DNA from: Haloarcula rara
Lineage (GTDB): Archaea; Halobacteriota; Halobacteria; Halobacteriales; Haloarculaceae
Assembly (NCBI RefSeq): GCF_029338235.1
Contig: NZ_CP119785.1
Span: forward strand, 744,001-808,000
Length of the DNA: 64,000 bases
Direction of reading: 5' to 3'
Part shown: positions 1-64,000 of the stretch, piece after piece
How positions within the stretch are numbered: position 1 is the stretch's first letter
Layout of the letters: every line of letters begins with the position of its first letter
Notes under the pieces: model-generated
What the model saw: the letters and a program-made list of their open reading frames with translations, nothing else
The model's database searches: none
What the model was told of the DNA's origin: nothing
Made by a program: the position numbers and the translations under genes

Positions 1-446
1 TCTCGATTCTGCTCGGGGCAGCGCTGGTCGTCGGCGCGCTGGTCCACGTGGCCGCCGCGTTCTCGGCGAGCGGCGCGCGCAGCGTTGTCTGGCAGGTCCT
101 GCTGGGCGTCGTCTACGGCCTCGTCGGTATCTCGATACTCGCGAACCCGCTGCTCGGGCTGACGACGCTGACCGTTCTGGTCATCGCCTTCTTCGCGGTC
201 GAAGGCGTCGTCCAGCTCGGCTGGGCGGTCACCGGCGCGGGAAGCCGGCTCTGGCTCGGCCTCAGCGGCGCTATCTCCTTGCTGCTCGCGGGGATGCTGC
301 TGGTCGGGTTCCCGGCCACCGCGCTGTGGGCCGTCGGCGTCCTCTTCGGCGTGGACCTGCTGGTCACCGGCGTCTCGATGGCCATGCTCGGCCGCACGGA
401 GGGGGACGTGACCGCCGCGGAAGTGCCCACCGAGACGATGGGCTAG
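1..446 (+). CDS. HdeD-like small membrane protein, 5' end outside window
   Basis: The reading frame is open from base 3, so the true start lies upstream of the window. What remains is about 147 residues, almost entirely hydrophobic, forming four to five membrane segments separated by very short loops, and ending in a polar tail rich in Thr and Glu. The glycine- and leucine-rich helices with the phrase GISILANPLLGL resemble the HdeD/DUF308 family, whose Escherichia coli member is linked to acid resistance; the role in haloarchaea is unknown. The family call rests on hydrophobic pattern and this phrase only. Confidence 0.7.
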   Translation, partial: SILLGAALVVGALVHVAAAFSASGARSVVWQVLLGVVYGLVGISILANPLLGLTTLTVLVIAFFAVEGVVQLGWAVTGAGSRLWLGLSGAISLLLAGMLLVGFPATALWAVGVLFGVDLLVTGVSMAMLGRTEGDVTAAEVPTETMG

Positions 447-494
447 GTCCTCGCGGTCGAAAGAGCCATCCTGTCAGCCTATGAATACGTCTTT

Positions 495-1442
495 ATGTCA
501 GACTCCGGCCGCCAGGAGCGCCGACGGCAGCCCGGCGACCGCTCCGAGAGCGGCGCTCCGACCGGTGGACACACGATTCGGGACCGCTTCTCCTCGAACG
601 AGATATTCCAGCGCATCGTCGTGGCGGCCGACGACGAGATCACGGCCCGCCCCCGGAAACTGGTCGCCGGCGGCCTCGCCGCGGGCTTTGCTATCACGGT
701 CACGTTCCTCCTCTATGCGTCGTTGACGGCGAAAACGGACGGAGCCCCGGTCGCGAGCGCGCTGCTGTACCCGCTGGGGTTTGTTTTCATCATTCTGGGC
801 GACTACGAGCTGTACACCGAGAACACGCTCCCGCCGGTGACGCTCGTCCTCGAACGCATCGCCAGCCTGCCAACGCTGGGGCGCATCTGGCTGCTGGTGT
901 TGCTGGGCAACTTCGGCGGCGGCGCGCTGGGTGCGCTGGCCCTCTCCGCGACGGGCGTGCTCTCCTCTGCGTCGGCGACCGCCGCGTCGGGCTTTGCCGA
1001 GGAGGCCATCGAGACGGCGTGGTGGACGCTGTTCATGAAAGCGGTGGTCGCCGGGCTCATCGTCGCCGGCGTCGTCTGGGTGGACTACTCGCTCCGGGAC
1101 GGTATCGGCCGCATCGCCATGGTCTACGTCGCATTCCTCGCGATACCCATCGGGGACCTCTATCACGTCGTGGTCTCCTGGACGGAGATGCTGTATCTCG
1201 TCTTCGAGGGCGACCTCGCGCTCGCGGTCGGGGTCTGGGAGTTCGTCGTCCCGGTCCTGCTGGGCAACTCTATCGGCGGGGTCCTGCTGGTGACCGTCGT
1301 CAACTACTTCCAGACGACCGAGCGCCGCGTCGCGACCGCCCGGGTCAGCGAGGTGAAACAGCTCTCGGCCCGGGAGTGGCTGCTGGGTGGCGTCGCCGGG
1401 GACGAACGGTCCTACGTTCCCAAGCGGGAGGACCGCGAATGA
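495..1442 (+). CDS. Formate/nitrite transporter (FNT) family protein
   Basis: 315 residues. A polar N-terminal tail of about 60 residues precedes six hydrophobic segments, as in FNT channels, which form pentamers passing formate, nitrite or hydrosulfide. The family-typical stretch after the second helix is visible as GDYELYTENT, equivalent to the ELxTGN motif, and the half-repeat LLGNxxGG occurs twice (LLGNFGGGALG and LLGNSIGGVLL), matching the internal duplication of the family. The polar tail and the loss of the canonical Gly-Asn in ELYTEN resemble the YfdC-like branch, so the substrate cannot be assigned. The gene stands alone between two small membrane proteins. Confidence 0.85.
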   Translation: MSDSGRQERRRQPGDRSESGAPTGGHTIRDRFSSNEIFQRIVVAADDEITARPRKLVAGGLAAGFAITVTFLLYASLTAKTDGAPVASALLYPLGFVFIILGDYELYTENTLPPVTLVLERIASLPTLGRIWLLVLLGNFGGGALGALALSATGVLSSASATAASGFAEEAIETAWWTLFMKAVVAGLIVAGVVWVDYSLRDGIGRIAMVYVAFLAIPIGDLYHVVVSWTEMLYLVFEGDLALAVGVWEFVVPVLLGNSIGGVLLVTVVNYFQTTERRVATARVSEVKQLSAREWLLGGVAGDERSYVPKREDRE

Positions 1443-1481
1443 AGTCCAAACTCATTTGCGGTGACATCTGCTAGGTCGACT

Positions 1482-1994
1482 GTGAGCCTCCTCGCCGATA
1501 ACCGCCACTGGCTCCTGTTTACCGCCACCGTGCTTTCGGGACTCTCGACTGTCGGCGTCGCCCTCGTCGGCGTCCTCGCCACCGTCTCCGTACTGGTGAC
1601 CGGCGGGTCGCTGGTGCTGACCGTCGGCGCCTTCCTGCTCGGGACCCTGCTGCTCGGTGGGCTGACACTGGTGTTTGGGGCCGCCCTCCTCTCGACGCTC
1701 GCCAGCCGCGCCGCGCCCCCGTCCCTGCCGCGGAACCGACACGTGGCGAACGTCCTCCACGGCCTGGAAGCCGCTGTCCCACCGCTCAGACGGCTCGGGC
1801 TGGCCGACCGGTTCGAGCCGACACTCGAGGACCGACGCGCCAGGCTCACACAGCGGTACGTCGACGGTGAGCTCTCGGAACACCAGTTCGAGACGGCACT
1901 TTCCGAGCTGCTCGACGAGGAAGAACGCCGTGTGCCGACGGTCGAAGTCGAGCGGGACCGCGAACCCGAGCGCGAGAAAGAGCGGGAGACCTGA
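1482..1994 (+). CDS. Membrane protein with C-terminal SHOCT-like helix pair
   Basis: About 170 residues. Two long hydrophobic segments lie near the N-terminus, followed by a charged cytoplasmic tail. Near the end is RYVDGELSEHQFE, which fits the short C-terminal SHOCT module (a helix pair common at the end of prokaryotic membrane proteins), and the protein finishes with a run of Arg and Glu. I chose the GTG at 1482, which puts the first membrane helix close to the N-terminus; an in-frame GTG at 1461 adds seven residues and cannot be excluded. Function is unknown. Confidence 0.65.
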   Translation: MSLLADNRHWLLFTATVLSGLSTVGVALVGVLATVSVLVTGGSLVLTVGAFLLGTLLLGGLTLVFGAALLSTLASRAAPPSLPRNRHVANVLHGLEAAVPPLRRLGLADRFEPTLEDRRARLTQRYVDGELSEHQFETALSELLDEEERRVPTVEVERDREPEREKERET

Positions 1995-2040
1995 ACGGCT
2001 AGCCTGCGGGTTTTTATCTCGCCCGCACCTCAGCGTAGAT

Positions 2041-2775
2041 ATGAGCAAGTTCACGCTGTACCGGGCCGACGTCGACTCGCCACGGCTCGCGCGCGTGCTC
2101 GGCAAGGTTCCGGGCATCGCGGTGGGAGGCGAGCGCGAGGCCGACGAGGTGCCGGCCGACGAGGAGACGGAACCGACAGCCACGGACGAGGGCGACGACG
2201 ACGGCGGGCTCCGCGAGAAGGTACCAATACCGGACACCGATATCGGCGACGGAGAGAAGAGATCAGTCGTGAAGCGCTACGGACTGTTGGGGCTGGGCGT
2301 CTCGATGGTCATGCTCGGCGTCGCGACCGTCGGTATCTGGGTGTATCGACGGCGCAACAGCGACGGCGAGTCCGAGACGCCGCCGCCGGCGACGGGCCTC
2401 GACAGCGGCGGGCCGACGCCGTCGACGGACGAAACCGAGCTCTCGACGTCCGGGACCGAGTCGACGCCCTCGACGGGCGAAACGGAGCCCTCGCCGTCGA
2501 TAGTGCGGCCGGACGAACGGGACGAGCCAGCACAGGAGCCAAAGGGCCGAACCGAAGGCGACCGTTCGGACGTGGAGTGGGAGCCAAGAGACACGGCGCC
2601 GGCCGGCGAGGCGGAGACCACCGATGAATCCGCGGTGGACGATTCCACGGGGCCGGAGACCGACGACGAACCGCGCCCGACCGAATCGGTCGACGCCGCG
2701 CCGCTGCTGGGGGCCGCCTTCCTCGCGGTCAGCGGCGCGGTGGTGAAGTGGCTGCAGTCCGGCGACGAGAGATAA
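2041..2775 (+). CDS. Two-helix membrane protein with long acidic linker
   Basis: 244 residues. The N-terminal 75 residues are soluble and acidic. A membrane helix (LLGLGVSMVMLGVATVGIWV) lies around residues 82-102 and is followed by RRR. About 110 residues of low-complexity sequence rich in Ser, Thr, Glu and Pro follow, then a second hydrophobic segment (AAPLLGAAFLAVSGAVVKWL) at the C-terminus. The start at 2041 is preceded by TTTTTATCTC about 27 nt upstream, fitting a TATA box with leaderless translation. I do not recognise the family; the Ser/Thr-rich linker could be exposed outside the cell. Confidence 0.7.
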   Translation: MSKFTLYRADVDSPRLARVLGKVPGIAVGGEREADEVPADEETEPTATDEGDDDGGLREKVPIPDTDIGDGEKRSVVKRYGLLGLGVSMVMLGVATVGIWVYRRRNSDGESETPPPATGLDSGGPTPSTDETELSTSGTESTPSTGETEPSPSIVRPDERDEPAQEPKGRTEGDRSDVEWEPRDTAPAGEAETTDESAVDDSTGPETDDEPRPTESVDAAPLLGAAFLAVSGAVVKWLQSGDER

Positions 2776-2869
2776 TACGGACTGGTATCGTCCCGTTTTG
2801 CCAGGTCATCGGGAAACAGCGAACAGGTAGGTCCGACAGCCTAAAGCGGACGGCTACGGAACTGCGGGC

Positions 2870-5329
2870 ATGGAGTTCCACGAGGCCGCGAACTTCCTCT
2901 TCGAGTTGCGCCGGTTCGACTCCCGGGCCGGCACCGACGCCACGCGGGCGCTGCTGTCGTCGCTGGGCGACCCACAGACGGGACCCAGCTGCGTGCAGAT
3001 AGCCGGCTCCAACGGCAAGGGGTCGACGGCCCGGATGGTCGAGCGGGCGCTCCGGGAGGCCGGCCTCGACGTCGGCCTCTACACCTCGCCGCATCTGGAC
3101 GACGTCCGCGAGCGAATCAGGGTCAACGGCCGCAAGGTCCCTGAGGCCGCCGTCGTCGAGTTCGTCGAGACCGCTCGCGAGTACATCACCGGCGAGAGTG
3201 CGGCCGGCGAGTCGCCCACCTTCTTCGAGACGCTAACTGCCTTCGCCTTCTGGGAGTTCGACCGCCAGGACGTCGACGTCGCCGTCCTGGAGGTCGGCAT
3301 CGGCGGGAAGTACGACGCCACCAGCGTCGTTTCCCCGGTCGCCAGCGCGGTGACGAGCGTCACGCTCGAACACACGCACATCCTCGGCGACACCGTCGAG
3401 GAGATAGCGACGGACAAGGCCCACGTCGCGCCCGTCGACCGGCCGCTGGTGACCGGCGCGACGGGCGGCGCACTCGCCGCGGTGCGCGAGCAGGCCGGCG
3501 ACGTCGTCACCGTCGGCGACGGGAGCGACGGCGACCCCGACGTGCGGGTACGCTACGGCGGGCGCGAGGGGCTGGAGGCCGCCGTCGACATCGAGGGCCC
3601 CGACTGGGCCGTCGACACCCACCTGCCCCTGCTGGGCGAGCACCAGGCCCACAACGCGGGTATCGCCGCGACGCTGGTCCGACAGGTCGCCGATGTCGCG
3701 GGGACCGATATCTCACAGGCAGATATCGAGCGCGGCCTGCGAAACGCCCACTGGCCGGGCCGGTTCGAGGTGATGGGCGATTCGCCGCTCGTCGTCCTCG
3801 ACGGCGCCCACAACCCGGGCGGGCTCAAACGGACGATGGAGACCCTTTCCGACTTCGAGTACGACGACCTCCACGTCGTCCTCGGCGCGATGGTCGACAA
3901 GGACCACGCGGCCATCGCGGCCGAACTCACAGCGGCCGACCACGCCGTCGCCTGTCGACCCAACGTGGGCCGCGCGGAGTCGCCCGACGTACTGGCCGAG
4001 GCGCTCCGCGGGGCGACCGACACCGAGGTCGAGACCCGATCGGACGTGGCCGGCGCGCTGGGAATCGCCCTCGACGCTGCCGGGCCGGGCGACGCCGTCC
4101 TCGTGACGGGGTCGCTCTACGCGGTCCGCGAGGCCCGCACCCGGTGGGCCCGCGCGATGGTGCCCAAAGACGTCGATTCGATTCCCGAGGCGAAAGCCAC
4201 CATCGAGGCCGCCCACGTCACGAAAGCCGGCGCGTGGCGGATGCGCGGAAAGGCCGTCCATCGGGTCCTCCGGACACGCGTCCAGCCCCGCCAGGCGCAG
4301 TATCTCAAGGAAGAACTGCTGTCACTGGGCGGGGAGTGTGCCGTCTCCGGGCTGAACGACCAGGACGAGGAACGGGTCGACTGCGTGCTGATGGGGACGA
4401 TGGCCCAGTTCAAACGACTCGCGGACAAGCTCGACGGCCAGCCCTACGGCCTCTCGACCTTTTCGGATGAACTCCGCGAGGCACTCGACATCCAGCAGCC
4501 CGCTGTCACGAGTGACTACCCCTGGAGTGACGGCCCCGCGGTGATGGGCATCCTGAACGTCACACCGGATTCGTTCCACGACGGCGGGGAGTACAACGCA
4601 ATCGAGGACGCCGTGGCACGCGCCGAACAGATGGTCGCCGACGGCGCCGACATCCTCGACATCGGCGGCGAGTCGACCAGACCGGGGGCAGACCCGGTGC
4701 CGGTCACGGCGGAGATCGACCGCGTCGTCCCGGTCGTCGAGGCGCTGTCTGACGTCGACGTGGCCATCTCCGTCGACACCCGGAAAGCCGAGGTTGCCCG
4801 CGCGGCCCTCGACGCCGGAGCGGACATCCTCAACGACGTGTCGGGACTCGAGGACCCCGAGATGCGGCTGGTCGCCGCCGAGTACGACGTGCCCGTCGTC
4901 GTGATGCACTCAATCAACACGCCCGTCGACCCCGACAGCGACATCCACTACGACGACGTGGTCGGCGACGTCATCGACGAGCTGACCGAGCGCGTCCTGC
5001 TGGCCGAGAAGGCGGGGCTGGACCGCGAGCAGATTCTCGTCGACCCCGGCATCGGCTTCGGGAAATCGCCCGCCGAGAGCTTCGAACTGCTCGACCGCAT
5101 CGGCGAGTTCCGGGCCCTTGGCTGTCCGATACTGGTCGGTCACTCCCACAAGTCGCTGTTCGGGTTCGTCGGTGAGCAGCCCGGCGACTGCCTGGAGGCG
5201 ACAATCGCGGGGACGACCATCGCCACCGAGCGGGGCGCCGACGTGATACGGGTCCACGACGTGGCCGAGAACGTGGCCGCGGTCAACGTCGCGCAGGCGG
5301 CCCGCGACCCCGACGAGTTCGACGGGTAA
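2870..5329 (+). CDS. folCP: Fused folylpolyglutamate synthase - dihydropteroate synthase (FolC-FolP)
   Basis: 819 residues carrying two folate enzymes. The N-terminal half is a Mur-ligase-type folyl/dihydrofolate polyglutamate synthase with the P-loop GSNGKGST at residues 46-53 and the ligase phrase LDGAHNPGG. A linker domain of about 115 residues follows (around 430-550). From residue 559 comes dihydropteroate synthase: the strand GILNVTPDSFHDGG, then DIGGESTRPGA and DPGIGFGKS, which bind pterin diphosphate. Together they make dihydropteroate and add glutamates. FolC-FolP fusions have been described in halophilic archaea. The ATG at 2870 has no alternative nearby. The gene is monocistronic by spacing. 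Confidence 0.95.
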   Translation: MEFHEAANFLFELRRFDSRAGTDATRALLSSLGDPQTGPSCVQIAGSNGKGSTARMVERALREAGLDVGLYTSPHLDDVRERIRVNGRKVPEAAVVEFVETAREYITGESAAGESPTFFETLTAFAFWEFDRQDVDVAVLEVGIGGKYDATSVVSPVASAVTSVTLEHTHILGDTVEEIATDKAHVAPVDRPLVTGATGGALAAVREQAGDVVTVGDGSDGDPDVRVRYGGREGLEAAVDIEGPDWAVDTHLPLLGEHQAHNAGIAATLVRQVADVAGTDISQADIERGLRNAHWPGRFEVMGDSPLVVLDGAHNPGGLKRTMETLSDFEYDDLHVVLGAMVDKDHAAIAAELTAADHAVACRPNVGRAESPDVLAEALRGATDTEVETRSDVAGALGIALDAAGPGDAVLVTGSLYAVREARTRWARAMVPKDVDSIPEAKATIEAAHVTKAGAWRMRGKAVHRVLRTRVQPRQAQYLKEELLSLGGECAVSGLNDQDEERVDCVLMGTMAQFKRLADKLDGQPYGLSTFSDELREALDIQQPAVTSDYPWSDGPAVMGILNVTPDSFHDGGEYNAIEDAVARAEQMVADGADILDIGGESTRPGADPVPVTAEIDRVVPVVEALSDVDVAISVDTRKAEVARAALDAGADILNDVSGLEDPEMRLVAAEYDVPVVVMHSINTPVDPDSDIHYDDVVGDVIDELTERVLLAEKAGLDREQILVDPGIGFGKSPAESFELLDRIGEFRALGCPILVGHSHKSLFGFVGEQPGDCLEATIAGTTIATERGADVIRVHDVAENVAAVNVAQAARDPDEFDG

Positions 5330-5337
5330 CGGGGGCG

Positions 5338-5748
5338 TTACCCGATAGTGAGCAGTTCGTACCCATCGTCGGCCAGCCGTGCCACCGCCGGGGCGTGTGT
5401 CATCTCGTCGCTGAGGAGGTCGATGCCCGAGTTCTCGCAGGCCTCCGTGGCGTCGAAGGCGTTGGCACAGTAACCACAGGCCCCGGCAAGCAGGCCGAGG
5501 TCGCGAATCCGCTCCCAGTCGTGGGCGAAGGGCAGGTCGGGGTTCTCGGCGAAGGCCCCCGGCCACTTCGTGGCTTGCCCGTCGAGGAACATCTTGACCT
5601 CGTAGCCGGCGTCGGCGAACTCCAGCGCGTAGGTGAACGCGTTGTTGGCGACGGGCGCGTCGTCCGGCCCGGCGGCAAGCAGTATCGCGTACTTCTGTTC
5701 CGTGTCCGACTCCTCGCCGGTCCCAAGTACCGTATTCAGCACACCCAT
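5338..5748 (-). CDS. DsrE/DsrF-like sulfur-relay protein
   Basis: 136 residues, one DsrE-type alpha/beta domain: YAILLAAGPDD in the first strand and loop, then KMFLDGQAT, and a Cys pair in GACGYCANAF. DsrE-like proteins carry persulfide or bind small metabolites, and the CGYC pair would be the reactive site. It lies 70 nt downstream of the XPB-like helicase on the same strand and ends 8 nt from the convergent folCP stop. It could be co-transcribed with the helicase, but nothing links the two functions. Confidence 0.8.
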   Translation of the reverse strand: MGVLNTVLGTGEESDTEQKYAILLAAGPDDAPVANNAFTYALEFADAGYEVKMFLDGQATKWPGAFAENPDLPFAHDWERIRDLGLLAGACGYCANAFDATEACENSGIDLLSDEMTHAPAVARLADDGYELLTIG

Positions 5749-5818
5749 TGTGTATGGTAACCTGATATCGAAAGTACATCAACCACCCTCGGTCGTGCGC
5801 GACTTGCCCACGACCGCG

Positions 5819-7666
5819 CTACTCCGTCTTCGGTTCCACGGCGTGGGCCTCCTGTTCGGTGACCTGGATGCCCTTCGAGGCGAGGTGGCGCATCTGCCGG
5901 CGGACGAAGTCCTCCTCTGTGGTCCCGCGGGTCGCCAGCACGACCATCCGGGCGTCCCCGGCGGGCCGCATCGTCCGGCCGGCCCGCTGGGCGCCCTGGC
6001 GTCGAGACCCGCCGAGTCCCGACGCGACGACGGCGAGTTCGGCGTCTGGCAGGTCGATACCTTCGTCGCCGACCCGTGAGACGACCAGCGTGTCCTGCTC
6101 GCCCCGGCGGAACGCGTCGAACAGTCGTTCGCGTTCGGCGTGGCGCGTCTCGCCGCTGACGAAGGGCGCGTCGATGGCCTCGCTGATGGCTTTCCCGTCG
6201 TCCAGATACTCGACGAAGACCAGCGCCTTCGCCGCCGGATGTTCGGCGAGCGTGTAGCGTATCTCGTCTATCTTCCCGGTATTCCCGGCCGCAGCCTGCC
6301 GGCGGTCGTGGCCCGACGTGGCGGCGTACTCCGTGCGTTCGTCGTCGCTCCCCCACGGGACCAGCCGAATTTCGACCTCCGGCTCGGCGACATACCCCTC
6401 GTCGAAGAGCTTCCCCCAGTCGGTGCCGATAGGCGGGCCGACGAGCGTGAAAATCTCCTCCTCGTCGTCGGACTCGCGGGTCGGCGTAGCCGTGAGTCCG
6501 AGCCGGTGTTTGGTCTGCAAATCGGCGCTCCGGCGGTAGATGGGCGCCGGCACGTGGTGGACCTCGTCGAAGACGACGAGCCCCCACTTGCGCTGGTCGA
6601 ACAGCTTCCGGTGACGGTCCATGCCGGCGGTCCGATACGTTGCAATCGTCACCGGCCGAATAGATTTCTCGCCGCCGTGGTACTCGCCGATGTCGTCGTC
6701 TGTCAGCGTGGTGTGGCGCACCAGTTCGTCGCGCCACTGGGTGGCTAATTCTCTCGACGGCACCAGAATCAGCGTCTCCCCGCCGACGGCGGCCATCGCA
6801 CCCATCGCCGCCACGGTCTTGCCCGATCCCGGCGGGCCGACGAAGACGCCCGAGCCCTGCTCGGTGAAGCGCTCGACCCAGTCGGCCTGGTAGTCCCGAA
6901 GGCGCAGGCGCAGTTCCATCTCCAGGGGTTCGCCGCTGGCCAGCTCGCGGTCGTCACGCACCGGGTAGCCGGCCTCGTACAGCGTGCGCTTGACCTGGGC
7001 CGTGGCGTCGGCGTCGACCCAGGACTCCGAGTCGGAGATGGGCGCCCGCAACAGGTCGTCGTCGAGTTTCGGCCGAGCGACGTTGCCCATCAGCTCGTCG
7101 CTCTCGGCCTCGAGGACGACGTAGCCGTCCTCGTGGGTGTAGAGCCGGAACTTCCGGGCCCGCTCCCACTGGCTCGTCACCCACTCCTCCAGATGTGCGG
7201 AGCGCTCGCCCAGCACGTCCCGCATGGTGGCGAGCAGGTCCTCGAGGGTCTCGTGTGGCGCGGCCCAGATGTCGGCCTCGCGAAGCTCGTAGACGTAGCC
7301 GCCCGAGCGGTTGCTGTCCCCCAGACGGGCGAACTGCGAGAGCTGTGCGCGGGTGAACTGGTCGGGGTGTTCGACGACGACTTCGCGACGGTCCGGGAAG
7401 AGGATGACACGCTCGCGGTCGGTCACCTCGGCCACGTCGGTCGGATACCACACCGACTCGACGCCCGAGACGTCCTGGCGCTGTATCTCGCCGTCCTCGG
7501 CGAGCGTTTCGAGCGACGTTCTGGCCTCGTCGGGCGTCAGGTCGGCCTTCCGGGAGAGCTCAGTCGCCGTCAGATGCGGGCGGCCCACGGCGTCGATAGC
7601 GTCGTACACCGCGTCGAGTTCGACCAGGGGCTCGTCGTCGGTGTCTGCAGACTCCTCAGTGGTCAC
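5819..7666 (-). CDS. XPB/Rad25-like superfamily 2 DNA helicase
   Basis: 615 residues. The N-terminal region has a winged-helix-like segment and a DNA-damage-recognition-like domain, followed by two RecA-like lobes. Helicase motifs are all visible: GPPGSGKT (motif I, around residue 276), DEVHH (motif II), TATPTR (motif III) and QRAGRTMRP (motif VI). The family unwinds DNA near lesions or promoters; archaeal XPB homologues often pair with the nuclease Bax1, which is not seen next to this gene. The start ATG lies 101 nt from the divergent small gene at 7768, so the two share a promoter region. Confidence 0.92.
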   Translation of the reverse strand: MTTEESADTDDEPLVELDAVYDAIDAVGRPHLTATELSRKADLTPDEARTSLETLAEDGEIQRQDVSGVESVWYPTDVAEVTDRERVILFPDRREVVVEHPDQFTRAQLSQFARLGDSNRSGGYVYELREADIWAAPHETLEDLLATMRDVLGERSAHLEEWVTSQWERARKFRLYTHEDGYVVLEAESDELMGNVARPKLDDDLLRAPISDSESWVDADATAQVKRTLYEAGYPVRDDRELASGEPLEMELRLRLRDYQADWVERFTEQGSGVFVGPPGSGKTVAAMGAMAAVGGETLILVPSRELATQWRDELVRHTTLTDDDIGEYHGGEKSIRPVTIATYRTAGMDRHRKLFDQRKWGLVVFDEVHHVPAPIYRRSADLQTKHRLGLTATPTRESDDEEEIFTLVGPPIGTDWGKLFDEGYVAEPEVEIRLVPWGSDDERTEYAATSGHDRRQAAAGNTGKIDEIRYTLAEHPAAKALVFVEYLDDGKAISEAIDAPFVSGETRHAERERLFDAFRRGEQDTLVVSRVGDEGIDLPDAELAVVASGLGGSRRQGAQRAGRTMRPAGDARMVVLATRGTTEEDFVRRQMRHLASKGIQVTEQEAHAVEPKTE

Positions 7667-7767
7667 TACGACTGTCTGGGTGCCAGAGCGGCAAACGGGT
7701 TTCGTCTGGTCTCGTCGCCGGGCGGCCGACCCAGAGAGATTTCACCGTCGCTCGACAACGGTCTGGT

Positions 7768-7944
7768 GTGCCCGACCTGACACTGCGAAATCCCTGGGTT
7801 TTCACGACCGTGAACACCCTCGCCTGGGTCATCGTCTGGGGCGCAATCCAGCTGGTACTCCTCGATGGCGGGCTGTTCGAAGCGGTACTGCAGGCCGGGC
7901 TGGCCGGCATTGCGTTCTCTGTCCTCTATCTGTATCTTCGGTAG
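7768..7944 (+). CDS. 58-residue hydrophobic small protein
   Basis: A GTG-initiated frame of 58 codons reading VPDLTLRNPWVF... and ending in LYLYLR. It has a short polar N-terminus and two hydrophobic stretches (TLAWVIVWGAIQLVLL and AGLAGIAFSVLYLYL) split by DGGLFEA, the pattern of a small two-helix membrane protein. The frame stops one base before the end of the convergent glycosyltransferase gene, filling the gap exactly, and the hydrophobic arrangement is unlikely by chance in this codon-biased DNA. No function is known to me. Confidence 0.6.
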   Translation: MPDLTLRNPWVFTTVNTLAWVIVWGAIQLVLLDGGLFEAVLQAGLAGIAFSVLYLYLR

Positions 7945-7945
7945 G

Positions 7946-8995
7946 TTAGAACAGCCCGTGCTCGTCGACCAGCCGCTCGTACAGGTCCGCGTACTGCCCG
8001 ACGACCGCGCCGTGGTCGTACTCGGCCAGGGACTCGTCGAGGGTGCGGTGGTCCATCCCCGCGGACTCGACGATTGCGTCGGCTATCTCCTGGGGCGTCG
8101 TCACGCGGAAGTCCCGGTCGCGGTGTTCGACAAGTTCGTGGGCGCTCGATTCGGTCTGATACTCGACGACGGCGATACAGCCACAGGAAAGCGCCCACAG
8201 CAGTTCCGTCGCGAAGTGCTCGCGCCAGGCCGTCTGGACGAACACGTGGGCGCCCTTGTAGATGGCCAGCCGCTGCTCGCGGTCACACGCCCCGGCGAAG
8301 GTCACCCGGTCGTCGATGCGGAGGTCGGCGGCCTCCTGCTCGTAGGTCTCGCGTTTGGGCCCGTCACCGATTATCGTCGCCGACCACCCCTGCTGTCGGA
8401 GTTCGGCCAGCCCTAAAAATAGCGACTCGACGTTGGCGCTGTCGTCCAGCGGGTGGGCGTACACCACGTCGACCTCCTCGGCCGGGTCGACCTCGCGTAC
8501 GAGCTCCATGTCGATGCTCTGGGGGATGACCGTCGTCAGGTCGCTGTCGGCGCCGGCCTCCCACAGCCGCGTCTGGACGAGCTCCGAGGGGGTAACAAAC
8601 TGGTCGGCACCGCCAATCGCCCGGTCCGACACCGGCGCCTCGTGGTCGCCGTACCACTCGACGACCAGCGGCGCCCGGGCGAGTTTGGCGCCCGCGTTGG
8701 CCGCCCGCAACACCGACGACGGCGTCGGGAAGGCGTGGACCACGTCGGGGCGGTACTTCGCCAGCAGCGCCGGCAACCGCGTGCAGAAAGAGGGTTCCGC
8801 GGGCTCGACAGTGACCCCGCGATAGCTCACCTCGTCGGGCTCGAACTGCGTGGCGTTGCCGCCCCACCACTGAGCACAGAAGACAGACACCTCGTGGCCG
8901 GCCGCGGACAGCGTCTCCGCGAGCCGCTCGAGGTGACGCCGCCCCTCCGTGTCCCGGTGGTGGCTCGTCTCCATGACGACGACCGCGACGCGCAT
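7946..8995 (-). CDS. Glycosyltransferase family 4-like protein
   Basis: 349 residues. It starts with a Rossmann strand MRVAVVVMETS followed by a RHLERLAETLSAAGHEV helix typical of GT-B fold glycosyltransferases, and the C-terminal half has IIGDGPKRETYEQ and an SCGCIAVVEYQTESSAHEL segment that matches the nucleotide-sugar site. It would transfer a sugar to a lipid or protein acceptor in the cytoplasm. The frame is open for 68 more codons upstream, but those residues look random and overlap the promoter of the divergent peptidase; MRVAVV is the natural start. Confidence 0.88.
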   Translation of the reverse strand: MRVAVVVMETSHHRDTEGRRHLERLAETLSAAGHEVSVFCAQWWGGNATQFEPDEVSYRGVTVEPAEPSFCTRLPALLAKYRPDVVHAFPTPSSVLRAANAGAKLARAPLVVEWYGDHEAPVSDRAIGGADQFVTPSELVQTRLWEAGADSDLTTVIPQSIDMELVREVDPAEEVDVVYAHPLDDSANVESLFLGLAELRQQGWSATIIGDGPKRETYEQEAADLRIDDRVTFAGACDREQRLAIYKGAHVFVQTAWREHFATELLWALSCGCIAVVEYQTESSAHELVEHRDRDFRVTTPQEIADAIVESAGMDHRTLDESLAEYDHGAVVGQYADLYERLVDEHGLF

Positions 8996-9173
8996 ATCCG
9001 ACCCGATGACGGCGGCGCTGAAAAACCCACCCCATCGCAGTAACCGGTGGCGTAGTAGCTGCCAGCAGCTGTTCAACCGAGCCCGCCGCCCTCTTTCTGG
9101 TTGTACTCGTTCCCGGGCCCACCCGTTCGATTCCCCGGAAAACGTTTTGCACCCCCCAGTACTGCTAGGGAGC

Positions 9174-10967
9174 GTGTACGACCTCGAACGGTATCTCAAC
9201 GTCCGGAGCGCCTACGGCGCGTCGATTGGGCCCGACGGCCGGCTGGCGTTCCTGTTGAACACGACCGGGGTAGGGCAGATATGGACGCTCGACGAACCCG
9301 GCGGGTGGCCCGAACAGCGAACGTTCTACGACGAGCCCGTCGGCTTCGTTTCCTACTCGCCGACGCGGCCTGAACTCGTCTTCGGCATGGACGAGGGCGG
9401 CAACGAACGCACGCAGCTGTACCGACTCGACGACGACGGCACCGTCACCGAACTGACGGGGATGCCCGACGCGAAACACCGCTGGGGCGGCTGGGGGCCC
9501 GACGGTGACCGCTTTGCCTTCGCCTCGAACCGCCGGGACGAAGCGGTGTTCGACGTGTACGTCCAGGCCCGCGACGCGACCGGCGACGAGGCCGAGCTGG
9601 TGTACGAGGGCGACGGCTGGTTCACCGTCAGCGGCGTCTCGCCGGCGGGCGACAAACTGGCCATCAGCGAGGCCCACTCGAGCTTCGACCAGGACGTCTA
9701 CGTCCTCGATATCGAGTCCGGCGAACGCACGCACCTGACACCACACGAAGGCGACGTGCGGTATTCCAGCGTCTCCTGGGGTCCGGAGGGGGACGCGCTG
9801 TATCTCGTGACCGACGCCGAGAGCGACACCCTCGAACTCGCGCGGCTCTCGCTGTCGGGCGAGCTCGAGGTCGTCCGCGAGGGCGGCGGGTGGAACATCG
9901 ACGGCGTCGCTATCGACCAGGACAGCGGCCGGCTCGCCTACTCGCAGAACATCGAAGGGTACAACCAGCTCAACGTCGGCGAGCTCGTCGGGCCAACGAG
10001 TATCAGTGAGTTCCCCGTCCCCGACCTCCCCGGCGGGCTGGCCGGCGGCGTTGCCTGGGGCCCCGACGCTGACCGCTTCGCCGTCAGCGTCACCGGGCGC
10101 ACCGTCAACACGAACGTCTTCGTCGTCGACACCGCCACGGGCGACGCCGAGCAGTGGACCCACGCCGCGACTGCGGGCATCCCGCGGGAGACCTTCGTCG
10201 AACCCGAGGTCGTCCGGTTCGAGAGCTTCGACGGGCGGTCGATTCCGGCCCTCTTCTCGCTGCCGCCCGGGGCCGGCGAGGACGGCGACACACCAGTCAT
10301 CGTCGACATCCACGGCGGGCCCGAGAGCCAGCGGCGACCCTCCTTCGCCGGCCTCACACAGTATTTCCTCTCGCGGGGGTACGCCGTCCTGGAGCCGAAC
10401 GTGCGAGGCTCGACGGGCTACGGGAAGGCCTACACGCATCTCGACGACGTGGAGAAGCGGATGGACTCGGTGAAAGACCTGCGGGCAGGCGTCGAGTGGC
10501 TCCACGACCACCCCGCAGCCGACCCCGAGCGCATCGTCGCGATGGGCGGCTCCTACGGCGGGTTCATGGTGCTCGCGGCGCTGACCGAGTACCCCGACCT
10601 CTGGGCGGCCGGGGTCGACGTGGTCGGTATCGCGAACTTCGTCACGTTCCTCGAGAACACGGGCGAGTGGCGCCGCGAACTGCGCGAAGCCGAGTACGGC
10701 TCGCTCGCCGAGGACCGCGACTTTCTCGAATCAATCTCGCCCATCAGCCGGGCCGACCGTATCACGGCGCCGCTTTTCGTCCTCCACGGCGCGAACGACC
10801 CGCGGGTCCCGGTCGGCGAGGCCGAGCAAATCGCAGCGGAGGTCGAGTCCCACGGGGTCCCCGTCGAGCTGAAAATCTTCGACGACGAGGGCCACGGCAT
10901 CAGCAAACGGGAGAACCGAATCGAGGCCTACACCCGCGTCGTCGACTTCCTCGACGAACACGTCTAG
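9174..10967 (+). CDS. S9 family serine peptidase (acylaminoacyl-peptidase/prolyl-oligopeptidase type)
   Basis: 597 residues. The first 330 form a beta-propeller of WGPDGDRFAF-like blades (TolB/WD-type repeats such as WGPEGDALYLV and WGPDADRFAVS). The C-terminal alpha/beta-hydrolase domain has the nucleophile elbow GGSYGG (Ser near residue 459), the acid in GANDPRVP and the catalytic His in DEGHGI. It cleaves short peptides or acylated N-termini in the cytosol; no signal peptide is seen. I chose the GTG at 9174 because homologous sequence (YDLERYLNVRSAYGA) begins there; upstream residues are not protein-like. Confidence 0.92.
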   Translation: MYDLERYLNVRSAYGASIGPDGRLAFLLNTTGVGQIWTLDEPGGWPEQRTFYDEPVGFVSYSPTRPELVFGMDEGGNERTQLYRLDDDGTVTELTGMPDAKHRWGGWGPDGDRFAFASNRRDEAVFDVYVQARDATGDEAELVYEGDGWFTVSGVSPAGDKLAISEAHSSFDQDVYVLDIESGERTHLTPHEGDVRYSSVSWGPEGDALYLVTDAESDTLELARLSLSGELEVVREGGGWNIDGVAIDQDSGRLAYSQNIEGYNQLNVGELVGPTSISEFPVPDLPGGLAGGVAWGPDADRFAVSVTGRTVNTNVFVVDTATGDAEQWTHAATAGIPRETFVEPEVVRFESFDGRSIPALFSLPPGAGEDGDTPVIVDIHGGPESQRRPSFAGLTQYFLSRGYAVLEPNVRGSTGYGKAYTHLDDVEKRMDSVKDLRAGVEWLHDHPAADPERIVAMGGSYGGFMVLAALTEYPDLWAAGVDVVGIANFVTFLENTGEWRRELREAEYGSLAEDRDFLESISPISRADRITAPLFVLHGANDPRVPVGEAEQIAAEVESHGVPVELKIFDDEGHGISKRENRIEAYTRVVDFLDEHV

Positions 10968-11012
10968 ACAAGGACCGTATCTCCGAATCAGCGCCGCTAC
11001 CGCCCCACAGGG

Positions 11013-11033
11013 CGTTTTCTGAGGGAGAAAACG
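11013..11033. terminator. Perfect hairpin between the S9 peptidase and Nudix genes
   Basis: CGTTTTCT and AGAAAACG form an 8-bp stem around the 5-nt loop GAGGG, 45 nt after the peptidase stop. Its place suggests a 3'-end or mRNA-stabilising element. It is also only about 11 nt before the TTTATA promoter box of the Nudix gene, so an operator role is possible. Confidence 0.4.
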
Positions 11034-11072
11034 AGTGGCTGGGTTTATACGCATGCGTGGTAACCAACTGGC

Positions 11073-11558
11073 ATGGACGTAGCCAGCCGTTCTCGGTCAC
11101 GAGTCGAGGAGCGCTTGACTCGACTCGAGGAGGAGTTCGGCACGCCGGAGGTCACGCAGACGACCTTCGAGGTGGGGGCACAACGGTACCAGCGGTCGCT
11201 CGAACGGTCACGCGACGGGCAGCTCGACGTTCGGGCGGTGGTCAGAGACGACGACGGCGCCGTGCTGTTACGGGAGGGCGACGGGGAGTGGGTGGTCCCG
11301 CGCGGCCAGACCCGACCCGACGAACGTCTCGGGGAAGCGGTCAGGCGCATCGTCAGAGAGGCCGCCGACGTGGACTGTCGGGTGACCGACGCCGTCTGTG
11401 CAAATATCCACGGCATCCGCAACGAGGACGACGAGTCCGCGTCGACGGTGTACCGGCTGAGCGTCGTGTTCACGGCCGACGTCGTCGACTCCTCGGAGCC
11501 CAGCGGGGAGTCGGTGCGCTGGGACGCCGAGGTCGACGCGGTCGGCGAACTCGTGTAG
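11073..11558 (+). CDS. Nudix-domain protein with degenerate Nudix box
   Basis: 161 residues. An N-terminal helical segment of about 50 residues precedes a Nudix fold. The Nudix box region reads GQTRPDERLGEAVR then RIVREAADV, whereas the canonical pattern is GX5EX7REUXEEXGU. The first Gly and Glu are in place, but the RE pair, the EE pair and the second Gly are altered, so metal-dependent pyrophosphatase activity may be weak or lost. TTTATAC lies about 28 nt before the ATG, supporting a leaderless transcript and this start. The substrate cannot be predicted. Confidence 0.8.
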   Translation: MDVASRSRSRVEERLTRLEEEFGTPEVTQTTFEVGAQRYQRSLERSRDGQLDVRAVVRDDDGAVLLREGDGEWVVPRGQTRPDERLGEAVRRIVREAADVDCRVTDAVCANIHGIRNEDDESASTVYRLSVVFTADVVDSSEPSGESVRWDAEVDAVGELV

Positions 11559-11579
11559 CTGCGGTCTCCGACGACCGCG

Positions 11580-12638
11580 CTAGACGACCCCTGTGACAGT
11601 CGCCGCCTCGATGGCCGCTTCTTCGCTCATCCCGTCGCCCAGTATCGTGTAGCGGTCCCGAATCTCGTGGGCCGTCGTCAGCGCCTCGATGACAGTGTCG
11701 CGGTCGATGTCCAGGTCCGCCGCCGTAGTTGGTGCGCCGATGGCCGCGAGCGCGTCGCGCACGTCGCGCCAGCGACCCTGCGGGCCGGTGTGGAGGTACT
11801 CAGTCATGACGGCGCCGACGCCGACCTGGTGGCCGTGCAGCGCCGCGCCCGGTGCGATACGGTCAAGCTGGTGGGAAAAGAGGTGTTCCGCACCGCTGGC
11901 GGGCCGGGAGGAGCCGGCGATAGACATCGCGACGCCCGAGGAGACGAGCGCTTTCACCACAATCCACGACGACTCCTCTAAGTTACGCTTGATGGAGTCG
12001 GCGTTCTCGACGAGCATCTCGGCGGTCATCTGGGAGAGCGCGCCGGCGTACTCGGAGTAGGGGACGTTCTTGAGCCGGTGGGCCAGCTCCCAGTCACGAA
12101 CGGCGGTGTAGTTCGAGATGATATCGGCACAGCCCGCCGTCGTCAGCCGCCAGGGGGCCTCCGAGAGGACTTCCGTGTCCGCGACGACCGCAAGCGGCGG
12201 CTCGGCGGCGACGCTGTGGCGGGTGTCTTTCTCGGGGACTGACCCGCGGCCCGAGACGATTCCGTCGTGGCTTGCCGCCGTGGGAACGGAGACAAAGCCC
12301 TTGCCGATGTGGTCGGCGGCCATCTTCGTGATGTCGATGGCCTTCCCGCCGCCGACGCCCAGCAGGAAGCCGGCGTCGACGTCCTCGGCGTGAGCGATGA
12401 CCTTCTGGACGGCGTCGAAGCTGGCCTCCTCGACGATGATGTGATCCGGGTCGTACCCCGCGTCGGCGAACTGGTCGATGACACGCTGGCCGGCGACCTC
12501 GTGGGGTGTCGGGCTGGAGACCACCAGCGGCCGCCCGGTGAGGTGGAGCTCCTCGACGGCGTCCAGTGTCTCCGAGAGGACGCCGTGGCCCACCACGACG
12601 TTTCGCGGCAGACGTATCCACGTCGATTTGTCGAACAT
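11580..12638 (-). CDS. egsA: NAD(P)-dependent sn-glycerol-1-phosphate dehydrogenase
   Basis: 352 residues. It reduces dihydroxyacetone phosphate to sn-glycerol-1-phosphate, setting the stereochemistry of archaeal membrane lipids. The Rossmann glycine motif GVGGGKAIDITK, the PTAASHDG loop and the metal-binding histidines in HLFSHQLDRI and LHGHQVG are present, as in the iron-containing alcohol dehydrogenase-like superfamily. MFDKSTWIRLPRNV is the family-typical start; an in-frame extension of 14 residues upstream is unlikely. The gene converges with the Nudix gene 21 nt away. Confidence 0.96.
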   Translation of the reverse strand: MFDKSTWIRLPRNVVVGHGVLSETLDAVEELHLTGRPLVVSSPTPHEVAGQRVIDQFADAGYDPDHIIVEEASFDAVQKVIAHAEDVDAGFLLGVGGGKAIDITKMAADHIGKGFVSVPTAASHDGIVSGRGSVPEKDTRHSVAAEPPLAVVADTEVLSEAPWRLTTAGCADIISNYTAVRDWELAHRLKNVPYSEYAGALSQMTAEMLVENADSIKRNLEESSWIVVKALVSSGVAMSIAGSSRPASGAEHLFSHQLDRIAPGAALHGHQVGVGAVMTEYLHTGPQGRWRDVRDALAAIGAPTTAADLDIDRDTVIEALTTAHEIRDRYTILGDGMSEEAAIEAATVTGVV

Positions 12639-12678
12639 ACTCTCACTCCTCGCCGTGGTGGGAAAACGGTTTGTCCTC

Positions 12679-12758
12679 ATACTGCCGGCTGTACGTTCGT
12701 GAAAATATTCGCCATCCCCGGGTGGCGAATTATTTGAGTGTGTGACAGCCGGCAGTAT
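12679..12758. repeat. Nested inverted repeat upstream of egsA
   Basis: An outer pair of 14-nt arms, ATACTGCCGGCTGT at 12679-12692 and its exact complement ACAGCCGGCAGTAT at 12745-12758, encloses an inner 8-bp pair, ATTCGCCA at 12707-12714 and TGGCGAAT at 12723-12730, with the loop TCCCCGGG. The element begins 40 nt upstream of the egsA start and covers its likely promoter. It could be an operator for a dimeric regulator, a cruciform-forming element or a small repeat. A near copy of one outer arm, ATACTGCTGGCTGT, lies at 32768-32781. Confidence 0.7.
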
Positions 12759-13123
12759 CAGCCGATGGGGACAGACATATTGGTAAACATGAAATTCACT
12801 AATGCTGATAAGTTTTATGTGATTTTATCGTGCTAGTTACTGACGCAACGGCAGCGTCGATAAACGACCGCTCGTACGGTCGGTCGTCACGATTTGTCGC
12901 GCCGACCGCGCGATTGCGTGCGGTCGTGGCAGACGACGTGGGACCGACCGTCTCATCCGACCGAAACCATGGCTGGCAAACACACGCGACTGACTGCTGG
13001 TGAACCGGCGTTCGACCACCACGACCCCGGCGACCGAGACGGAGCGCGCCACCGAGCGCTGCCGACCCGGTCGGCACGACCCCGTGCGGGAGCGGGCCCG
13101 ACCGTGCCTGGAGGTGACCGTCG
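12759..13123. other. Intergenic region and leader of the 13124 gene
   Basis: An AT-rich patch at 12780-12840 contains ATAAGTTTTATG, a good TATA candidate, which would give a leader of roughly 280 nt for the membrane protein at 13124. The last part of the leader carries a strong Shine-Dalgarno site, GGAGGTGA at 13110-13117. A frame from ATG 12969 to the TAG at 13128-13130 (53 residues, rich in Arg and Pro) overlaps the downstream start and might act in translational coupling, but its composition does not look like a protein. Confidence 0.35.
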
Positions 13124-14215
13124 ATGGTAGGGAGCGTGCTCCAGGTTCCGATTCTCGGCATCAGTGTCGTGGAGTTTCTCGTCCTCCTCATCGCCTCCTT
13201 CGCCGGCGGCGCGTTCGGTGCGGCCCTCGGGGCGCTTCCGGCCTTCATCTTCACCGGGTTCATGGTCATCGCCGGGGAGGCCATCAACATCCTGACGGCA
13301 CAGCTCGGCACCGTCGCGGGGATTCCCACCGGCGACGTCGCCCCGAACGTCACCGGACTGGTCGCCTTCGGCCCCGTCTTCGGCCCGCACATCGCCTTCG
13401 CCGGCGGAGCCGCGGCGACCGCCTACGCCGCGAGCAAGGGCAAGATGGACACCGGCTTCGACTACCACGAGGGGAAGAATATCCTCTATGCGTTCGGAAC
13501 GGAGCCGGACATCCTCCTCGTCGGCGGTATCTTCGGCATCCTCGGGATGTTCATCCGTCAGATTTCTGGCGGGCTGGCCCTGCCCTGGGACCCGATTGCG
13601 ATGGGCGTCACGCTCTCGGCTGTCGCCCACCGACTCGCCTTCGGCTTCCCCCTTGTGGGCGAGGCCCGCGGCGACGGCCTCTTCGACATGAGCCCGTTCG
13701 CCCGCGGTGATATGCGGACCTCGGCAGCGGGCGGCGACGTCGCGGCCGACGGCGGCGTCGAGGAGAGTCGACTCGCCGTCGAGCCGTGGCTCCCCCACCA
13801 GTACAAGTGGTCCGGCGTCGCCCTGCTCGGACTCACCGTCGGTATCCTCGGTGCGTACATCGCCCTGGTGACCGAGAGCTTCTTCCTCGGCTTTGGCATC
13901 AGCGCGGCCTCGCTACTGTTCCTGAACCTGGGCGTCGAGAAGATACCGGTGACACACCACATCACCCTCCCGGCGAGCACGGCGGCATTGATACTGGGGA
14001 CGGGGCCCGACGCCTTGCTGGCGCTTGTCGTCGGGGCCATCTTCGGCGTCTACGGTGCGCTGGCCGGCGAGGTGCACCAGCGCATCTTCTACGCCCACAG
14101 CGACACCCACTGGGACCCGCCGGCGGCCTCTATCGTCGTGACAACCTTTACAATCGCTGTCCTGGCGCTTCTCGGTATCTTCCCGGACAGCGGCTGGGTG
14201 CCCCTGCCGGTCTAA
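13124..14215 (+). CDS. Polytopic membrane protein of unknown function
   Basis: 363 residues with about nine hydrophobic segments. The central loop near residues 190-220 is polar and Ala/Gly-rich, splitting the protein into two bundles. Charged phrases GFDYHEGKNI and EVHQRIFYAHSDTHWDPP carry His residues that could bind a metal or sit at a channel mouth. The start is fixed by GGAGGTGA six bases upstream and by an in-frame stop just before it. It is followed after 23 nt by the Orc1/Cdc6-like gene, so the pair may be one transcript. I do not recognise the family. Confidence 0.75.
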   Translation: MVGSVLQVPILGISVVEFLVLLIASFAGGAFGAALGALPAFIFTGFMVIAGEAINILTAQLGTVAGIPTGDVAPNVTGLVAFGPVFGPHIAFAGGAAATAYAASKGKMDTGFDYHEGKNILYAFGTEPDILLVGGIFGILGMFIRQISGGLALPWDPIAMGVTLSAVAHRLAFGFPLVGEARGDGLFDMSPFARGDMRTSAAGGDVAADGGVEESRLAVEPWLPHQYKWSGVALLGLTVGILGAYIALVTESFFLGFGISAASLLFLNLGVEKIPVTHHITLPASTAALILGTGPDALLALVVGAIFGVYGALAGEVHQRIFYAHSDTHWDPPAASIVVTTFTIAVLALLGIFPDSGWVPLPV

Positions 14216-14238
14216 CCTCTCCCGCCGCGGTCGCTCTC

Positions 14239-15414
14239 ATGGACATCGAAGCGATGATACGGCGGCGAAAGCGACAGGACGACGAGTCCCGACTGGTCGG
14301 GGCCTACGAGCCGCTCTCGCCGGCGACACACGTCGAGGAGCCGACCGACAGGGGCCGGCTGCTCGAAGCGATGCTCGACCACGTCGACCCGGTGTTCGAC
14401 GGACACCTGCCGCCACACGGCTACCTCTATGGGCCGAAAGGGGCCGGCAAGTCAGCTGTGGTAACGGCGCTGTTCAGCCAGCTCGAACGCCAGACTGTCA
14501 ACCCGGACACCGACATCTACACCACGACACGGGTCAGGCCCGCGCGGCTGCTTCGTTTCGTCTACGTGGACACGCGACGACACACCAGCGAGTTCGCCTT
14601 CTTCCACGCGCTGCTCGATGCCATCACCGACGAGGCCGTCCCCCGCCACGGCATCAGCACCGAGACTCTCCGGTCGCGCCTCCACCGACAGCTGGACGCG
14701 ACCGGCGCCGGCATCTTGCTGGCCGTCGACCACGTCGGCGAGCCGGTGAGCGCGCCCGCCGACGCGCTCGTCGACCGCTTTTCGGCCCTGCCAAGCAGCG
14801 TCAGCTGGCTCGCCGTCGGCCGGACCGACCCCGCGGAGACAGTGCTCACCGACTACACGGCGGCGGCGATACGCGTCGACCCGTACCGGCACCACGTCCT
14901 GGTCGACCTCCTCCTGCGCCGAGCCGCCAGTGCGCTCGACAGCGGCGCACTGGACGAGGACGCGGCCGTCACCATCGCCGACTGGGCCGGCGGCGACGCC
15001 CACGACGCGCTCGCGGCGCTGTTCGTCGCGACCGACCGGGCCGCCCGGGCGGACCGACAGACTATCACCGACCGTGACATCGCGGCCGCCTTCCAGGCGG
15101 TCCCCCCGGACTGTGTCGCGCTCGGCCGGGTCTTTGCGCTCCCGGAGAACAAACAGACCGTCCTGCGTGCACTGGTCGACCTCGACCCGGCCGAACGCGA
15201 GAGCGTCACCGTCGCGACGGCCGCCGTCGCCGACCTGACCGACCTGGCAGAAGGCACCATCAAGCGGTACCTATACGAACTGGCCGACGTCGGCATCGTC
15301 GACCGGGTACAGGCCCCCGAGGACGGCGAGAGCGGACGCCCGCCGAGTCGACTGGAGCCGAAGTTCCCGCCGACCGTGTTCCGGCGGCTGTACGATATCG
15401 AACGGGAGAGCTGA
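14239..15414 (+). CDS. Orc1/Cdc6-like AAA+ ATPase
   Basis: 391 residues. An AAA+ domain has Walker A GPKGAGKS around residue 65 and a Walker B strand read as LLAVDHVGEP, where the usual Asp-Glu is Asp-His. A helical lid follows, then a C-terminal winged helix (TVATAAVADLTDLAEGTIKR is its recognition region). Orc1/Cdc6 proteins bind origins and load the MCM helicase; haloarchaea carry many divergent paralogues. The Asp-to-His change near the active site and the absence of repeated origin boxes beside the gene argue for a divergent, possibly non-initiator paralogue. It follows a membrane-protein gene by 23 nt. Confidence 0.8.
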   Translation: MDIEAMIRRRKRQDDESRLVGAYEPLSPATHVEEPTDRGRLLEAMLDHVDPVFDGHLPPHGYLYGPKGAGKSAVVTALFSQLERQTVNPDTDIYTTTRVRPARLLRFVYVDTRRHTSEFAFFHALLDAITDEAVPRHGISTETLRSRLHRQLDATGAGILLAVDHVGEPVSAPADALVDRFSALPSSVSWLAVGRTDPAETVLTDYTAAAIRVDPYRHHVLVDLLLRRAASALDSGALDEDAAVTIADWAGGDAHDALAALFVATDRAARADRQTITDRDIAAAFQAVPPDCVALGRVFALPENKQTVLRALVDLDPAERESVTVATAAVADLTDLAEGTIKRYLYELADVGIVDRVQAPEDGESGRPPSRLEPKFPPTVFRRLYDIERES

Positions 15415-15418
15415 CCGG

Positions 15419-16015
15419 TCACCCCGACTCGGGGTCCAAGAGCTCACCGATGAACGTCCCGACGAAGGAGCCGACGTACGACGGAATCCAGAGATAGACA
15501 CCGAAAAACACCATGGCAGCTATCAGCCCGATCGACGAGACGAGCAGGATTCCCACGATGATGAGCTCGACGACCAGAAACCCCATTGCGTCAACGACGT
15601 TGCCGAGGAGAATCTTGTTCGCCACCGGTTCCAGCAAGATGACCGCAAAGCCGAGGAGGATGACGACGGCCGGCGGGATGATCGTGCCAGTGGCGATCTC
15701 CGACTGGTAGTCCTCATACCGTTCGCGACCGGTCCCCGCATAGAACAGTCCCGTCGCGAACGCGACGGTGAGCGCCACGACTGCGATTCCGGCAAACGGC
15801 GTCCACCCGGACTCGTTGATGATAAGCAGATCACCGGCGCCCGGAGCGAGATCGAACATTCGAACCGGACTCAGAAACAGGAGATAGACTGCCACGAGCG
15901 CCGTCGGGATTCCGGCTTTCATCGCGAAGTCCTCGGCTGGTCCCGGTTCGTCTTCCTCTTCGTCACCCTCCAGAGGCTCGTCCAGCAGATCGGCCACTGA
16001 CGTCTCTTCAGCCAT
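15419..16015 (-). CDS. Four-helix membrane protein with acidic N-terminus
   Basis: 198 residues. The first 30 residues are nearly all acidic or small (DEPLEGDEEEDEPGPAED). Four or five hydrophobic segments follow, with the last pair (VVELIIVGILLVSSIGLIAA and a VFFGVYLWIPSYVGSFVG stretch) close together. The layout recalls Yip1-type membrane proteins, but the similarity is too weak for a family call. The ATG is preceded by an AT-rich promoter (GATTAAAATAAC on the plus strand). It ends 4 nt from the convergent Orc1/Cdc6-like gene. Confidence 0.7.
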   Translation of the reverse strand: MAEETSVADLLDEPLEGDEEEDEPGPAEDFAMKAGIPTALVAVYLLFLSPVRMFDLAPGAGDLLIINESGWTPFAGIAVVALTVAFATGLFYAGTGRERYEDYQSEIATGTIIPPAVVILLGFAVILLEPVANKILLGNVVDAMGFLVVELIIVGILLVSSIGLIAAMVFFGVYLWIPSYVGSFVGTFIGELLDPESG

Positions 16016-16087
16016 TGATGTCCGTGTATACGGAGATGATTAAAATAACTTCGTTTTGCGTGAATTTTTCGGCGTCGGACCGCCGTG

Positions 16088-19000
16088 TCAGTCGTCCGAG
16101 GAGGCCGCAAAGTCCGCCTCGGTCGTGTCGGCCGTCGGGGTGGCCGCCGCGGGCGGTTCGTTGCGCACGTCGTCACGTTCCCGGTCGCTGATGACCTCGG
16201 CGTAGGCGTCGGGCATCACCATCGTGAAGTTCGACAGCTCCTCGTCCCAGTCTTCGAGCAGTTCCTTCGCGCGCTCGGAGTCGGTGTAGGCCGCGTGGTT
16301 CTCGACCAGACGGGTTATCATCCCGCGGTCTTTGGCCTCTAAGCTGTCGCGGATGGAGACCATCCCGGTGTTTGCCTGCTCTGCGAGCGTGCCTTCTGGG
16401 TCGTAGACGTAGGCGACGCCGCCAGACATACCGGCCGCGAAGTTCTTGCCCGTCTCGCCCAGCACGACGATGGCGCCGCCGGTCATGTACTCACAGCCGT
16501 GGTCGCCGACGCCCTCGACGACGCCCTTGACACCGGAGTTGCGCACCGCGAAGCGTTCGCCGGCCTGGCCGTTGACGTAGGCCTCGCCCTGGGTCGCGCC
16601 GTACAGCGCGACGTTGCCGATGACGATGTTGTCGGCGGCGTCGTAGGGCGCCTCGGTGGGCGTGTTGATTATCAGTTTGCCACCGGAGAGCCCCTTGCCG
16701 ACGTAGTCGTTGCCGGTGCCGGTCAGCTCCATGGTGACCCCCTGTGCGAGGAAGGCACCGAAGGACTGGCCGGCGGTGCCGTCGAAGTCCACTCGGATGG
16801 TGTCGTCGGGCAGCCCGTCGCCGCCGTGTTCGCGACAGATACGGTTCGACAGCGTCGCGCCGACTGCGCGGTGGACGTTGTTGATTTCCGTGTCGATGGC
16901 GACCGGCTCGCCGCTCTCGATGGCGTCCTCTGCCGCGTCGATGAGCTCCCAGTCGAGTTGCTCGTCGACGTCGTGGTCCTGCTCCTGTTGCTTGTACCGG
17001 CCGTCGTCGCCGGCGGGTTCGGCGATGACGGAGGACAGGTCGAGCTTCTTGGCTTTCTCCTGGGTCACGTCGTCGCGCTGTTCGAGGACGCTCGCCTTGC
17101 CAATCATCTCGTCGACCGTCTCGAAGCCCAGGTCGGCCATAATCTCGCGCAGCTCCTGGGCGACGAAGGTCATGTAGTTGATGACGTGTTCGGGTTCGCC
17201 CGGGAACCGGCTGCGGAGGTTCTCGTTCTGGGTGGCGACGCCGACGGGACAGGTGTTCTCGTGGCACTGGCGGGCCATCACACAACCCGAGGTGACCATC
17301 GAGGCGGTCCCGAAGGCGTACCCCTCGGAGCCCAGCAAGGCAGCGACGGCCACGTCGCGACCGGTCTTCATCCCGCCGTCCGAGTGTATCTCGATGCGCG
17401 AGCGCAGGCCGGTCGCGCGCAGCATCTGGTTTGCCTCAGCGACGCCGAGCTCCCAGGGGAGCCCGGCGTTCTTGATAGAGGTCTTCGGCGAGGCGCCGGT
17501 CCCGCCGTCGTGGCCCGAGATGTGGACCACGTCGGCGTTGGCCTTGGCGACCCCGGCCGCGACGGTGCCGATACCGTCCTCGGCGACCAGCTTGACGTTG
17601 ATGTCGGCCTCCGGGTTCGCGGCCTTGAGGTCGTGGATGAGCTGTTTCAGGTCCTCGATGGAGTAGATGTCGTGCAGCGGCGGCGGCGAGATGAGGCCGA
17701 CGCCGGGGGTCGCATAGCGGACGTGGGCAATCATCTCGTTGACCTTCTTGCCGGGCAGGTGGCCACCTTCACCGGGCTTTGAGCCCTGGGCCATCTTGAT
17801 CTGTATCTCCTCGGCCTCAGAGAGGTAATCACTCGTGACGCCGAAGCGACCGGAGGCGACCTGCTTGGTCTTGCACTCCTTTTCGGTGCCGAAGCGCTCG
17901 GGCGGTTCGCCGCCCTCGCCGGTGTTGGCGTTGGCGCCCAGCCGGTTCATCGCGATGGCGTTGTTCTCGTGCATCTCCGGCGAGAGCGAGCCAAGCGACA
18001 TCGCGGCGGTCTCGAAGCGCTCGACGATATCCTCGATGGGTTCGACGTCCTCGATGTCGATAGAGTCGCGCTCGGAGTCCATCTCCAGCAGGCCACGCAG
18101 GGTCTGGAGCTGCTCGTTCTGGTCGTTGATGAGCTCGGCGAACTCCTTGTAGATGGAGTAGTCGCCCATGCGGACGGCCTGTTGAATCTTGCCGACCGTG
18201 TTCGGGTTCCACTGGTGGTGGATGCCGTTCGAGCGGAACTCGTACTCGCCCTGGCGGGGGATTTCGGGCTCTTCCTCGCTCCAGGCCACGTCGTGGCGCT
18301 GCAGGAGGTCTTCCTCGATTTCCGCCAGGCCGATACCCTCAGTCCGGCAGGTGGTCCCCTCGAAGTACTCCGCGATGAAGTCCGAGGAGAGCCCCACGGC
18401 CTCGAAGATCTGGGCGCCCTGGTAGGACTCGACCGTGGAGATACCCATCTTAGCCATCGTCTTCAGGAGGCCGTCCTCGACGGCCGTGATGTAGGCGTCG
18501 ATGGCCTTGTCCAGGTCCGCGCCGTCGGGGCCGGCGACGAGGTCTTCGATAGTCTGATAGGAGAGGTAGGGGTTGACCGCGCCCGCGCCGTAGCCGATGA
18601 GCGTCGCGAAGTGGTGTACTGCACGCGGGTCGCCGGACTCCAGGACGAGCCCGACGTGGTTTCGCAGGCCGTTGCGAACGAGGTGGTGGTGGATGCCACC
18701 GACCGCGAGCAAGGAGGGGATGGGGACGCGGTCCTCGCCGGCCGCGCGGTCCGAGAGGACGATGATGTCGTCCTCCTGGGCGGCGGCGGAGGCCTCGGCC
18801 CGGACGTCCTCGACGGCCTCGCGGAGGTCGGTGCCGCGCTCGTAAGTGATGTCGACGACGGTCGTCGACATACCGTTCTCGTCTAAGTTCTTGATGGACT
18901 CCGTCTCCTCGTCGGTGAGGATGGGGGAGTCGAGCACCAGCTGACGGGCGTGTGCCTGACTCTCGTCGAGCAGGTTGCGCTGGTGGCCCAGCCGCGATTC

Positions 19001-20638
19001 GAGCGAGGTGACCAGTTCCTCACGGATGTAGTCGAGCGGCGGGTTCGTCACCTGTGCGAACAGCTGCTTGAAGTAGGTAAAGAGGGGCCGGTTGAACTGC
19101 GAGAGCACCGACAGCGGGGTGTCGTCGCCCATGGAGCCGACAGGGTCTTTCCCCTTCTCGGCCATCGGCTCGATGAGGTGGTCGACCTCGTCGTAGGTGT
19201 AGCCGTACATCGCCTGCTGGCTGCGCAGGCCGCCGACGCTGTCCTGTGGCGTGTTGTCCTCACGCGGGGCCACGTCGTCGAGGTGGAGCTGTTCGGCCTC
19301 GACCCACTCGCCGTACTTGTCGTCGGCGATGGACTCGAACACTTCGGCGTCAGGGATGACCCGGCCCTCCTCGGGGTCGGCCAGGAAACACTGGCCCGGC
19401 TGGAGGCGGCCGCGCTCGGCGATGTCGCTTGGGTCGTTCTCCAGTGCGCCGGCCTCGGAGGACATGACGAGCGTGTTGTCCTCAAGGATGTCGTACCGGC
19501 ACGGGCGCAGACCGTTGCGGTCCAGCACCGCGCCGATGCGCTCGCCGTCGGTGGCGGCCACGAGGGCGGGGCCGTCCCACGGCTCGACCAGCGAGGCGTG
19601 GTAGTCATAGAAGTCCCGGCGGTCGCCGGAGACGTTGTTCATCTCGCCGCGCCACGCCTCGGGGATGAGCATCCGGAGCGCGTGGGGGAGGTCCCGACCG
19701 CCCTGGAGCAGCAGTTCGAGGGCGTTGTCGACGCTTGCGGTGTCGGACTGGGAAGGGTCGTCGATGATGGGTTTGACCCGCTCGATGTCCGCACCGAAGC
19801 GCTCGCTCGCGATGTCGGTCTCGCGTGCGCGCATCCAGTTGATGTTCCCCTGGATGGTGTTGAACTCGCCGTTGTGGATGATACGGCGGTAGGGGTGTGC
19901 GAGGTGCCACGCGCCCAGCGTGTTCGTCGAGAAGCGGGCGTGGACCATCGCGAAGGTGGACTCGAAGCGCTCATCTGAGAGGTCCGGGTAGTAGTCCGGC
20001 AGTTGCTCGGCCTTGAGCAGGCCCTTGTAGACGACGACGTCGGAGGCAAGCGAGACAACGTAGAAACGGTCGTGGCCCGGCGGCTGCTCTTCCTCGACCG
20101 TGTTTTCGAGGACGCGCCGGCCGACGTAGAGCTGGTTGTCCAGGTCCTCGCCGGTCGCGCCGTCCTCGGCGGTGACGACGAACTGGACGATCTCCGGCTC
20201 GGATTCCAGCGCCGTGGCGCCGAGGTCGCTGTTGTCTGTCGGGACGGTACGCCAGCCGAGCACGTCGAGTCCCTCGCCGGCCAGTTCCGTCTCGACGAGC
20301 GCTGTCAGGTCCTCGCGTGCCTCGTCGTCGTCCGGCAGAAAGAGGGTGCCGACCGCGTACGCGCCCGGTTCTGGGAGGTCCGCGTCGATTTCCTCGGCGA
20401 AGAACTCGTGGGGTATCTGGAGCATGATACCCGCGCCGTCGCCGGTCCCTTTCTCGGCACCGGTGGTCCCGCGGTGCTCGAGATTCTCCAGCAGTTCGAG
20501 CCCGTCGGAGACGGTGCCGTGGTCGCTCTCACCGTCGAGGTCCATGACGACCCCGACGCCGCAGTTCGACCGTTCGTCACTCGGGTCTGCGAGCCCGGCC
20601 TCGCCCACAGACTGGTCACTGATGTGTCGCTCAACCAT
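16088..20638 (-). CDS. gltB: Glutamate synthase, large (alpha) subunit
   Basis: 1516 residues, full length for the bacterial-type large subunit. It makes glutamate from glutamine and 2-oxoglutarate. The order is a class II amidotransferase domain starting at Cys26 in NCGVG after a 25-residue propeptide-like stretch, a central domain, an FMN-binding barrel, and a C-terminal beta-helix (GxxGxG repeats such as GGAIVVLGETGKNFAAGMSG). The 3Fe-4S cysteines are in SGCVMARQCHENTCPVG around residues 1117-1131. No small subunit (GltD) is adjacent, so it probably uses ferredoxin or a distant partner. A promoter palindrome lies at 20697-20714. Confidence 0.97.
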   Translation of the reverse strand: MVERHISDQSVGEAGLADPSDERSNCGVGVVMDLDGESDHGTVSDGLELLENLEHRGTTGAEKGTGDGAGIMLQIPHEFFAEEIDADLPEPGAYAVGTLFLPDDDEAREDLTALVETELAGEGLDVLGWRTVPTDNSDLGATALESEPEIVQFVVTAEDGATGEDLDNQLYVGRRVLENTVEEEQPPGHDRFYVVSLASDVVVYKGLLKAEQLPDYYPDLSDERFESTFAMVHARFSTNTLGAWHLAHPYRRIIHNGEFNTIQGNINWMRARETDIASERFGADIERVKPIIDDPSQSDTASVDNALELLLQGGRDLPHALRMLIPEAWRGEMNNVSGDRRDFYDYHASLVEPWDGPALVAATDGERIGAVLDRNGLRPCRYDILEDNTLVMSSEAGALENDPSDIAERGRLQPGQCFLADPEEGRVIPDAEVFESIADDKYGEWVEAEQLHLDDVAPREDNTPQDSVGGLRSQQAMYGYTYDEVDHLIEPMAEKGKDPVGSMGDDTPLSVLSQFNRPLFTYFKQLFAQVTNPPLDYIREELVTSLESRLGHQRNLLDESQAHARQLVLDSPILTDEETESIKNLDENGMSTTVVDITYERGTDLREAVEDVRAEASAAAQEDDIIVLSDRAAGEDRVPIPSLLAVGGIHHHLVRNGLRNHVGLVLESGDPRAVHHFATLIGYGAGAVNPYLSYQTIEDLVAGPDGADLDKAIDAYITAVEDGLLKTMAKMGISTVESYQGAQIFEAVGLSSDFIAEYFEGTTCRTEGIGLAEIEEDLLQRHDVAWSEEEPEIPRQGEYEFRSNGIHHQWNPNTVGKIQQAVRMGDYSIYKEFAELINDQNEQLQTLRGLLEMDSERDSIDIEDVEPIEDIVERFETAAMSLGSLSPEMHENNAIAMNRLGANANTGEGGEPPERFGTEKECKTKQVASGRFGVTSDYLSEAEEIQIKMAQGSKPGEGGHLPGKKVNEMIAHVRYATPGVGLISPPPLHDIYSIEDLKQLIHDLKAANPEADINVKLVAEDGIGTVAAGVAKANADVVHISGHDGGTGASPKTSIKNAGLPWELGVAEANQMLRATGLRSRIEIHSDGGMKTGRDVAVAALLGSEGYAFGTASMVTSGCVMARQCHENTCPVGVATQNENLRSRFPGEPEHVINYMTFVAQELREIMADLGFETVDEMIGKASVLEQRDDVTQEKAKKLDLSSVIAEPAGDDGRYKQQEQDHDVDEQLDWELIDAAEDAIESGEPVAIDTEINNVHRAVGATLSNRICREHGGDGLPDDTIRVDFDGTAGQSFGAFLAQGVTMELTGTGNDYVGKGLSGGKLIINTPTEAPYDAADNIVIGNVALYGATQGEAYVNGQAGERFAVRNSGVKGVVEGVGDHGCEYMTGGAIVVLGETGKNFAAGMSGGVAYVYDPEGTLAEQANTGMVSIRDSLEAKDRGMITRLVENHAAYTDSERAKELLEDWDEELSNFTMVMPDAYAEVISDRERDDVRNEPPAAATPTADTTEADFAASSDD

Positions 20639-20696
20639 GTGTGCGCGTGTCTAGAGGCGACTCCCATAAGAGGATGTTCATCAAGGGACTAGTGTT

Positions 20697-20714
20697 CCTA
20701 ATCCCCCCATTAGG
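20697..20714. promoter_or_regulatory. Palindromic operator in the gltB promoter
   Basis: CCTAAT and ATTAGG form a perfect 6-bp dyad around six C residues. On the gltB strand it lies just downstream of an AT-rich TATA candidate (20717-20727) and covers the predicted transcription start near 20696, about 58 nt before the ATG. That position is typical for an archaeal repressor that blocks polymerase. The regulator is unknown; a nitrogen- or amino-acid-responsive Lrp-type protein would be a natural guess. Confidence 0.6.
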
Positions 20715-20716
20715 GG

Positions 20717-20727
20717 ATATATATTAT
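20717..20727 (-). promoter_or_regulatory. TATA box of gltB
   Basis: ATAATATATAT on the minus strand is the only long AT run upstream of gltB. Transcription would begin about 25 nt further on, giving a leader of roughly 58 nt, so gltB is not leaderless. Confidence 0.55.
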
Positions 20728-20822
20728 CCATAATCAAGCGCCCTGTAAGGCGATTGACCGGAGCTGTGACTAGCCGTTTGCGGTGTCGGTTGTCGTCAAA
20801 TTTGCCGCGCCGGACCGCCGAT

Positions 20823-21239
20823 TCAGGTCCACGCGCGGGGGGACTCTGAGTCTACGGCCCCCGCGAGATACGCCGTCAGGTCCGTCGTCGTCACCATCCC
20901 CACGACGCCCGCCGCGTCGTCGACGACGGGGACGTGGTGGATACCGTGTTCGATGAGCAGGTCGGCGACATCCTCGATGGTGGCCTGAACCGTGGTCGTC
21001 ACGACGTCGGTCGTCATGTGGTCGGCAACGGAGAAGGCCGCCGCAGACTCGTCGTCGGCCGCGATGGCGACGAAGTCGGTGGAAGTGAGGATGCCAGCGA
21101 GCTGGTTGTCCTCGTCGACGACGACGGCAGAGCTGATTCCCTCCTCGAGCATCAGTGCGGCTGCGTCCTTCGCCGGCGTGTCCGCCGAGACGGTGGTCAC
21201 GGGCGAAGTCATCAGGCTTCCAACAAATATATCATCCAT
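20823..21239 (-). CDS. Two-CBS-domain protein
   Basis: 138 residues with two CBS motifs back to back: LMTSPVTTVSADTPAKDAA and DHMTTDVVTTTVQATIEDVA, each followed by the strand-turn VVDEDNQLAGILTSTD or VVDDAAGVVGMVTTTD. Paired CBS domains bind adenine nucleotides and act as energy sensors. No effector domain is attached, so it may regulate a partner in trans. TTTATT lies about 27 nt before the ATG on the minus strand, so the mRNA is probably leaderless. It sits upstream of gltB on the same strand, with 184 nt between them. Confidence 0.88.
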   Translation of the reverse strand: MDDIFVGSLMTSPVTTVSADTPAKDAAALMLEEGISSAVVVDEDNQLAGILTSTDFVAIAADDESAAAFSVADHMTTDVVTTTVQATIEDVADLLIEHGIHHVPVVDDAAGVVGMVTTTDLTAYLAGAVDSESPRAWT

Positions 21240-21405
21240 GGTCTTTACTCACATACACGTCTCAATAAACTTGTTGTTAGCAGTGCCCACGCGACCGCTG
21301 GAGACGGCCGATACGCACCGGCGTGGGGGTGGTCGCAGAGATGTGTCACTCGTGGGAACAAAAGCGCCGCTGTCTGCCGGTTGTCAGCCTCGAGTCTGAC
21401 GCCGA

Positions 21406-21414
21406 TTTATATAT
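21406..21414 (+). promoter_or_regulatory. Strong TATA box ahead of short ORFs
   Basis: TTTATATAT is the best TATA match in this intergenic stretch. Transcription would begin near 21433-21440, right at two overlapping short frames (ATG at 21434 and at 21442). No long gene follows for 1.9 kb on this strand, so the promoter must serve a short transcript if it is active. Confidence 0.5.
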
Positions 21415-21441
21415 GGTGACGAGAGACTCATCCATGGGGGC

Positions 21442-21534
21442 ATGGAGAAAGTCACACGCTCCCTAAGCCCCATCCTATCCTTCGGCGGGCGTTTTCACAG
21501 TCTGAGAGTGCTAGCACGGTTACAGGTGTGGTGA
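21442..21534 (+). CDS. Candidate 30-residue peptide
   Basis: ATG at 21442 opens 30 codons (MEKVTRSLSPIL... to LARLQVW), basic and amphipathic with no acidic excess, unlike normal haloarchaeal proteins. It lies about 30 nt after the TATA box at 21406, so it would be translated leaderless or with a very short leader. A competing ATG at 21434 in another frame gives only 10 residues. It may be a leader peptide, a toxin-like peptide or a non-coding RNA read by accident. Confidence 0.25.
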   Translation: MEKVTRSLSPILSFGGRFHSLRVLARLQVW

Positions 21535-21566
21535 AGTAGTACTACCGCGTATCTACAGGAGTTCAA

Positions 21567-21686
21567 ATGTCAGGGGACGAAACTCACACCAGTCAGGACG
21601 CGGACGCCAGCGACGCAGCCGACCCGTTTACCGACGGGGACGTCACCGGGATACTCGACGCTGCGTGGAACGATATTCAGTCTTAA
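21567..21686 (+). CDS. Candidate 39-residue acidic protein
   Basis: ATG at 21567 opens 39 codons (MSGDETHTSQ... ending DAAWNDIQS). The composition is typical of haloarchaeal proteins, rich in Asp and Ala with few basic residues, and CAGGAG lies 4 nt before the start as a Shine-Dalgarno site. CCTTTTAAT follows the stop, a possible T-rich 3' end. It could be the second gene of a two-peptide transcript from the 21406 promoter. I do not recognise it. Confidence 0.45.
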   Translation: MSGDETHTSQDADASDAADPFTDGDVTGILDAAWNDIQS

Positions 21687-21795
21687 ACACCTTTTAATCC
21701 TCCATGACACAGGCCGAATTCGCAGCTCTGCGGCGAGTTTGAATTTTGCCGGAGGAAGGCGACGGCAGGCTCGGCAGAGCGTTGCGCTGACGGTG

Positions 21796-21818
21796 ACACG
21801 GCGGCTTCGCCGCCGTGT
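21796..21818. terminator. Three-nucleotide-loop hairpin after proS
   Basis: ACACGGCGGC and GCCGCCGTGT form a perfect 10-bp stem around the loop TTC, beginning 7 nt past the proS stop on the minus strand. Its place fits a 3'-end or processing signal. It has the same form (perfect stem, 3-nt loop) as the hairpins in the arrays at 28.5 and 43.4 kb. Confidence 0.5.
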
Positions 21819-21824
21819 GCTCGC

Positions 21825-23279
21825 TCAGTAGCTCTTCGCGAAGTAGGCGGTCTTTTCTGCGTCCTCACCGCAGATAGCACACTCGTCGTGGACCGGCTCC
21901 TCGTCGCGGGAAAGGGGAACCATCACGATTTCGGCGGCGATGGCCTCCTTGATGGGGTCTTCACAGTCCTCGTCGCCACACCAGCCACACTTGACGTAGC
22001 CGCCGTGCTGGCCGATGGTACCCAGAATCTCCTCGCGGGAGTCGGCCTCGCGGATTTCGCCTTCCAGCGTCTCCTCGGCGCTGGCGTACAGTTTGGCGTG
22101 GACGGTGTCGAGGTGCTCTGAAACGGTGTCGCCGATATCCTCGCGGTCGACGGTCTCGCTCTCGCCGTCGGGGCGGTGGACCAGCGTCGCCTCGTCGTCT
22201 TCGACCTCGTGGGGCCCGACCTCGATGCGCAGGGGAACGCCGTTGAGCTCGTGTTCGTTGTACTTGAAGCCGGGGTTGTAGTGGTCGCGGTCGTCGAGTT
22301 CGACGCGGACACCCGCGTCCTCGAGGGAAACGGCGAGGTCGGCGGCGTATTCCTGGACCTCCGCTTTGGTGTCTTCCTGCCAAATGGGGACGATGACCAC
22401 CTGTGTCGGCGCGACGGCAGGCGGCAGGACGAGCCCCTGGTCGTCGGAGTGGGTCATGATGAGCGCGCCCATCGCGCGCCAGGACAGGCCCCAGGAGGTC
22501 GTGTGGGCGACGTTGTCCTCCTCGTTCTCGTCGGCGTAGGTGATGTCGAACGCCTCGGCGAAGGAGGTGCCCAGATAGTGGGAGGTCCCGCCCTGGACGG
22601 ACTTGCCGTCGGGCATCAGCGCCTCGACAGTCGTCGTCGTGTGGGCGCCGGGGAACTTGTCGTGCTCGGGCTTGCGCCCCTCCATCACGGGCATCGCCAT
22701 GACCTCCTCGTAGAGGCGCTTGTACTGTTCGAGACGGGTCATCGTCTCGTCCCACGCGCCGTCCTCGTCTTCGTGGGCGGTGTGTCCCTCTTGCCAGAGG
22801 AACTCCTTGGTACGGAAGAACGGCTTCGTCTCGGTGGCCTCCCACCGGACGACCGAACACCACTGGTTCAGCCGCAGCGGGAGGTCACGGTGCGAGCGGG
22901 TCCAGTCGGCCATGAACGGCGCGATGATGGACTCGCTGGTCGGGCGTACTGCGAGCCGTTCCTCCAGTTCGTCGTGGCCGCCGTGAGTGACCCACGCGAC
23001 CTCCGGGTCGAACCCTTCGACGATGTCTTTCTCCCGTTCGAGGAAGCTCTCGGGGATGAACATCGGGAAGTAGCTGTTCTGGACGCCGGTCTCTTTGAAC
23101 CAGCCGTCCAGATGGTTCTGGATGCGCTCCCAGACCGCGTAGCCGCGCGGTTTCGTGACGATAAAGCCGCCCATGGGGGCGTAGTCCGCGAGGCCGGCCT
23201 TCTGGACGACCTCGGCGTACCACTCGCCGGGTGAATGCTCCTTGCTCTCCGTGATACCGAGTTCCTGCTCGCCACTCAT
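21825..23279 (-). CDS. proS: Prolyl-tRNA synthetase, archaeal/eukaryotic type
   Basis: 484 residues, class IIa, attaching proline to tRNA-Pro. Catalytic motifs are visible: the FPMFIPESFL motif 1 region, RPTSESIIAPFMADWTRSHRDLP (motif 2 lead-in, read across residues 115-140), RTKEFLWQEGHTA, and motif 3 GLSWRAMGALIMTHSD. An anticodon-binding domain follows, then a zinc domain with KCGWCGDEDCEDP and CAICGEDAEK, and the family-typical C-terminal Tyr in AKSY. MSGEQELG is taken as the start; nine in-frame residues upstream are unlikely. Confidence 0.96.
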   Translation of the reverse strand: MSGEQELGITESKEHSPGEWYAEVVQKAGLADYAPMGGFIVTKPRGYAVWERIQNHLDGWFKETGVQNSYFPMFIPESFLEREKDIVEGFDPEVAWVTHGGHDELEERLAVRPTSESIIAPFMADWTRSHRDLPLRLNQWCSVVRWEATETKPFFRTKEFLWQEGHTAHEDEDGAWDETMTRLEQYKRLYEEVMAMPVMEGRKPEHDKFPGAHTTTTVEALMPDGKSVQGGTSHYLGTSFAEAFDITYADENEEDNVAHTTSWGLSWRAMGALIMTHSDDQGLVLPPAVAPTQVVIVPIWQEDTKAEVQEYAADLAVSLEDAGVRVELDDRDHYNPGFKYNEHELNGVPLRIEVGPHEVEDDEATLVHRPDGESETVDREDIGDTVSEHLDTVHAKLYASAEETLEGEIREADSREEILGTIGQHGGYVKCGWCGDEDCEDPIKEAIAAEIVMVPLSRDEEPVHDECAICGEDAEKTAYFAKSY

Positions 23280-23327
23280 TATCGGAGGGTGGCCCACACA
23301 GCACATAAACTCCCCGAAGGGGTCGCG

Positions 23328-24053
23328 TCAGGCCCCGATAGTGGTCAGGGACGCGATGGAGTCGGCGACCCGACGGTCCATCCCGGTGCCGGTGAACGTC
23401 GGCGTCGGCGTCGCCCGTATCGCGTAGAACGCACCGTCTTCGCCCCGGGTGAAGTCGACGGCGACGGCGCGGGCGTCGAACCGGTCGAGCAGTTCCCGAA
23501 CGGACGCCGCAAGCGACACGTCGACGTCCGTCCGCTGGAGCACGGCGTCGTCGTCTGCCAGCTCGGTCCGTACCTCGACGGCGCGCATATGCGTCTCTCG
23601 ACCGTCGTCGACCGCGTAGTAGCGGTGGTCGACCGGTTCGGTACCCACCTGCCTGACGTAGAACGGGGCCCGCGCGTCGAGGGTGACCGGCCCCTCCCAG
23701 GCGTACCGCCGGCCGGGCGCGTAGCCGTCCGCGGGGCCGTCGAACCTGACCTCGGGGACCCGACTGCCGACCGCGTCGAGCGCCTGAAGCGTGACCAGCC
23801 GGGCCGACAGCGCCACCGTCGCACCGAAGCCGTTCCACGTCTGGACGCCGTTCGCGTCGGCATACTGCAGCGCGGCGAGTGCAGTCGGGTGCCGCTCGCC
23901 GGCCACGAGCGCCGACAACTCGTCGACCGCCGACGGGGTAACCGGGTCAGTCGGGCGGTGGAGCGTCACCTCGAACCCACGCGCGGCAAGCCGCTCGGCG
24001 ACCGGGCCTAACAGCGGGTGGTCCGGGTCGCAGACGAACCCGATGCTGTCCAT
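23328..24053 (-). CDS. ATP-grasp/RimK-like haloarchaeal protein
   Basis: 241 residues. The N-terminal part (MDSIGFVCDPDHPLLGPVAE, then LAARGFEVTLHRP) has the pre-ATP-grasp look. The middle carries NGFGATVALSARLVTLQAL, which matches the helix of RimK-type ATP-grasp enzymes where substrates are closed in, and the end has AVAVDFTRGEDGAFYAIRAT where such enzymes bind Mg-ATP. It is shorter than normal RimK ligases, so it may be a reduced or inactive member. The start could also be six bases upstream (MGMDS). It is divergent from the membrane protein at 24132. Confidence 0.6.
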   Translation of the reverse strand: MDSIGFVCDPDHPLLGPVAERLAARGFEVTLHRPTDPVTPSAVDELSALVAGERHPTALAALQYADANGVQTWNGFGATVALSARLVTLQALDAVGSRVPEVRFDGPADGYAPGRRYAWEGPVTLDARAPFYVRQVGTEPVDHRYYAVDDGRETHMRAVEVRTELADDDAVLQRTDVDVSLAASVRELLDRFDARAVAVDFTRGEDGAFYAIRATPTPTFTGTGMDRRVADSIASLTTIGA

Positions 24054-24131
24054 ACCCATCGCTCGAAGGGCGGCCGTAAAAAACTCCCCACGAACCGAAC
24101 GACTCAGGTGGGTTCGACCCCTAATCCGACC

Positions 24132-24467
24132 ATGAATGTGCCGGGTCACGTCGGCGGCCACTGGGGCGCGTTTCACGTCGACTTCACGATCGTGCTCGGG
24201 GCCTCGGCGCTGGCCACGGCGGCACTCTGTCTGGCGGGCCTGACGGCCTACCGACGCCGGGGGTCGCGCGCCTACCTGCTGGTCGCGCTGGCGCTCGTCG
24301 GACTGGTCGCACAGCCGGTGCTTGGCGGACTGGCGATGGTCGGTGCCGTCAGCCCCGCGACCCACCACACGCTGGAACACGGCGCCGACGCCGTCGTCGT
24401 CCTGCTGGTGCTGGGCGCGGTCTACGACGCCCGCGCGACCGACGGGCGCCGGGAGGTGCGGCGATGA
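24132..24467 (+). CDS. Small His-rich membrane protein of the iron block
   Basis: 111 residues, three hydrophobic segments. The N-terminus before helix 1 reads HVGGHWGAFHVD and the loop before helix 3 reads SPATHHTLEHGAD, so histidines cluster on one side of the membrane, a likely metal- or heme-binding face. Its stop overlaps the next start (ATGA), so the regulator at 24464 is translationally coupled to it. With the DyP-like and P19-like genes downstream it may take part in metal or electron transfer. I infer this from position and the histidines only. Confidence 0.7.
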   Translation: MNVPGHVGGHWGAFHVDFTIVLGASALATAALCLAGLTAYRRRGSRAYLLVALALVGLVAQPVLGGLAMVGAVSPATHHTLEHGADAVVVLLVLGAVYDARATDGRREVRR

Positions 24468-24976
24468 GCGAGACACGGGCGCGCATCCGCCGAGAGATCG
24501 AGCGCGAACCCGGCATCCACTTCCGGGCGCTGACGCGCGGGCTGGAACTGGCGACGGGGCAGGTCCAGTACCATCTGGGCCGCCTGGAGGACGTGCGCGT
24601 CGAGCGGGTCAAGGGCCGGACCCACTACTACCCGCCGGGGTACGACGCATGGGAGCGGACCGCGCTGGCGTTGCTCCGCCGGGAGACGGCCCGGGACATC
24701 GTTGCGACGCTGTACGACGCCGGCGAGGCCCGACCAGACGCCGTCGCCGACCGGGTCGGTATCGCCCGGAGCACGCTGGAACACCACCTCGACGGGCTGG
24801 TCGCGGGCGATGTCGTCCGGAAGCAACGCGACGGGAACCGGGTGACCCTCTCGCTGTCGCGGCCCGAGGAGACGGTGGCGCTGCTCGGGACAGTCGAGCC
24901 GAGCCTCGCCGGGCGGCTGACCGACCGTTTCGAGCGGCTGGTCGACGGGCTGCTGGAGTCGTCGGAGCGGGACTAG
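24464..24976 (+). CDS. Double winged-helix transcriptional regulator
   Basis: 170 residues with two winged-helix units. The first (IRREIEREPGIHFRALTRGL, then ATGQVQYHLGRLEDV) and the second (ARDIVATLYDAGEARPDAVA, then IARSTLEHHLDGLVAGDVV) both show the helix-turn-helix followed by a wing. Such proteins in haloarchaea are local repressors or activators. The ATGA overlap with the His-rich membrane protein suggests that it senses or is tethered by that partner. It may act at the 22-bp motif shared by the two promoters downstream (25001 and 26800); that is inference. Confidence 0.85.
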   Translation: MSETRARIRREIEREPGIHFRALTRGLELATGQVQYHLGRLEDVRVERVKGRTHYYPPGYDAWERTALALLRRETARDIVATLYDAGEARPDAVADRVGIARSTLEHHLDGLVAGDVVRKQRDGNRVTLSLSRPEETVALLGTVEPSLAGRLTDRFERLVDGLLESSERD

Positions 24977-25000
24977 CGAGCGGGCGGGGGTAGCGACGCT

Positions 25001-25022
25001 GCGTTCGCCCGGCGTACCAGAA
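25001..25022 (+). promoter_or_regulatory. Shared 22-bp promoter motif, copy 1 (before the DyP-like gene)
   Basis: GCGTTCGCCCGGCGTACCAG followed by AA, ending 33 nt before the DyP-like ATG. A second copy at 26800-26821 differs at only two of 22 positions and ends 31 nt before the P19-like ATG. Sequence match and matching distance together suggest a common activator or repressor site overlapping the core promoter. Confidence 0.6.
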
Positions 25023-25055
25023 ACGAATAGTGCAGTGAGTCCCTAGCCGGGGCCG

Positions 25056-26327
25056 ATGAGTGACCGTGGCATCTCCAGACGCGATTTCGCCAAGAGCGCC
25101 GTCGCCATCGGCGGCGCGTCCGCACTCGCGGCCTGTCTCGACCGGTTCGGGTCGCCCGACGTCCCCTCGGGGACCGACCCGGCGACCCTGCCGGCCCGAC
25201 AGCACGCCTGGGACGGGGGGTTACCCACGGACGACGCCGGGAATCACCGACTGGGGCGCCACCACGTCTTACTCTTGCTCGACTACGAGCGCGACGGGAC
25301 ACCCACCAGCGGGGACCGACAGCAGGTCACCGACGCCCTGCAGTCCCTGGAGCGTGCTTACGCCTGGGGGGCCGACGGGCTCCAGTTCACGCTGGGCTAC
25401 AGCCCGGCGTATTTCGACCGCTTCGAGGCCGAACCGGTCGGGGTCGACCTCCCCGAACCGTCGGCGCTTGCCCCCTTCGAGGACCCCGAGTTCGACACGC
25501 CCGACGCCATCCTCCATCTCGCGAGCGACCACGAGCAGGTCGTGCTGGCCGCCGAGGAGGCGCTGAAGGGCAAGCAGGAGTCAGTCAACGACCGGGAGAT
25601 GGCGGCCTCGTTTTCCGGCGTCTTCAGCGAACGGGACCGCCGCACCGGCTTCGTCGGCGCCGGCCTCCCCGCCGAGAATCAGGACGTCGACGGGGTTCCG
25701 GACTCCGAGCCGGTCCCCGAGGACGCCCCCCTGTTCATGGGCTTCAAGTCCGGCTTCAAGGAGAACCAGGCCAGCGAGGACCGTGTCACCGTCGAGTCGG
25801 GGCCCTTCGCCGGCGGGACGACCCAGCACCTCTCGCAAATCCGGCTGCAGCTCCAGCAGTGGTACGAGCAAGACTCCCGGGACCAACGCGTCTCGAAGAT
25901 GTTCTGCCCGGCCCACGCCGACGAGGAGAATGTCGAGGGCGTCGGCGAAAACCTCGGTACCGACAGCGGCGTCGGGTCGTGTGCCGACGACGTCGTCGAG
26001 AACAGCCGGACCGAAGGCGTCGCCGGTCACGCGGAGAAGGCCGCCCGCGCCCGCGACGACAGCGACACCCCAATTATCCTCCGGCGGGACTTCGACTCGA
26101 CCGACGGCGGCGAGGCGCGGGTCCACTTTCTCTCCCTGCAACGGGCCATCGCCGATTTCGTCGCCACGAAGTCGATGACGAACGGCACCGACGTGGCAGA
26201 CGAGTCCGCGGTCGGCCAGCGCGTCAACAACGGCATCCTCCAGTACATGCGCGTCGAGCGTCGCGGGAATTACCTCCTGCCGCCCCGTGACCTGCGGGCG
26301 CTGCCGCCGGCAGACCCCGCCCAGTAG
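25056..26327 (+). CDS. Tat-exported Dyp-type peroxidase-like protein
   Basis: 423 residues. The N-terminus has the twin-arginine signal SRRDFAKSAVAIGGASALAAC, with a lipobox-like LAAC, so the mature protein is probably a lipoprotein outside the cell. The body resembles the heme-binding DyP/EfeB family: PAHADE supplies a candidate heme-ligating His (around 286), and PIILRRDFDS followed by FLSLQRAIADFV matches the C-terminal family block. The GXXDG motif is read as GFKSG (residues 229-233), so the usual catalytic Asp is Ser and classical peroxidase activity is doubtful. It could bind or strip heme or iron. Confidence 0.8.
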   Translation: MSDRGISRRDFAKSAVAIGGASALAACLDRFGSPDVPSGTDPATLPARQHAWDGGLPTDDAGNHRLGRHHVLLLLDYERDGTPTSGDRQQVTDALQSLERAYAWGADGLQFTLGYSPAYFDRFEAEPVGVDLPEPSALAPFEDPEFDTPDAILHLASDHEQVVLAAEEALKGKQESVNDREMAASFSGVFSERDRRTGFVGAGLPAENQDVDGVPDSEPVPEDAPLFMGFKSGFKENQASEDRVTVESGPFAGGTTQHLSQIRLQLQQWYEQDSRDQRVSKMFCPAHADEENVEGVGENLGTDSGVGSCADDVVENSRTEGVAGHAEKAARARDDSDTPIILRRDFDSTDGGEARVHFLSLQRAIADFVATKSMTNGTDVADESAVGQRVNNGILQYMRVERRGNYLLPPRDLRALPPADPAQ

Positions 26328-26360
26328 GTACTGGTGTCGTACTGTGTCGTCCCGGACCGC

Positions 26361-26633
26361 TCAGTTCGATGCGACAGCCGTTTCCGTCGCCGACTCGACG
26401 ACGATTCGCTCGCCGTTCTCGATGGTCACGTGTGAGTCACTGAACGCGAACGAGACGGCACAGCCGCGGTCGCCGCCCGCGCCGGGTCCGGTCGCGAAGA
26501 GCGCGTCCAGCGCGTCAGTGTCAACGACGCGATAGAGTGGTGGCAGGGCAGTGGGCTCGCAGTTCTCGACGGAACTCACCGCCTCGACTACCGCGACAGT
26601 CATCGACGTGTCTGGATTCCTCGTGTGTTCCAT
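26361..26633 (-). CDS. HalOD1-domain small protein
   Basis: 90 residues. The HalOD1 output domain is visible: TVAVVEAVSSVENCEPTALP, then LYRVVDTDALDALF, and the C-terminal strand pair VSFAFSDSHVTIENGERI. Haloarchaea carry dozens of these stand-alone domains; they are thought to be signalling outputs, with no proven mechanism. GGGGTGA lies 9 nt before the ATG. The start at 26633 is preferred to four extra upstream residues. It sits opposite in direction to the iron-type genes and looks like a bystander. Confidence 0.8.
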   Translation of the reverse strand: MEHTRNPDTSMTVAVVEAVSSVENCEPTALPPLYRVVDTDALDALFATGPGAGGDRGCAVSFAFSDSHVTIENGERIVVESATETAVASN

Positions 26634-26799
26634 TATTACTCTCACCCCCCTCAGTACCGATAAACAATCCGGTTGCGGTCGATGTATTCTATTTCTGACT
26701 GGTTTTTCACGATGTCGGGCGGGTAAATCGTCAGGCGGCTGTTGTTACTAACGGACTGGTGGCCAGCCCTGCCGACGGACCGACCGGACAGCCGACAGC

Positions 26800-26821
26800 G
26801 CGTTCGCCAGCCGTACCAGAA
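26800..26821 (+). promoter_or_regulatory. Shared 22-bp promoter motif, copy 2 (before the P19-like gene)
   Basis: GCGTTCGCCAGCCGTACCAG followed by AA, two mismatches from the copy at 25001-25022 and at almost the same distance from the start codon (31 against 33 nt). Flanking bases are not alike, so the match is not just a recent duplication of the whole promoter. Confidence 0.6.
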
Positions 26822-26852
26822 CCGTCTTTGAGCGAGACCCGTTAGCGGCGGT

Positions 26853-27899
26853 ATGGACCGCCGTCGTTTCCTCGCGAGCGCTGGCCTGGCAGGGGCATCG
26901 ATACTCGCTGGCTGTGGCGCCATCGAGAACCAGTCGACCCGGTCGCCGCCGCTTGTCGAGGACCGTCCCGACGCGACCTACTACCCGACCCACTCCGAGG
27001 GGATGGAGATGATAGGGCACAAAGAGGCCGGCGACTATATGGTCGGGCTGACCTACTCCTACCCCCACCGCTTCTGGACGGTGACCGGCACGAACGCCGA
27101 GCAGGTCACCATCCAGGACGCCGACAGCGTCCACCTGATGGCGTCGGTGTGGGACCCCGAGACGGAGATGGTGCTCCCCATCGAATCCGGCGTCTCCATC
27201 ACCATCGACGCCGACGGCGAGACGGTCGCGGACAAACAGCCCTGGCCGATGGTCTCACAGAACATGGGATTTCATTACGGCGACAACTACCAGCTAGACG
27301 GCGAGGGCGTCTACGAGATAACCGTCCGGGTCGACGGGATGACCGAGCGCCGCCTGGACGGGCTCGCCGACAGGTTCGGCGACGCCGGCGAGATGACCAC
27401 CAACTTCGAGTTCTCACGAGACGCGCGCGACGATATCTCCTACGACGAGTACGCCGACCAGCAGGGTAGCCGGGCCGCTCTGGACCTGATGAACATGGAG
27501 ATGATACCCACCTCGCAGGTCCCCGCGACCGAGGACCTCCCCGGTAAACTGCTTGGCACGGCGAAAGGCAGCGACGAGGTGTACGCGGCGACATGGCTCA
27601 CCGAGGCCGACTTCCTCGAGCCGGGCCAGTCCTATCTGGCCGTCTCGGTCCGGACGCCGTACAACCGGGTGCCGCTGCCGATGATGAGCCTCGACGGCAC
27701 CGTCGAAATCGACGGCGAGACCGCCTTCGACGACACCCTCTCGCCGGCCGTCCATCCCGACATCGGCTACCACTACGGCGCCGTGGTCGAGACGACCGGC
27801 GACCCGTCGGTCTCCGTCGAGACCGTCAGCCCTCCACAGGTCTCCCGTCACGAGGGGTACGAGACGGCGTTCATCGGGACGCCGACCCTGGAGTTCTAG
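26853..27899 (+). CDS. Lipoprotein with duplicated P19-like metal-binding domain
   Basis: 348 residues. The N-terminus MDRRRFLASAGLAGASILAG followed by CG is a Tat signal with a lipobox Cys at residue 21. The mature part has two related beta-sandwich halves: one with NMGFHYGDNY (around residue 137-146) and one with DIGYHYGAVV (around 303-312). The first also has HSEGMEMIGH (around 46-55), the Met/His cluster used by P19/FetP-type periplasmic iron and copper binders. It would hold a metal outside the membrane. Usual partners (an FTR1-type permease) are absent here; the DyP-like protein upstream shares its promoter motif. Confidence 0.78.
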   Translation: MDRRRFLASAGLAGASILAGCGAIENQSTRSPPLVEDRPDATYYPTHSEGMEMIGHKEAGDYMVGLTYSYPHRFWTVTGTNAEQVTIQDADSVHLMASVWDPETEMVLPIESGVSITIDADGETVADKQPWPMVSQNMGFHYGDNYQLDGEGVYEITVRVDGMTERRLDGLADRFGDAGEMTTNFEFSRDARDDISYDEYADQQGSRAALDLMNMEMIPTSQVPATEDLPGKLLGTAKGSDEVYAATWLTEADFLEPGQSYLAVSVRTPYNRVPLPMMSLDGTVEIDGETAFDDTLSPAVHPDIGYHYGAVVETTGDPSVSVETVSPPQVSRHEGYETAFIGTPTLEF

Positions 27900-28375
27900 A
27901 CCGAAAAAGGGCTCTCGCCCTCCGTCCAGGGCCACCCGGGCAGCCGGGTCTGGATACCCGCCGCCAGCGCCGCGTCGAGGTCGTCCGCACCGGCGGCCTC
28001 GTCGGCGTCGCCGTGTGTGCGCACGTCCGCGACGTGGAAGGTCGCCTCCGCGAGCAGCCGCAAGGGCTGGTCCCCGGCGAGCATGGCAGCCAGTTCACGA
28101 CCCAGCAGTTCGTCGACGACGAAGCCCGGATAGTCGTCCTCGACGTCGAGGTCCCGGAGCAGGCCGACCAGTGCCGCGACGTTCACCGCACGGTCGCCGT
28201 CCGCGAAGACCGCATCGACCGCACCGTGATAGGCTGCCACGTCGATACTGGCCACGTCGACGCCGAACTGCTCGCCCAGATGTGCTCGGGTCTCGTTGAC
28301 CAGCGGGACGACCACGTCGGCCCGCCCGCAGACCCACTCGTACTCCTCGGCCACCACGGCTGGTGTCACGCGCAT
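27896..28375 (-). CDS. Conserved-looking helical protein, unknown function
   Basis: 159 residues, acidic, mostly helical by composition, no membrane segment and no recognisable motif. It opens MRVTPAVVAEEYEWVCGRAD and carries FVVDELLGRELAAMLAGDQP in the middle. Its last four bases overlap the stop of the convergent P19-like gene, so the two 3' ends are locked together. Its start faces the large palindromic region at 28476. Confidence 0.65.
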   Translation of the reverse strand: MRVTPAVVAEEYEWVCGRADVVVPLVNETRAHLGEQFGVDVASIDVAAYHGAVDAVFADGDRAVNVAALVGLLRDLDVEDDYPGFVVDELLGRELAAMLAGDQPLRLLAEATFHVADVRTHGDADEAAGADDLDAALAAGIQTRLPGWPWTEGESPFSV

Positions 28376-28475
28376 GGGTCGTCGTCGTGGGCCGCGACCT
28401 TTGGTGTGCCGACCGCACGCGTCGGGGTGTTGCCCTAGGAGAGGTGGTGTTTACTGAGGAGAGTTGGACTGAAAC

Positions 28476-28889
28476 AGCCAGAAAGCCCCGGCCAGCTAAA
28501 CTCGGGGGTGGTTCGAGAGAGCGAAGCTCTCTCGTCATCACGGAAGACCGAAGGTCTTCCAAACGACCTCGCTGTCGTCCGAAAGGCGCGCAGCGCCTTT
28601 CGTGATCACGAAAATCTTCGATTTTCGAACGACGGTCCTCACTCCGTTGCGGTCCTTGTGATCTGAAAATCGCTTCGCGATTTTCATCATCCCGCGAGAG
28701 CGAAGCTCTCGCGAGGACAGCGGCCGCCTTCGTTTAGCTGGCCGCCCCTTTCAGCCCCACCCGTAGCCGGTTGGCCAGCCGGCATGGGTGGGACTGAAAG
28801 GGGCCGCGTTCTCGGCGAACCCCGACGACGCAAGCACCTACCGGAGCGCAGCGAGTCGCGGGAGCCGAGAACGCGGGGGCTTTCTGGCT
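28476..28889. repeat. Nested palindromic multi-way junction with hairpin array
   Basis: Four long inverted repeats abut with no gap. P1: 28476-28489 with 28876-28889 (14 bp, AGCCAGAAAGCCCC). P2: 28490-28501 with 28732-28743 (12 bp, GGCCAGCTAAAC). P3: 28744-28762 with 28786-28804 (19 bp, one G-U). P4: 28804-28816 with 28864-28876 (13 bp, CCGCGTTCTCGGC). P1 closes a junction from which P2, P3 and P4 rise. Inside P2 are six perfect hairpins with 3-nt loops: 28514-28534, 28542-28560, 28580-28602, 28609-28627, 28664-28686, 28693-28713, with loops GAA, GAA, GCA, TTC, TTC and GAA. No open frame explains it. It may be a structured RNA or a DNA element. Confidence 0.85.
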
Positions 28890-29093
28890 CTCAAAACCGT
28901 TCTCGGCTAAAGTAACCCCCGCCCCGCGAGAAGTGCGAAGTCTTTAATAATTCGAGTGTGGAAACTACTGTCACGTTCGGTTTTCCGGGCAGTACCGTCG
29001 GTGAAACGCCCGACGGACACCTCTGGCGGTAGCTTCGGTCCGGGCCGACCCGCGACGGCGGCGGCCGAAACAGGCCCCCGTCGATTCTACACT

Positions 29094-30998
29094 ATGAGCA
29101 CGGTAGACAAGCAACTCGAAAACGTCCGCGAAACGATAGACGAAGAGGTTCCCAGACAAATTACGGTCACCGACGTGACCTACGAGGGGCCGGAACTGGT
29201 TATCTACACCCGCGACCCCAGGGAGTTCGCCACCGACGGCGACCTGGTCCGCCGGCTGGCCTCCAAACTGCGAAAGCGCATCACCGTCCGACCGGACCCG
29301 GACGTCCTCACGCACCCGGACGACGCCGAAACCGAGATTCGCGAGCTCGTTCCCGACGACGCCGAGGTCAGCGCCATCCAGTTTCTCGCCGACACGGGCG
29401 AGGTCGTCATCCGCGCGAAGAACCCGGGGCAGGTCATCGGCCGGCGCGGCGAGACGCTGCGGGAGATAACCAAAACGACGGGCTGGACGCCCGAAGTCGA
29501 GCGGACGCCGGCCATCGACTCGCCGACCGTGAAAAACGTCCGGTCGTTCCTGACACAGGAGCGGGACGACCGCCGCGACATCTTAGAACGCGTCGGCCGC
29601 CAGATCCACCGCGACCCGATGTCAAGCGAGGAGTGGGTCCGGGTGACCACGCTGGGCGGGTGCAAGGAGGTCGGTCGCGCGGCCTACATCATCTCGACGG
29701 CCGACACCCGGATCCTCGTCGACTGTGGCGACAAGCCCGGCGAGCGGACCGAGCAACCGTATCTCGACGTGCCCGAAGCCATCGGGTCGGGGGCGACCTC
29801 ACTCGACGCCGTAGTGTTGACCCACGCACATCTCGACCACGCGGCGCTGGTCCCGCTGCTCTACGAGAACGGCTACGACGGCCCCATCTACTGCACCGAG
29901 CCCACGCGGGACCTGCTCGGGCTGTTGACCCTCGATTACATCGATTCGGCGACACAGACGGGCCAACAGCGCCCCTACGGCACCGAGATGGTCCGCGAAG
30001 CGGTCAAACACTGCATCCCGCTTTCGTACGGTGACGTGACCGATATCGCCCCGGACGTGAAGCTGACGCTGCACAACGCCGGCCACGTGCTGGGTAGCTC
30101 GGTCGTCCACTTCCACATCGGCGACGGGCTGTACAACGTCGCCTTCTCCGGCGACATCGACTACGACAGCAGCCGTCTGCTCGACGGCGCGGTCAACGAG
30201 TTCCCGCGCGTCGAGACGCTCGTCCTGGAGTCGACCTACGGCGGTCGCAACGACTACCAGACCGACCAGGACGACTCCGAGCGCAAGCTCAGAGAGCGGC
30301 TACAGGACATCGCCGAGACCGACGGGACGCTCCTGATTCCGACCGACGCCGTCGGCCGGCCACAGGAGCTGCTGGTGGTCCTCGAGGAGCTCATGGACTC
30401 GGGCGCGGTGCCGGAGATGCCGGTCTACTTAGACGAGATGATATGGGAGGCCACGGCGGTCCACACCAGCTACCCCGAGTTCCTCCGGAACGACATCGAG
30501 AGCCGCCTCCAGGCCGACGACGAGAACCCGTTCTTAGCTGAGCAGTTCACGCCGGTCGGGGACGACGAGGAGCGCCGCGAGCTCGCCGAGCGTGACGAGG
30601 CCAGCGTCGTCCTCTCGACCCCGGGCATGTGTACGCCCGGCCCGGTCCGGACGTGGCTCTCGGCGCTGGCCGACGACCCCGACAACACGCTCGTGTTCGT
30701 CGACAAACAGGCCCGCGGGACGCTGGGCAAGCAAATTCAGGGGGGGGCCGATTCGGTCACTATCGACGGAGAGCGCGTGCCCCTGGAGCTGCGCGTCGAG
30801 ACCATCGACGGCTTCTCGGGCCACGCCGACCGGCAGGGCCTGGAGAACTTCGTGAAGACGATGCATCCCCGACCGGAGAAAGTCCTCTGTGTGGACGGCG
30901 ACCAGTCGGCCACGCAGGACCTGTCCTCGTCGCTGTACCACGACTACAACCTCCGAACCTTTACGCCGGAGAACCTGGAGACGTTCCGGTTCATATAG
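29094..30998 (+). CDS. aCPSF1, beta-CASP ribonuclease for 3'-end formation and termination
   Basis: 634 residues, the full length of the archaeal cleavage and polyadenylation specificity factor homologue. Two N-terminal KH domains (the GxxG loop IGRRGE near residue 115) bind RNA. A metallo-beta-lactamase domain follows, with HAHLDH around residue 244, and a beta-CASP domain with FSGHADRQG near the end. It cuts nascent RNA at U-rich sites and ends transcription. The start at 29094 matches family length; upstream in-frame residues are not protein-like. A CCTTTTTCCC run follows its own stop. Confidence 0.95.
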   Translation: MSTVDKQLENVRETIDEEVPRQITVTDVTYEGPELVIYTRDPREFATDGDLVRRLASKLRKRITVRPDPDVLTHPDDAETEIRELVPDDAEVSAIQFLADTGEVVIRAKNPGQVIGRRGETLREITKTTGWTPEVERTPAIDSPTVKNVRSFLTQERDDRRDILERVGRQIHRDPMSSEEWVRVTTLGGCKEVGRAAYIISTADTRILVDCGDKPGERTEQPYLDVPEAIGSGATSLDAVVLTHAHLDHAALVPLLYENGYDGPIYCTEPTRDLLGLLTLDYIDSATQTGQQRPYGTEMVREAVKHCIPLSYGDVTDIAPDVKLTLHNAGHVLGSSVVHFHIGDGLYNVAFSGDIDYDSSRLLDGAVNEFPRVETLVLESTYGGRNDYQTDQDDSERKLRERLQDIAETDGTLLIPTDAVGRPQELLVVLEELMDSGAVPEMPVYLDEMIWEATAVHTSYPEFLRNDIESRLQADDENPFLAEQFTPVGDDEERRELAERDEASVVLSTPGMCTPGPVRTWLSALADDPDNTLVFVDKQARGTLGKQIQGGADSVTIDGERVPLELRVETIDGFSGHADRQGLENFVKTMHPRPEKVLCVDGDQSATQDLSSSLYHDYNLRTFTPENLETFRFI

Positions 30999-31000
30999 TA

Positions 31001-31010
31001 CCTTTTTCCC
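31001..31010 (+). terminator. T-rich 3' end after aCPSF1
   Basis: TACCTTTTTC follows the aCPSF1 stop by a few bases. U-rich stretches are where aCPSF1 itself cuts, so the gene may control its own 3' end. The hairpin group at 31025 follows it. Confidence 0.45.
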
Positions 31011-31024
31011 GGTCGGGTTTCCTC

Positions 31025-31133
31025 GCGCGCTCTCCGAGCGCGCTGTGGGAACCCTCCCGGCAAAAATCTACGCTAAAAAGGCCGGAATCGCGGCTCGGCC
31101 GCGATTCCGGGGAACCGGCGGCGAAGCCGCCGG
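31025..31133. repeat. Group of three-nucleotide-loop hairpins after aCPSF1
   Basis: Three perfect hairpins stand between aCPSF1 and dsbB: 31025-31043 (8-bp stem GCGCGCTC, loop TCC), 31082-31110 (13-bp stem CCGGAATCGCGGC, loop TCG) and 31115-31133 (8-bp stem CCGGCGGC, loop GAA). A looser 8-bp stem with a 6-nt loop follows at 31166-31187. No coding frame uses them. They share the form of the arrays at 28.5 and 43.4 kb. Confidence 0.7.
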
Positions 31134-31248
31134 ATGCTCGACCGGACAGCCTGCCCTTCCCCGTCTGCCAGCGACGGAGCGCTGGCACGGCCACCGCGGC
31201 CACCGCGACCAGACGGAACGCTTTTTTCCGTAGCACAAGCCACGTCGG

Positions 31249-31668
31249 ATGATGGACGTGCGGGAACTGCCGCGAGTCGACGTGCGGGGACTGCTCGGCG
31301 CGGCGACAGTGGTCGCGGTCGTCGCCACGGCGGGGAGCCTCTTCCTGTCGCTCGGGCTGGGGCTGGTGCCGTGTCGGCTCTGCTGGTACCAGCGCATCCT
31401 CATGTACCCGCTGGTAGTCGTGCTGGGCGTCGCGGCCGTCGAACGACGCGCGGCCGTCGCGTGGACGGCGCTCCCGCTGGTCGGGCCGGGCGCAGCGATT
31501 GCCGCGTACCACTCCTGGCTGCAGGTGAGCCAGACGGCCTGTGGTGTCGGTGCATTCAGCTGTGCGCGGGTCCAGTACCGGGTCCTCGGGCTGACGGTGC
31601 CGAACCTGTCGCTGCTCGCGTTCTGTCTCGTCGGCGGGTCCGTCGTGCTGGCCTGGCGGCGCGAATAA
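31249..31668 (+). CDS. DsbB-like disulfide bond formation protein
   Basis: 139 residues, four membrane segments. It carries both redox pairs of DsbB: CRLC in the phrase LVPCRLCWYQRI after helix 1, and a second pair in TACGVGAFSCARVQY between helices 3 and 4. DsbB passes electrons from exported thiol oxidases to quinones, keeping extracytoplasmic proteins oxidised. No DsbA-like partner is adjacent. ATGATG at 31249 leaves the exact start open by one codon. The gene is followed after 55 nt by an unrelated reductase. Confidence 0.92.
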   Translation: MMDVRELPRVDVRGLLGAATVVAVVATAGSLFLSLGLGLVPCRLCWYQRILMYPLVVVLGVAAVERRAAVAWTALPLVGPGAAIAAYHSWLQVSQTACGVGAFSCARVQYRVLGLTVPNLSLLAFCLVGGSVVLAWRRE

Positions 31669-31723
31669 GCGTCGATTGCCGGCGACGCCAGCGCTTATCA
31701 CTGTCGACCGTCTGGGGCCGGCT

Positions 31724-32755
31724 ATGGAGTACACACGACTCGGTTCCACCGGGACGACGGTGTCACAGCTCTGTTATGGCACCTGGCGCTTTGGCCGGGA
31801 GACGGGCGGCGTCGTCGAGACCGACAAGGAGCAGGCCCACGAACTGCTGGACGCGGCCTGGGAGCGCGGTATCAACTTCTTCGACACGGCGAACGTCTAC
31901 GGCACGCCGAACGGCAAATCCGAGCGCTACATCGGCGAGTGGCTCGAGGACCGCGACCGCGAGGACGTCGTCATCGCCTCGAAGGTGTACTTCCCCTTCG
32001 ACGGCTGGGGCGAGCCCGGCCCGAACGACTCCGGGCTGGGTCGCAAACACATCCGCGCCCAGATCGAGGGGACACTCGACCGCCTCGGGACGGACTATCT
32101 CGACCTCTACTACATCCACCGCTGGGACGAAGCGAGCGACATCGTCGAGACGCTGCGGACGCTGAACGACCTCGTCCGCGAGGGCAAGGTCCACTATCTC
32201 GGCGCGTCGACGATGGCCGCCTGGCAGCTGACGAAGGCCCTGTGGAAGGCAGACGTCGAGGGGCTCGAACGCTTCGAGGTGACCCAGCCCCTCTTTCATG
32301 CCGGCTACCGCGACGACATCAAGGACTATCTGGACGTCTGTGCCGACCAGGACATGGCCGTCTGTCCGTACTCGCCGCTGGCCGGTGGCTTCCTCACCGG
32401 GAAGTACAAGCGCACGGACGACGACGACCCGACGAAGTTCGAGGGCCCCGAGGGCGCCCGGGGCTCGCTGTCGGACCGCTTCGAGGACTTCTACCTCTCC
32501 GAGCGGGGCTGGCACGTCCTCGACGAACTGCGCGCCGTCGCCGACGAACTCGACGCCACCCCGCCACAGGTCGCCCTGCGCTGGCTCATCGAACAGCCGG
32601 ACATCACCTGCGTGCCCATCGTCGGCGCTCGCACCGTTTCCCAGCTAGACGAGAACGTCGGCGCGGCCGATATCTCGCTGTCGGACGAACAGTTCAACCG
32701 CATCGTCTCGGCCCGCTACGCCGAGGACGGCGAGCGGTGGGGCCACCGCGCCTGA
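31724..32755 (+). CDS. Aldo/keto reductase (potassium channel beta subunit-like group)
   Basis: 343 residues forming a TIM barrel. The catalytic tetrad is visible: Asp and Tyr in FFDTANVYG, Lys in VIASKVYF and His in YYIHRWD. The NADPH loop near the C-terminus reads VPIVGARTVSQLDENV. The family reduces aldehydes and ketones; the substrate is not predictable. MEYTRLGSTGTTVSQL is a clear family start, so the upstream open frame is not used. A single-gene unit by spacing. Confidence 0.94.
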   Translation: MEYTRLGSTGTTVSQLCYGTWRFGRETGGVVETDKEQAHELLDAAWERGINFFDTANVYGTPNGKSERYIGEWLEDRDREDVVIASKVYFPFDGWGEPGPNDSGLGRKHIRAQIEGTLDRLGTDYLDLYYIHRWDEASDIVETLRTLNDLVREGKVHYLGASTMAAWQLTKALWKADVEGLERFEVTQPLFHAGYRDDIKDYLDVCADQDMAVCPYSPLAGGFLTGKYKRTDDDDPTKFEGPEGARGSLSDRFEDFYLSERGWHVLDELRAVADELDATPPQVALRWLIEQPDITCVPIVGARTVSQLDENVGAADISLSDEQFNRIVSARYAEDGERWGHRA

Positions 32756-32767
32756 GACGGGCAGTAG

Positions 32768-32781
32768 ATACTGCTGGCTGT
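32768..32781. repeat. Single copy of the egsA-type 14-nt repeat arm
   Basis: ATACTGCTGGCTGT differs at one base from the outer arm ATACTGCCGGCTGT at 12679-12692. It stands 12 nt after the aldo/keto reductase stop with no complementary arm nearby. Confidence 0.3.
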
Positions 32782-32936
32782 CACAGACAGGCGCACACGC
32801 CACAGTGGATATCCCCACGGACGTACCGCTGTCAGGATAGCTGTAGCCCGGCATCGTCGAGCCGACAGACCGACGGCCACCGGACGGCGCGACGACAGGG
32901 AATCGGCTTTTAATGTTAGAAAGTTAATTCGACAGT

Positions 32937-33605
32937 ATGGCGACACTTGCCGATTTTGCCCTGCCACCTGACGCGTTCCCGCTCGGCGTCGTGTTCGATG
33001 AGTTCCCCGAGGCGGCTGTCGAGCTGGAGCGCATCGTCCCGACCAAGGACATGTTGCAACAGTATTTCTGGGTCGAGAACGTGCCCAGCGAGGCGGTGAC
33101 CGAGTTTTTTCGTTCGCACACCGATATCACGGACGTGGTACCCGTAGATCGGCTCGAGGACCGGACGCTATTTCGGTACCAGAGCACCACCGAAGACCGA
33201 CGCGGCGTCCTGGCAGCGCTCGTCGAGAGCGACGTGACGCTGCTGTCGGCGACAGGGACCCGTGTCGGCTGGCGACTCAACGTGCGTGGTGACCAACAGC
33301 GGACGATCGGCGACTTCGACGAGGCCTGCCGTGCAGCGGCGATTCAACCGACGTTGCGTGATATCCACGCGTCGGTCGGCCCCCCGGCGGACCGGCATCC
33401 GTCGGTGACCGCTCCCCAGCGCGAGGCGCTCGTGCTCGCCTACAAGAACGGCTACTACGCGGAGCCACGGGAGACGAACCTCGCGGAGCTCGCGGCGGAG
33501 GTGGGCATCTCGAGGCAGGCGTTCGCCCGGCGACTCAACCGCGGATACCGGACCCTCATCGAGTCACACCTCCGCCTCACCGGGGGTCATGAACGGGTTT
33601 CATAG
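32937..33605 (+). CDS. Bat-type regulator with C-terminal HTH
   Basis: 222 residues. The C-terminal 55 residues are the bacterio-opsin activator helix-turn-helix: LTAPQREALVLAYKNGYY is replaced here by VTAPQREALVLAYKNGYY, followed by LAELAAEVGISRQAFARRL. The N-terminal part is a sensor-like domain of unknown ligand. Such regulators are numerous in haloarchaea and control local metabolic or light-related genes. TTTTAATG lies about 27 nt before the ATG, fitting a leaderless transcript. The HalOD1 gene follows and may share its transcript. Confidence 0.88.
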   Translation: MATLADFALPPDAFPLGVVFDEFPEAAVELERIVPTKDMLQQYFWVENVPSEAVTEFFRSHTDITDVVPVDRLEDRTLFRYQSTTEDRRGVLAALVESDVTLLSATGTRVGWRLNVRGDQQRTIGDFDEACRAAAIQPTLRDIHASVGPPADRHPSVTAPQREALVLAYKNGYYAEPRETNLAELAAEVGISRQAFARRLNRGYRTLIESHLRLTGGHERVS

Positions 33606-33648
33606 TCAATCCGTCGCGCTATGTAGTCTCCCGGACGTGTTAGATACA

Positions 33649-33999
33649 ATGGACGAAAACCAGCCAGCTTCGGGACGGCGGAACAGCGACATGCCGGCGG
33701 CGACCGGCGGGCTCTGTGCGTTCGACGGGGAGCGCACCGACGAGACGGGAACCACAGTGGTGGGCTACGACCACGAGGCCGACCCGCCGGGCATCGCCGT
33801 GCCGACGCTCGTCGCCCAGTGTGCCGGCGTCGACCCCCTCTCGCTTCCCTCGATGCACGACGCCATCGACGCGGAAGCGCTGGAGAAACTGTTCGACGGC
33901 CGCGACAGCGCCGCCGCTGATATCGGCGTCACCTTCCGGTACGCCGGCTACACCGTCACCGTCGGGAACCAGCTGCTCTCGGTGCGACCGGTCGAGTAG
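33649..33999 (+). CDS. HalOD1-domain protein
   Basis: 116 residues. The HalOD1 domain reads VPTLVAQCAGVDPLSLPSMH, then DAIDAEALEKLFDG and the strand pair VTFRYAGYTVTVGNQLL. An acidic, disordered N-terminus of about 45 residues precedes it. The in-frame ATG at 33589 would overlap the Bat-type gene; 33649 is preferred because its residues look haloarchaeal. With the regulator upstream it may form a small sensory pair. Confidence 0.78.
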   Translation: MDENQPASGRRNSDMPAATGGLCAFDGERTDETGTTVVGYDHEADPPGIAVPTLVAQCAGVDPLSLPSMHDAIDAEALEKLFDGRDSAAADIGVTFRYAGYTVTVGNQLLSVRPVE

Positions 34000-34044
34000 C
34001 GAGCGTGTGTGCCGACCCCGTCCGAACGGACGACACTGCTTGAG

Positions 34045-34851
34045 TCACGCCGTGTCTGCCGGGTCCACGACCGCACCGCTCGCCGGATAGACGCCCACCT
34101 GGTCACAGCAGTCGGCCAGCGGGCAGGCCTCCGGGTCGTCCAGACAGGCCGGTTTCCTCGCTTTGCAGTACTCGCGGCCGAACTGTATCATCGCCGTGTG
34201 GCCGAACCCGCATTTCTCGGCGGGGACGTCCCGCTCTATGTACTCCCGGACCGTCTCGTGGTCGGCGTCGGGCGGTGCCAGCCCCATCCGCCGGGCGATG
34301 CGATGGACGTGCGTATCGACGGGGAAGACGCCGCCCCGGCCGCCGGCAAAGAGGAGGACACAGTCGGCGGTTTTGGGACCGACGCCATTCATCTCCAGGA
34401 GGCGGTCCCGGACGACGTCGGGGTCGTCGTCCCTGACGAAGGCGTCGAAGCCCGCCTCGCCGCCGAACTCCTCGCGAATCTCGCCGGCGAGCGCGACGAT
34501 GCGCTCGGATTTCTGGTTGTACAGGCCCGCCGACTGAATCGTCTCGGCGAGGGTCCCCTGGTCGGCGTCGGCGAGCGCGTCGACGAGGTCCGAATCTGTC
34601 GAGCCGTATGTCTCCATCAACGCGTCGTGGGCCGGCTGACTGGCCGTGTCGGAGGTGTTCTGGCTGAGGATAGTGCGCACGAGACACTCGAAGGCGTCCT
34701 GGCCGCCGTAGGTCTTCGTCCAGTACAGCTCGCCGAGGCGGTCGACGACGGCCTCGGCCCGCGTGCCCGCGGTGGCCGGGTCGAATCTGGCCTCGCTCCC
34801 CCCGCCCGACTCGCCGCCGCTGATGTTCTTCGTCGGCTCCCGGTCGGTCAT
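34045..34851 (-). CDS. nth: Endonuclease III-type DNA glycosylase/AP lyase
   Basis: 268 residues. The helix-hairpin-helix is LLEMNGVGPKTADCVLLF, followed by the catalytic Asp in PVDTHVHRIARRMG. The C-terminal iron-sulfur loop has four Cys in CKARKPACLDDPEACPLADC, with spacing 6, 6 and 4, unlike the 6-2-5 spacing of the E. coli enzyme. It removes oxidised pyrimidines and nicks the abasic site. A low-complexity N-terminus of about 30 residues precedes the fold. It is last of a three-gene minus-strand run with DUF371 and a zinc micro-protein. Confidence 0.93.
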   Translation of the reverse strand: MTDREPTKNISGGESGGGSEARFDPATAGTRAEAVVDRLGELYWTKTYGGQDAFECLVRTILSQNTSDTASQPAHDALMETYGSTDSDLVDALADADQGTLAETIQSAGLYNQKSERIVALAGEIREEFGGEAGFDAFVRDDDPDVVRDRLLEMNGVGPKTADCVLLFAGGRGGVFPVDTHVHRIARRMGLAPPDADHETVREYIERDVPAEKCGFGHTAMIQFGREYCKARKPACLDDPEACPLADCCDQVGVYPASGAVVDPADTA

Positions 34852-34883
34852 GTGCGGGGAGAGGGGCGCAACGGGCAAAACAG

Positions 34884-35306
34884 TCAGGACTCGACGGACA
34901 GCGTCAGCGTCAGGTCGGCGCCGTTGGCCAGTGCGGCGACGAGGTCGCGGTCGATATCCCCGGCGGCGGCGTCGGCTCCGACCATCACCGTCCGGTCGTC
35001 GGTGTAGTCGCTGGTCCGGAGGACGTGACTGCGGTCGTTCTCGAAGGAGAGGTCCGGATGGCCCGACCCCTCGACGACGGCGCGGCGCCCGTCGGCTTCG
35101 AGGGTGGCCGTGATGGTCGCGTCGGCGGACTGGCAGGCGGTCACGAACGCGTCGTCGAAGTCGGCGGGGACGGTGTCGGCCTCGATACCCAGGATACAGT
35201 CGCCGGCGGGCGTGAGGAAATCGTCGCTCGTGACTTCGAGCGTGCTCGCGTGTTCGGCTGTGACGTACTCGTGGCCTTCCGCGCGGATGACGACCTCGTG
35301 GCTCAT
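34884..35306 (-). CDS. DUF371 family protein
   Basis: 140 residues. It matches the archaeal DUF371 pattern: EVVIRAEGHEYVTAEHASTL, then DFLTPAGDCILGIEAD, and a C-terminal beta-rich half. The GDCILG phrase is the family hallmark. The function is unknown. It lies 32 nt upstream of nth and 39 nt downstream of the zinc micro-protein on the same strand, a probable operon that may hint at a role linked to nucleic acids. Confidence 0.85.
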   Translation of the reverse strand: MSHEVVIRAEGHEYVTAEHASTLEVTSDDFLTPAGDCILGIEADTVPADFDDAFVTACQSADATITATLEADGRRAVVEGSGHPDLSFENDRSHVLRTSDYTDDRTVMVGADAAAGDIDRDLVAALANGADLTLTLSVES

Positions 35307-35345
35307 ACCCGTCGTTCCCGACGGCCGTACTTATCGGGACGGATA

Positions 35346-35513
35346 TCAGCGGGTGGACTCGGACCGGACGACGGTGACGGTCACCGCGCCACACGCACAC
35401 TCGTAGGCCGCCCGGCGGCCGGCGTCGGTGTCGAACACCAGCTGTGGCTCGGTCAGTGCCCGATCGCAGCCGTCGGCGTCGCACGTGTTCTCACCGCAGA
35501 GGTCCTGTATCAT
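35346..35513 (-). CDS. 55-residue zinc micro-protein
   Basis: An ATG frame of 55 codons: MIQDLCGENTCDADGCDRAL at the N-terminus, then YECACGAVTVTVVRSESTR at the end. The five Cys include CGENTC and CAC, a plausible zinc knuckle of the kind seen in the many small Cys-rich proteins of haloarchaea. It is acidic and starts an apparent operon with DUF371 and nth. TAAGAGT lies just upstream of the ATG on this strand. A short regulator or nucleic-acid-binding role is inferred. Confidence 0.7.
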   Translation of the reverse strand: MIQDLCGENTCDADGCDRALTEPQLVFDTDAGRRAAYECACGAVTVTVVRSESTR

Positions 35514-35656
35514 ACTCTTACGTTGGGCCTGGGGCTACCTTAATCCGAGCCGTCCCCGGAGTGAAAGTGAAAGTGACAGCCGACGGCCGGGTGGTCCGGT
35601 CCACGGCCGGCGGGACGGGGGTAAAGGATATGCCCCCGGGGGACGGGCCACATGGT

Positions 35657-37501
35657 ATGTCGCTTTCGTGGCGCGGCGCGGCGGTGACGCCGGACGACGA
35701 GATGCCGTCGCCGGAGACGTGGGAGCCGGTCTCGGTGCCGGGCCGGCCGACGGCGTTCGCCGGCGCCGACGCCGTCGCCTACGAGACCACGGTCGCGGAC
35801 CCCCGGACGGGCGCGGACGAGCACGTGGTGCTGGTCCTCCGGGGGGCCTACGCCCACACCCGCGTCTGGTGTAACGGCGACCACGTCGCCGACTCGGACA
35901 GCTACGTTACGCCGCTTCGGGTCCGACTGCCAGAGGCCGAGGAGTACCGCCTCGTGGTCGAGTGTCGGGCCCCCGAGGACCGCTTTGGCGGCCTCCACGA
36001 CACCGACCAGCTGCCGGCAGAGCGGTGTGTCCCCGGCATCTGGTGGGACGCCTCGCTGGAGACGTATCCGGACCCCTACGTGCACGCGATGGGTGGCCGT
36101 CCGCGGGTCACCGAGGACGGGGCCGCCGTCGACGTCGAGGCCGAGGTGGTCACGAGCGAGCCGCTAGACGACCGTCTCACGCTCTCTATCCGTCCGACCG
36201 GCGAGGTCAGGGGCGGCGGTATGATGGACCGGGAACGTATCGAGACCGACGCCGGGCGCACCACCGTCACCCACACTATCGACGTGCGCGACCCGTCGCT
36301 GTGGTGGCCCCACGACCTCGGGACCCAGCCCCGCTACGTGGTCCGGGCGAAGCTCGGTGATACCGAGCGCTCGCTGACGACCGGGCTGCGGTCGGTCACA
36401 TACGACCAGGACGAGGGCTTCGAATGCAACGGCGAGCAGGTCCGCGCCCGCGGGGTGACGTTGCTGGACCCGACGGTCGAGGACGTCGAACGGGCCGTCG
36501 CGGCCAACGCGAACCTCGTGCGGGTCCGCGCGCAGGGGGTCCCGCCGGCAGTCGCCGAGGCCTGTGACGAGCACGGCGTCCTCCTCTGGCAGGACCTCCC
36601 GCTTACGGGCCCCGGCGGCTTCGACATGGACCGCGGTCGCGAGCTGGCCGAGTCGTTCACCGAGCACATCGGCAACCATCCGAGCCTTGCCTGCGTCTCG
36701 GTCCACGACGAACCGGTCGACCCGTACGCCGACGGCCTGGGCTCTACGCTCGACCGGCTCCGCTATCGGTTCCGGGCCTGGCGGGCCGGCTACAACGAGG
36801 CGCCCGCGGCGGCCGTGGCCGAGCGGGTCGAGGGCGTCCCAACCGTCCCGGTCGTCGGACCGCCGGGTATCGACCCCGACGCCGTCACGCTCTACCCCGG
36901 CTGGCGCTACGGCTCGGTCGAGGACCTGGCGTGGCTCTGTGACCACTACGGCCTCGGCGACGTGGTCGCCGGCTTCGGCGCGGGCTCGCTGGGCACCGAC
37001 GACCCGACCGACGAGACCGGGTTCGACAGGGCTGTCCACGACAGTCGCGTCGACGGTGACGCCGCCGACTCACAGGCGTTTCAGGCACGCGTCGTCCAGG
37101 CCGTCGCCGAGCAGTTACGGCAGCGCGACAGCGACGTCGTCGTCCTCGACAGCCTCCGTGACGTGGCCGACGCCGGGATGGGCGTCCTCGCCGAAGACGG
37201 CAGCGAGAAACGAGCCTACGCGGCGCTCTCGGACAGCTACCAGCCCACGCAGGTGTTCCTCTCGGACCCGACGCCCGGCGAGAGCGATATCGTCGCCTGC
37301 CACGACCGCCCGTCGGGGGGAACGGTCACCGTCGAGTGGGACCACAACGGCGAGCGCCAGCAAGAAGAGCGCGTCATCGGCGCGTTCGGCCGCGTGACGG
37401 TCGGTTCGCTGACACTCGAAGCCGGCGACGAGCTGACCCTGGCCGCCGCCGTCGAGGGACGAGCTGTCAAAAACGAGTACCGTATCGAGGCCCATGGATG
37501 A
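35657..37501 (+). CDS. Glycoside hydrolase family 2-like protein
   Basis: 614 residues. The N-terminal jelly-roll and immunoglobulin-like domains carry RGAYAHTRVWCNGDHVAD and LWWPHDLGTQPRYVV, the latter a beta-mannosidase/GH2 signature. A TIM-barrel-like part follows with NANLVRVRAQG and VSVHDEPVDPY, where the Glu may replace the acid/base of the usual NE pair; I cannot find a clear nucleophile Glu. No signal peptide is seen, so it acts inside the cell if active. It may be a divergent or non-catalytic member. The ATG at 35657 is preferred to upstream in-frame codons. Confidence 0.78.
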   Translation: MSLSWRGAAVTPDDEMPSPETWEPVSVPGRPTAFAGADAVAYETTVADPRTGADEHVVLVLRGAYAHTRVWCNGDHVADSDSYVTPLRVRLPEAEEYRLVVECRAPEDRFGGLHDTDQLPAERCVPGIWWDASLETYPDPYVHAMGGRPRVTEDGAAVDVEAEVVTSEPLDDRLTLSIRPTGEVRGGGMMDRERIETDAGRTTVTHTIDVRDPSLWWPHDLGTQPRYVVRAKLGDTERSLTTGLRSVTYDQDEGFECNGEQVRARGVTLLDPTVEDVERAVAANANLVRVRAQGVPPAVAEACDEHGVLLWQDLPLTGPGGFDMDRGRELAESFTEHIGNHPSLACVSVHDEPVDPYADGLGSTLDRLRYRFRAWRAGYNEAPAAAVAERVEGVPTVPVVGPPGIDPDAVTLYPGWRYGSVEDLAWLCDHYGLGDVVAGFGAGSLGTDDPTDETGFDRAVHDSRVDGDAADSQAFQARVVQAVAEQLRQRDSDVVVLDSLRDVADAGMGVLAEDGSEKRAYAALSDSYQPTQVFLSDPTPGESDIVACHDRPSGGTVTVEWDHNGERQQEERVIGAFGRVTVGSLTLEAGDELTLAAAVEGRAVKNEYRIEAHG

Positions 37502-37747
37502 ACGTCCTCGAATCCGTGTGAAGCCTTCACGCGCCCACAGACGGGTGTGTGAGAGGACGCCACGGTATCCGTTGCACCACAATAGTTAAACCCCGTCCGC
37601 CGGTAGATGTTGGTACCAGAACGCTTTCGCGTTCAGGCAGTATCGCACCGCGCCCAACATGAGAGGGAACCCTTGTTATTGGTGCCAGCCCCTCCATAGC
37701 GATATCCCTGCCTGTCCGAGAGCGGTGATGGCATAGAGGTTTCAACA
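37502..37747 (+). other. Leader region with RNA-like stems upstream of the coiled-coil gene
   Basis: TTAAAC near 37586 could act as a TATA box, giving a leader of about 135 nt. ATGTTGG at 37607-37613 pairs with CCAACAT at 37654-37660 and encloses the hairpin GAACGC-TTTC-GCGTTC at 37619-37634. GAGGG and CCCTC further on can also pair. No protein frame fits. It may be a structured 5' leader or a separate small RNA. Confidence 0.4.
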
Positions 37748-38638
37748 ATGGCAGACTCGATAGACGAATCAAAAAACGTTGCAGTAACAGAAGAGGATCT
37801 TGAGAACAAATCGAAGGGCGAGCTCATCAAGCTCGCCGGTCAGCTGCGGGACCGGCGAAACGAGCTCAACCAGATGGCCTCCGAGCGGGCCAGCGCCCGT
37901 GACGACCTGAACGCGAAGACTCGCGAGAAGGTCGACGAGGCCCAGGAACACCGCGAGAAGCGCGACGAGCTCAACGAGCAGGTCCAGGAGCACAAGGACA
38001 AGCGGAACGAGCTCAACGCCGAGGCCAACGAGCTGTTCGACAAGGTCGACAAGGTCAAAAACGACCTCGAGCTCGACGAGGGCAAGTCCGTCGACGAGCT
38101 CAAGGACGAGATCGAAGACCTCGAGTTCAAACAGCAGACCGAGGTGCTCTCCTCCGAGGACGAGAAAGAGCTCATCGAGAAAATCGAGGACAAGCGCGAG
38201 AAGCTCCAGAGCAAGAAGGAGAAACTCGACCAGAGCGGTGACCTCGAGGGGCTCAAGGAGGAGGCCGAAGAGGTCCGCTCCGAGGCCTCGAAACACCACC
38301 AGAAGGTCACGGAGCTGGCCGACGAGGCCCAGAAACACCACAACGAGATGATCGAGGCCTACCGCGAGGCCGACGAGATCCGTGACGACGCCGACGAGAA
38401 ACACGAGGAATTCGTCGAGGCCCAGGAAGCGGCCGACCAGCACCACGAGGACTTCGTCCGCGTCCAGAAGCGCCTGCGCGAGCTCGACAAGAAAGAAGAG
38501 AAAGAAGAGCGCAGCCAGCGCGAGGAGAAACAGGAGGCCGCCCGCGAGGAGGCCGAGGAGATCTACCAGAAGTTCAAGGAAGGCGAGACCCTCGACACCG
38601 AGGACCTGATGAAGCTGCAGAAGGCCGGCAAGCTGTAA
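37748..38638 (+). CDS. Long coiled-coil protein
   Basis: 296 residues, almost entirely charged heptads of Glu, Lys, Arg and Asp (for example EHREKRDELNEQVQEHKDKR), with a short non-coiled C-terminus ending DTEDLMKLQKAGKL. Similar archaeal proteins are often mislabelled phosphoserine phosphatase; no phosphatase motif is present. Members are conserved in Euryarchaeota, and a link to ribosomes or translation has been suggested only by conservation. Codon use is unusually uniform (GAG, AAG), which suggests high expression. The start is ATG 37748 after a long leader. Confidence 0.85.
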   Translation: MADSIDESKNVAVTEEDLENKSKGELIKLAGQLRDRRNELNQMASERASARDDLNAKTREKVDEAQEHREKRDELNEQVQEHKDKRNELNAEANELFDKVDKVKNDLELDEGKSVDELKDEIEDLEFKQQTEVLSSEDEKELIEKIEDKREKLQSKKEKLDQSGDLEGLKEEAEEVRSEASKHHQKVTELADEAQKHHNEMIEAYREADEIRDDADEKHEEFVEAQEAADQHHEDFVRVQKRLRELDKKEEKEERSQREEKQEAAREEAEEIYQKFKEGETLDTEDLMKLQKAGKL

Positions 38639-38677
38639 TCGGCCGTTCTTTCTCTCTCCGTTTTTCACACCCAGTAG

Positions 38678-39388
38678 ATGCATCCCTATCCGCTCCTCCA
38701 GTCCGGGGGACTGGTCGGGCTCGTCCCGACGGCGCTGGGCGGGGTCGTCTTCGGCCTCGCGCTGGCCGCACCGCCGGGGCCGATGAACGCCGTCATCGCC
38801 GAGGAGAGCGCCCTTCGGGGCTGGCGTGCGGGGCTGTTCGCGGGTCTGGGGGCGATGATCGCTGACCTCTGCTTTCTCCTGTTATCGGTGGTCGGCGTCG
38901 CGACGGTCGTCACCGAAACGCCCGGTCTCCGGCGGCTCATGGTGGCCGGCGGCGGGCTCCTGATGTGCTGGTTCGCGTACGGCGCGGTCAGGGATGCGAG
39001 GGCCCTGGCGTCGGTGGGTACCGACGAGTCGACCGAGACCGGCGAGAGCCGCGGCTTCCGGAAGGCGCTCGTACTGGCGCTCACTAACCCGTATCAGGTG
39101 GCCTTCTGGCTGACCGTGGGCGTCGGGCTCCTCCAGCCCGGGACCGTCGATGTCCTCGCCCGGCTCCCCGGCGTCGACACGTCGGGCCTGCTCGTCGTCC
39201 GGACGGGCCATCCCGTCCTACTGCTGGGGCTGTTCGGCGGTATCGCGCTGTGGATAACGGGATTTCCGGCGGCTATCGTCGCGGCTCGACGGCGTGTCGA
39301 ACGGCTGACACCGGCCGTCGCCTACGCCAGCGCCGCCGTCCTGGCCGGCTCAGGCCTATTCTTTCTCCAGCAAGCGGTGGTCGGGTAG
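38678..39388 (+). CDS. LysE-type amino acid exporter
   Basis: 236 residues with six membrane segments. The family hallmark in the first loop, AAPPGPMNAVIAEESALRGW, is present, as is the second-half motif ALTNPYQVAFW (equivalent to the NPK/NP motif of the family). It exports an amino acid or related metabolite through the membrane. It stands 39 nt after the coiled-coil gene and its stop abuts the stop of the convergent HD gene. Confidence 0.88.
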   Translation: MHPYPLLQSGGLVGLVPTALGGVVFGLALAAPPGPMNAVIAEESALRGWRAGLFAGLGAMIADLCFLLLSVVGVATVVTETPGLRRLMVAGGGLLMCWFAYGAVRDARALASVGTDESTETGESRGFRKALVLALTNPYQVAFWLTVGVGLLQPGTVDVLARLPGVDTSGLLVVRTGHPVLLLGLFGGIALWITGFPAAIVAARRRVERLTPAVAYASAAVLAGSGLFFLQQAVVG

Positions 39389-40105
39389 TTACGAGTCGCC
39401 CATACCGGTCGCCACGTCGTCGAGGCTCTCCTCGGCCTCCATCTCGGCGACCTCCATCTCCAGCCACTCCTGGAACCAGCGGGTTCGCTTGAGCCGCTGG
39501 TGGACGAGCGACTCGGCGGTGTCGCTCTCGACGCGCTCGCTGGCGTCTTCGCCGCGTTCGATGACGCGGTCGACCATCTCGGCCGCGTCCATGTGGGTCC
39601 GGGACTCATAGCCCATCCGTAACAGCATCAGCGCGGTCCCGTTTGCCCCGACCTTGTCGAGGATGTCCGCCTCGATGAGACACTGGGTCTCCAGGGGGAG
39701 GTCAGAGAGGTCCCCCTGATAGGAGTGGTCCTCGACGCAGCGACACACCTGTTCGACGAACGACTCCGGGTAGTCACCGTGGGCCTTGAGATACTCCCGC
39801 GCAATGCGAGCGCCGGCTTCGGCGTGGACGTCCTGTTCGGCCTCGAGTTTCGCGATATCGTGGAACAGAGCCGCAACCCGCGTTACGTCGACGTTTGCGC
39901 CCTCGCGCTCGGCGATGGTCGTCGAGATGTCGACGACATTCAGGATATGGTTGAACCGGTACTCCGCCGAGTGCCAGGGATACCAACGCATCCGGCCGCC
40001 CTCGTCCTCGTTCTCGACACTGGCAGCCAGGTAGTCGTGGACGAACTCCCGCATCGCGTCGAAGGCCTCGTCCGAGACTGGTGACTCCCTAATCTCGACG
40101 CCCAC
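39389..40105 (-). CDS. HD-domain metal-dependent phosphohydrolase
   Basis: 238 residues. The HD motif is read as HILNVVDIS, then ALFHDIAKLE with the metal-binding His-Asp pair, CVEDHSYQGD and a distal Asp in ADILDKVGANG. These match the predicted-hydrolase (YfbR/HDIG-type) class acting on nucleotides or cyclic dinucleotides. The C-terminus is acidic. Substrate is not known. It converges exactly with LysE. Confidence 0.88.
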   Translation of the reverse strand: MGVEIRESPVSDEAFDAMREFVHDYLAASVENEDEGGRMRWYPWHSAEYRFNHILNVVDISTTIAEREGANVDVTRVAALFHDIAKLEAEQDVHAEAGARIAREYLKAHGDYPESFVEQVCRCVEDHSYQGDLSDLPLETQCLIEADILDKVGANGTALMLLRMGYESRTHMDAAEMVDRVIERGEDASERVESDTAESLVHQRLKRTRWFQEWLEMEVAEMEAEESLDDVATGMGDS

Positions 40106-40557
40106 AGCGACACCTCCGGCGATAGGTTCCGGTAATCATCTTACAGACAAGAAGGTTCGTTCGACTCTTTAGCGTTACGACACCCTTAGCGGTCACGAAT
40201 CCGAACGGATGTACGGAAAACAGCGGACCCGAGAGTGGCCGCATGGTTGAGCGAGCGTTCATCACGAGCGGGGACCAGATTCCGGTCCGGCGTCGCGTGG
40301 GACGCTGAGTGGCCATCTCGGCGGGCAGCCGGCAGGCATCGGCCGGCGAGACACGCCTCTCTGTTTCAGACAGTTATCCTCTCCATCTATGTCTGATAAT
40401 CAACTCCTATGTGTAATTGTAGCTCATGCGTCCAAGAGTATAAGCTTTTCTTTGAAATATGCCATTCAAGGGATGGAGAAGTTATAGATAGCGACCGCCC
40501 CGGCCAACCTCTCAGTGGGACTGTACGTTTATGCCCGTCCGGGATGAGGATAGACGT
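40106..40557. other. Intergenic region with an AT-rich patch
   Basis: No gene is supported here. Bases 40380-40490 are clearly AT-richer than the surroundings (GATAATCAACTCCTATG, then AAGAGTATAAGCTTTTC), as if a foreign fragment remained. CGTTTATG at 40527-40534 is a TATA box whose spacing (about 27 nt) fixes the acetyltransferase start at 40558. Confidence 0.4.
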
Positions 40558-41286
40558 ATGGACTTCCGACGCGCCAGGCCGGCCGACAGTCCCGCCATCC
40601 GTGACGTCGCGCGGCGGTCGCTGGGAGCATCGTACTCGCTGGGCCCACAGGCGATCTCGAACGCCATCGAGGAGTGGTACGACGAGGACCGACTGGAGCG
40701 GATACTAGAAGACCCCGACCACGTGGTGCTGGTCGCGGACGACGCGGGCCAGGTCGTCGGCTTCTCCGAGAGCGTCGTCGCCGCGGCCAACACCGCCACG
40801 CTGCTGTGGCTCCACGTCGACCCCGCCCACCGCGGCGAGGGTATCGCAAGCGACCTGTTTGGGGCCACCGGCGAGGAACTGGAGCGACTCGACGTGATGA
40901 ACCTCCGTGGCCGGGTGCTGGCCGAGAACACCGAGGGCAACGAGTTCTACGACGACCGAGAGTTCCGCCAAGTCGGCACCGACACCGTCGAGATCGACGG
41001 GGAGAGCTACGTCGAGAACATCTACGCCGAGGCCGAACAGTGGGGTCGCGAAGCCGTCGAAACCCCCGACGACCGCACCGTCTACGTCGACCACGACAAC
41101 CACGAACGCGGCTCGAAAGCCCCCTTCCACGTCGTCTTCAGCGAACGCGAGGGCGACGACAGATACGGCTACTTCTGTAGCAACTGCAACACCCTCGCGC
41201 TCGTGATGGACTCGATGGGCCGCATCGAGTGTGATAGCTGTGGGAACGTCCGGAAGCCGGTTCGGTGGGACGCAGCATACTTATAG
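40558..41286 (+). CDS. GNAT acetyltransferase with C-terminal zinc ribbon
   Basis: 242 residues. The N-terminal GNAT domain has the acetyl-CoA loop [15 protein letters not shown] (motif A, R/QxxGxG/A) and LAENTEGNEFYDDREFRQVG. The last 70 residues hold a zinc ribbon with CSNC and CDSC pairs (YFCSNCNTLAL and IECDSCGNVRKP), a haloarchaeal addition. The leaderless promoter supports 40558, not the upstream ATG at 40531. It acetylates an amine of unknown identity; the ribbon may bind protein or nucleic acid. Confidence 0.88.
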   Translation: MDFRRARPADSPAIRDVARRSLGASYSLGPQAISNAIEEWYDEDRLERILEDPDHVVLVADDAGQVVGFSESVVAAANTATLLWLHVDPAHRGEGIASDLFGATGEELERLDVMNLRGRVLAENTEGNEFYDDREFRQVGTDTVEIDGESYVENIYAEAEQWGREAVETPDDRTVYVDHDNHERGSKAPFHVVFSEREGDDRYGYFCSNCNTLALVMDSMGRIECDSCGNVRKPVRWDAAYL

Positions 41287-41372
41287 ACTATATCATACTT
41301 ATTCACAATCTACCGACAATCAGCCTTCTATTGGCACTTGAGCGGTGTTGAGTAAGTGTAATAAATTTGATA

Positions 41373-41445
41373 TAGTCCCGGGCGGATTCGAACCGCCGTC
41401 ATGGGCTCCAAAGGCCCATATGATTGGCCACTACACCACGGGACT
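41373..41445 (-). tRNA. tRNA-Gln (anticodon UUG)
   Basis: On the minus strand the 73 nt fold into a cloverleaf: acceptor AGTCCCG pairs with CGGGACT, the anticodon arm is TGGGC-CTTTGGA-GCCCA giving UUG, and the T arm is GGCGG-TTCGAAT-CCGCC. The discriminator is A; CCA is not encoded. GGATAAAACGAA about 27 nt upstream is its promoter and overlaps the stop codon of the HNH gene. Confidence 0.95.
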
Positions 41446-41472
41446 GCAGTCCAGTGTTTGGGTGGGTTCGTT

Positions 41473-42228
41473 TTATCCCTTCCGGGATTCGGATTCTACA
41501 GTTAGATCAGGACAGCTCATATTACCCGTTTCTACGTTCCGGTGACATTTCCGACACAGTGCGATCACGTTATCGAGGGTGTGGGCATCCTGCGGGTCAT
41601 CGAACGTCCGGATAGGGTCTATATGGTGTACATCGGGCTCGTGTCCGATTTCTTCACGTGTTTTTCCACAAATCTGGCACTCGTGATTGTCCCTATCTAA
41701 TGCCTCGTTTCGAACCGAGAGCCAATCACCGTTATACACATTTGGCGGTCGATCACCCTCATACATCGACTCGGACATCCAGTTACAGAGACACTCGTGA
41801 CTGCAGAATCGACAGGGGGTGTCTTCGAACCGCGTCTTGAGAACGTTGAAAGTCTCACTACAGTGTTCACATTCTGTATCTACTCGTGGAATATCTTTGT
41901 CAGCGTAACTCGGCGTGCCGAGAAACTCTTCAGCCTCCGCTACACACTCCGGACAGTAGACCCCGTTTTTATCCGAGGGATAGTACTCGAACTCGGCCAC
42001 ACATATCTCACATTCCGTCTGTTCTTTCGCACCCTTCCAGTTGCCGTTCTGCTCACCCGCCCCAGTGTAACAGTCCTCACAGTACGTCCGGCGCGCTTTC
42101 GGGTCGTAGAAATCGTCGCCGCATTCCTCGCAGGTCCGATTCGGCAGTGGATCGCCGTGGACCTTCGTATGGTGCTGGCGCATCCCCTGTTCGGTGTTAA
42201 GTGACTTCCCGCAGGTCGGGCAGTCCAT
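41473..42228 (-). CDS. HNH endonuclease with multiple zinc motifs
   Basis: About 251 residues with many Cys pairs. It opens with MDCPTCGKSLNTEQGMRQHH (a C2H2-like finger), followed by CEECGDDFYDP, CEICVAEFEYYP, CEHCSETFN, and an HNH module: CQICGKTREEIGHEPDVHHI then DNVIALCRKCHRNVE. The HNH core would cut DNA. Base composition is clearly AT-richer than the neighbours, and it ends 27 nt before a tRNA gene, both signs of lateral gain; it could be a homing-type or defence nuclease. GTG at 42237 is an alternative start. Confidence 0.88.
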   Translation of the reverse strand: MDCPTCGKSLNTEQGMRQHHTKVHGDPLPNRTCEECGDDFYDPKARRTYCEDCYTGAGEQNGNWKGAKEQTECEICVAEFEYYPSDKNGVYCPECVAEAEEFLGTPSYADKDIPRVDTECEHCSETFNVLKTRFEDTPCRFCSHECLCNWMSESMYEGDRPPNVYNGDWLSVRNEALDRDNHECQICGKTREEIGHEPDVHHIDPIRTFDDPQDAHTLDNVIALCRKCHRNVETGNMSCPDLTVESESRKG

Positions 42229-42285
42229 ACCATCCACAACAGATGGACTAGAATTAAATCCGACCCGCCCTCGGTGAAACTAAAA

Positions 42286-42720
42286 CTAGTCGCTGCTCAC
42301 TTCGGCCTCGACGTCGATGAGCCCGCAGACGTCGTCCTCGGCGTTGAAGCAGTCGGGACACTGGGGTGCGCGGTCGATGATGGTATCGAGGCGTTCGGCG
42401 ACGGTCTCGTCGATGACGCCCTCCAGGGTCTTGGCCTCTGTCCGAAAGTCCTCGACCTCCAGCACTTCGATGAGAAAGCGCTCGATGATACAGTAGTTCT
42501 GTAAAGCGTCCCGTGCCTGTTCGATGCCCTCGTCGGTGAGGTCGACGCCCTTGTACTTCTCGTGGTCGAGCAGTCCGCGGTCTTCGAGTTTGCCGATCAT
42601 CTCGTTGGCGCTGGCGGGGCTGACATCGAGGAGGTTCGCCACGTCGCCGGTCGATGCGGGGCCGTCGGCCTGTTGCTGGGTGAGATAAATCGCTTTCAGA
42701 TACTGAGCCTGCGTGTTCAT
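42286..42720 (-). CDS. Metal-dependent DtxR/SirR-type repressor
   Basis: 144 residues. The winged helix (YLKAIYLTQQQADGPASTGD, then LDVSPASANEMIGKLEDRG) is followed by the dimerisation and metal domain with ALQNYCIIERFLIEVLEVED. A C-terminal CPDC and Cys pair (CPDCFNAEDDVCGLID) suggest an added zinc or iron site. In haloarchaea these proteins control iron or manganese genes. It overlaps the end of the ferritin-like gene by 4 nt (ATGA), so the two are translated together. Confidence 0.9.
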   Translation of the reverse strand: MNTQAQYLKAIYLTQQQADGPASTGDVANLLDVSPASANEMIGKLEDRGLLDHEKYKGVDLTDEGIEQARDALQNYCIIERFLIEVLEVEDFRTEAKTLEGVIDETVAERLDTIIDRAPQCPDCFNAEDDVCGLIDVEAEVSSD

Positions 42721-43199
42721 AGTCGAGCCTCCATGAGTTCGGTCACGTCTTCGACGCCCTCGGCTTCTTCCTCGCGGATGAGTCGCAGCGTCTCCAGCAG
42801 CCGGGTCCGGTCGACGCTGAACGACGTCTCGGACGCCTCGATAGATTCGATGAGGTCGTCGTAGAACTTGTAGGCCGTCTCCTCGTTACAGAGCTGGTCG
42901 TACAGCACCCCGTCGAAGTCCTCGTCGGCCTCGTACTGGGCCTCGACGAGCGTCTGAATCTCCTCGAAGGGAACGGTGTCGGCGTCGAGGTCGGCTAGAA
43001 GTTCCTCTAGCTGCCGGCGGTGCTGTGCCGACTCCGCCGACGCGTCTTCCAGCAGCCTGGCGAGGTCGGCGTCGGCAGCGTCATCTGTCTCTGCCGCGTG
43101 TTTGCCGGCCCGGGCCTCGACGACCTCTTCGAGGACGATACCGATCTGGAGCAACCGGGCCAGTTGGTGGTCCGACACAACCGGCTGTGTCAGGCTCAC
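42717..43199 (-). CDS. Ferritin-like helical protein
   Basis: 160 residues, four long acidic helices with Glu and His placed as in ferritin-like carriers (LQIGIVLEEVVEARAGKHAA, then HRRQLEELLADLD and a CNEETAYKFYDDLIES helix). The GTG at 43199 is chosen because GGGAGGTG stands 6 nt upstream; the longer open frame would include the Shine-Dalgarno site. The 4-nt overlap with the SirR-type repressor makes an iron-storage and sensing pair likely. The upstream side is the hairpin array. Confidence 0.75.
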   Translation of the reverse strand: MSLTQPVVSDHQLARLLQIGIVLEEVVEARAGKHAAETDDAADADLARLLEDASAESAQHRRQLEELLADLDADTVPFEEIQTLVEAQYEADEDFDGVLYDQLCNEETAYKFYDDLIESIEASETSFSVDRTRLLETLRLIREEEAEGVEDVTELMEARL

Positions 43200-43223
43200 G
43201 TCGACACCTCCCGGCGACACGAT

Positions 43224-43241
43224 ACAGTCATAGGAAACTGT
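43224..43241. promoter_or_regulatory. Weak dyad ahead of the ferritin-like gene
   Basis: ACAGT and ACTGT form a 5-bp inverted pair around eight bases, about 25-42 nt before the ferritin-like start. It may be an operator for the SirR-type repressor; the match is short. Confidence 0.25.
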
Positions 43242-43315
43242 CGGGGAGGGCGGAACTTAAGCGGTTCCCTGTCCGGGCCGCGTCGGCGAAGAAAGCAGCA
43301 GACGAGCCTCCCCTC

Positions 43316-43577
43316 GTGACGCTAACGCGTCACTCGCGGGTCGTTCCTCCCCGCTCGAAAATCGAGGTCGCTACGCGACCTCGCTACTCGCGGAGACGCC
43401 GTGAGAGCTCTGCTCTCACGTGCTTGCGTTCATAGCCCTACGGGCTATTCACGCAACCGCCGTGGAATCACAGATTCCACGAGCCTTCGTTCGTAACCCT
43501 ACGGGTTACTCACGAAGACGCCGCGGGAGCAAAGCTCCCGCGAGCCTGCGAGAGTAATCGTCCGATTACTCTCGCAG
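43316..43577. repeat. Tandem array of structured 61-bp hairpin units beside sufD
   Basis: Three exact 61-bp units occupy 43400-43460, 43461-43521 and 43522-43581 (the last one base short). Each holds a 21-bp hairpin with 9-bp arms and a 3-nt loop (arms CGTGAGAGC, CGTGGAATC, CGCGGGAGC), a 3-nt spacer (TGC, AGC, AGC), a 33-nt hairpin with arms of 15 (loop TAC twice; the last has 14-bp arms), and a 4-nt spacer (CCGC, ACGC, ACGC). Stem bases differ but pairing is kept. A partial unit with a 21-bp hairpin at 43363-43383 and a 7-bp hairpin at 43316-43333 lie further on. The final hairpin overlaps the sufD stop. Confidence 0.9.
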
Positions 43578-44777
43578 ACGCTCGTAAATCAGCTGGTCGA
43601 GGTCCTCGCGGAGTTCGTCGACCGCGACCTCTTCCAGCACCGGGACGAAGAAGCCTTCGACGAGCATATTCTTCGCCTTCTCGGGGTGGACACCGCGGGA
43701 GGTCATGTAGAACATGTCCTCGGCGTCGACCTGACCCACCGTCGCGGAGTGGGAGGCCTCGGTGTCGTGGTTGTTGATGATGAGCTTCGGGGATGCGTCG
43801 GCCTCGGATTCGTCCGAGAGCATGAGGGTGTTCTCACGCTGGTAGGAGCTGGTGTCCCACGCCTCTGTGCCGACGTCCTGGACGCCCTCGTACACCGAGC
43901 GGGCCTCGTCGTCGAGGACGCCGCGGGTGACGAGGTCGGCGACGGTGTGTTCGGCCTCGTGCCAGACACGCGCGGCGATGTCGACGTGCTGGTCGTCGTG
44001 GCCGAAGAACGCGCCGACGATCTGGGACTCCGAGGAGTCACCGAGCAGGCGCGTCTCCACGCTGGACTTGGTCAGGCGGGAGCCGATGTTGCCCTCGATC
44101 CAGTCGATACTGCCGTAGGTGTCGGCGTGGCCGCGCTTGACCTGGTAGTTGTAGCTCTCCTCCGAGAGGTTCTGGAGGGTGCCGTACTGGACGTAGGCGT
44201 TCTCGCCTGCGACGGCTTCGACGACGCCGGAGTAGTACTGGTCGCCCTCGGTGTCTTCGCCGGTGGTCTGGCGCTCCAGGATGGTGACCGACGAGGACTC
44301 CTCGGCGACGACGAGCGTGTAGTTGAACAGCGACCGGCTGTTCATCGTCGTCCGAATCTTCACGTCCTCGGCGTCGACGCCCTCGGGGACGTAGACGACC
44401 GTCCCAGCGGAGAACAGCGCCGTCGACAGCGCCGTCAGGTAGTCCCGCTCGGTGTCCACGACGGAGCCGAAGTGGTCCTCAATGAGCTCGCCATGCTCGT
44501 CTAGCGCGTCTGACCAGGAGAGGACGTCGACGCCCTCGGCGTCGATTCGGTCCTTGTCCTGGGCGTAGTCGAGCGGGTCGACGAGCGTCTCGTAGTCGAG
44601 CGCGTCGAGGTTGGTCCACTTGCGGCCCGGCGTCTGGATGACGTCTGGCATCTCGAGGTCGTCCAGGGCCGCGAGCGCGTCCTTGCGCGTCTCCAGCAGC
44701 CACTCGGGCTCCCCGAGGTCTTCGGATATCTGTTCGACTGCGTCTTCGCTGAGTGTAGCGTGTACCTGCGTACTCAT
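43566..44777 (-). CDS. sufD: Fe-S assembly scaffold protein SufD
   Basis: 403 residues, right-handed beta-helix typical of SufB/SufD. Conserved phrases are VYVPEGVDAEDVKIRTTMN and SHSATVGQVDAEDMFYM near the C-terminal core (HSATVGQVD carries the SufD/SufB active-site His). It forms the SufBC2D complex that builds iron-sulfur clusters. The gene starts 2 nt after sufB stops, and the last gene of the sufCBD run ends in the hairpin array at 43546-43577. Confidence 0.95.
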   Translation of the reverse strand: MSTQVHATLSEDAVEQISEDLGEPEWLLETRKDALAALDDLEMPDVIQTPGRKWTNLDALDYETLVDPLDYAQDKDRIDAEGVDVLSWSDALDEHGELIEDHFGSVVDTERDYLTALSTALFSAGTVVYVPEGVDAEDVKIRTTMNSRSLFNYTLVVAEESSSVTILERQTTGEDTEGDQYYSGVVEAVAGENAYVQYGTLQNLSEESYNYQVKRGHADTYGSIDWIEGNIGSRLTKSSVETRLLGDSSESQIVGAFFGHDDQHVDIAARVWHEAEHTVADLVTRGVLDDEARSVYEGVQDVGTEAWDTSSYQRENTLMLSDESEADASPKLIINNHDTEASHSATVGQVDAEDMFYMTSRGVHPEKAKNMLVEGFFVPVLEEVAVDELREDLDQLIYERLRE

Positions 44778-44779
44778 GA

Positions 44780-46210
44780 TTATCCGAGCGACCCCTCCAT
44801 CTCCAGTTCGATGAGGCGGTTCAGTTCGACGGCGTACTCGATTGGCAGCTCTTCCGTGATCGGCTCGATGAAGCCGGCGACGATCATCTGCTTTGCGTCG
44901 TCGTCGTCCAGTCCACGCGACTGGAGGTAGAAGACGTCCTCGTCGCCGATCTTGCCGACGGTCGCCTCGTGAGCGACGTCGACTTTCGACTCCTGAATTT
45001 CCATGTACGGCATCGTGTCCGACGTGGAGTCGTTGTCGAACATCAGCGCGTCACACTCGACGGACGTCGAGGAGTCCTCGGCACCGTCGGCGATGTGGAC
45101 CAGGCCGCGGTAGTTCGTGCGGCCGCCGTCCTTCGCGATAGATTTCGATTCGATGGTGGACTTCGTGTCGGGCGCGTTGTGGTAGACCTTCGCGCCCGTG
45201 TCGATGTCCTGCCCTTCGCCGGCCATGGCGATGGTGATGTGGTTGTCAGTCGCGCCTGGCCCCTTCAGCACGGTGGAGGGGTACAGCATCGTGGCCTTCG
45301 AGCCCATGCTGCCCGAGACCCACTCCATGGTCCCCTCTTCCTCACAGATGGCGCGCTTGGTGTTGAGGTTGTACGTGTTCTTCGACCAGTTCTGCACGGT
45401 CGAGTACTGGACGTGAGCGTTCTCGCCGACGAACACCTCGACCCCACCGCTGTGGAGGTTGAACGCCGAGTACTTCGGCGCGGAACAACCTTCGATGTAG
45501 TGGACTTCGGAGTTCTCCTCGGCGATGATGAGCGTGTGCTCGAACTGGCCCATCCCCTCGGAGTTCATGCGGAAGTACGCCTGCACGGGCATGTTGACCG
45601 TGGTGTCTTCGGGGATGTAGACGAACGAGCCACCGGACCACACCGCGCCGTGGAGGGCGGCGAACTTGTTGTCGCTCGGGGGAACGCACTTCGTCATGAA
45701 GTGCTCTTTGACGAGTTCTTCGTGCTCCTGGACGGCCTTGTCCATGTCACAGAAGATGACGCCTTTCTCCTCCCAGCGCTCCTGCATGTTCTGATAGACA
45801 ATCTCCGATTCGTACTGGGCGCCCACGCCCGAGAGGGCGTTCTTTTCGGCTTCCGGGATGCCCAGCTTGTCGAAGGTGTCCTGAATCTCTTCGGGGAGGT
45901 CTTCCCAGTTTTCGGCGCCGCCACGCGTCTCGATGTCGGGGCGGATGTAGGGGACGATGTCGGCGATGTCGACCTCCGAGAGGTCCGGCGCTCCGGGCCA
46001 TCCCTCCGGCATCGGCATCTCCTGGAACTGCTTGAGCGCGCGCAGGCGGCGCTCGAGCATCCATTCGGGCTCGTCCTTGTCTTCCGAGATGACTCGCACT
46101 GTCTCCTCGGTGAGGCCCTTCTCGGTCTCGAAGGCGGATTTTTCCTCCTTCTTGAACTCGAAGCGGGCTTCGGTGTCGGTCTCTTTGAGGTGGTCTTGGT
46201 CTGAGCTCAT
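44780..46210 (-). CDS. sufB: Fe-S assembly scaffold protein SufB
   Basis: 476 residues, full length. Family marks: VPPSDNKFAALHGAVWSGGS, SEVHYIEGCSAPKYSAFNLH (the Cys of EGCSAP is the SufB sulfur-receiving Cys), and AHEATVGKIGDEDVFYLQSRG. It accepts sulfur and iron and hands clusters to targets. Order is sufC, then sufB after 35 nt, then sufD after 2 nt. No sufS or sufU is present here, so the cysteine desulfurase is encoded elsewhere. Confidence 0.97.
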   Translation of the reverse strand: MSSDQDHLKETDTEARFEFKKEEKSAFETEKGLTEETVRVISEDKDEPEWMLERRLRALKQFQEMPMPEGWPGAPDLSEVDIADIVPYIRPDIETRGGAENWEDLPEEIQDTFDKLGIPEAEKNALSGVGAQYESEIVYQNMQERWEEKGVIFCDMDKAVQEHEELVKEHFMTKCVPPSDNKFAALHGAVWSGGSFVYIPEDTTVNMPVQAYFRMNSEGMGQFEHTLIIAEENSEVHYIEGCSAPKYSAFNLHSGGVEVFVGENAHVQYSTVQNWSKNTYNLNTKRAICEEEGTMEWVSGSMGSKATMLYPSTVLKGPGATDNHITIAMAGEGQDIDTGAKVYHNAPDTKSTIESKSIAKDGGRTNYRGLVHIADGAEDSSTSVECDALMFDNDSTSDTMPYMEIQESKVDVAHEATVGKIGDEDVFYLQSRGLDDDDAKQMIVAGFIEPITEELPIEYAVELNRLIELEMEGSLG

Positions 46211-46245
46211 GATATGTATGGGTTAGGGTTGTGTACGTATGGGTG

Positions 46246-47178
46246 TTATGCGGCCTCGTAGGCTTCCTCGCGGACCCAGTCGTACCCCTCGTCCTCGAGT
46301 TTCTCGGCGAGTTCCGGACCGCCGCTCTGGGCGATCTGGCCGTCGAGCATCACGTGAACGTGGTCGGGTTCGACGTAGTCGAGGATGCGCTGGTAGTGGG
46401 TGATCTGGAGGATGCCGGCACCCTGCTCGTCGCGCAGGGCGTTGATTCCTTCTGAGACGTCCTGCAGGCGGTCGATGTCCAGCCCGGAGTCGATCTCGTC
46501 GAGCACGGCGACGGAGGGCTCGAGAATGGCGGCCTGAAGGACCTCGTTTTGCTTCTTCTCGCCGCCGGAGAAGCCGGCGTTGAGATAGCGGGAGGCGAAC
46601 TTCTCGTCCATGTCCAGTTGCTCCATCTTCTCCTGGAGGATCTCCTGGAACTCGGCGACGCCGACCTCGCCCTCGTCGGCGGGGCCCTCCATCGGGGAGG
46701 TGTCGTAGCCGGCGGCGTCCTCTTTGGTGTCCTCGCTCTCCGCTTCGGCTTCCTCCTCGTCCTCGTCCTCGAAGAGCTCCTCGCGCTCTTCGAGCTTGGC
46801 GTTGAGCGCCGTCCGGAGGAAGTTGACCATGGTCACGCCTTCGATTTCGGCGGGGTACTGGAACCCGAGGAACACGCCAAGGGCGGCGCGCTCGTTGGGC
46901 TCGAGGTCCAGCAGGTCCCAGGTCCGCAGGTCATCCGGAATCTCGAAGTCCTCGCCGAACTCGTCGTCTTCGAGGTGGATGAGGACCTCGCCGTCAGTGA
47001 CTTCGTAGGCCGGGTGGCCCGCGATGACCTTCGCCGTCGTGGACTTGCCCGAGCCGTTCGGGCCCATCAGGGCGTGGATTTCGCCGGACTCCACTTCGAG
47101 GTTGACACCGCGAAGGATTGTCTCACCGCCTTCCTCTGCGACTTCCGCGTGTAGATTGTTGATTTCGAGTACTGCCAT
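46246..47178 (-). CDS. sufC: Fe-S assembly ATPase SufC
   Basis: 310 residues, ABC ATPase. Walker A is GPNGSGKST, the signature FSGGEKKQ, and Walker B VAVLDEIDSGLD. Between the Q-loop and signature is a 40-residue insert rich in Glu and Asp (FEDEDEEEAEAESEDTKEDA and following), larger than in bacterial SufC, which is common in haloarchaea as surface acidification. It drives shape change in the SufBCD complex. A dyad at 47198-47211 lies in its promoter. Confidence 0.96.
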   Translation of the reverse strand: MAVLEINNLHAEVAEEGGETILRGVNLEVESGEIHALMGPNGSGKSTTAKVIAGHPAYEVTDGEVLIHLEDDEFGEDFEIPDDLRTWDLLDLEPNERAALGVFLGFQYPAEIEGVTMVNFLRTALNAKLEEREELFEDEDEEEAEAESEDTKEDAAGYDTSPMEGPADEGEVGVAEFQEILQEKMEQLDMDEKFASRYLNAGFSGGEKKQNEVLQAAILEPSVAVLDEIDSGLDIDRLQDVSEGINALRDEQGAGILQITHYQRILDYVEPDHVHVMLDGQIAQSGGPELAEKLEDEGYDWVREEAYEAA

Positions 47179-47197
47179 GGTAGTCTTAGGTCAACCG

Positions 47198-47211
47198 AAA
47201 CAAGGTTGTTT
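47198..47211. promoter_or_regulatory. Dyad in the suf promoter
   Basis: AAACAA and TTGTTT form a 6-bp inverted repeat around GG, 20-33 nt before the sufC ATG, inside the core promoter. A repressor sensing iron or cluster status could bind here; by chance, AT-rich dyads also arise in TATA regions. Confidence 0.35.
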
Positions 47212-47302
47212 TCCCCCATCAAGCTTTCGCATTGCTGCGAACTCGATTTCGGTATTCGGAAACAATATTTCTCTGCCGAAAAACCGGACGGCGGGCGGTC
47301 AG

Positions 47303-50104
47303 TTACATGAAACTGCCGAGTCCGGTCTGCTCCTGGCCCGATTTGACCTCGTCCCAGGAGATGTCCAGCGCCTCCAGAATCCGTGCGATGGGGCCCTTGA
47401 GTGTCTTATCGAGCATCTTGTCCCAGTCGACCTCGAACTCTTCGGGAATCTGGTCGGCGTACTCGAAGCAGATGACGTCGGGGTCCCGCCGGAACTCGCC
47501 GTACAGCGGGTCCCTAGAGGCGTCCAGGTCCTCCTCCGCCTCGACCCGGTCCCAGAAGTCCGCGTGTACGCGGTCGAGATAGAGCCGCTTGGGTTTCGAC
47601 CCGCTCTTGAAGTTGGTGCCAAGCAGGAGGTTCGCGTACTTCGCGCCCCGGACCTGTGCGGTGTCGGTGTCGTAGTTGTCTAACTTTTTGCCGATACCGC
47701 CAGGGATGCCGACGTCGTCGTAGTCGACGTTGCCCGCCTGGTAGTCCTCGATGACGTCGCCGACATAGCTCTTGATGCTGTCGGCGTCCTCGCCGTGGAC
47801 GATGCGGTCGATGACCTCCTTCTGGACGCGCTTCGTGATGGGCGCGATGTCCGAGCGCTGGTACTCGAAGCCCGTGATGTCGATGTCGTCTACGTGTTTG
47901 CCCTCCTTCCAGACGATGTGACCCGCGTACCGTTTCTTCTTGCCCGCCTGGAAGAACCGCCGGTAGAGCTTCTCGAACTCTATCTGGAAGCGGTGGTCCG
48001 TAGCGTTCAATCGCTCGCTGGCGAACTCGTCGTAGGAGGCGTTGATGACGTCCTCCAGCTCGAACCCCTTCTGGATGGTCGCCGCGATGAGTTCGAGTTC
48101 GCTCTCGTCCATCTCGGGGTGTTTCTCCCGCATCTCGTCGGTGACCTCGGCCTCGCCGTCGAGGTCGTCGGGGCCGACGTCGCCGAGCTGGAGCATGACG
48201 GAGTCGGTATCACCGTATACGACGCTGTAGCCCTCGTTTTCGACGACTTCGTCGGTGTAGTCGATGACCTCTCGACCGGTGGCCGTGACCGCCGCGCCCA
48301 TCTCCTTGTCGTAGAGGCGAAAGCGGTCCCACCCAAGTACGCCATATAACGAATTCATAATCACCTTGACAGAGGCCTGTTGCCGGTCTAAGCGCTCATA
48401 CTCCGGATTTCCAGGGTCGTAGCTGTTTCGTTGGACCTTCTTCTCTTCGCGTTCTGTCAGGAGTTCGTCGACCATCGACCGGATGACCCCGTCCGGTTCC
48501 TTCCGAAAGTGGGTCCCGTTGGGGGCGCGGTAGGTCTCGCCGTCGTAGACCTCAGGGTCGACCTTCGTCTCCGGTGAGGCGTTGGTCGTCACCATGCACA
48601 TCGGATAGAGGCTCTTCAGGTCGAGCACGGTGACGTTTTCGCGCACACCCGTGATAGGGTCAAAGACGGCGCCACCCTCGTAGTCCTCGCTCTCCTGTTG
48701 GCCTTTCGAGGGGAGTGCGAACTCACCGTGGAGCTTGTGCAGGACGTACATGTCGACGGCGTCGCCCGGCGTCGTGGCGTCCTCCAGTTTACAGCCCACG
48801 AAGGTACGGACCTCGTCCCAGAAGTCGATGATGTCCTGCTCGCGGTCGAGTTCGACACACAGCTCCACGTCCCGGAGGTTGTACTCCAGCAACCGCTCGG
48901 GCTCTTGCTCCCAGAGGTCGCCGATGTCGCCGGTGTAGCGCTCCTTGCCGACGCCGAGTTCCTGTTCACCGACGGCGTCCAGCCGGTAGGACTCCAGTTC
49001 GGTGAACTGCGTGCGCTTGTACGCATAGAGCAGGTCGAAGACGACCCGGCCTTTGATGTCGGGACCCTGCCAGTCGCTGCGCCACACCTCGTCGACTCTC
49101 GATAAGCGGTCGATGTTCAGGTCGTAGTCGTGGTCGTAGCTCTGGAGTTGCTCGATGCGGTCGAGCAGGTACGGCGCGTCGAAGTCGTCGAAGTTCCACC
49201 CGGTCAGGACGTCGGGGTCTGTCTCCTCGATATACTCGATGAACGCGTCGAGCATCGCCGTCTCTTCCTCGAAGATGCGGACGTCGGCCTCGAAGTCGGC
49301 GTCCTCGCGAATGGGGTCGTAGGCGGCCAGCGCCTCCGGGCCTTCGATGCCGTCGGGTGACTCGTAGAGCCAGACGACGTACTCGTCGGTGTAGGAGTCG
49401 TGCGAGGTGAGACAGACGATAGTCTGCTCGCCGTCCTCCGGGAAGCCGTGGCGGTCGTCGACCTCGATGTCGAAGGTGTTGACCCGCGGTTCGGCGCTGG
49501 CATCGACCGGCTCGAGCTCCTCGTGGTGGACCTTGTAACTCCCGTCGTCGAGCTCGCGGGCCGGCACCCTGACGCCGGAGGTGATGTCTTTGTCGATGAG
49601 CAGCCGGTTAGGGAAGAGAATGTCCGCCTCGTAGTGGTCGAAGTCGTCCCGCATCTGGCCCACGTCGCGGGGTGTCTGGCCGAATATCTTGGTCAGGCGT
49701 TCACCCCGAATCGACTCGTAGGGTTCGCCGTCGTTGTCTGTCTCTTCCCATCCGGTAATGGCGTCGTACTGGCGGAGTCGGTCCTCGCTGACGCTGCTGG
49801 TCGGCGCGTAGAAGTACGGTTTGAACTCGTAGGCCCGGGCGTGGACCGCCTCGTTGTCCTCGGTTCGGCCGAAGACGTGGACGACCGGGAACTCGTCGTC
49901 GCCCCGGCCCTCGACGGTGTAGTCGACCTGCGTGACGACGAACTCGACGGTCTCCTCGACGTCGGGAAACTGGCGCTCGTCGATGTCGACGACGCTCGCG
50001 TCCCCGTCGCCGTTGCCCGCGATGGCCGCGGCCTCCGCCGCCGGCCGGTCGTCGCCCCCGTCCGATCCGAAGTCCCCGAGGGCGCTTTGACTCTCCTCAC
50101 TCAT
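47303..50104 (-). CDS. polB: Replicative DNA polymerase B
   Basis: 933 residues. The 3'-5' exonuclease has FDIEVDD (ExoI, near residue 211) and a GWNFDDFDAPYLLDRIEQL ExoII region. Polymerase motif A is DLKSLYPM (around 495), motif B KVIMNSLYGVLGW and motif C YGDTDSVML (around 630). It copies the chromosome together with PolD. Haloarchaeal polB genes often carry inteins at motifs A, B or C; none interrupts this one, since all three motifs read through. The start MSEESQ is preferred to eight in-frame upstream residues. Confidence 0.97.
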   Translation of the reverse strand: MSEESQSALGDFGSDGGDDRPAAEAAAIAGNGDGDASVVDIDERQFPDVEETVEFVVTQVDYTVEGRGDDEFPVVHVFGRTEDNEAVHARAYEFKPYFYAPTSSVSEDRLRQYDAITGWEETDNDGEPYESIRGERLTKIFGQTPRDVGQMRDDFDHYEADILFPNRLLIDKDITSGVRVPARELDDGSYKVHHEELEPVDASAEPRVNTFDIEVDDRHGFPEDGEQTIVCLTSHDSYTDEYVVWLYESPDGIEGPEALAAYDPIREDADFEADVRIFEEETAMLDAFIEYIEETDPDVLTGWNFDDFDAPYLLDRIEQLQSYDHDYDLNIDRLSRVDEVWRSDWQGPDIKGRVVFDLLYAYKRTQFTELESYRLDAVGEQELGVGKERYTGDIGDLWEQEPERLLEYNLRDVELCVELDREQDIIDFWDEVRTFVGCKLEDATTPGDAVDMYVLHKLHGEFALPSKGQQESEDYEGGAVFDPITGVRENVTVLDLKSLYPMCMVTTNASPETKVDPEVYDGETYRAPNGTHFRKEPDGVIRSMVDELLTEREEKKVQRNSYDPGNPEYERLDRQQASVKVIMNSLYGVLGWDRFRLYDKEMGAAVTATGREVIDYTDEVVENEGYSVVYGDTDSVMLQLGDVGPDDLDGEAEVTDEMREKHPEMDESELELIAATIQKGFELEDVINASYDEFASERLNATDHRFQIEFEKLYRRFFQAGKKKRYAGHIVWKEGKHVDDIDITGFEYQRSDIAPITKRVQKEVIDRIVHGEDADSIKSYVGDVIEDYQAGNVDYDDVGIPGGIGKKLDNYDTDTAQVRGAKYANLLLGTNFKSGSKPKRLYLDRVHADFWDRVEAEEDLDASRDPLYGEFRRDPDVICFEYADQIPEEFEVDWDKMLDKTLKGPIARILEALDISWDEVKSGQEQTGLGSFM

Positions 50105-50213
50105 TGTCCGCCCTTCGAGACGGTACATAAAAACGTCGGCGGTCGGTAGCGCACATCTTTGTCACAGGCACAAAGTATATGCTAAAGAGTGGCATACCCA
50201 AAGATGACCCCCC

Positions 50214-50405
50214 ATGTCGCACCGCGCATCTCCCGACGGTGAGTCGGATAGGGCGAACGAGCTCCGGTCGGACCCTGCGCTCCCCGAGGCCGTGCAGACG
50301 ACCGAGACTTACGAGACCGAGGAGGGGACAGTGTTCTACGACGCCCAGAATCCGCTCGCGTGGGTGCAGACGGATACGACTGTTTCACTCAGTGACCGGG
50401 CCTGA
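50214..50405 (+). CDS. 63-residue acidic haloarchaeal protein
   Basis: 63 residues: an N-terminal disordered part (MSHRASPDGESDRANELRSD) and a folded-looking end, ETEEGTVFYDAQNPLAWVQT. The phrase DAQNPLAWVQTDTTVSL recurs in a small family of unknown function in haloarchaea, by memory. It is divergent from polB, whose promoter it shares. Stop is followed by the next small gene after 38 nt. Confidence 0.7.
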   Translation: MSHRASPDGESDRANELRSDPALPEAVQTTETYETEEGTVFYDAQNPLAWVQTDTTVSLSDRA

Positions 50406-50443
50406 GAGAAGTCCTTTTATCTACCCCGGCCGACTGTCCGAGT

Positions 50444-50833
50444 GTGCTTGACGGTCCCGACGAAGACGGCCAGGGCGCACTCGGTGAGAAGAGCCCCTAC
50501 GAACCCGAGGAGTTCGACCCGTCGAGCCTCGGCCCCGACATCCCGGAGGCGCCGGACCCACCCGAGGGCGCCGCTAACACCGAGGTGACTGCGCTATTCT
50601 GGAAGCTCGTCGTCGTGTTCAATATCGCTCTCCTGGCCCTCTCTGTCGGCCCGATGCTATACTACTTCGAGGGGCGGGTCGACCTGGGCATCCGCGTCAC
50701 GCTCGCCGGCGCCATCGCCTTCGCCTACGGCTACTTCCGCTACCGGCAGTTCGTGAAACAGCGAGACAGCGACGAATCGGCCGACGAGGGTCCCGGGGAC
50801 GAGGACGACGACCCTACGGACCACAACGGCTAA
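50444..50833 (+). CDS. Two-helix membrane protein with acidic tails
   Basis: 129 residues. A polar N-terminus of about 50 residues (Pro- and Glu-rich), two hydrophobic helices (LFWKLVVVFNIALLALSVG and IRVTLAGAIAFAYGYF) and a very acidic tail (SADEGPGDEDDDPTDHNG). GTG at 50444 is the start: CCTTTTATC lies about 27 nt before it. Unknown function, found next to polB in related genomes as far as I recall. Confidence 0.75.
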   Translation: MLDGPDEDGQGALGEKSPYEPEEFDPSSLGPDIPEAPDPPEGAANTEVTALFWKLVVVFNIALLALSVGPMLYYFEGRVDLGIRVTLAGAIAFAYGYFRYRQFVKQRDSDESADEGPGDEDDDPTDHNG

Positions 50834-50858
50834 CCAGCCCCGTCGGCTACGGCGGGAT

Positions 50859-51281
50859 ATGCGCACCGTCCGCGACGAATCGGGGACCCACTACGTCCTT
50901 CTGAAGCAGTCGAGTGAGTCAAGCCTGGTACGGGACCCTGCGACGGGGACCGAGAAACACGTCGCCAACGAGGCCATCGAGCCTGTCGACGGCGAGTCCC
51001 CGCTGGCCACCGCCGCGAGCGCCGTCCCCGAGGCCGTCCGGACGGCGCTGACCGCCGCCCACGACGACCGGGCGCTGGGACTGCTGGTCGAACTCGACCG
51101 TCGGGGGCCGCTCCCGGTGCATGACCTGCTTGATAGCTACGACCTCTGTGAGAGTGACCTCCACGGCCTGCTCGGGGAGTTTCGCGCCGCGGGGCTTGTA
51201 GACGAAGCGGACGTGTTCGGCCAGCGGGGCTACGACACCACCGAGACGGCCAGCGAGGCCGTCGACTCCCTCACCGACTAG
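50859..51281 (+). CDS. Winged-helix-like haloarchaeal protein
   Basis: 140 residues. The N-terminal 35 residues form a beta-hairpin-like segment ([17 protein letters not shown]). The C-terminal half reads as a winged helix: [20 protein letters not shown] then [22 protein letters not shown]. It may bind DNA or act in a regulatory step. Its stop overlaps the rad50 stop by 4 nt in convergent orientation. Confidence 0.75.
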
Positions 51282-53959
51282 TCGGCCAGCTCGGCGACCG
51301 TCTCCTCGATCCGCTCCACTCGGGAGACGTGCGAGCGGTTCGTCGTTGCGGACTTCTCGACCCGGACGAGGTCGTCGGCCGCACCGACGAGCTCCTCGTC
51401 GTGGCTGACGACCAGAATCTGGGCGACGCCGACCTCGTCGCGCATGTATCCCACGAGGTCGAGCAGCTGGGTGACGTGGCCCGAGTCCAGGAACACCGTC
51501 GGCTCGTCGAGGATGAGCGGCGGCATCGGCGCGGCCCCCTCGATACCCTCCGCCAGCAGCCGGTAGATGGCACAGCGCAGGCTGAGGTTGAACAGGGCGC
51601 GTTCGCCGCCCGAGAGCTGTTCGGGCTCCAGCGGGTCGCCGTCCTTCTGGTACACCGTCAGCTGGTACTCGCCGTCCAGTTCGATATGGGAGTACGAATC
51701 GTTCTGGTACACCAGCGAGAACGTCTCGTTCAGCATCCGTTCGAGCGTCTCGACGTTGCGCTGGCGGAGCTCCGCCCGAAGGGTGCCGTACATCTCCTGG
51801 AGCTGTTCGCTCTCCTCGTACAGCGCGTCGAGTTTCGAGACGGTATCGGCCAGTTCCTCGCGGCGGTCACGCAACTCCTCCAGCTCCTCGAGCTCGTTCG
51901 TCACGCCGCCGATAGCCGTCTGCAGGTCGTCGCGCTCCTTGCGCAGTTCCGCGAGTTTCCCGTCGGCCTTCTCGATGTACGCTTCGGCGCGCTCTCGTTC
52001 GTTTCTGGCCTCCTCGATACGGTCCTCGTCGACCTTCTCGGCGAGTTCCTGCTTGCGCTCGCGTTTCTCGGCCAGTCGCTCGCGGCGCTGCTCGTTCATC
52101 TCGGCCTGCTGGCTGCGCTTCTCGCGTAACTGCTCGATGTCGGTCGCCCGGTCGTCGATAGAGTCGAGTAGCTCCGTCACCCGCTCCAGTCGCTGAATCG
52201 ACTGCTTGACAGTCTGTTGCTCCTGGTTGCACTCGCCGATGACCGAGCGGGCCTCGGCGGCCCGTTCCTCGGCCTCACTGGCGGCCTCGCGCTTCGCCTC
52301 GGCCTCGGACTCGAGTTCGTCAGCTGACTCGCGTAGCTGCTCGATACGCTCTTCATCGGCTTCCAGACCCGATTCCTTCTCCTCGATGAGCTGGACGACG
52401 TTCGTCCGGTTCGATTCCAGCGAATCGAGCCGGTCCGCGGCCTCGGCCAGCGACTCGGCCCGTTCCAGGTCGTCTTCGAGCGTCTCGACCCGCTCGCGGG
52501 CCGTCTCCAGGTCGCTCTCAAGTTCGGCGACCTGTTCGCGGTCGTCCTCGATAGATTCGACGTGGGGGGACTCGGCGACGTCCTGGCCGCACTCGGGACA
52601 TTTCCTTTCCTCCAGCAGCGCCTCGGCCTCCCGGAGCGATTCGCGTTCGCTCTCGACTTTCGTCGCCAGTTCCGTCACCCGCTTTTGGGCTTCCTCTAAG
52701 TCGGTCGCGACCGAGTCACGGTGGTCCCCGGCGGCCTCGCGGTCGATATCGCTGTCCGCAAAGCGCGCTTCGAGGGTCTCGATGTCAGCATCGATGTCGT
52801 CGAGCTTCTCGCGGCGCTCGGCGACCGTCTCCCGGGCGTCTCCGAGCGCCGATTCGAGTTCCGCGGCTTCCTCTCGCTTGGCTTCGGCCCGCGAGGCGAG
52901 GTCCGCCGCCTCCGACTGGCGCGATTCTGCTTCGCTGCTGTGTTTCTGGGCCTCGACGCTCTGGGTCTTGATACGGGACTGGAGCTCCTCCGACCGCTCC
53001 TCGAGGTCGTCCAGCCGTTCCTCGACACGGTCCGGGTCGGGCTCAGCGAGGTCGGTCTCCGCAATCTTCTCGTCGAGTTCCGTCTCCAGCTCCGTCCGCT
53101 CGGTCTTCAGCCCCGAGATGCGCTCTGTGAGCGCCTCGCGCTCGCGTTCTGTCTCAGTAATCTCGCCCTCTAACTCCTCGATATCGCCGGTCAGCTCGGT
53201 GAGCTGTTCGCGGCGCTCCTCGTGCTCTTCGAGGACCGCAGTCGCCTGCTCCAGGGTCTCGGCAGCCGTCTCGCGCTGGCCTTCGATGCGTTCGATTTCG
53301 GCGGTCGTCTCCGAGAGGTCGCTCTCCAGGGCGTTCAGTCGCTCGTGGAGCCCTTTCTCCTCTTTCGCCTCTATCTGGTCGTCCAGCTGGTCGAGGCGAC
53401 TCCGTTTGTCGTCACGCACGCGCTTGACCCCGACGCGGGCGTCGCTGGCCCGCTCGCGGTACTCCTCTAGCTTTCCTAACTGCAGGAGGTCGTCGAGCAT
53501 ATCCTGGCGGTCGCCCGCCGAGGCATTGATGAGCTTGTTCACCTCGCCCTGGCGGACGTAGGCGCAGTTCACGAACGCCTCGCTGTCCATCCGCAGCAGT
53601 TCGGTGACCCGCCGGCGGACCGCCCGCGCCCCCTCGAAGGTGCCCTCTGGCGTCTCCAGGACGCACTTGGCGGTCGTCGCGCGCTCGCCGGTGTTTCGCA
53701 CGCGTCTGGTCAGGTGGTACTCCCCGCCCGCGTGGGTGAACCACAGTTCGACCGTGCAGTCGTCGGCGCCGATAGTGACCACGTCTTCTAGGTTCTCGTC
53801 GATGGCCTTCGAGCCGTACAGCGCGAAGAAACAGGCCTCGAGCAGCGAGGACTTCCCGCTCCCGTTGAGGCCGTGGATGACCGTCACGCCGGGGTCGAGG
53901 GTCAGGTCGGCGTCGTCGTAACACTTGAACGACTCCATCGCGACTCGCTGGAACCGCAT
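51278..53959 (-). CDS. rad50: DNA double-strand break repair ATPase Rad50
   Basis: 893 residues. The N-terminal Walker A is GLNGSGKSS (around 34), a long coiled coil follows, interrupted by the zinc hook CPECGQD (around 456), and the C-terminal lobe has [14 protein letters not shown] and [11 protein letters not shown]. The coil binds two DNA ends while Mre11 cuts. The start [12 protein letters not shown] is the family start; 28 upstream in-frame residues belong to the end of mre11. Read after mre11 with a 10-nt gap. Confidence 0.96.
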
Positions 53960-53969
53960 CAGCGACACC

Positions 53970-55274
53970 TCACAGGAATTCCTCCAGCGACTGGTCCTCG
54001 CTGCCCCCGGCCGTATCCGTCTCCGGGTCGGCGGCGGCTGCATCTGTCTCCGGGTCAGCAGCGGTCGATTCCTCGTCTGTGTCGCCGCCGTCAGTCTCGG
54101 CGTTGGCGGCCGTGACCTCGGCGTCGGGCGTCGCGGTGTCGCCGTCGCCCGCGGGCGACCCGGCGCCGTCCAGCGCGTCGGGGTCGTCTTCGACCAGTTC
54201 GCGCACCCGGTCCTCGACCGTCTCGGCGACGTTCGCGTCGGCGACCTTCGAGGCCCGGACCGTCTCGTCGATGTCGCGGGCGGCCCCGCTCAGCCCGAGT
54301 TCCCGCACGCGTTCGGCGACGGCGTCGTCGGGGTCGGCGAAGCTCACGCTGGTCTCGCGCTCGTCGGCGGTCAGTTCCCGGTGGTCGGTGACGCGGGCGA
54401 CGAGCGCCCCGTGGTCGAGGGCGTACTCCTCGATGCTCGCGGGGGCGATGGGCTCGCCGTCGCCGTCGATACTGACGATGACGACGGCGTCAGTGAGGTC
54501 GTACTGGCCGACCTGACTGCGGACCCGTTCGAGGCCCTCCGCGGCGTCGAGTTCCACGTCGACGAAGACGAACTCGCGGGTCTCGAGGCCGCGCCGGGTG
54601 ATCTGTACGTCGTCGTCGAAGGAGACGATGTTGTAGCCGCGGTCCTCGCGCTCGCTGGCGCTCGCGCGCTCGGTCGACCCGCAGTAGGTGACCCACGCGT
54701 CTTCGACCGCCTGCTTGCCGGGCTTGTGGTTGTCACCCAGCAGCAGGGCGTCGAAGTCGACCGACGATTCGCTCAGTACCTCGCTCGCCTCCCAGTCGCC
54801 GTAGTCGAAGGGCTGGAACAGACCGTGGGTCACGAGCGCGGCGTAGTCGGCGTCGTGGGGTGCAAAGTCGTAGTCGAGGTCGTCGCGTTTCGAGCGCGGG
54901 ACGAAGTCGAGGCCGTAGAAAGCCGTCTCACCCACGACGGTCGGTTCGTCGCCGAGGCGGGTTGCCAGCCCGAGCGAGGCATAGAGGTCGAGCCACTGGG
55001 CGTCCCGCTTGGCCTCGTGATTTCCCACGACGGCGAGAAACGGGATGTCGGCCGCGGCGAGCTCTTCGAGAATATCCAGTGTCCCCATGATGTCCGAGAG
55101 GGTCGGCCGGCGGTCGTGGAACAGGTCCCCGGCGTGGACCACCGCGGCCACGTCGTCGTCGATGGCGTCCCGGACGACGGCCCGAAACGCCGCGAGGAAG
55201 TCCTGCCGGCGCTCGGGCACGTGGTACTGCTGGTACCCGATGTGGGTATCGCCGGTGTGTATCACCCGTGTCAT
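53970..55274 (-). CDS. mre11: DNA double-strand break repair nuclease Mre11
   Basis: 434 residues. Metal ligands and catalytic His are visible in order: [32 protein letters not shown] and [10 protein letters not shown] capping domain and a long acidic low-complexity tail with repeats of [17 protein letters not shown] follow. It nicks DNA ends with Rad50. Start is ATG 55274 ([13 protein letters not shown]); 216 in-frame codons upstream belong to the shifted gene before it. It is second in the run 55778-51278. Confidence 0.96.
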
Positions 55275-55335
55275 CTGTGCGGGCGTATGCCAGCCGCTCC
55301 TAAAGCCGTGTCGCCACCGCGGTGAAAGTAGTGGG

Positions 55336-55778
55336 TCACGCCTCGTCCGCCGCGGCCCGGAACCGCTCGAACGTCGCGAGCGCCTCGCGACCGTCGGCAG
55401 CCAGCCCGCTGACCTCGTATTCGGCCCGCTCGACCGCCCGCTCCAGCCCGCCGAGGCCGACCGACTCGACGAACGCGGCGGCCGCCTCGATGTCTCCGGT
55501 CGCGTCGACGGCCCGTTCGATGACCGCCCGGTAGTCGGTCGCCGCGCCGGCTCCACCCGAACACGCCTGCGCAGTCGCCCCTCTCTGCCCCATTCGAACG
55601 CCGTGCCCTGCTCAGGGGCGACTCCACTGCCGGTTCGCTCGTCCGGCGGCCCCTCGCCGTCTTCTGGACCGCCCTGTTCGCGTCGCTGCCGTCCGTGCTC
55701 CCCGGTCGCCGTGCCGTTGGCTGCCTCCCCGTTCGCGAGCGCTGCCAGCGCCGCCTTCACCTGTTCGCTCTCGGTCAC
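55336..55778 (-). pseudogene. Haloarchaeal protein upstream of mre11, broken by one-base frameshift
   Basis: Two overlapping frames together make one acidic protein of about 147 residues. The N-terminal part starts at GTG 55778 (VTESEQVKAALAALANGE...) and reads to about 55580. The C-terminal part (CSGGAGAATDYRAVIERAVD..., ending FERFRAAADEA) is in a different frame. Adding one G in the run of four G at 55578-55581 (plus strand C) joins them as WGREGATAQACSGG without a break. A sequencing error or a real frameshift both fit. It is the first gene of the mre11-rad50 run; function unknown. Confidence 0.65.
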
Positions 55779-55853
55779 AGGGTCGATGGTCCCGGTATCG
55801 CATATGAACGTTCGGCCGAGAGTTGAAGTACGGTGCCGGGAGCACGCCCGGCT

Positions 55854-56372
55854 ATGACCGACGTGGAGACACTCGCAGAACGGGTCGACACGGTCGAACG
55901 GGCAGTCACGGATGGCGACCACGGCTTCCCGGCCGTCGACGACCTCGCGGAGCTGACCGAACGGGTCGAGACCCTCGAAGCCGAGGTCGCCGAGCTGAAC
56001 GACCGCACCGACGAGCTCGAAGCCGCCACGCAGGCGCTCAGGGGGTACGTCGGTAACGTCCGCTCGGTCAACGAACGGGTCGAGGGACGCGCCGACGCGG
56101 CGCTCGCGGCCACCGAGCGGCTGGAACGGCGCCTCGACGCGGTCACCGAGGAGCGCCGACCGGCCGACGCTGGGGCTACCGAACCGGGGGTCGACCGCCG
56201 AGAGAAATCCCTCGACAGCGTCCCCGAAGAGCGGGGTGTCGGCGGACGGACAGAGGGCCGCTCCGGGGTCGACACCGACGGGTCAGCACGGGCCGAGAAC
56301 GACGAGTCGGAGTCGTCGGAGGCCGACGGGCGGGACCCCGGCGTGCTCGAACAGATACGGTCCCTGCTGTGA
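55854..56372 (+). CDS. Coiled-coil protein at the start of the pilus-type cluster
   Basis: 172 residues. An N-terminal coiled coil (LAERVDTVERAVTDGD, then LTERVETLEAEVAELNDRTD and ERVEGRADAALAATERLERR) is followed by an acidic linker and ends with DPGVLEQIRSLL. It precedes the ATPase by two genes and overlaps the next start. In related haloarchaea a short coiled-coil protein heads this cluster, as I recall. It may assist assembly of the ATPase. The start at 55854 (MTDVETL) is preferred to one seven codons upstream. Confidence 0.75.
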   Translation: MTDVETLAERVDTVERAVTDGDHGFPAVDDLAELTERVETLEAEVAELNDRTDELEAATQALRGYVGNVRSVNERVEGRADAALAATERLERRLDAVTEERRPADAGATEPGVDRREKSLDSVPEERGVGGRTEGRSGVDTDGSARAENDESESSEADGRDPGVLEQIRSLL

Positions 56373-56833
56373 TACTCCGCGTCGTCCTGGCAGCGGTCCT
56401 GACCGCCGCGCTGCTTTCCCCCACACTCCCGGCGATGGCCGACGTCGGTGCGAACAGGGCCGACAGCACCATGGACCGCCAGCTTGGGAGCCTCAGCGAG
56501 GAGCTGGAGACGATGGTCGAAACTGACGACCCCACGGCGGGCCGTGGCGCCCGCCACGTCACCGAACTCCGGCTACCCGACCGGTCACTGACGAGCGCGG
56601 CCGTCACCCGCCTCCGCTTTGCCAGCCGCGAGGGGGTCGCCGTGGCCTCGTGGCAGGTCGGTGACAGCGCGACGAGTCGGACGCGCCTCGCCGGCACCCC
56701 CGTCCGCGGCGCTGGCGGCGGACCGGTGACTCTCCGCGAGCCGGGGACCCACCGGCTCGTCTTCGAACTGCGGGCCCGGGCCGGGAAGCCCGTCCTGACG
56801 GTGAAACGGCTGGGAGGTGAGCCCGATGCGTGA
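56369..56833 (+). CDS. Exported protein of the pilus-type cluster
   Basis: 154 residues. The N-terminus VILRVVLAAVLTAALLSPTL followed by PAMADVG is a Sec-type signal peptide or anchor. The mature part is small and beta-rich, with VAVASWQVGDSATSRTRLAG and THRLVFELRARAGKPVLTV. It overlaps the gene before by 4 nt (GTGA) and the ATPase after by 8 nt. Its place next to the ATPase suggests a part of the secretion or pilus structure outside the membrane. Not recognised by family. Confidence 0.72.
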   Translation: MILRVVLAAVLTAALLSPTLPAMADVGANRADSTMDRQLGSLSEELETMVETDDPTAGRGARHVTELRLPDRSLTSAAVTRLRFASREGVAVASWQVGDSATSRTRLAGTPVRGAGGGPVTLREPGTHRLVFELRARAGKPVLTVKRLGGEPDA

Positions 56834-58662
56834 GTGGTTCACCGACGACGAGCCCGAGCCCGACTGTCGCTGTAGGACCGAGCGCGAGCGAGCGACGCTG
56901 ACCGTCGACGCCGCGGACTGTCCCGGCGACGGGCGACTGAGTGAGTCCCCGGACTGCCGGGCGACCGTCGTTGCGGCGCTGGGCCACGGTGACGTCGATA
57001 GCGTCGTCACCACGAGCGAGGGGCTCGAACGAGCATATCTCGACGCCGACGCGGCGCTGCTGGTTGCGGCCGGGCGGTTCGCGACGCGGGTGGCGGCCAC
57101 GGACGAGCGGCTGGCCGAGCGCGCTCGGCGGGACCCGCTTGCCGCCGCGACAGAAGCGACCGGCCGGGCGGGCCACATTGCCGACCTGGCGGCCGAGACC
57201 GGGTTGGCAGTCGCCGCCGAGGAGTCTCGCCCGAGCGCGCGCTTGACCCGTACGTCGGCCCAGCGGTCAGCGACGCTCGCATCGCCGCCAGTCCCCCGCC
57301 TCGGCGGAACTCAGGGACCGCCGAACCGTCGAGACCGGGGCGACCGTCCGCCGGTACGAGACGCCGTCTGGGGAACTGGACAGCTACCACGTCCGCCCGC
57401 GGGAACACGAGTTCGACGCGGCGACGACGGCGGCACTGGCCGAGGCCGTCGACCGGCTGGCGACGGCGACCGACGAGCCGGTCGCCCCCGAGGACGCCGC
57501 CGAGCGAGTCGTCGACGACGGCGGGACGGCGACCCGGCTGGCGAGCGTCCTCCGAAAACACACCGAGGGGCTCGGCATCCTCGAGGACGTCTTCGCCGAC
57601 CCGCGTGTCTCGGACGTGTTCGCGACGGCCCCCGTCGCTGAGACCCGACTGCGGGTACGCGTCGACGGCGAGACCTACCGGACCAACATCCGGCTGACGG
57701 AGCGGGGCGTCCGGACGCTCGCCTCCACCTTCCGCCGAACGAGCGGCCGGGCGTTCTCCCGGGCCAGCCCGACGCTCGACGCGACGACGACCGTCGCCGA
57801 CCGGCGGGTCCGGGTGGCCGGCGTCACCGAGCCGGTCAGCGACGGCGTCGGCTTCGCCTTCCGGGGCCACGACGAGGAGTCCTTTCGGCTCACCGACCTC
57901 GTCGAGAACGGCAGCGTTCCGCCGCGGGTGGCCGGCCTCCTCTCGGTCGCCGTCGAACGCGGCGCGGCGTGTCTCGTCGCCGGACCGCGCGGGGCCGGGA
58001 AGACGACGACGCTTGGGGCGCTACTGTGGGAGCTGCCACGGACCGTCCGCACGGTCGTCATCGAGGACACCCCGGAACTCCCCGTCTCGGCGCTGCAGGC
58101 GGCCGGCCGGGACGTTCAGCCGCTGCGAACCGAACGCGGTGACGGCCCGTCGGTGGACGCGACTGCCGCGCTCCGGACCGCGCTGCGGCTCGGCGACGGC
58201 GCCCTCGTTGTCGGCGAAGTCCGGGGCGAAGAGGCCGGCGTCCTCTACGAAGCGATGCGCGTCGGCGGCGGCGACAGCGCGGTGCTTGGGACCATCCACG
58301 GCACCGGCGGCGACAGTGTGCGAGAGCGACTCGTCTCGGACCTCGGCGTGCCCGAGAGCGCCTTCGCCGCGACTGACCTCGTCGTGACCCTCGACCCGCC
58401 GACCGCCGACGGCGGGCGCGGTATCGCGGCGGTCGAGGAGGTCCGCGGGCACGAGGACGGCGTCGCCTTCGAATCGCTGTTCCTGCGTGAGGGCCCCACG
58501 GCGACGGCGACCGGTCGCATCGACCGGGGCGCCAGTCACCTGGTCGAGTCGCTGTCCCACGCCGGGGAGTCCTACGCCAGCGTCCGCGAGACTATCCGTG
58601 ACCGCACGGCGGCACTCGCCCCGCCGGACCTGGCGGCAGGGAGCGCCGAACCCGAACGATGA
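56826..58662 (+). pseudogene. Type II/IV secretion-type ATPase (PilB/TadA-like), frameshifted twice
   Basis: About 612 residues in three frames. Frame 1 runs from ATG 56826 (MREWFTDDEPEPDCRC...) to about 57240. A short middle part in a second frame, LDPYVGPAVSDARIAASPP (57242-57297), and the rest in a third frame from there to the stop complete it. One missing base near 57233-57242 and one missing C in CCCCC at 57293-57297 would rejoin it. The ATPase core has Walker A GPRGAGKTT, VIEDTPELP, VVGEVRGEEAG and LGTIHGTGG. It would power pilus or secretion assembly at the membrane. Confidence 0.75.
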
Positions 58663-60366
58663 GCGAGCCAGCGACAGAGACAGCGGACGACGGTGCGGCC
58701 GAACTACTCGGGCGGCTGGTCACCGTGCCAGAGGGGTACGGGCGGGCCTGTCGGTTGCTTGGCCTGTCGACGCCGCCCGAGACGCTGCTCGCGGGGAGCT
58801 ACGCGCTGGCCGTCGGCGTCTGGCTGGTCGGTGTCGCCGCCCTCGCGGTCGGCTCCGGACCCGTCGCAGTTGCCGTCGGGGCCGGGAGCGCGGTCGCCGC
58901 CGTCGGGGTCGCACTCGGCGGTCGCTACGGTGTCGGCCTGGCGGCACAGGCCCGGCGCATCCGTGCGCTGGGTGCTGCCCCGTCGCTCGTAGCGACACTC
59001 GTGCTGGGAATGACGCTGTGGCCCAGCGCCGAACGGGCGGCGGTCTTCGCCGCCAGCGCCGGCGACGGGCTCCTGGCGGAGAGTCTCGACACCTATCGGC
59101 GGCGAGCGGCTCGGACCCCGGAGCGGACTGGACGCGTTCGGCCGCGGGTGGGCCGACGAGTTCCCGGCGCTCGAGATTGCGATTACCCGTATCGAGCGGG
59201 CGGCAGGGGTGACGGCCGACGAGCGCGCCGAACTCCTCGAGGCGGCCCGCCGCAGCATCCTCCACGGGACCCGCGACGAGATGGCGTCGTTCGCCGCCGA
59301 CCTTCGGGCGCCGGCGACAGCGCTGTACGCCTTCGGCGTCCTGCTCCCGCTCGCGCTGGTCGCACTGCTGCCCGCCGTCGGTGCCGCCGGGGTGCCCGTC
59401 GGCCTGCCGCTGCTGGTCGTGACCTACGGCATCGTCCTCCCGAGCGCGCTCGTCGCCGCAAGCGCGTGGCTGCTGGCACAGCGACCCGTCGCGTTCCCGC
59501 CGGCGCCGGTCCCGCGGAGCCACCCGGGCGTCTCGACCGGGCCGCTGGACGCGCTCGGCACCGGGGCGGCCGCCGCCGTCGGCGGCTGGCTCGCCGGGCG
59601 TCTCTTCCTCCCGGCGTGGGCCCCACCGATTGTAGCCCTCGGGCTGGGTGCCGGGTCGGCACTGCTCGTCTACTACCGACCGGTAAAGGAAGTGCGGGAC
59701 CACGTCGGCGCGGTCGAGGACGGCCTCCCCGCCGCACTCTCTGCCATCGGGCGCCGCGTCGAACGCGGCGAGTCAGTCGAGTCGGCGTTCGACGCCGCGG
59801 TCGACGCCACGCCGGAGCCGCTCGCGGCCGTACTCGAGCGGACCGTCGAACGCCAAGTCACTCTCGGCGTCGACATCGAGACAGCCTTTCGTGGCGAGCA
59901 CGGCACGCTGTCGACGCTCCCCAGTCCTCGACTCCGGCGTGCCGCTGTCCTGCTGGGTGCGGCTGCCGATATCGGCCCGCCGGCCGGCGAGACCATCGCG
60001 ACCATGGGCGACCACCTGGAGGAACTGGCCGAGGTCGAACGGGGGACACGCCGGCAGCTCTCGCAGGTCACCGGCACGCTGTCGAACACCGCCGCGTTCT
60101 TCAGTCCGCTCGTCGGCGGGACGACCGTCGCCATGTCGGCCGCGATGAGCGGCGGCAGCGGCCCCATCGAGTCGGTGTCGACCGCGTCGCTCGGCCCGGT
60201 CATCGGCTGGTACTGTCTCGTGCTGGCGGTCGTACTGACGGCGCTCTCGACCGGCCTGCACCGCGGGCTCGACCGGCCACTGGTGGGCTATCGAGTCGGG
60301 ATAGCGCTCTGTTCCGCGACGGCGGTGTACTGCGTGGCCGTGGTGGCGACGGGAGCCGTCGTGTGA
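58659..60366 (+). pseudogene. TadC/PilC-like membrane platform protein, frameshifted once
   Basis: About 568 residues in two frames. The first part (ATG 58659, with YALAVGVWLVGVAALAVG and further helices) reaches about 59115. The second continues as SGLDAFGRGWADEFPALEIA, then MASFAADLRAPATALYAFGV and eight or so further hydrophobic runs. One extra base in CCCCGG near 59116-59121 accounts for the shift. The protein pairs with the ATPase above, whose stop it overlaps by 4 nt, as a T2SS-F type platform in the membrane. Confidence 0.72.
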
Positions 60367-60400
60367 GCGTTTATATCCGAAGCCGGGACCAGCCCGGCCC

Positions 60401-60862
60401 ATGTTCGACACCAACGTCGACACGGTGTCCGTCTGGGTGGCCGTCGGGGCGGTGAGCGTCGCCGTCCTCGGCGTCGTCACGCAGCTGCCCACGTCGGCAC
60501 CACCGGACGGCGCCGCCGCGGCGACGACGATAGACGAGGTGGCAACGGGTCCACCGGGGTCGGTCGCCACCCGCGAACTGCACGCGACCGAGTGGTCGCT
60601 TTCGGGCCGCCAGCTCGGCCTTCGCTCTGCCGGTGGTACCGTTCACGAGACGCTGTTACACCAGGTCATTCCGGCCGTAAACCCCAGTCTCACCGCTGTC
60701 CTCGAGGGTAAACGGCCCTCGAGCGTGTTCGGCTCGCCCGACGCGTTCAGGCAGGCAACGGAACGGGCACAGACCGACCGGGAACGGTGGCGAGCGGCAC
60801 CGGACCGTCTCACGGCCAGACACGTCGCCTGGGGAGGGGTCGATGTCACGCTCGTCGGCTAG
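60401..60862 (+). CDS. Single-helix protein of the pilus-type cluster
   Basis: 153 residues. An N-terminal helix (VWVAVGAVSVAVLGVVTQLP) anchors it, and the rest lies outside: LHATEWSLSGRQLGLRSAGG then HQVIPAVNPSLTAVLEGKRP. The short segment before the helix (MFDTNVDTVSV) resembles a pilin-like leader only faintly. TTTATATCC lies about 29 nt before the ATG, so a second promoter may drive this part of the cluster. Confidence 0.72.
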   Translation: MFDTNVDTVSVWVAVGAVSVAVLGVVTQLPTSAPPDGAAAATTIDEVATGPPGSVATRELHATEWSLSGRQLGLRSAGGTVHETLLHQVIPAVNPSLTAVLEGKRPSSVFGSPDAFRQATERAQTDRERWRAAPDRLTARHVAWGGVDVTLVG

Positions 60863-61232
60863 GGCGGCCACCGAGCCGCTGGCGGCGCTCGTCGCCGTCT
60901 TCGCCGTCACCGCCGGGCTCGCGCTGTACGCCGGCACCCTCGACGAGACACTCGCCGGGGTCGGTGGCGACCGGGACGTGGCAGGCCCCACCGCCGACGC
61001 CGTCGAACGGCGGGTGACCTCCGGCGGTGTCGTCGACCCGGAACGGGTGCCGGACGCGCTGGCAGCCGTGCCGTCGGGCTACGAGGGCAACGTCACACTG
61101 CGAGCCGAGCGACAGTGGTCCGCCGGGCCGACACCGCCGGCGACGGCCGACACCGACAACCGGACCGTCAGCGTCGCGCTCGGTCCGGCGACGGTCCGTC
61201 GGGGCCGACTCAGGGTGGCTGTCTGGCGATGA
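60843..61232 (+). CDS. Pilin-like small anchored protein
   Basis: 129 residues. After MSRSSARAATEP comes the hydrophobic helix LAALVAVFAVTAGLALYAG and an outer domain ending RRGRLRVAVWR. A short basic leader followed by one helix is the layout of archaeal pilins and pseudopilins, though a clear peptidase site is missing. It overlaps the gene before by 20 nt and the next by 4 nt (ATGA). Confidence 0.72.
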   Translation: MSRSSARAATEPLAALVAVFAVTAGLALYAGTLDETLAGVGGDRDVAGPTADAVERRVTSGGVVDPERVPDALAAVPSGYEGNVTLRAERQWSAGPTPPATADTDNRTVSVALGPATVRRGRLRVAVWR

Positions 61233-62101
61233 GCCGCGCGACCAGCACCGTGGTCGACGTGACCGCGTTTCTCCTGCTCGTCGGCGCCGCCGTCGCAGTC
61301 GTGGTCAACGGTGCCGCGGTCGAGCCGACGACGACCGAGAACCCGGCCGCCGAGCGGACGGAGCTGCTCACGACGAGCACGGCCAGTGTCGAGTACGCGC
61401 TGGCCGTGCCGGGCGACCCACCGCCCTGGACGACGAACGCGACTGCGGCCCGCCAGCGGACAGCCCACGGCACGCTCGCGGAGCTGCTGGCCGAGGCGAC
61501 GATGAGTCGCGTCAGCTTCGAGGGCCACCGGCTCTCGCGGGCCGGGACCGGATTCGAGCGGCACGTGGCGACGACGACACGGAACCGCCTCCACGAACGG
61601 GGCCGCCGGACCGCCGTGCGGGCCCACTGGGAACCGTATCGCGGCGCGCCGCTCGAAGCCACCATGCGCGTGGGCGAGCGCCCGCCGCCCTCGGCAGACG
61701 TAGACGCGGCGACGACGACCGTCCCGAGTCCGGCGCCGGTCAGGAACGGTACGCTCCAGCGAGTCGCGAGGACCTCTGGGTACCGGGGCGTGGGGGCGGT
61801 GGTGGCCGGCGCCGTCGTCGATGGACTGTTCCCGCCACAGCGGGCCCAGCTTGCCCTCGACGGCGACTACCCCGACGGTCGACTGATGACTCGTCGCTAC
61901 CGCCGGATGGGGGCGCTCACCCGCGCCGGCGAGCTCTCGGTCGAATCCACGTCGGCGGGTGAGCTGAACGAGGACCTGACGGGGGCACTGACGGAGCGGT
62001 TCGCGAGTGATATGCAGCGCCGCTTTGACTCTCCCGAGGCCGCCGCAGACGCCGTCCGAACTGGCAACGTCAGTATCACGGTCAGGACGTGGGAGCCATG
62101 A
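61229..62101 (+). CDS. Anchored exported protein of the pilus-type cluster
   Basis: 290 residues. The anchor is TSTVVDVTAFLLLVGAAVAV after a short start MSRA. The outer part contains repeated Thr-Thr and Arg-rich helices (RTAVRAHWEPYRGAPLEATM, then VVAGAVVDGLFPPQ) and ends DAVRTGNVSITVRTWEP. The ATGA overlaps on both sides put it in one transcript with its neighbours. It could be a minor pilin or a lateral wall component. No fold recognised. Confidence 0.75.
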   Translation: MSRATSTVVDVTAFLLLVGAAVAVVVNGAAVEPTTTENPAAERTELLTTSTASVEYALAVPGDPPPWTTNATAARQRTAHGTLAELLAEATMSRVSFEGHRLSRAGTGFERHVATTTRNRLHERGRRTAVRAHWEPYRGAPLEATMRVGERPPPSADVDAATTTVPSPAPVRNGTLQRVARTSGYRGVGAVVAGAVVDGLFPPQRAQLALDGDYPDGRLMTRRYRRMGALTRAGELSVESTSAGELNEDLTGALTERFASDMQRRFDSPEAAADAVRTGNVSITVRTWEP

Positions 62102-64000
62102 GCCGGGGCGTCTCGCTCGCGTCGGACCGGCGGGGCCGCGTGCCCTTCGCCGTGGTCGGTATCGTCCTGGTGGTGGCCAGTCTCGCGCTCGCGCCGACGC
62201 TGTCGACCGAGCCGGCCCCCGAGGAGACCGCAGTCGAGCGCTCGCTGTCCCAGGTGAGCGCTGCCAGCGCGACCGCCGTCCGCGACGGCGTCGCAACGGC
62301 CAGTCATCGGGCCGCCGCCTCCCCGGTCGTCGAACCGGCCGAGACACCCGTCGGCCGGGCACTGAGCGACGACCACCCGTTCCGCGACAGCCTTCGGTTG
62401 CGGGTGTATCTGCAGGTGCGTGCGAACCTGGAACGGCTCTCGGCGCGCAGTGACGGGGTGACGGCGACGGCATCGCTGCCAGCGGTGGATTCGACGGGCG
62501 AGTACGAACGGGCTATCGAGCGCGTACACGTCGAGCGCGCCGGCGAGAACGACACCGCCGTCCGGGCCACCGTCGAGAACGTCACGCTGACCGCCCGGCG
62601 TGACGGCGAGGTCCTCACCCGGCGGACCGTCGACCGGACCGTCGTCGTCCCGACGCCAGTGTTACACGCCCACGACCAGGTCGACACCTACGAGACCAGA
62701 GTGACGAACGGACTGACGAAACCGGGGCTGAGCCAGCGCATGACCGCCCGACTGTATCCCATCGCGTGGGCGCGTGGGTACGCGCAGTTCGGCGGCGCGC
62801 CGATCGAGAACGTCATCGCGAACAGACACGTGAGCCTGGCGACCAACGGCGCCCTGCTCGGCGTGCAGCGGTCGGTGTTCGGCCGGAGTGACCCCGAGGG
62901 GCGACAGGCGCTGAAAGAGGCGACGGCCGCCGTCGGCATCACCGATATCGTCGCCGGCTCCAACAGCCAGCTCGCTAAGGACATCCACAGCCAGACCAGC
63001 TACCGGCCGGCAAGCCAGAACATCACCACCGGTGGCGGGGCCGCCACGGGGCCCGACGACCCACTCCGTCTCGGCGTCAACGGGACCGCCGACGCCGCCT
63101 ACCGGGAGATCGGGCTCCCGGACGCGCTCAACGCAACCGCCAGGGACGCCTACACCGTTGAGGCGACGGTCGTAACCGAGCGTGAGCACCGCTGGGGCGG
63201 CCGGCCCGACCGGCCCGAGTCGCCGGGACCCAACTGGACCGTCGCCAGAGATACCACCTCATCGACTGCGACCGTTGTCGGAACGGGCAAGAGCGAGATC
63301 GACATCCCGGACGGCTGGCACGCGTTCGACCGATGGGGACGGACCATCGATGTCACGCACACGCGCAAGGTAACGTGGGTAAAGGGAAACAGCAACAAGG
63401 TAACCAGAAACGAACGCACCGAGCGAGTCCGCGTGAGTCTCGCCCTCGTCGGCACACATCGGAACGACTCCCTCGCGCCGGTCCGTGGCATCGAGACGGC
63501 CCACGACGCGGGTGGGAGTCCGCTCGGGGGCGAGAATCTCGCCGACGTGGAACACATGGCCGAAGACGAGCTACTGAACCGGAACCGAAAGCGCACCGCG
63601 AAGGACGTCGCGCTGGCGGAGTTCGACCAGAAGACGGTGCGTATAACCGGGGAACGACCGGACTCGATACACACCTATATAGCCCGGGACCTGCGCGGGC
63701 TTCGCGAGCGCGTGCGTGATATCACTGTGACAACCGACCGGGGTACAGTTGGTTCCTTCCAGACGAACCCGGCCCAGCGGCTCCAGCGAAAGCTACAGCA
63801 GCGACGGGCACAGCTGATCGACGCGCCGGACACCTACGACAGTGCCGCCCAGCGGGCCCGTGTCGCGGCCCGGGTCGCGTTCCTCGACGCCGTCGAGCAG
63901 CGGCTGAGCGGGGATGCGGGGAACCACTCCGAGGTCGAATCCGACATCACCGACCAGCTTGAGGCGGTTCCGGGCGGGTCGATGACCGAACTCAGACGGG
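62098..64000 (+). CDS. Large exported protein of the pilus-type cluster (3' end outside window)
   Basis: At least 634 residues with no stop before the window ends. The N-terminus MSRGVSLASDRRGRVPFAVVG followed by IVLVVASLALAP is a signal anchor. Helical segments (TVRDGVATASHRAAAS-like) and beta-rich parts alternate, with the phrase NRHVSLATNGALLGVQRSVF, and Asn-Ser/Thr sequons (NVT, NIT, NGT, NAT, NWT) that fit N-glycosylation outside the cell. It overlaps the gene before by 4 nt. The size suggests the main surface part of the machine. Confidence 0.75.
   Translation, partial: MSRGVSLASDRRGRVPFAVVGIVLVVASLALAPTLSTEPAPEETAVERSLSQVSAASATAVRDGVATASHRAAASPVVEPAETPVGRALSDDHPFRDSLRLRVYLQVRANLERLSARSDGVTATASLPAVDSTGEYERAIERVHVERAGENDTAVRATVENVTLTARRDGEVLTRRTVDRTVVVPTPVLHAHDQVDTYETRVTNGLTKPGLSQRMTARLYPIAWARGYAQFGGAPIENVIANRHVSLATNGALLGVQRSVFGRSDPEGRQALKEATAAVGITDIVAGSNSQLAKDIHSQTSYRPASQNITTGGGAATGPDDPLRLGVNGTADAAYREIGLPDALNATARDAYTVEATVVTEREHRWGGRPDRPESPGPNWTVARDTTSSTATVVGTGKSEIDIPDGWHAFDRWGRTIDVTHTRKVTWVKGNSNKVTRNERTERVRVSLALVGTHRNDSLAPVRGIETAHDAGGSPLGGENLADVEHMAEDELLNRNRKRTAKDVALAEFDQKTVRITGERPDSIHTYIARDLRGLRERVRDITVTTDRGTVGSFQTNPAQRLQRKLQQRRAQLIDAPDTYDSAAQRARVAARVAFLDAVEQRLSGDAGNHSEVESDITDQLEAVPGGSMTELRR

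Follow-up and report, generated by a model that had tools for sequence, protein, structure and literature searches.

Two super-families of bacterial REP elements have been published. The GTAG REPs and BIMEs, which are associated with TnpA-REP (RAYT), are imperfect, strand-specific hairpins whose stem contains a conserved mismatch, and they form tandem mosaics; in E. coli, TnpA-REP depends on that mismatch, its activity being abolished by mutations that restore a regular stem (PMC8266576). The CGTC-tagged REPs, including RPE-4 and RPE-6 of Rickettsia (Di Nocera et al. 2013, PMC3733652, where no archaeal members are named), carry a 5' CGTC/TGTC tag before a single stem of 8-9 bp with A-T as the first two pairs, a loop of 4-5 nt and a CCA-like tail. 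They are present in many copies between genes and in ORFs, often near 3' ends, and have no dedicated transposase. In haloarchaea, the PATEs and SMRs of Haloquadratum are transposase-free and palindromic; the near-terminal palindromes of PATEs are related to IS605-type elements and are hit inside by small mobile repeats (PMC3119063).

A two-hairpin DNA repeat behind the sufD gene of Haloarcula rara appears to be an archaeal equivalent of the REP elements known from bacteria. It has in common with the GTAG REPs the strand-specific imperfect hairpins, the conserved in-stem mismatch and the tandem mosaics, with the CGTC-tagged REPs the tag before the hairpin, the high copy number, the intergenic and in-ORF positions often near 3' ends and the lack of a dedicated transposase, and with the PATEs and SMRs the haloarchaeal host, the palindromic, transposase-free form and small repeats inserted into palindromes. 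However, its 5' end reads NGTCY with no GTAG tag, and no flanking solitary Y1 transposase was found; unlike the CGTC-tagged REPs it has two stems, a GA/GA mismatch, a GNA loop and a CGGY end; the CGTC/TGTC tag is present in a majority of 90 copies only, and the stem, loop and tail differ. PATEs resemble IS605 ends whereas the two-hairpin unit does not flank Y1 genes, a distinction drawn from the description of PATEs rather than from their sequence. Since some tested defining features of each REP super-family were not shared, the unit was regarded as a REP-like new variant rather than a member of either. The original prediction knew of no family with this architecture, and indeed no earlier description was found in the open-access papers searched. 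By analogy with these systems, the sufD array is probably the product of tandem amplification, at this locus, of a REP-like element that occurs throughout the haloarchaeal order and moves as folded single-stranded DNA.

The array behind sufD

The window (the whole stretch of 64,000 nucleotides that was analysed) contained the following features.

43566..44777, minus strand: sufD, 403 aa, C-terminus RLRE*; Pfam SUFBD_core (6e-70) and SufBD_N
Upstream of sufD: sufB and an ABC ATPase gene (sufC-like)
43566-43580: sufD end within the array, CGTCTGCGAGAGTAA; the final codons and stop are one arm of the array's first hairpin
43520..43583, minus strand: unit 1, sufD-proximal, model R1 80.7 bits, E 3e-16; stem B 43546-43577 (perfect palindrome, GA/GA lost), stem A 43522-43542
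43459..43523, minus strand: unit 2, R1 83.9 bits, R2 63 bits, E 1.4e-13; stem B 43485-43517 with GA/GA and GTA loop, stem A 43461-43481
43398..43462, minus strand: unit 3, R1 80.1 bits, R2 35 bits; stem B 43424-43456 with GA/GA and GTA loop, stem A 43400-43420
43303..43398, minus strand: unit 4, read from the sequence as stem B only (CTCCGCGAGT ... GACGCGTTAGCGTCACGAGGGGAGGCTCG), no stem A, split by an insertion
43332..43385, minus strand: 54-bp insert, AGCGAGGTCGC...GACCCGCGAGT, within stem B of unit 4
42717..43220, minus strand: downstream gene, 167 aa, without Pfam match
21740..21794, plus strand: second, more degenerate copy in the window, R2 32.2 bits, E 4.6e-6

The array lies on the strand of sufD. 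Read along the minus strand from sufD, B and A stems alternate, with GGCT between stem B and stem A and CGGCGT between stem A and the next stem B. The end of sufD reads CGT CTG CGA GAG TAA (R L R E stop), with the first stem B beginning inside the gene. The 61-bp tandem units that were originally predicted were recovered as exact direct repeats at 43383, 43444 and 43505, with the proposed layout of a 9-3-9 hairpin (stem A), a 3-nt spacer, a long hairpin (stem B) and a 4-nt spacer. Between the first two long hairpins in forward order, units 3 and 2, all four left-arm differences were matched on the right arm, and the TC/TC mismatch, which is GA/GA on the minus strand, was kept in both, as had been proposed. 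Beyond these claims, the third long hairpin, stem B of unit 1, was found to be a perfect palindrome with 15/15 pairs, and thus the TC/TC mismatch of the other two long hairpins is absent there. In addition, the third repeat contains the sufD stop codon, there is a fourth, split unit (R1 scores 29.8 bits at 43277-43346), and the repeat is not local. Folding of the array was much stronger than that of dinucleotide shuffles (z = -11.6 for DNA and -11.7 for RNA), which together with the covariation of sister units given below shows that the pattern is not a product of chance. In the Rfam search of the window tRNA alone was matched, and the repeat fitted no curated covariance model.

The 54-bp insert is flanked by the 8-bp direct repeat ACTCGCGG (43332-43339 and 43386-43393) and resembles the Haloquadratum small mobile repeats that target PATE palindromes. 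In several sister genomes, B modules carried similar inserts behind their GAGT, and a related one was present in the dispersed copy L125. The insert (AGCGAGGTCGC...CCCGCGAGT) is itself two-hairpin, and was repeatedly seen after GAGT in stem B in the window, at sister sufD loci and in L125. In several sister genomes, though not in every one, the next gene after the array was a homologue of the 167-aa gene.

The sufD gene was found in 30 of 32 genomes of the genus, the named records of these loci being Haloarcula and Halomicroarcula. About two thirds of the genus carried hairpins of the same grammar behind sufD and about one third had no array; an array was also present in Halorientalis salina. 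The RLRE* C-terminus occurs in Halococcus and others without arrays as well, and is older than the arrays. Most arrays differed in their string of hairpins, with the strings drawn from a common repertoire. In 22 sufD-array units from sister genomes, 94% of the pair cells were paired, double changes were found at 17/22 pairs, and the covariation score was 0.494 compared with 0.186 after shuffling and at most 0.145 after sliding. At the G010 sufD locus (L026), the array was partly inverted relative to sufD, with the linkers AGACGCC and GAGCC.

A two-hairpin family in haloarchaeal genomes

A strict pattern search had suggested that B modules were unique to sufD, which was overturned by model searches that found dispersed copies. 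The sufD hairpins are members of a dispersed, apparently undescribed two-hairpin DNA repeat family. The unit is about 55 bp long and strand-specific, with two covarying hairpins and fixed linkers, in the order [N]GTCY, stem B (unpaired GA/GA inside, GNA loop), GGCT, stem A and CGGY. Matches to R1, weaker than the array, were dispersed in every genome of the genus, and their sequences gave the consensus NGTCYNNNN-GA-GC-GNA-GC-GA-NNNNRGGCTCG-stem A-CGGY and model R2; R2 was trained mainly on dispersed copies, yet unit 2 of the sufD array was among them. The covariance-model search of haloarchaeal genomes that had been proposed returned matches in all but four of the 116 genomes of Halobacteriales (112, from 42 of 44 genera), compared with none in about 99 genomes from elsewhere in the phylum. 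As lower bounds, with 49 candidates per genome scored, 61 of the 116 genomes had at least 10 copies, and the maximum was at least about 50. Tandem or clustered copies read at other loci had a spacing of 70-136 bp. Of the predicted 61-bp architecture, the two-hairpin unit was found order-wide, whereas the exact 61-bp lattice was found only behind sufD.

Among 90 distinct copies, 97.6% of pair cells were paired, 16 of 17 pairs were doubly changed and covariation was 0.540, versus 0.162 shuffled and at most 0.106 slid. This alignment was fitted to R2, so the independent weight lies with the earlier free alignments. Together with the 22 sufD units, the result gave strong genome-wide support to the idea that structure is kept more than sequence. 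The two sides of the unpaired GA/GA, placed after pair 6, were kept in 89/90 and 88/90 copies, the first stem-B pair was C-G in 82/90, and the 3' end was CGGY. The loop was mostly 3-nt, with GNA in 58/90, and the 5' tag was CGT in 51, GGT in 14, TGT in 11 and AGT in 6. C followed GAG (GAGC) in 86/90 dispersed copies, while T followed GAG/GAA in all 22 units of the sufD alignment A1 (AATT in one). Nearly all internal B modules of sufD arrays kept GA(G/A)T and a stop-like triplet that is absent from dispersed copies, as would be expected if the arrays grew in tandem from a copy that had been joined to the sufD stop.

Alternatively, the hairpins could be terminator, processing or stability structures of the 3' UTR, with RNA folding keeping the arms paired. 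The array is on the sense strand directly 3' of sufD and is very stable as an RNA fold, and in Haloferax hairpins lie upstream of many 3' ends, one tested hairpin having terminated 59% of transcripts (PMC7237163). However, copies were located both between genes and in frame within genes, and in both orientations to the neighbouring gene (the in-gene antisense copy L242; the window copy at 21740-21794, 30 bp past the 3' end of the minus-strand, prolyl-tRNA synthetase-like ORF 21825-23306). The absence of an array behind sufD in a third of the genus also speaks against an RNA role, as does the favoured GNA loop, which is notable for DNA: GNA/GNNA loops on G-C pairs form extraordinarily stable DNA minihairpins (PMC4686876). 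G-U outnumbered A-C by 19 to 5 in one count of sufD-locus units and by 20 to 12 in the 90 copies (p = 0.22), so the latter showed no strand asymmetry while the former leaves room for an RNA contribution. An RNA element was judged unlikely.

Strain variation and candidate movers

In the kae1-bud32 gene (TsaD domain), an in-frame copy of about 57 nt was present in 6 of 30 genomes of one genus and a shorter version in a seventh, while the other 23 had a clean empty site; the site was filled in G000 and empty in its closest sister G021. Homologous exchange between strains could contribute to this difference. In the kae1 copies, 12-16 of 16 pairs were Watson-Crick. G-U and unpaired intermediates also occurred, and all copies kept GA/GA, a pattern consistent with drift after insertion.

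At sufD, G000 and G021 (sufD 96.6% identical) shared an identical stem A of unit 1 and stem B of unit 2, and other hairpins were entirely different. G001 and G007 (96.3%) had the same hairpin string with a handful of single changes, of which some broke pairing and one restored it. G003 carried an array and G023 (96.2%) did not. These comparisons indicated that the coupling of arms belongs to the comparison of copy with copy, not to short-term substitutions within one copy.

They also bear on template switching, in which one arm of each palindrome is copied onto the other and compensated changes arise without selection. A few features fit occasional events of this kind: in stem B of unit 1 the mismatch has been converted, leaving a perfect palindrome, and the 2-nt loop is GA in G000 and TC in G021, and two G010 units (L119/L121) are identical except for a stem-A loop that is exactly reverse-complemented (AACTCCGTT / AACGGAGTT). 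As the main driver, which the original prediction had offered as one possibility, arm-from-arm correction was not upheld. Such copying would erase GA/GA, which survives in 88-89 of 90 copies, and the kae1 copies retain unpaired and G-U intermediates. The prediction had itself named independently drifting arms as the observation that would speak against it, and single uncompensated arm changes were found in G001/G007; with the arms drifting singly in that pair and hairpins replaced whole in G000/G021, pairwise arm correction was regarded as very improbable as the main driver.

The preferred reading, a REP-like element, rests on a set of features that in combination are of the REP type: the hairpin is imperfect and strand-specific, its stem covaries freely around a conserved mismatch, a tag stands at the 5' end, and the copies are dispersed and also inserted within genes. 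A nuclease or transposase would recognise the unit in the form of a folded single DNA strand and move it as such, and may read the mismatch and the 5' GTC tag. Copies with broken stems would leave the spreading pool, and structure would thereby outlive sequence. At sufD, one copy may have been joined to the stop codon and then multiplied in tandem, with units afterwards exchanged, lost and replaced.

The units might instead derive from IS200/IS605 elements, either as their ends or as remnants reduced to the termini, much as PATEs are, and be moved by the TnpA of that family. The IS605-related palindromes of Haloquadratum PATEs, invaded by small repeats as stem B of unit 4 is by the 54-bp insert, agree with this, as does the best dispersed copy of G000, 314 bp upstream of its sole Y1 match. 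However, a unit was near only 1 of 30 Y1 loci, the neighbourhood being absent from the other 29, and unit number was independent of Y1 presence (p = 0.22, 116 genomes): Y1 was absent in 45 of the 116 genomes, 11 of which carry at least 30 units. An origin from IS200/IS605 ends was therefore considered very improbable. A REP-RAYT pair, first suggested by the same G000 gene, was rejected on the same grounds. No dedicated transposase was found: the units are not flanked by Y1 genes, nor does unit number follow the presence of such genes, and movement as single-stranded DNA is thus a step that we infer. More tentatively, and with less confidence than an even chance would warrant, the units may be archaea-specific miniature single-stranded-DNA transposons of nearly every haloarchaeon, recognised by the invariant tandem GA mismatch and the minihairpin loop, moved by neither TnpA-REP nor an IS200 Y1 enzyme, and adding in-frame peptides to conserved genes.

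Significance and further repeats

A structured mobile repeat seems to be spread through the genomes of haloarchaea. The family offers a large natural alignment, in which the features of a DNA hairpin that are kept (mismatch, loop, tag) can be told from those that are merely paired. What moves transposase-less REPs becomes a testable question in the genetically tractable Haloferax or Haloarcula. The repeat may also account for some variable, low-complexity linkers of haloarchaeal proteins.

Other repeats were seen at the loci that were read. In G000 and G021 (L249, L252, L255-L257, L260, L261, L264, L291), another multi-hairpin repeat, GTCGTTCGAAAG..CTTTCGTGATCACGAGAGAGC..GCTCTCTCGGACGAC, was often near GGGGCTTTCTGGCTGT or CCCCTTTCAGTCCC, and its arms apparently vary in a compensated manner too. 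A related-looking in-frame element within protein genes (L253, L283, L285, L288, L292), consisting of GGGGGTGAGC, a hairpin, GCGAGCCTCGTC, a hairpin and GACGGYGG, encodes acidic Gly/Ser-rich linkers. G010 also contained a longer repeat, AGTACCTTTTTG...CAAAAATCTACGCTAAAAAGGCCG, in several copies (L119, L121, L126); these directly follow the stops of genes that appear to differ, with the two-hairpin unit lying downstream of them.
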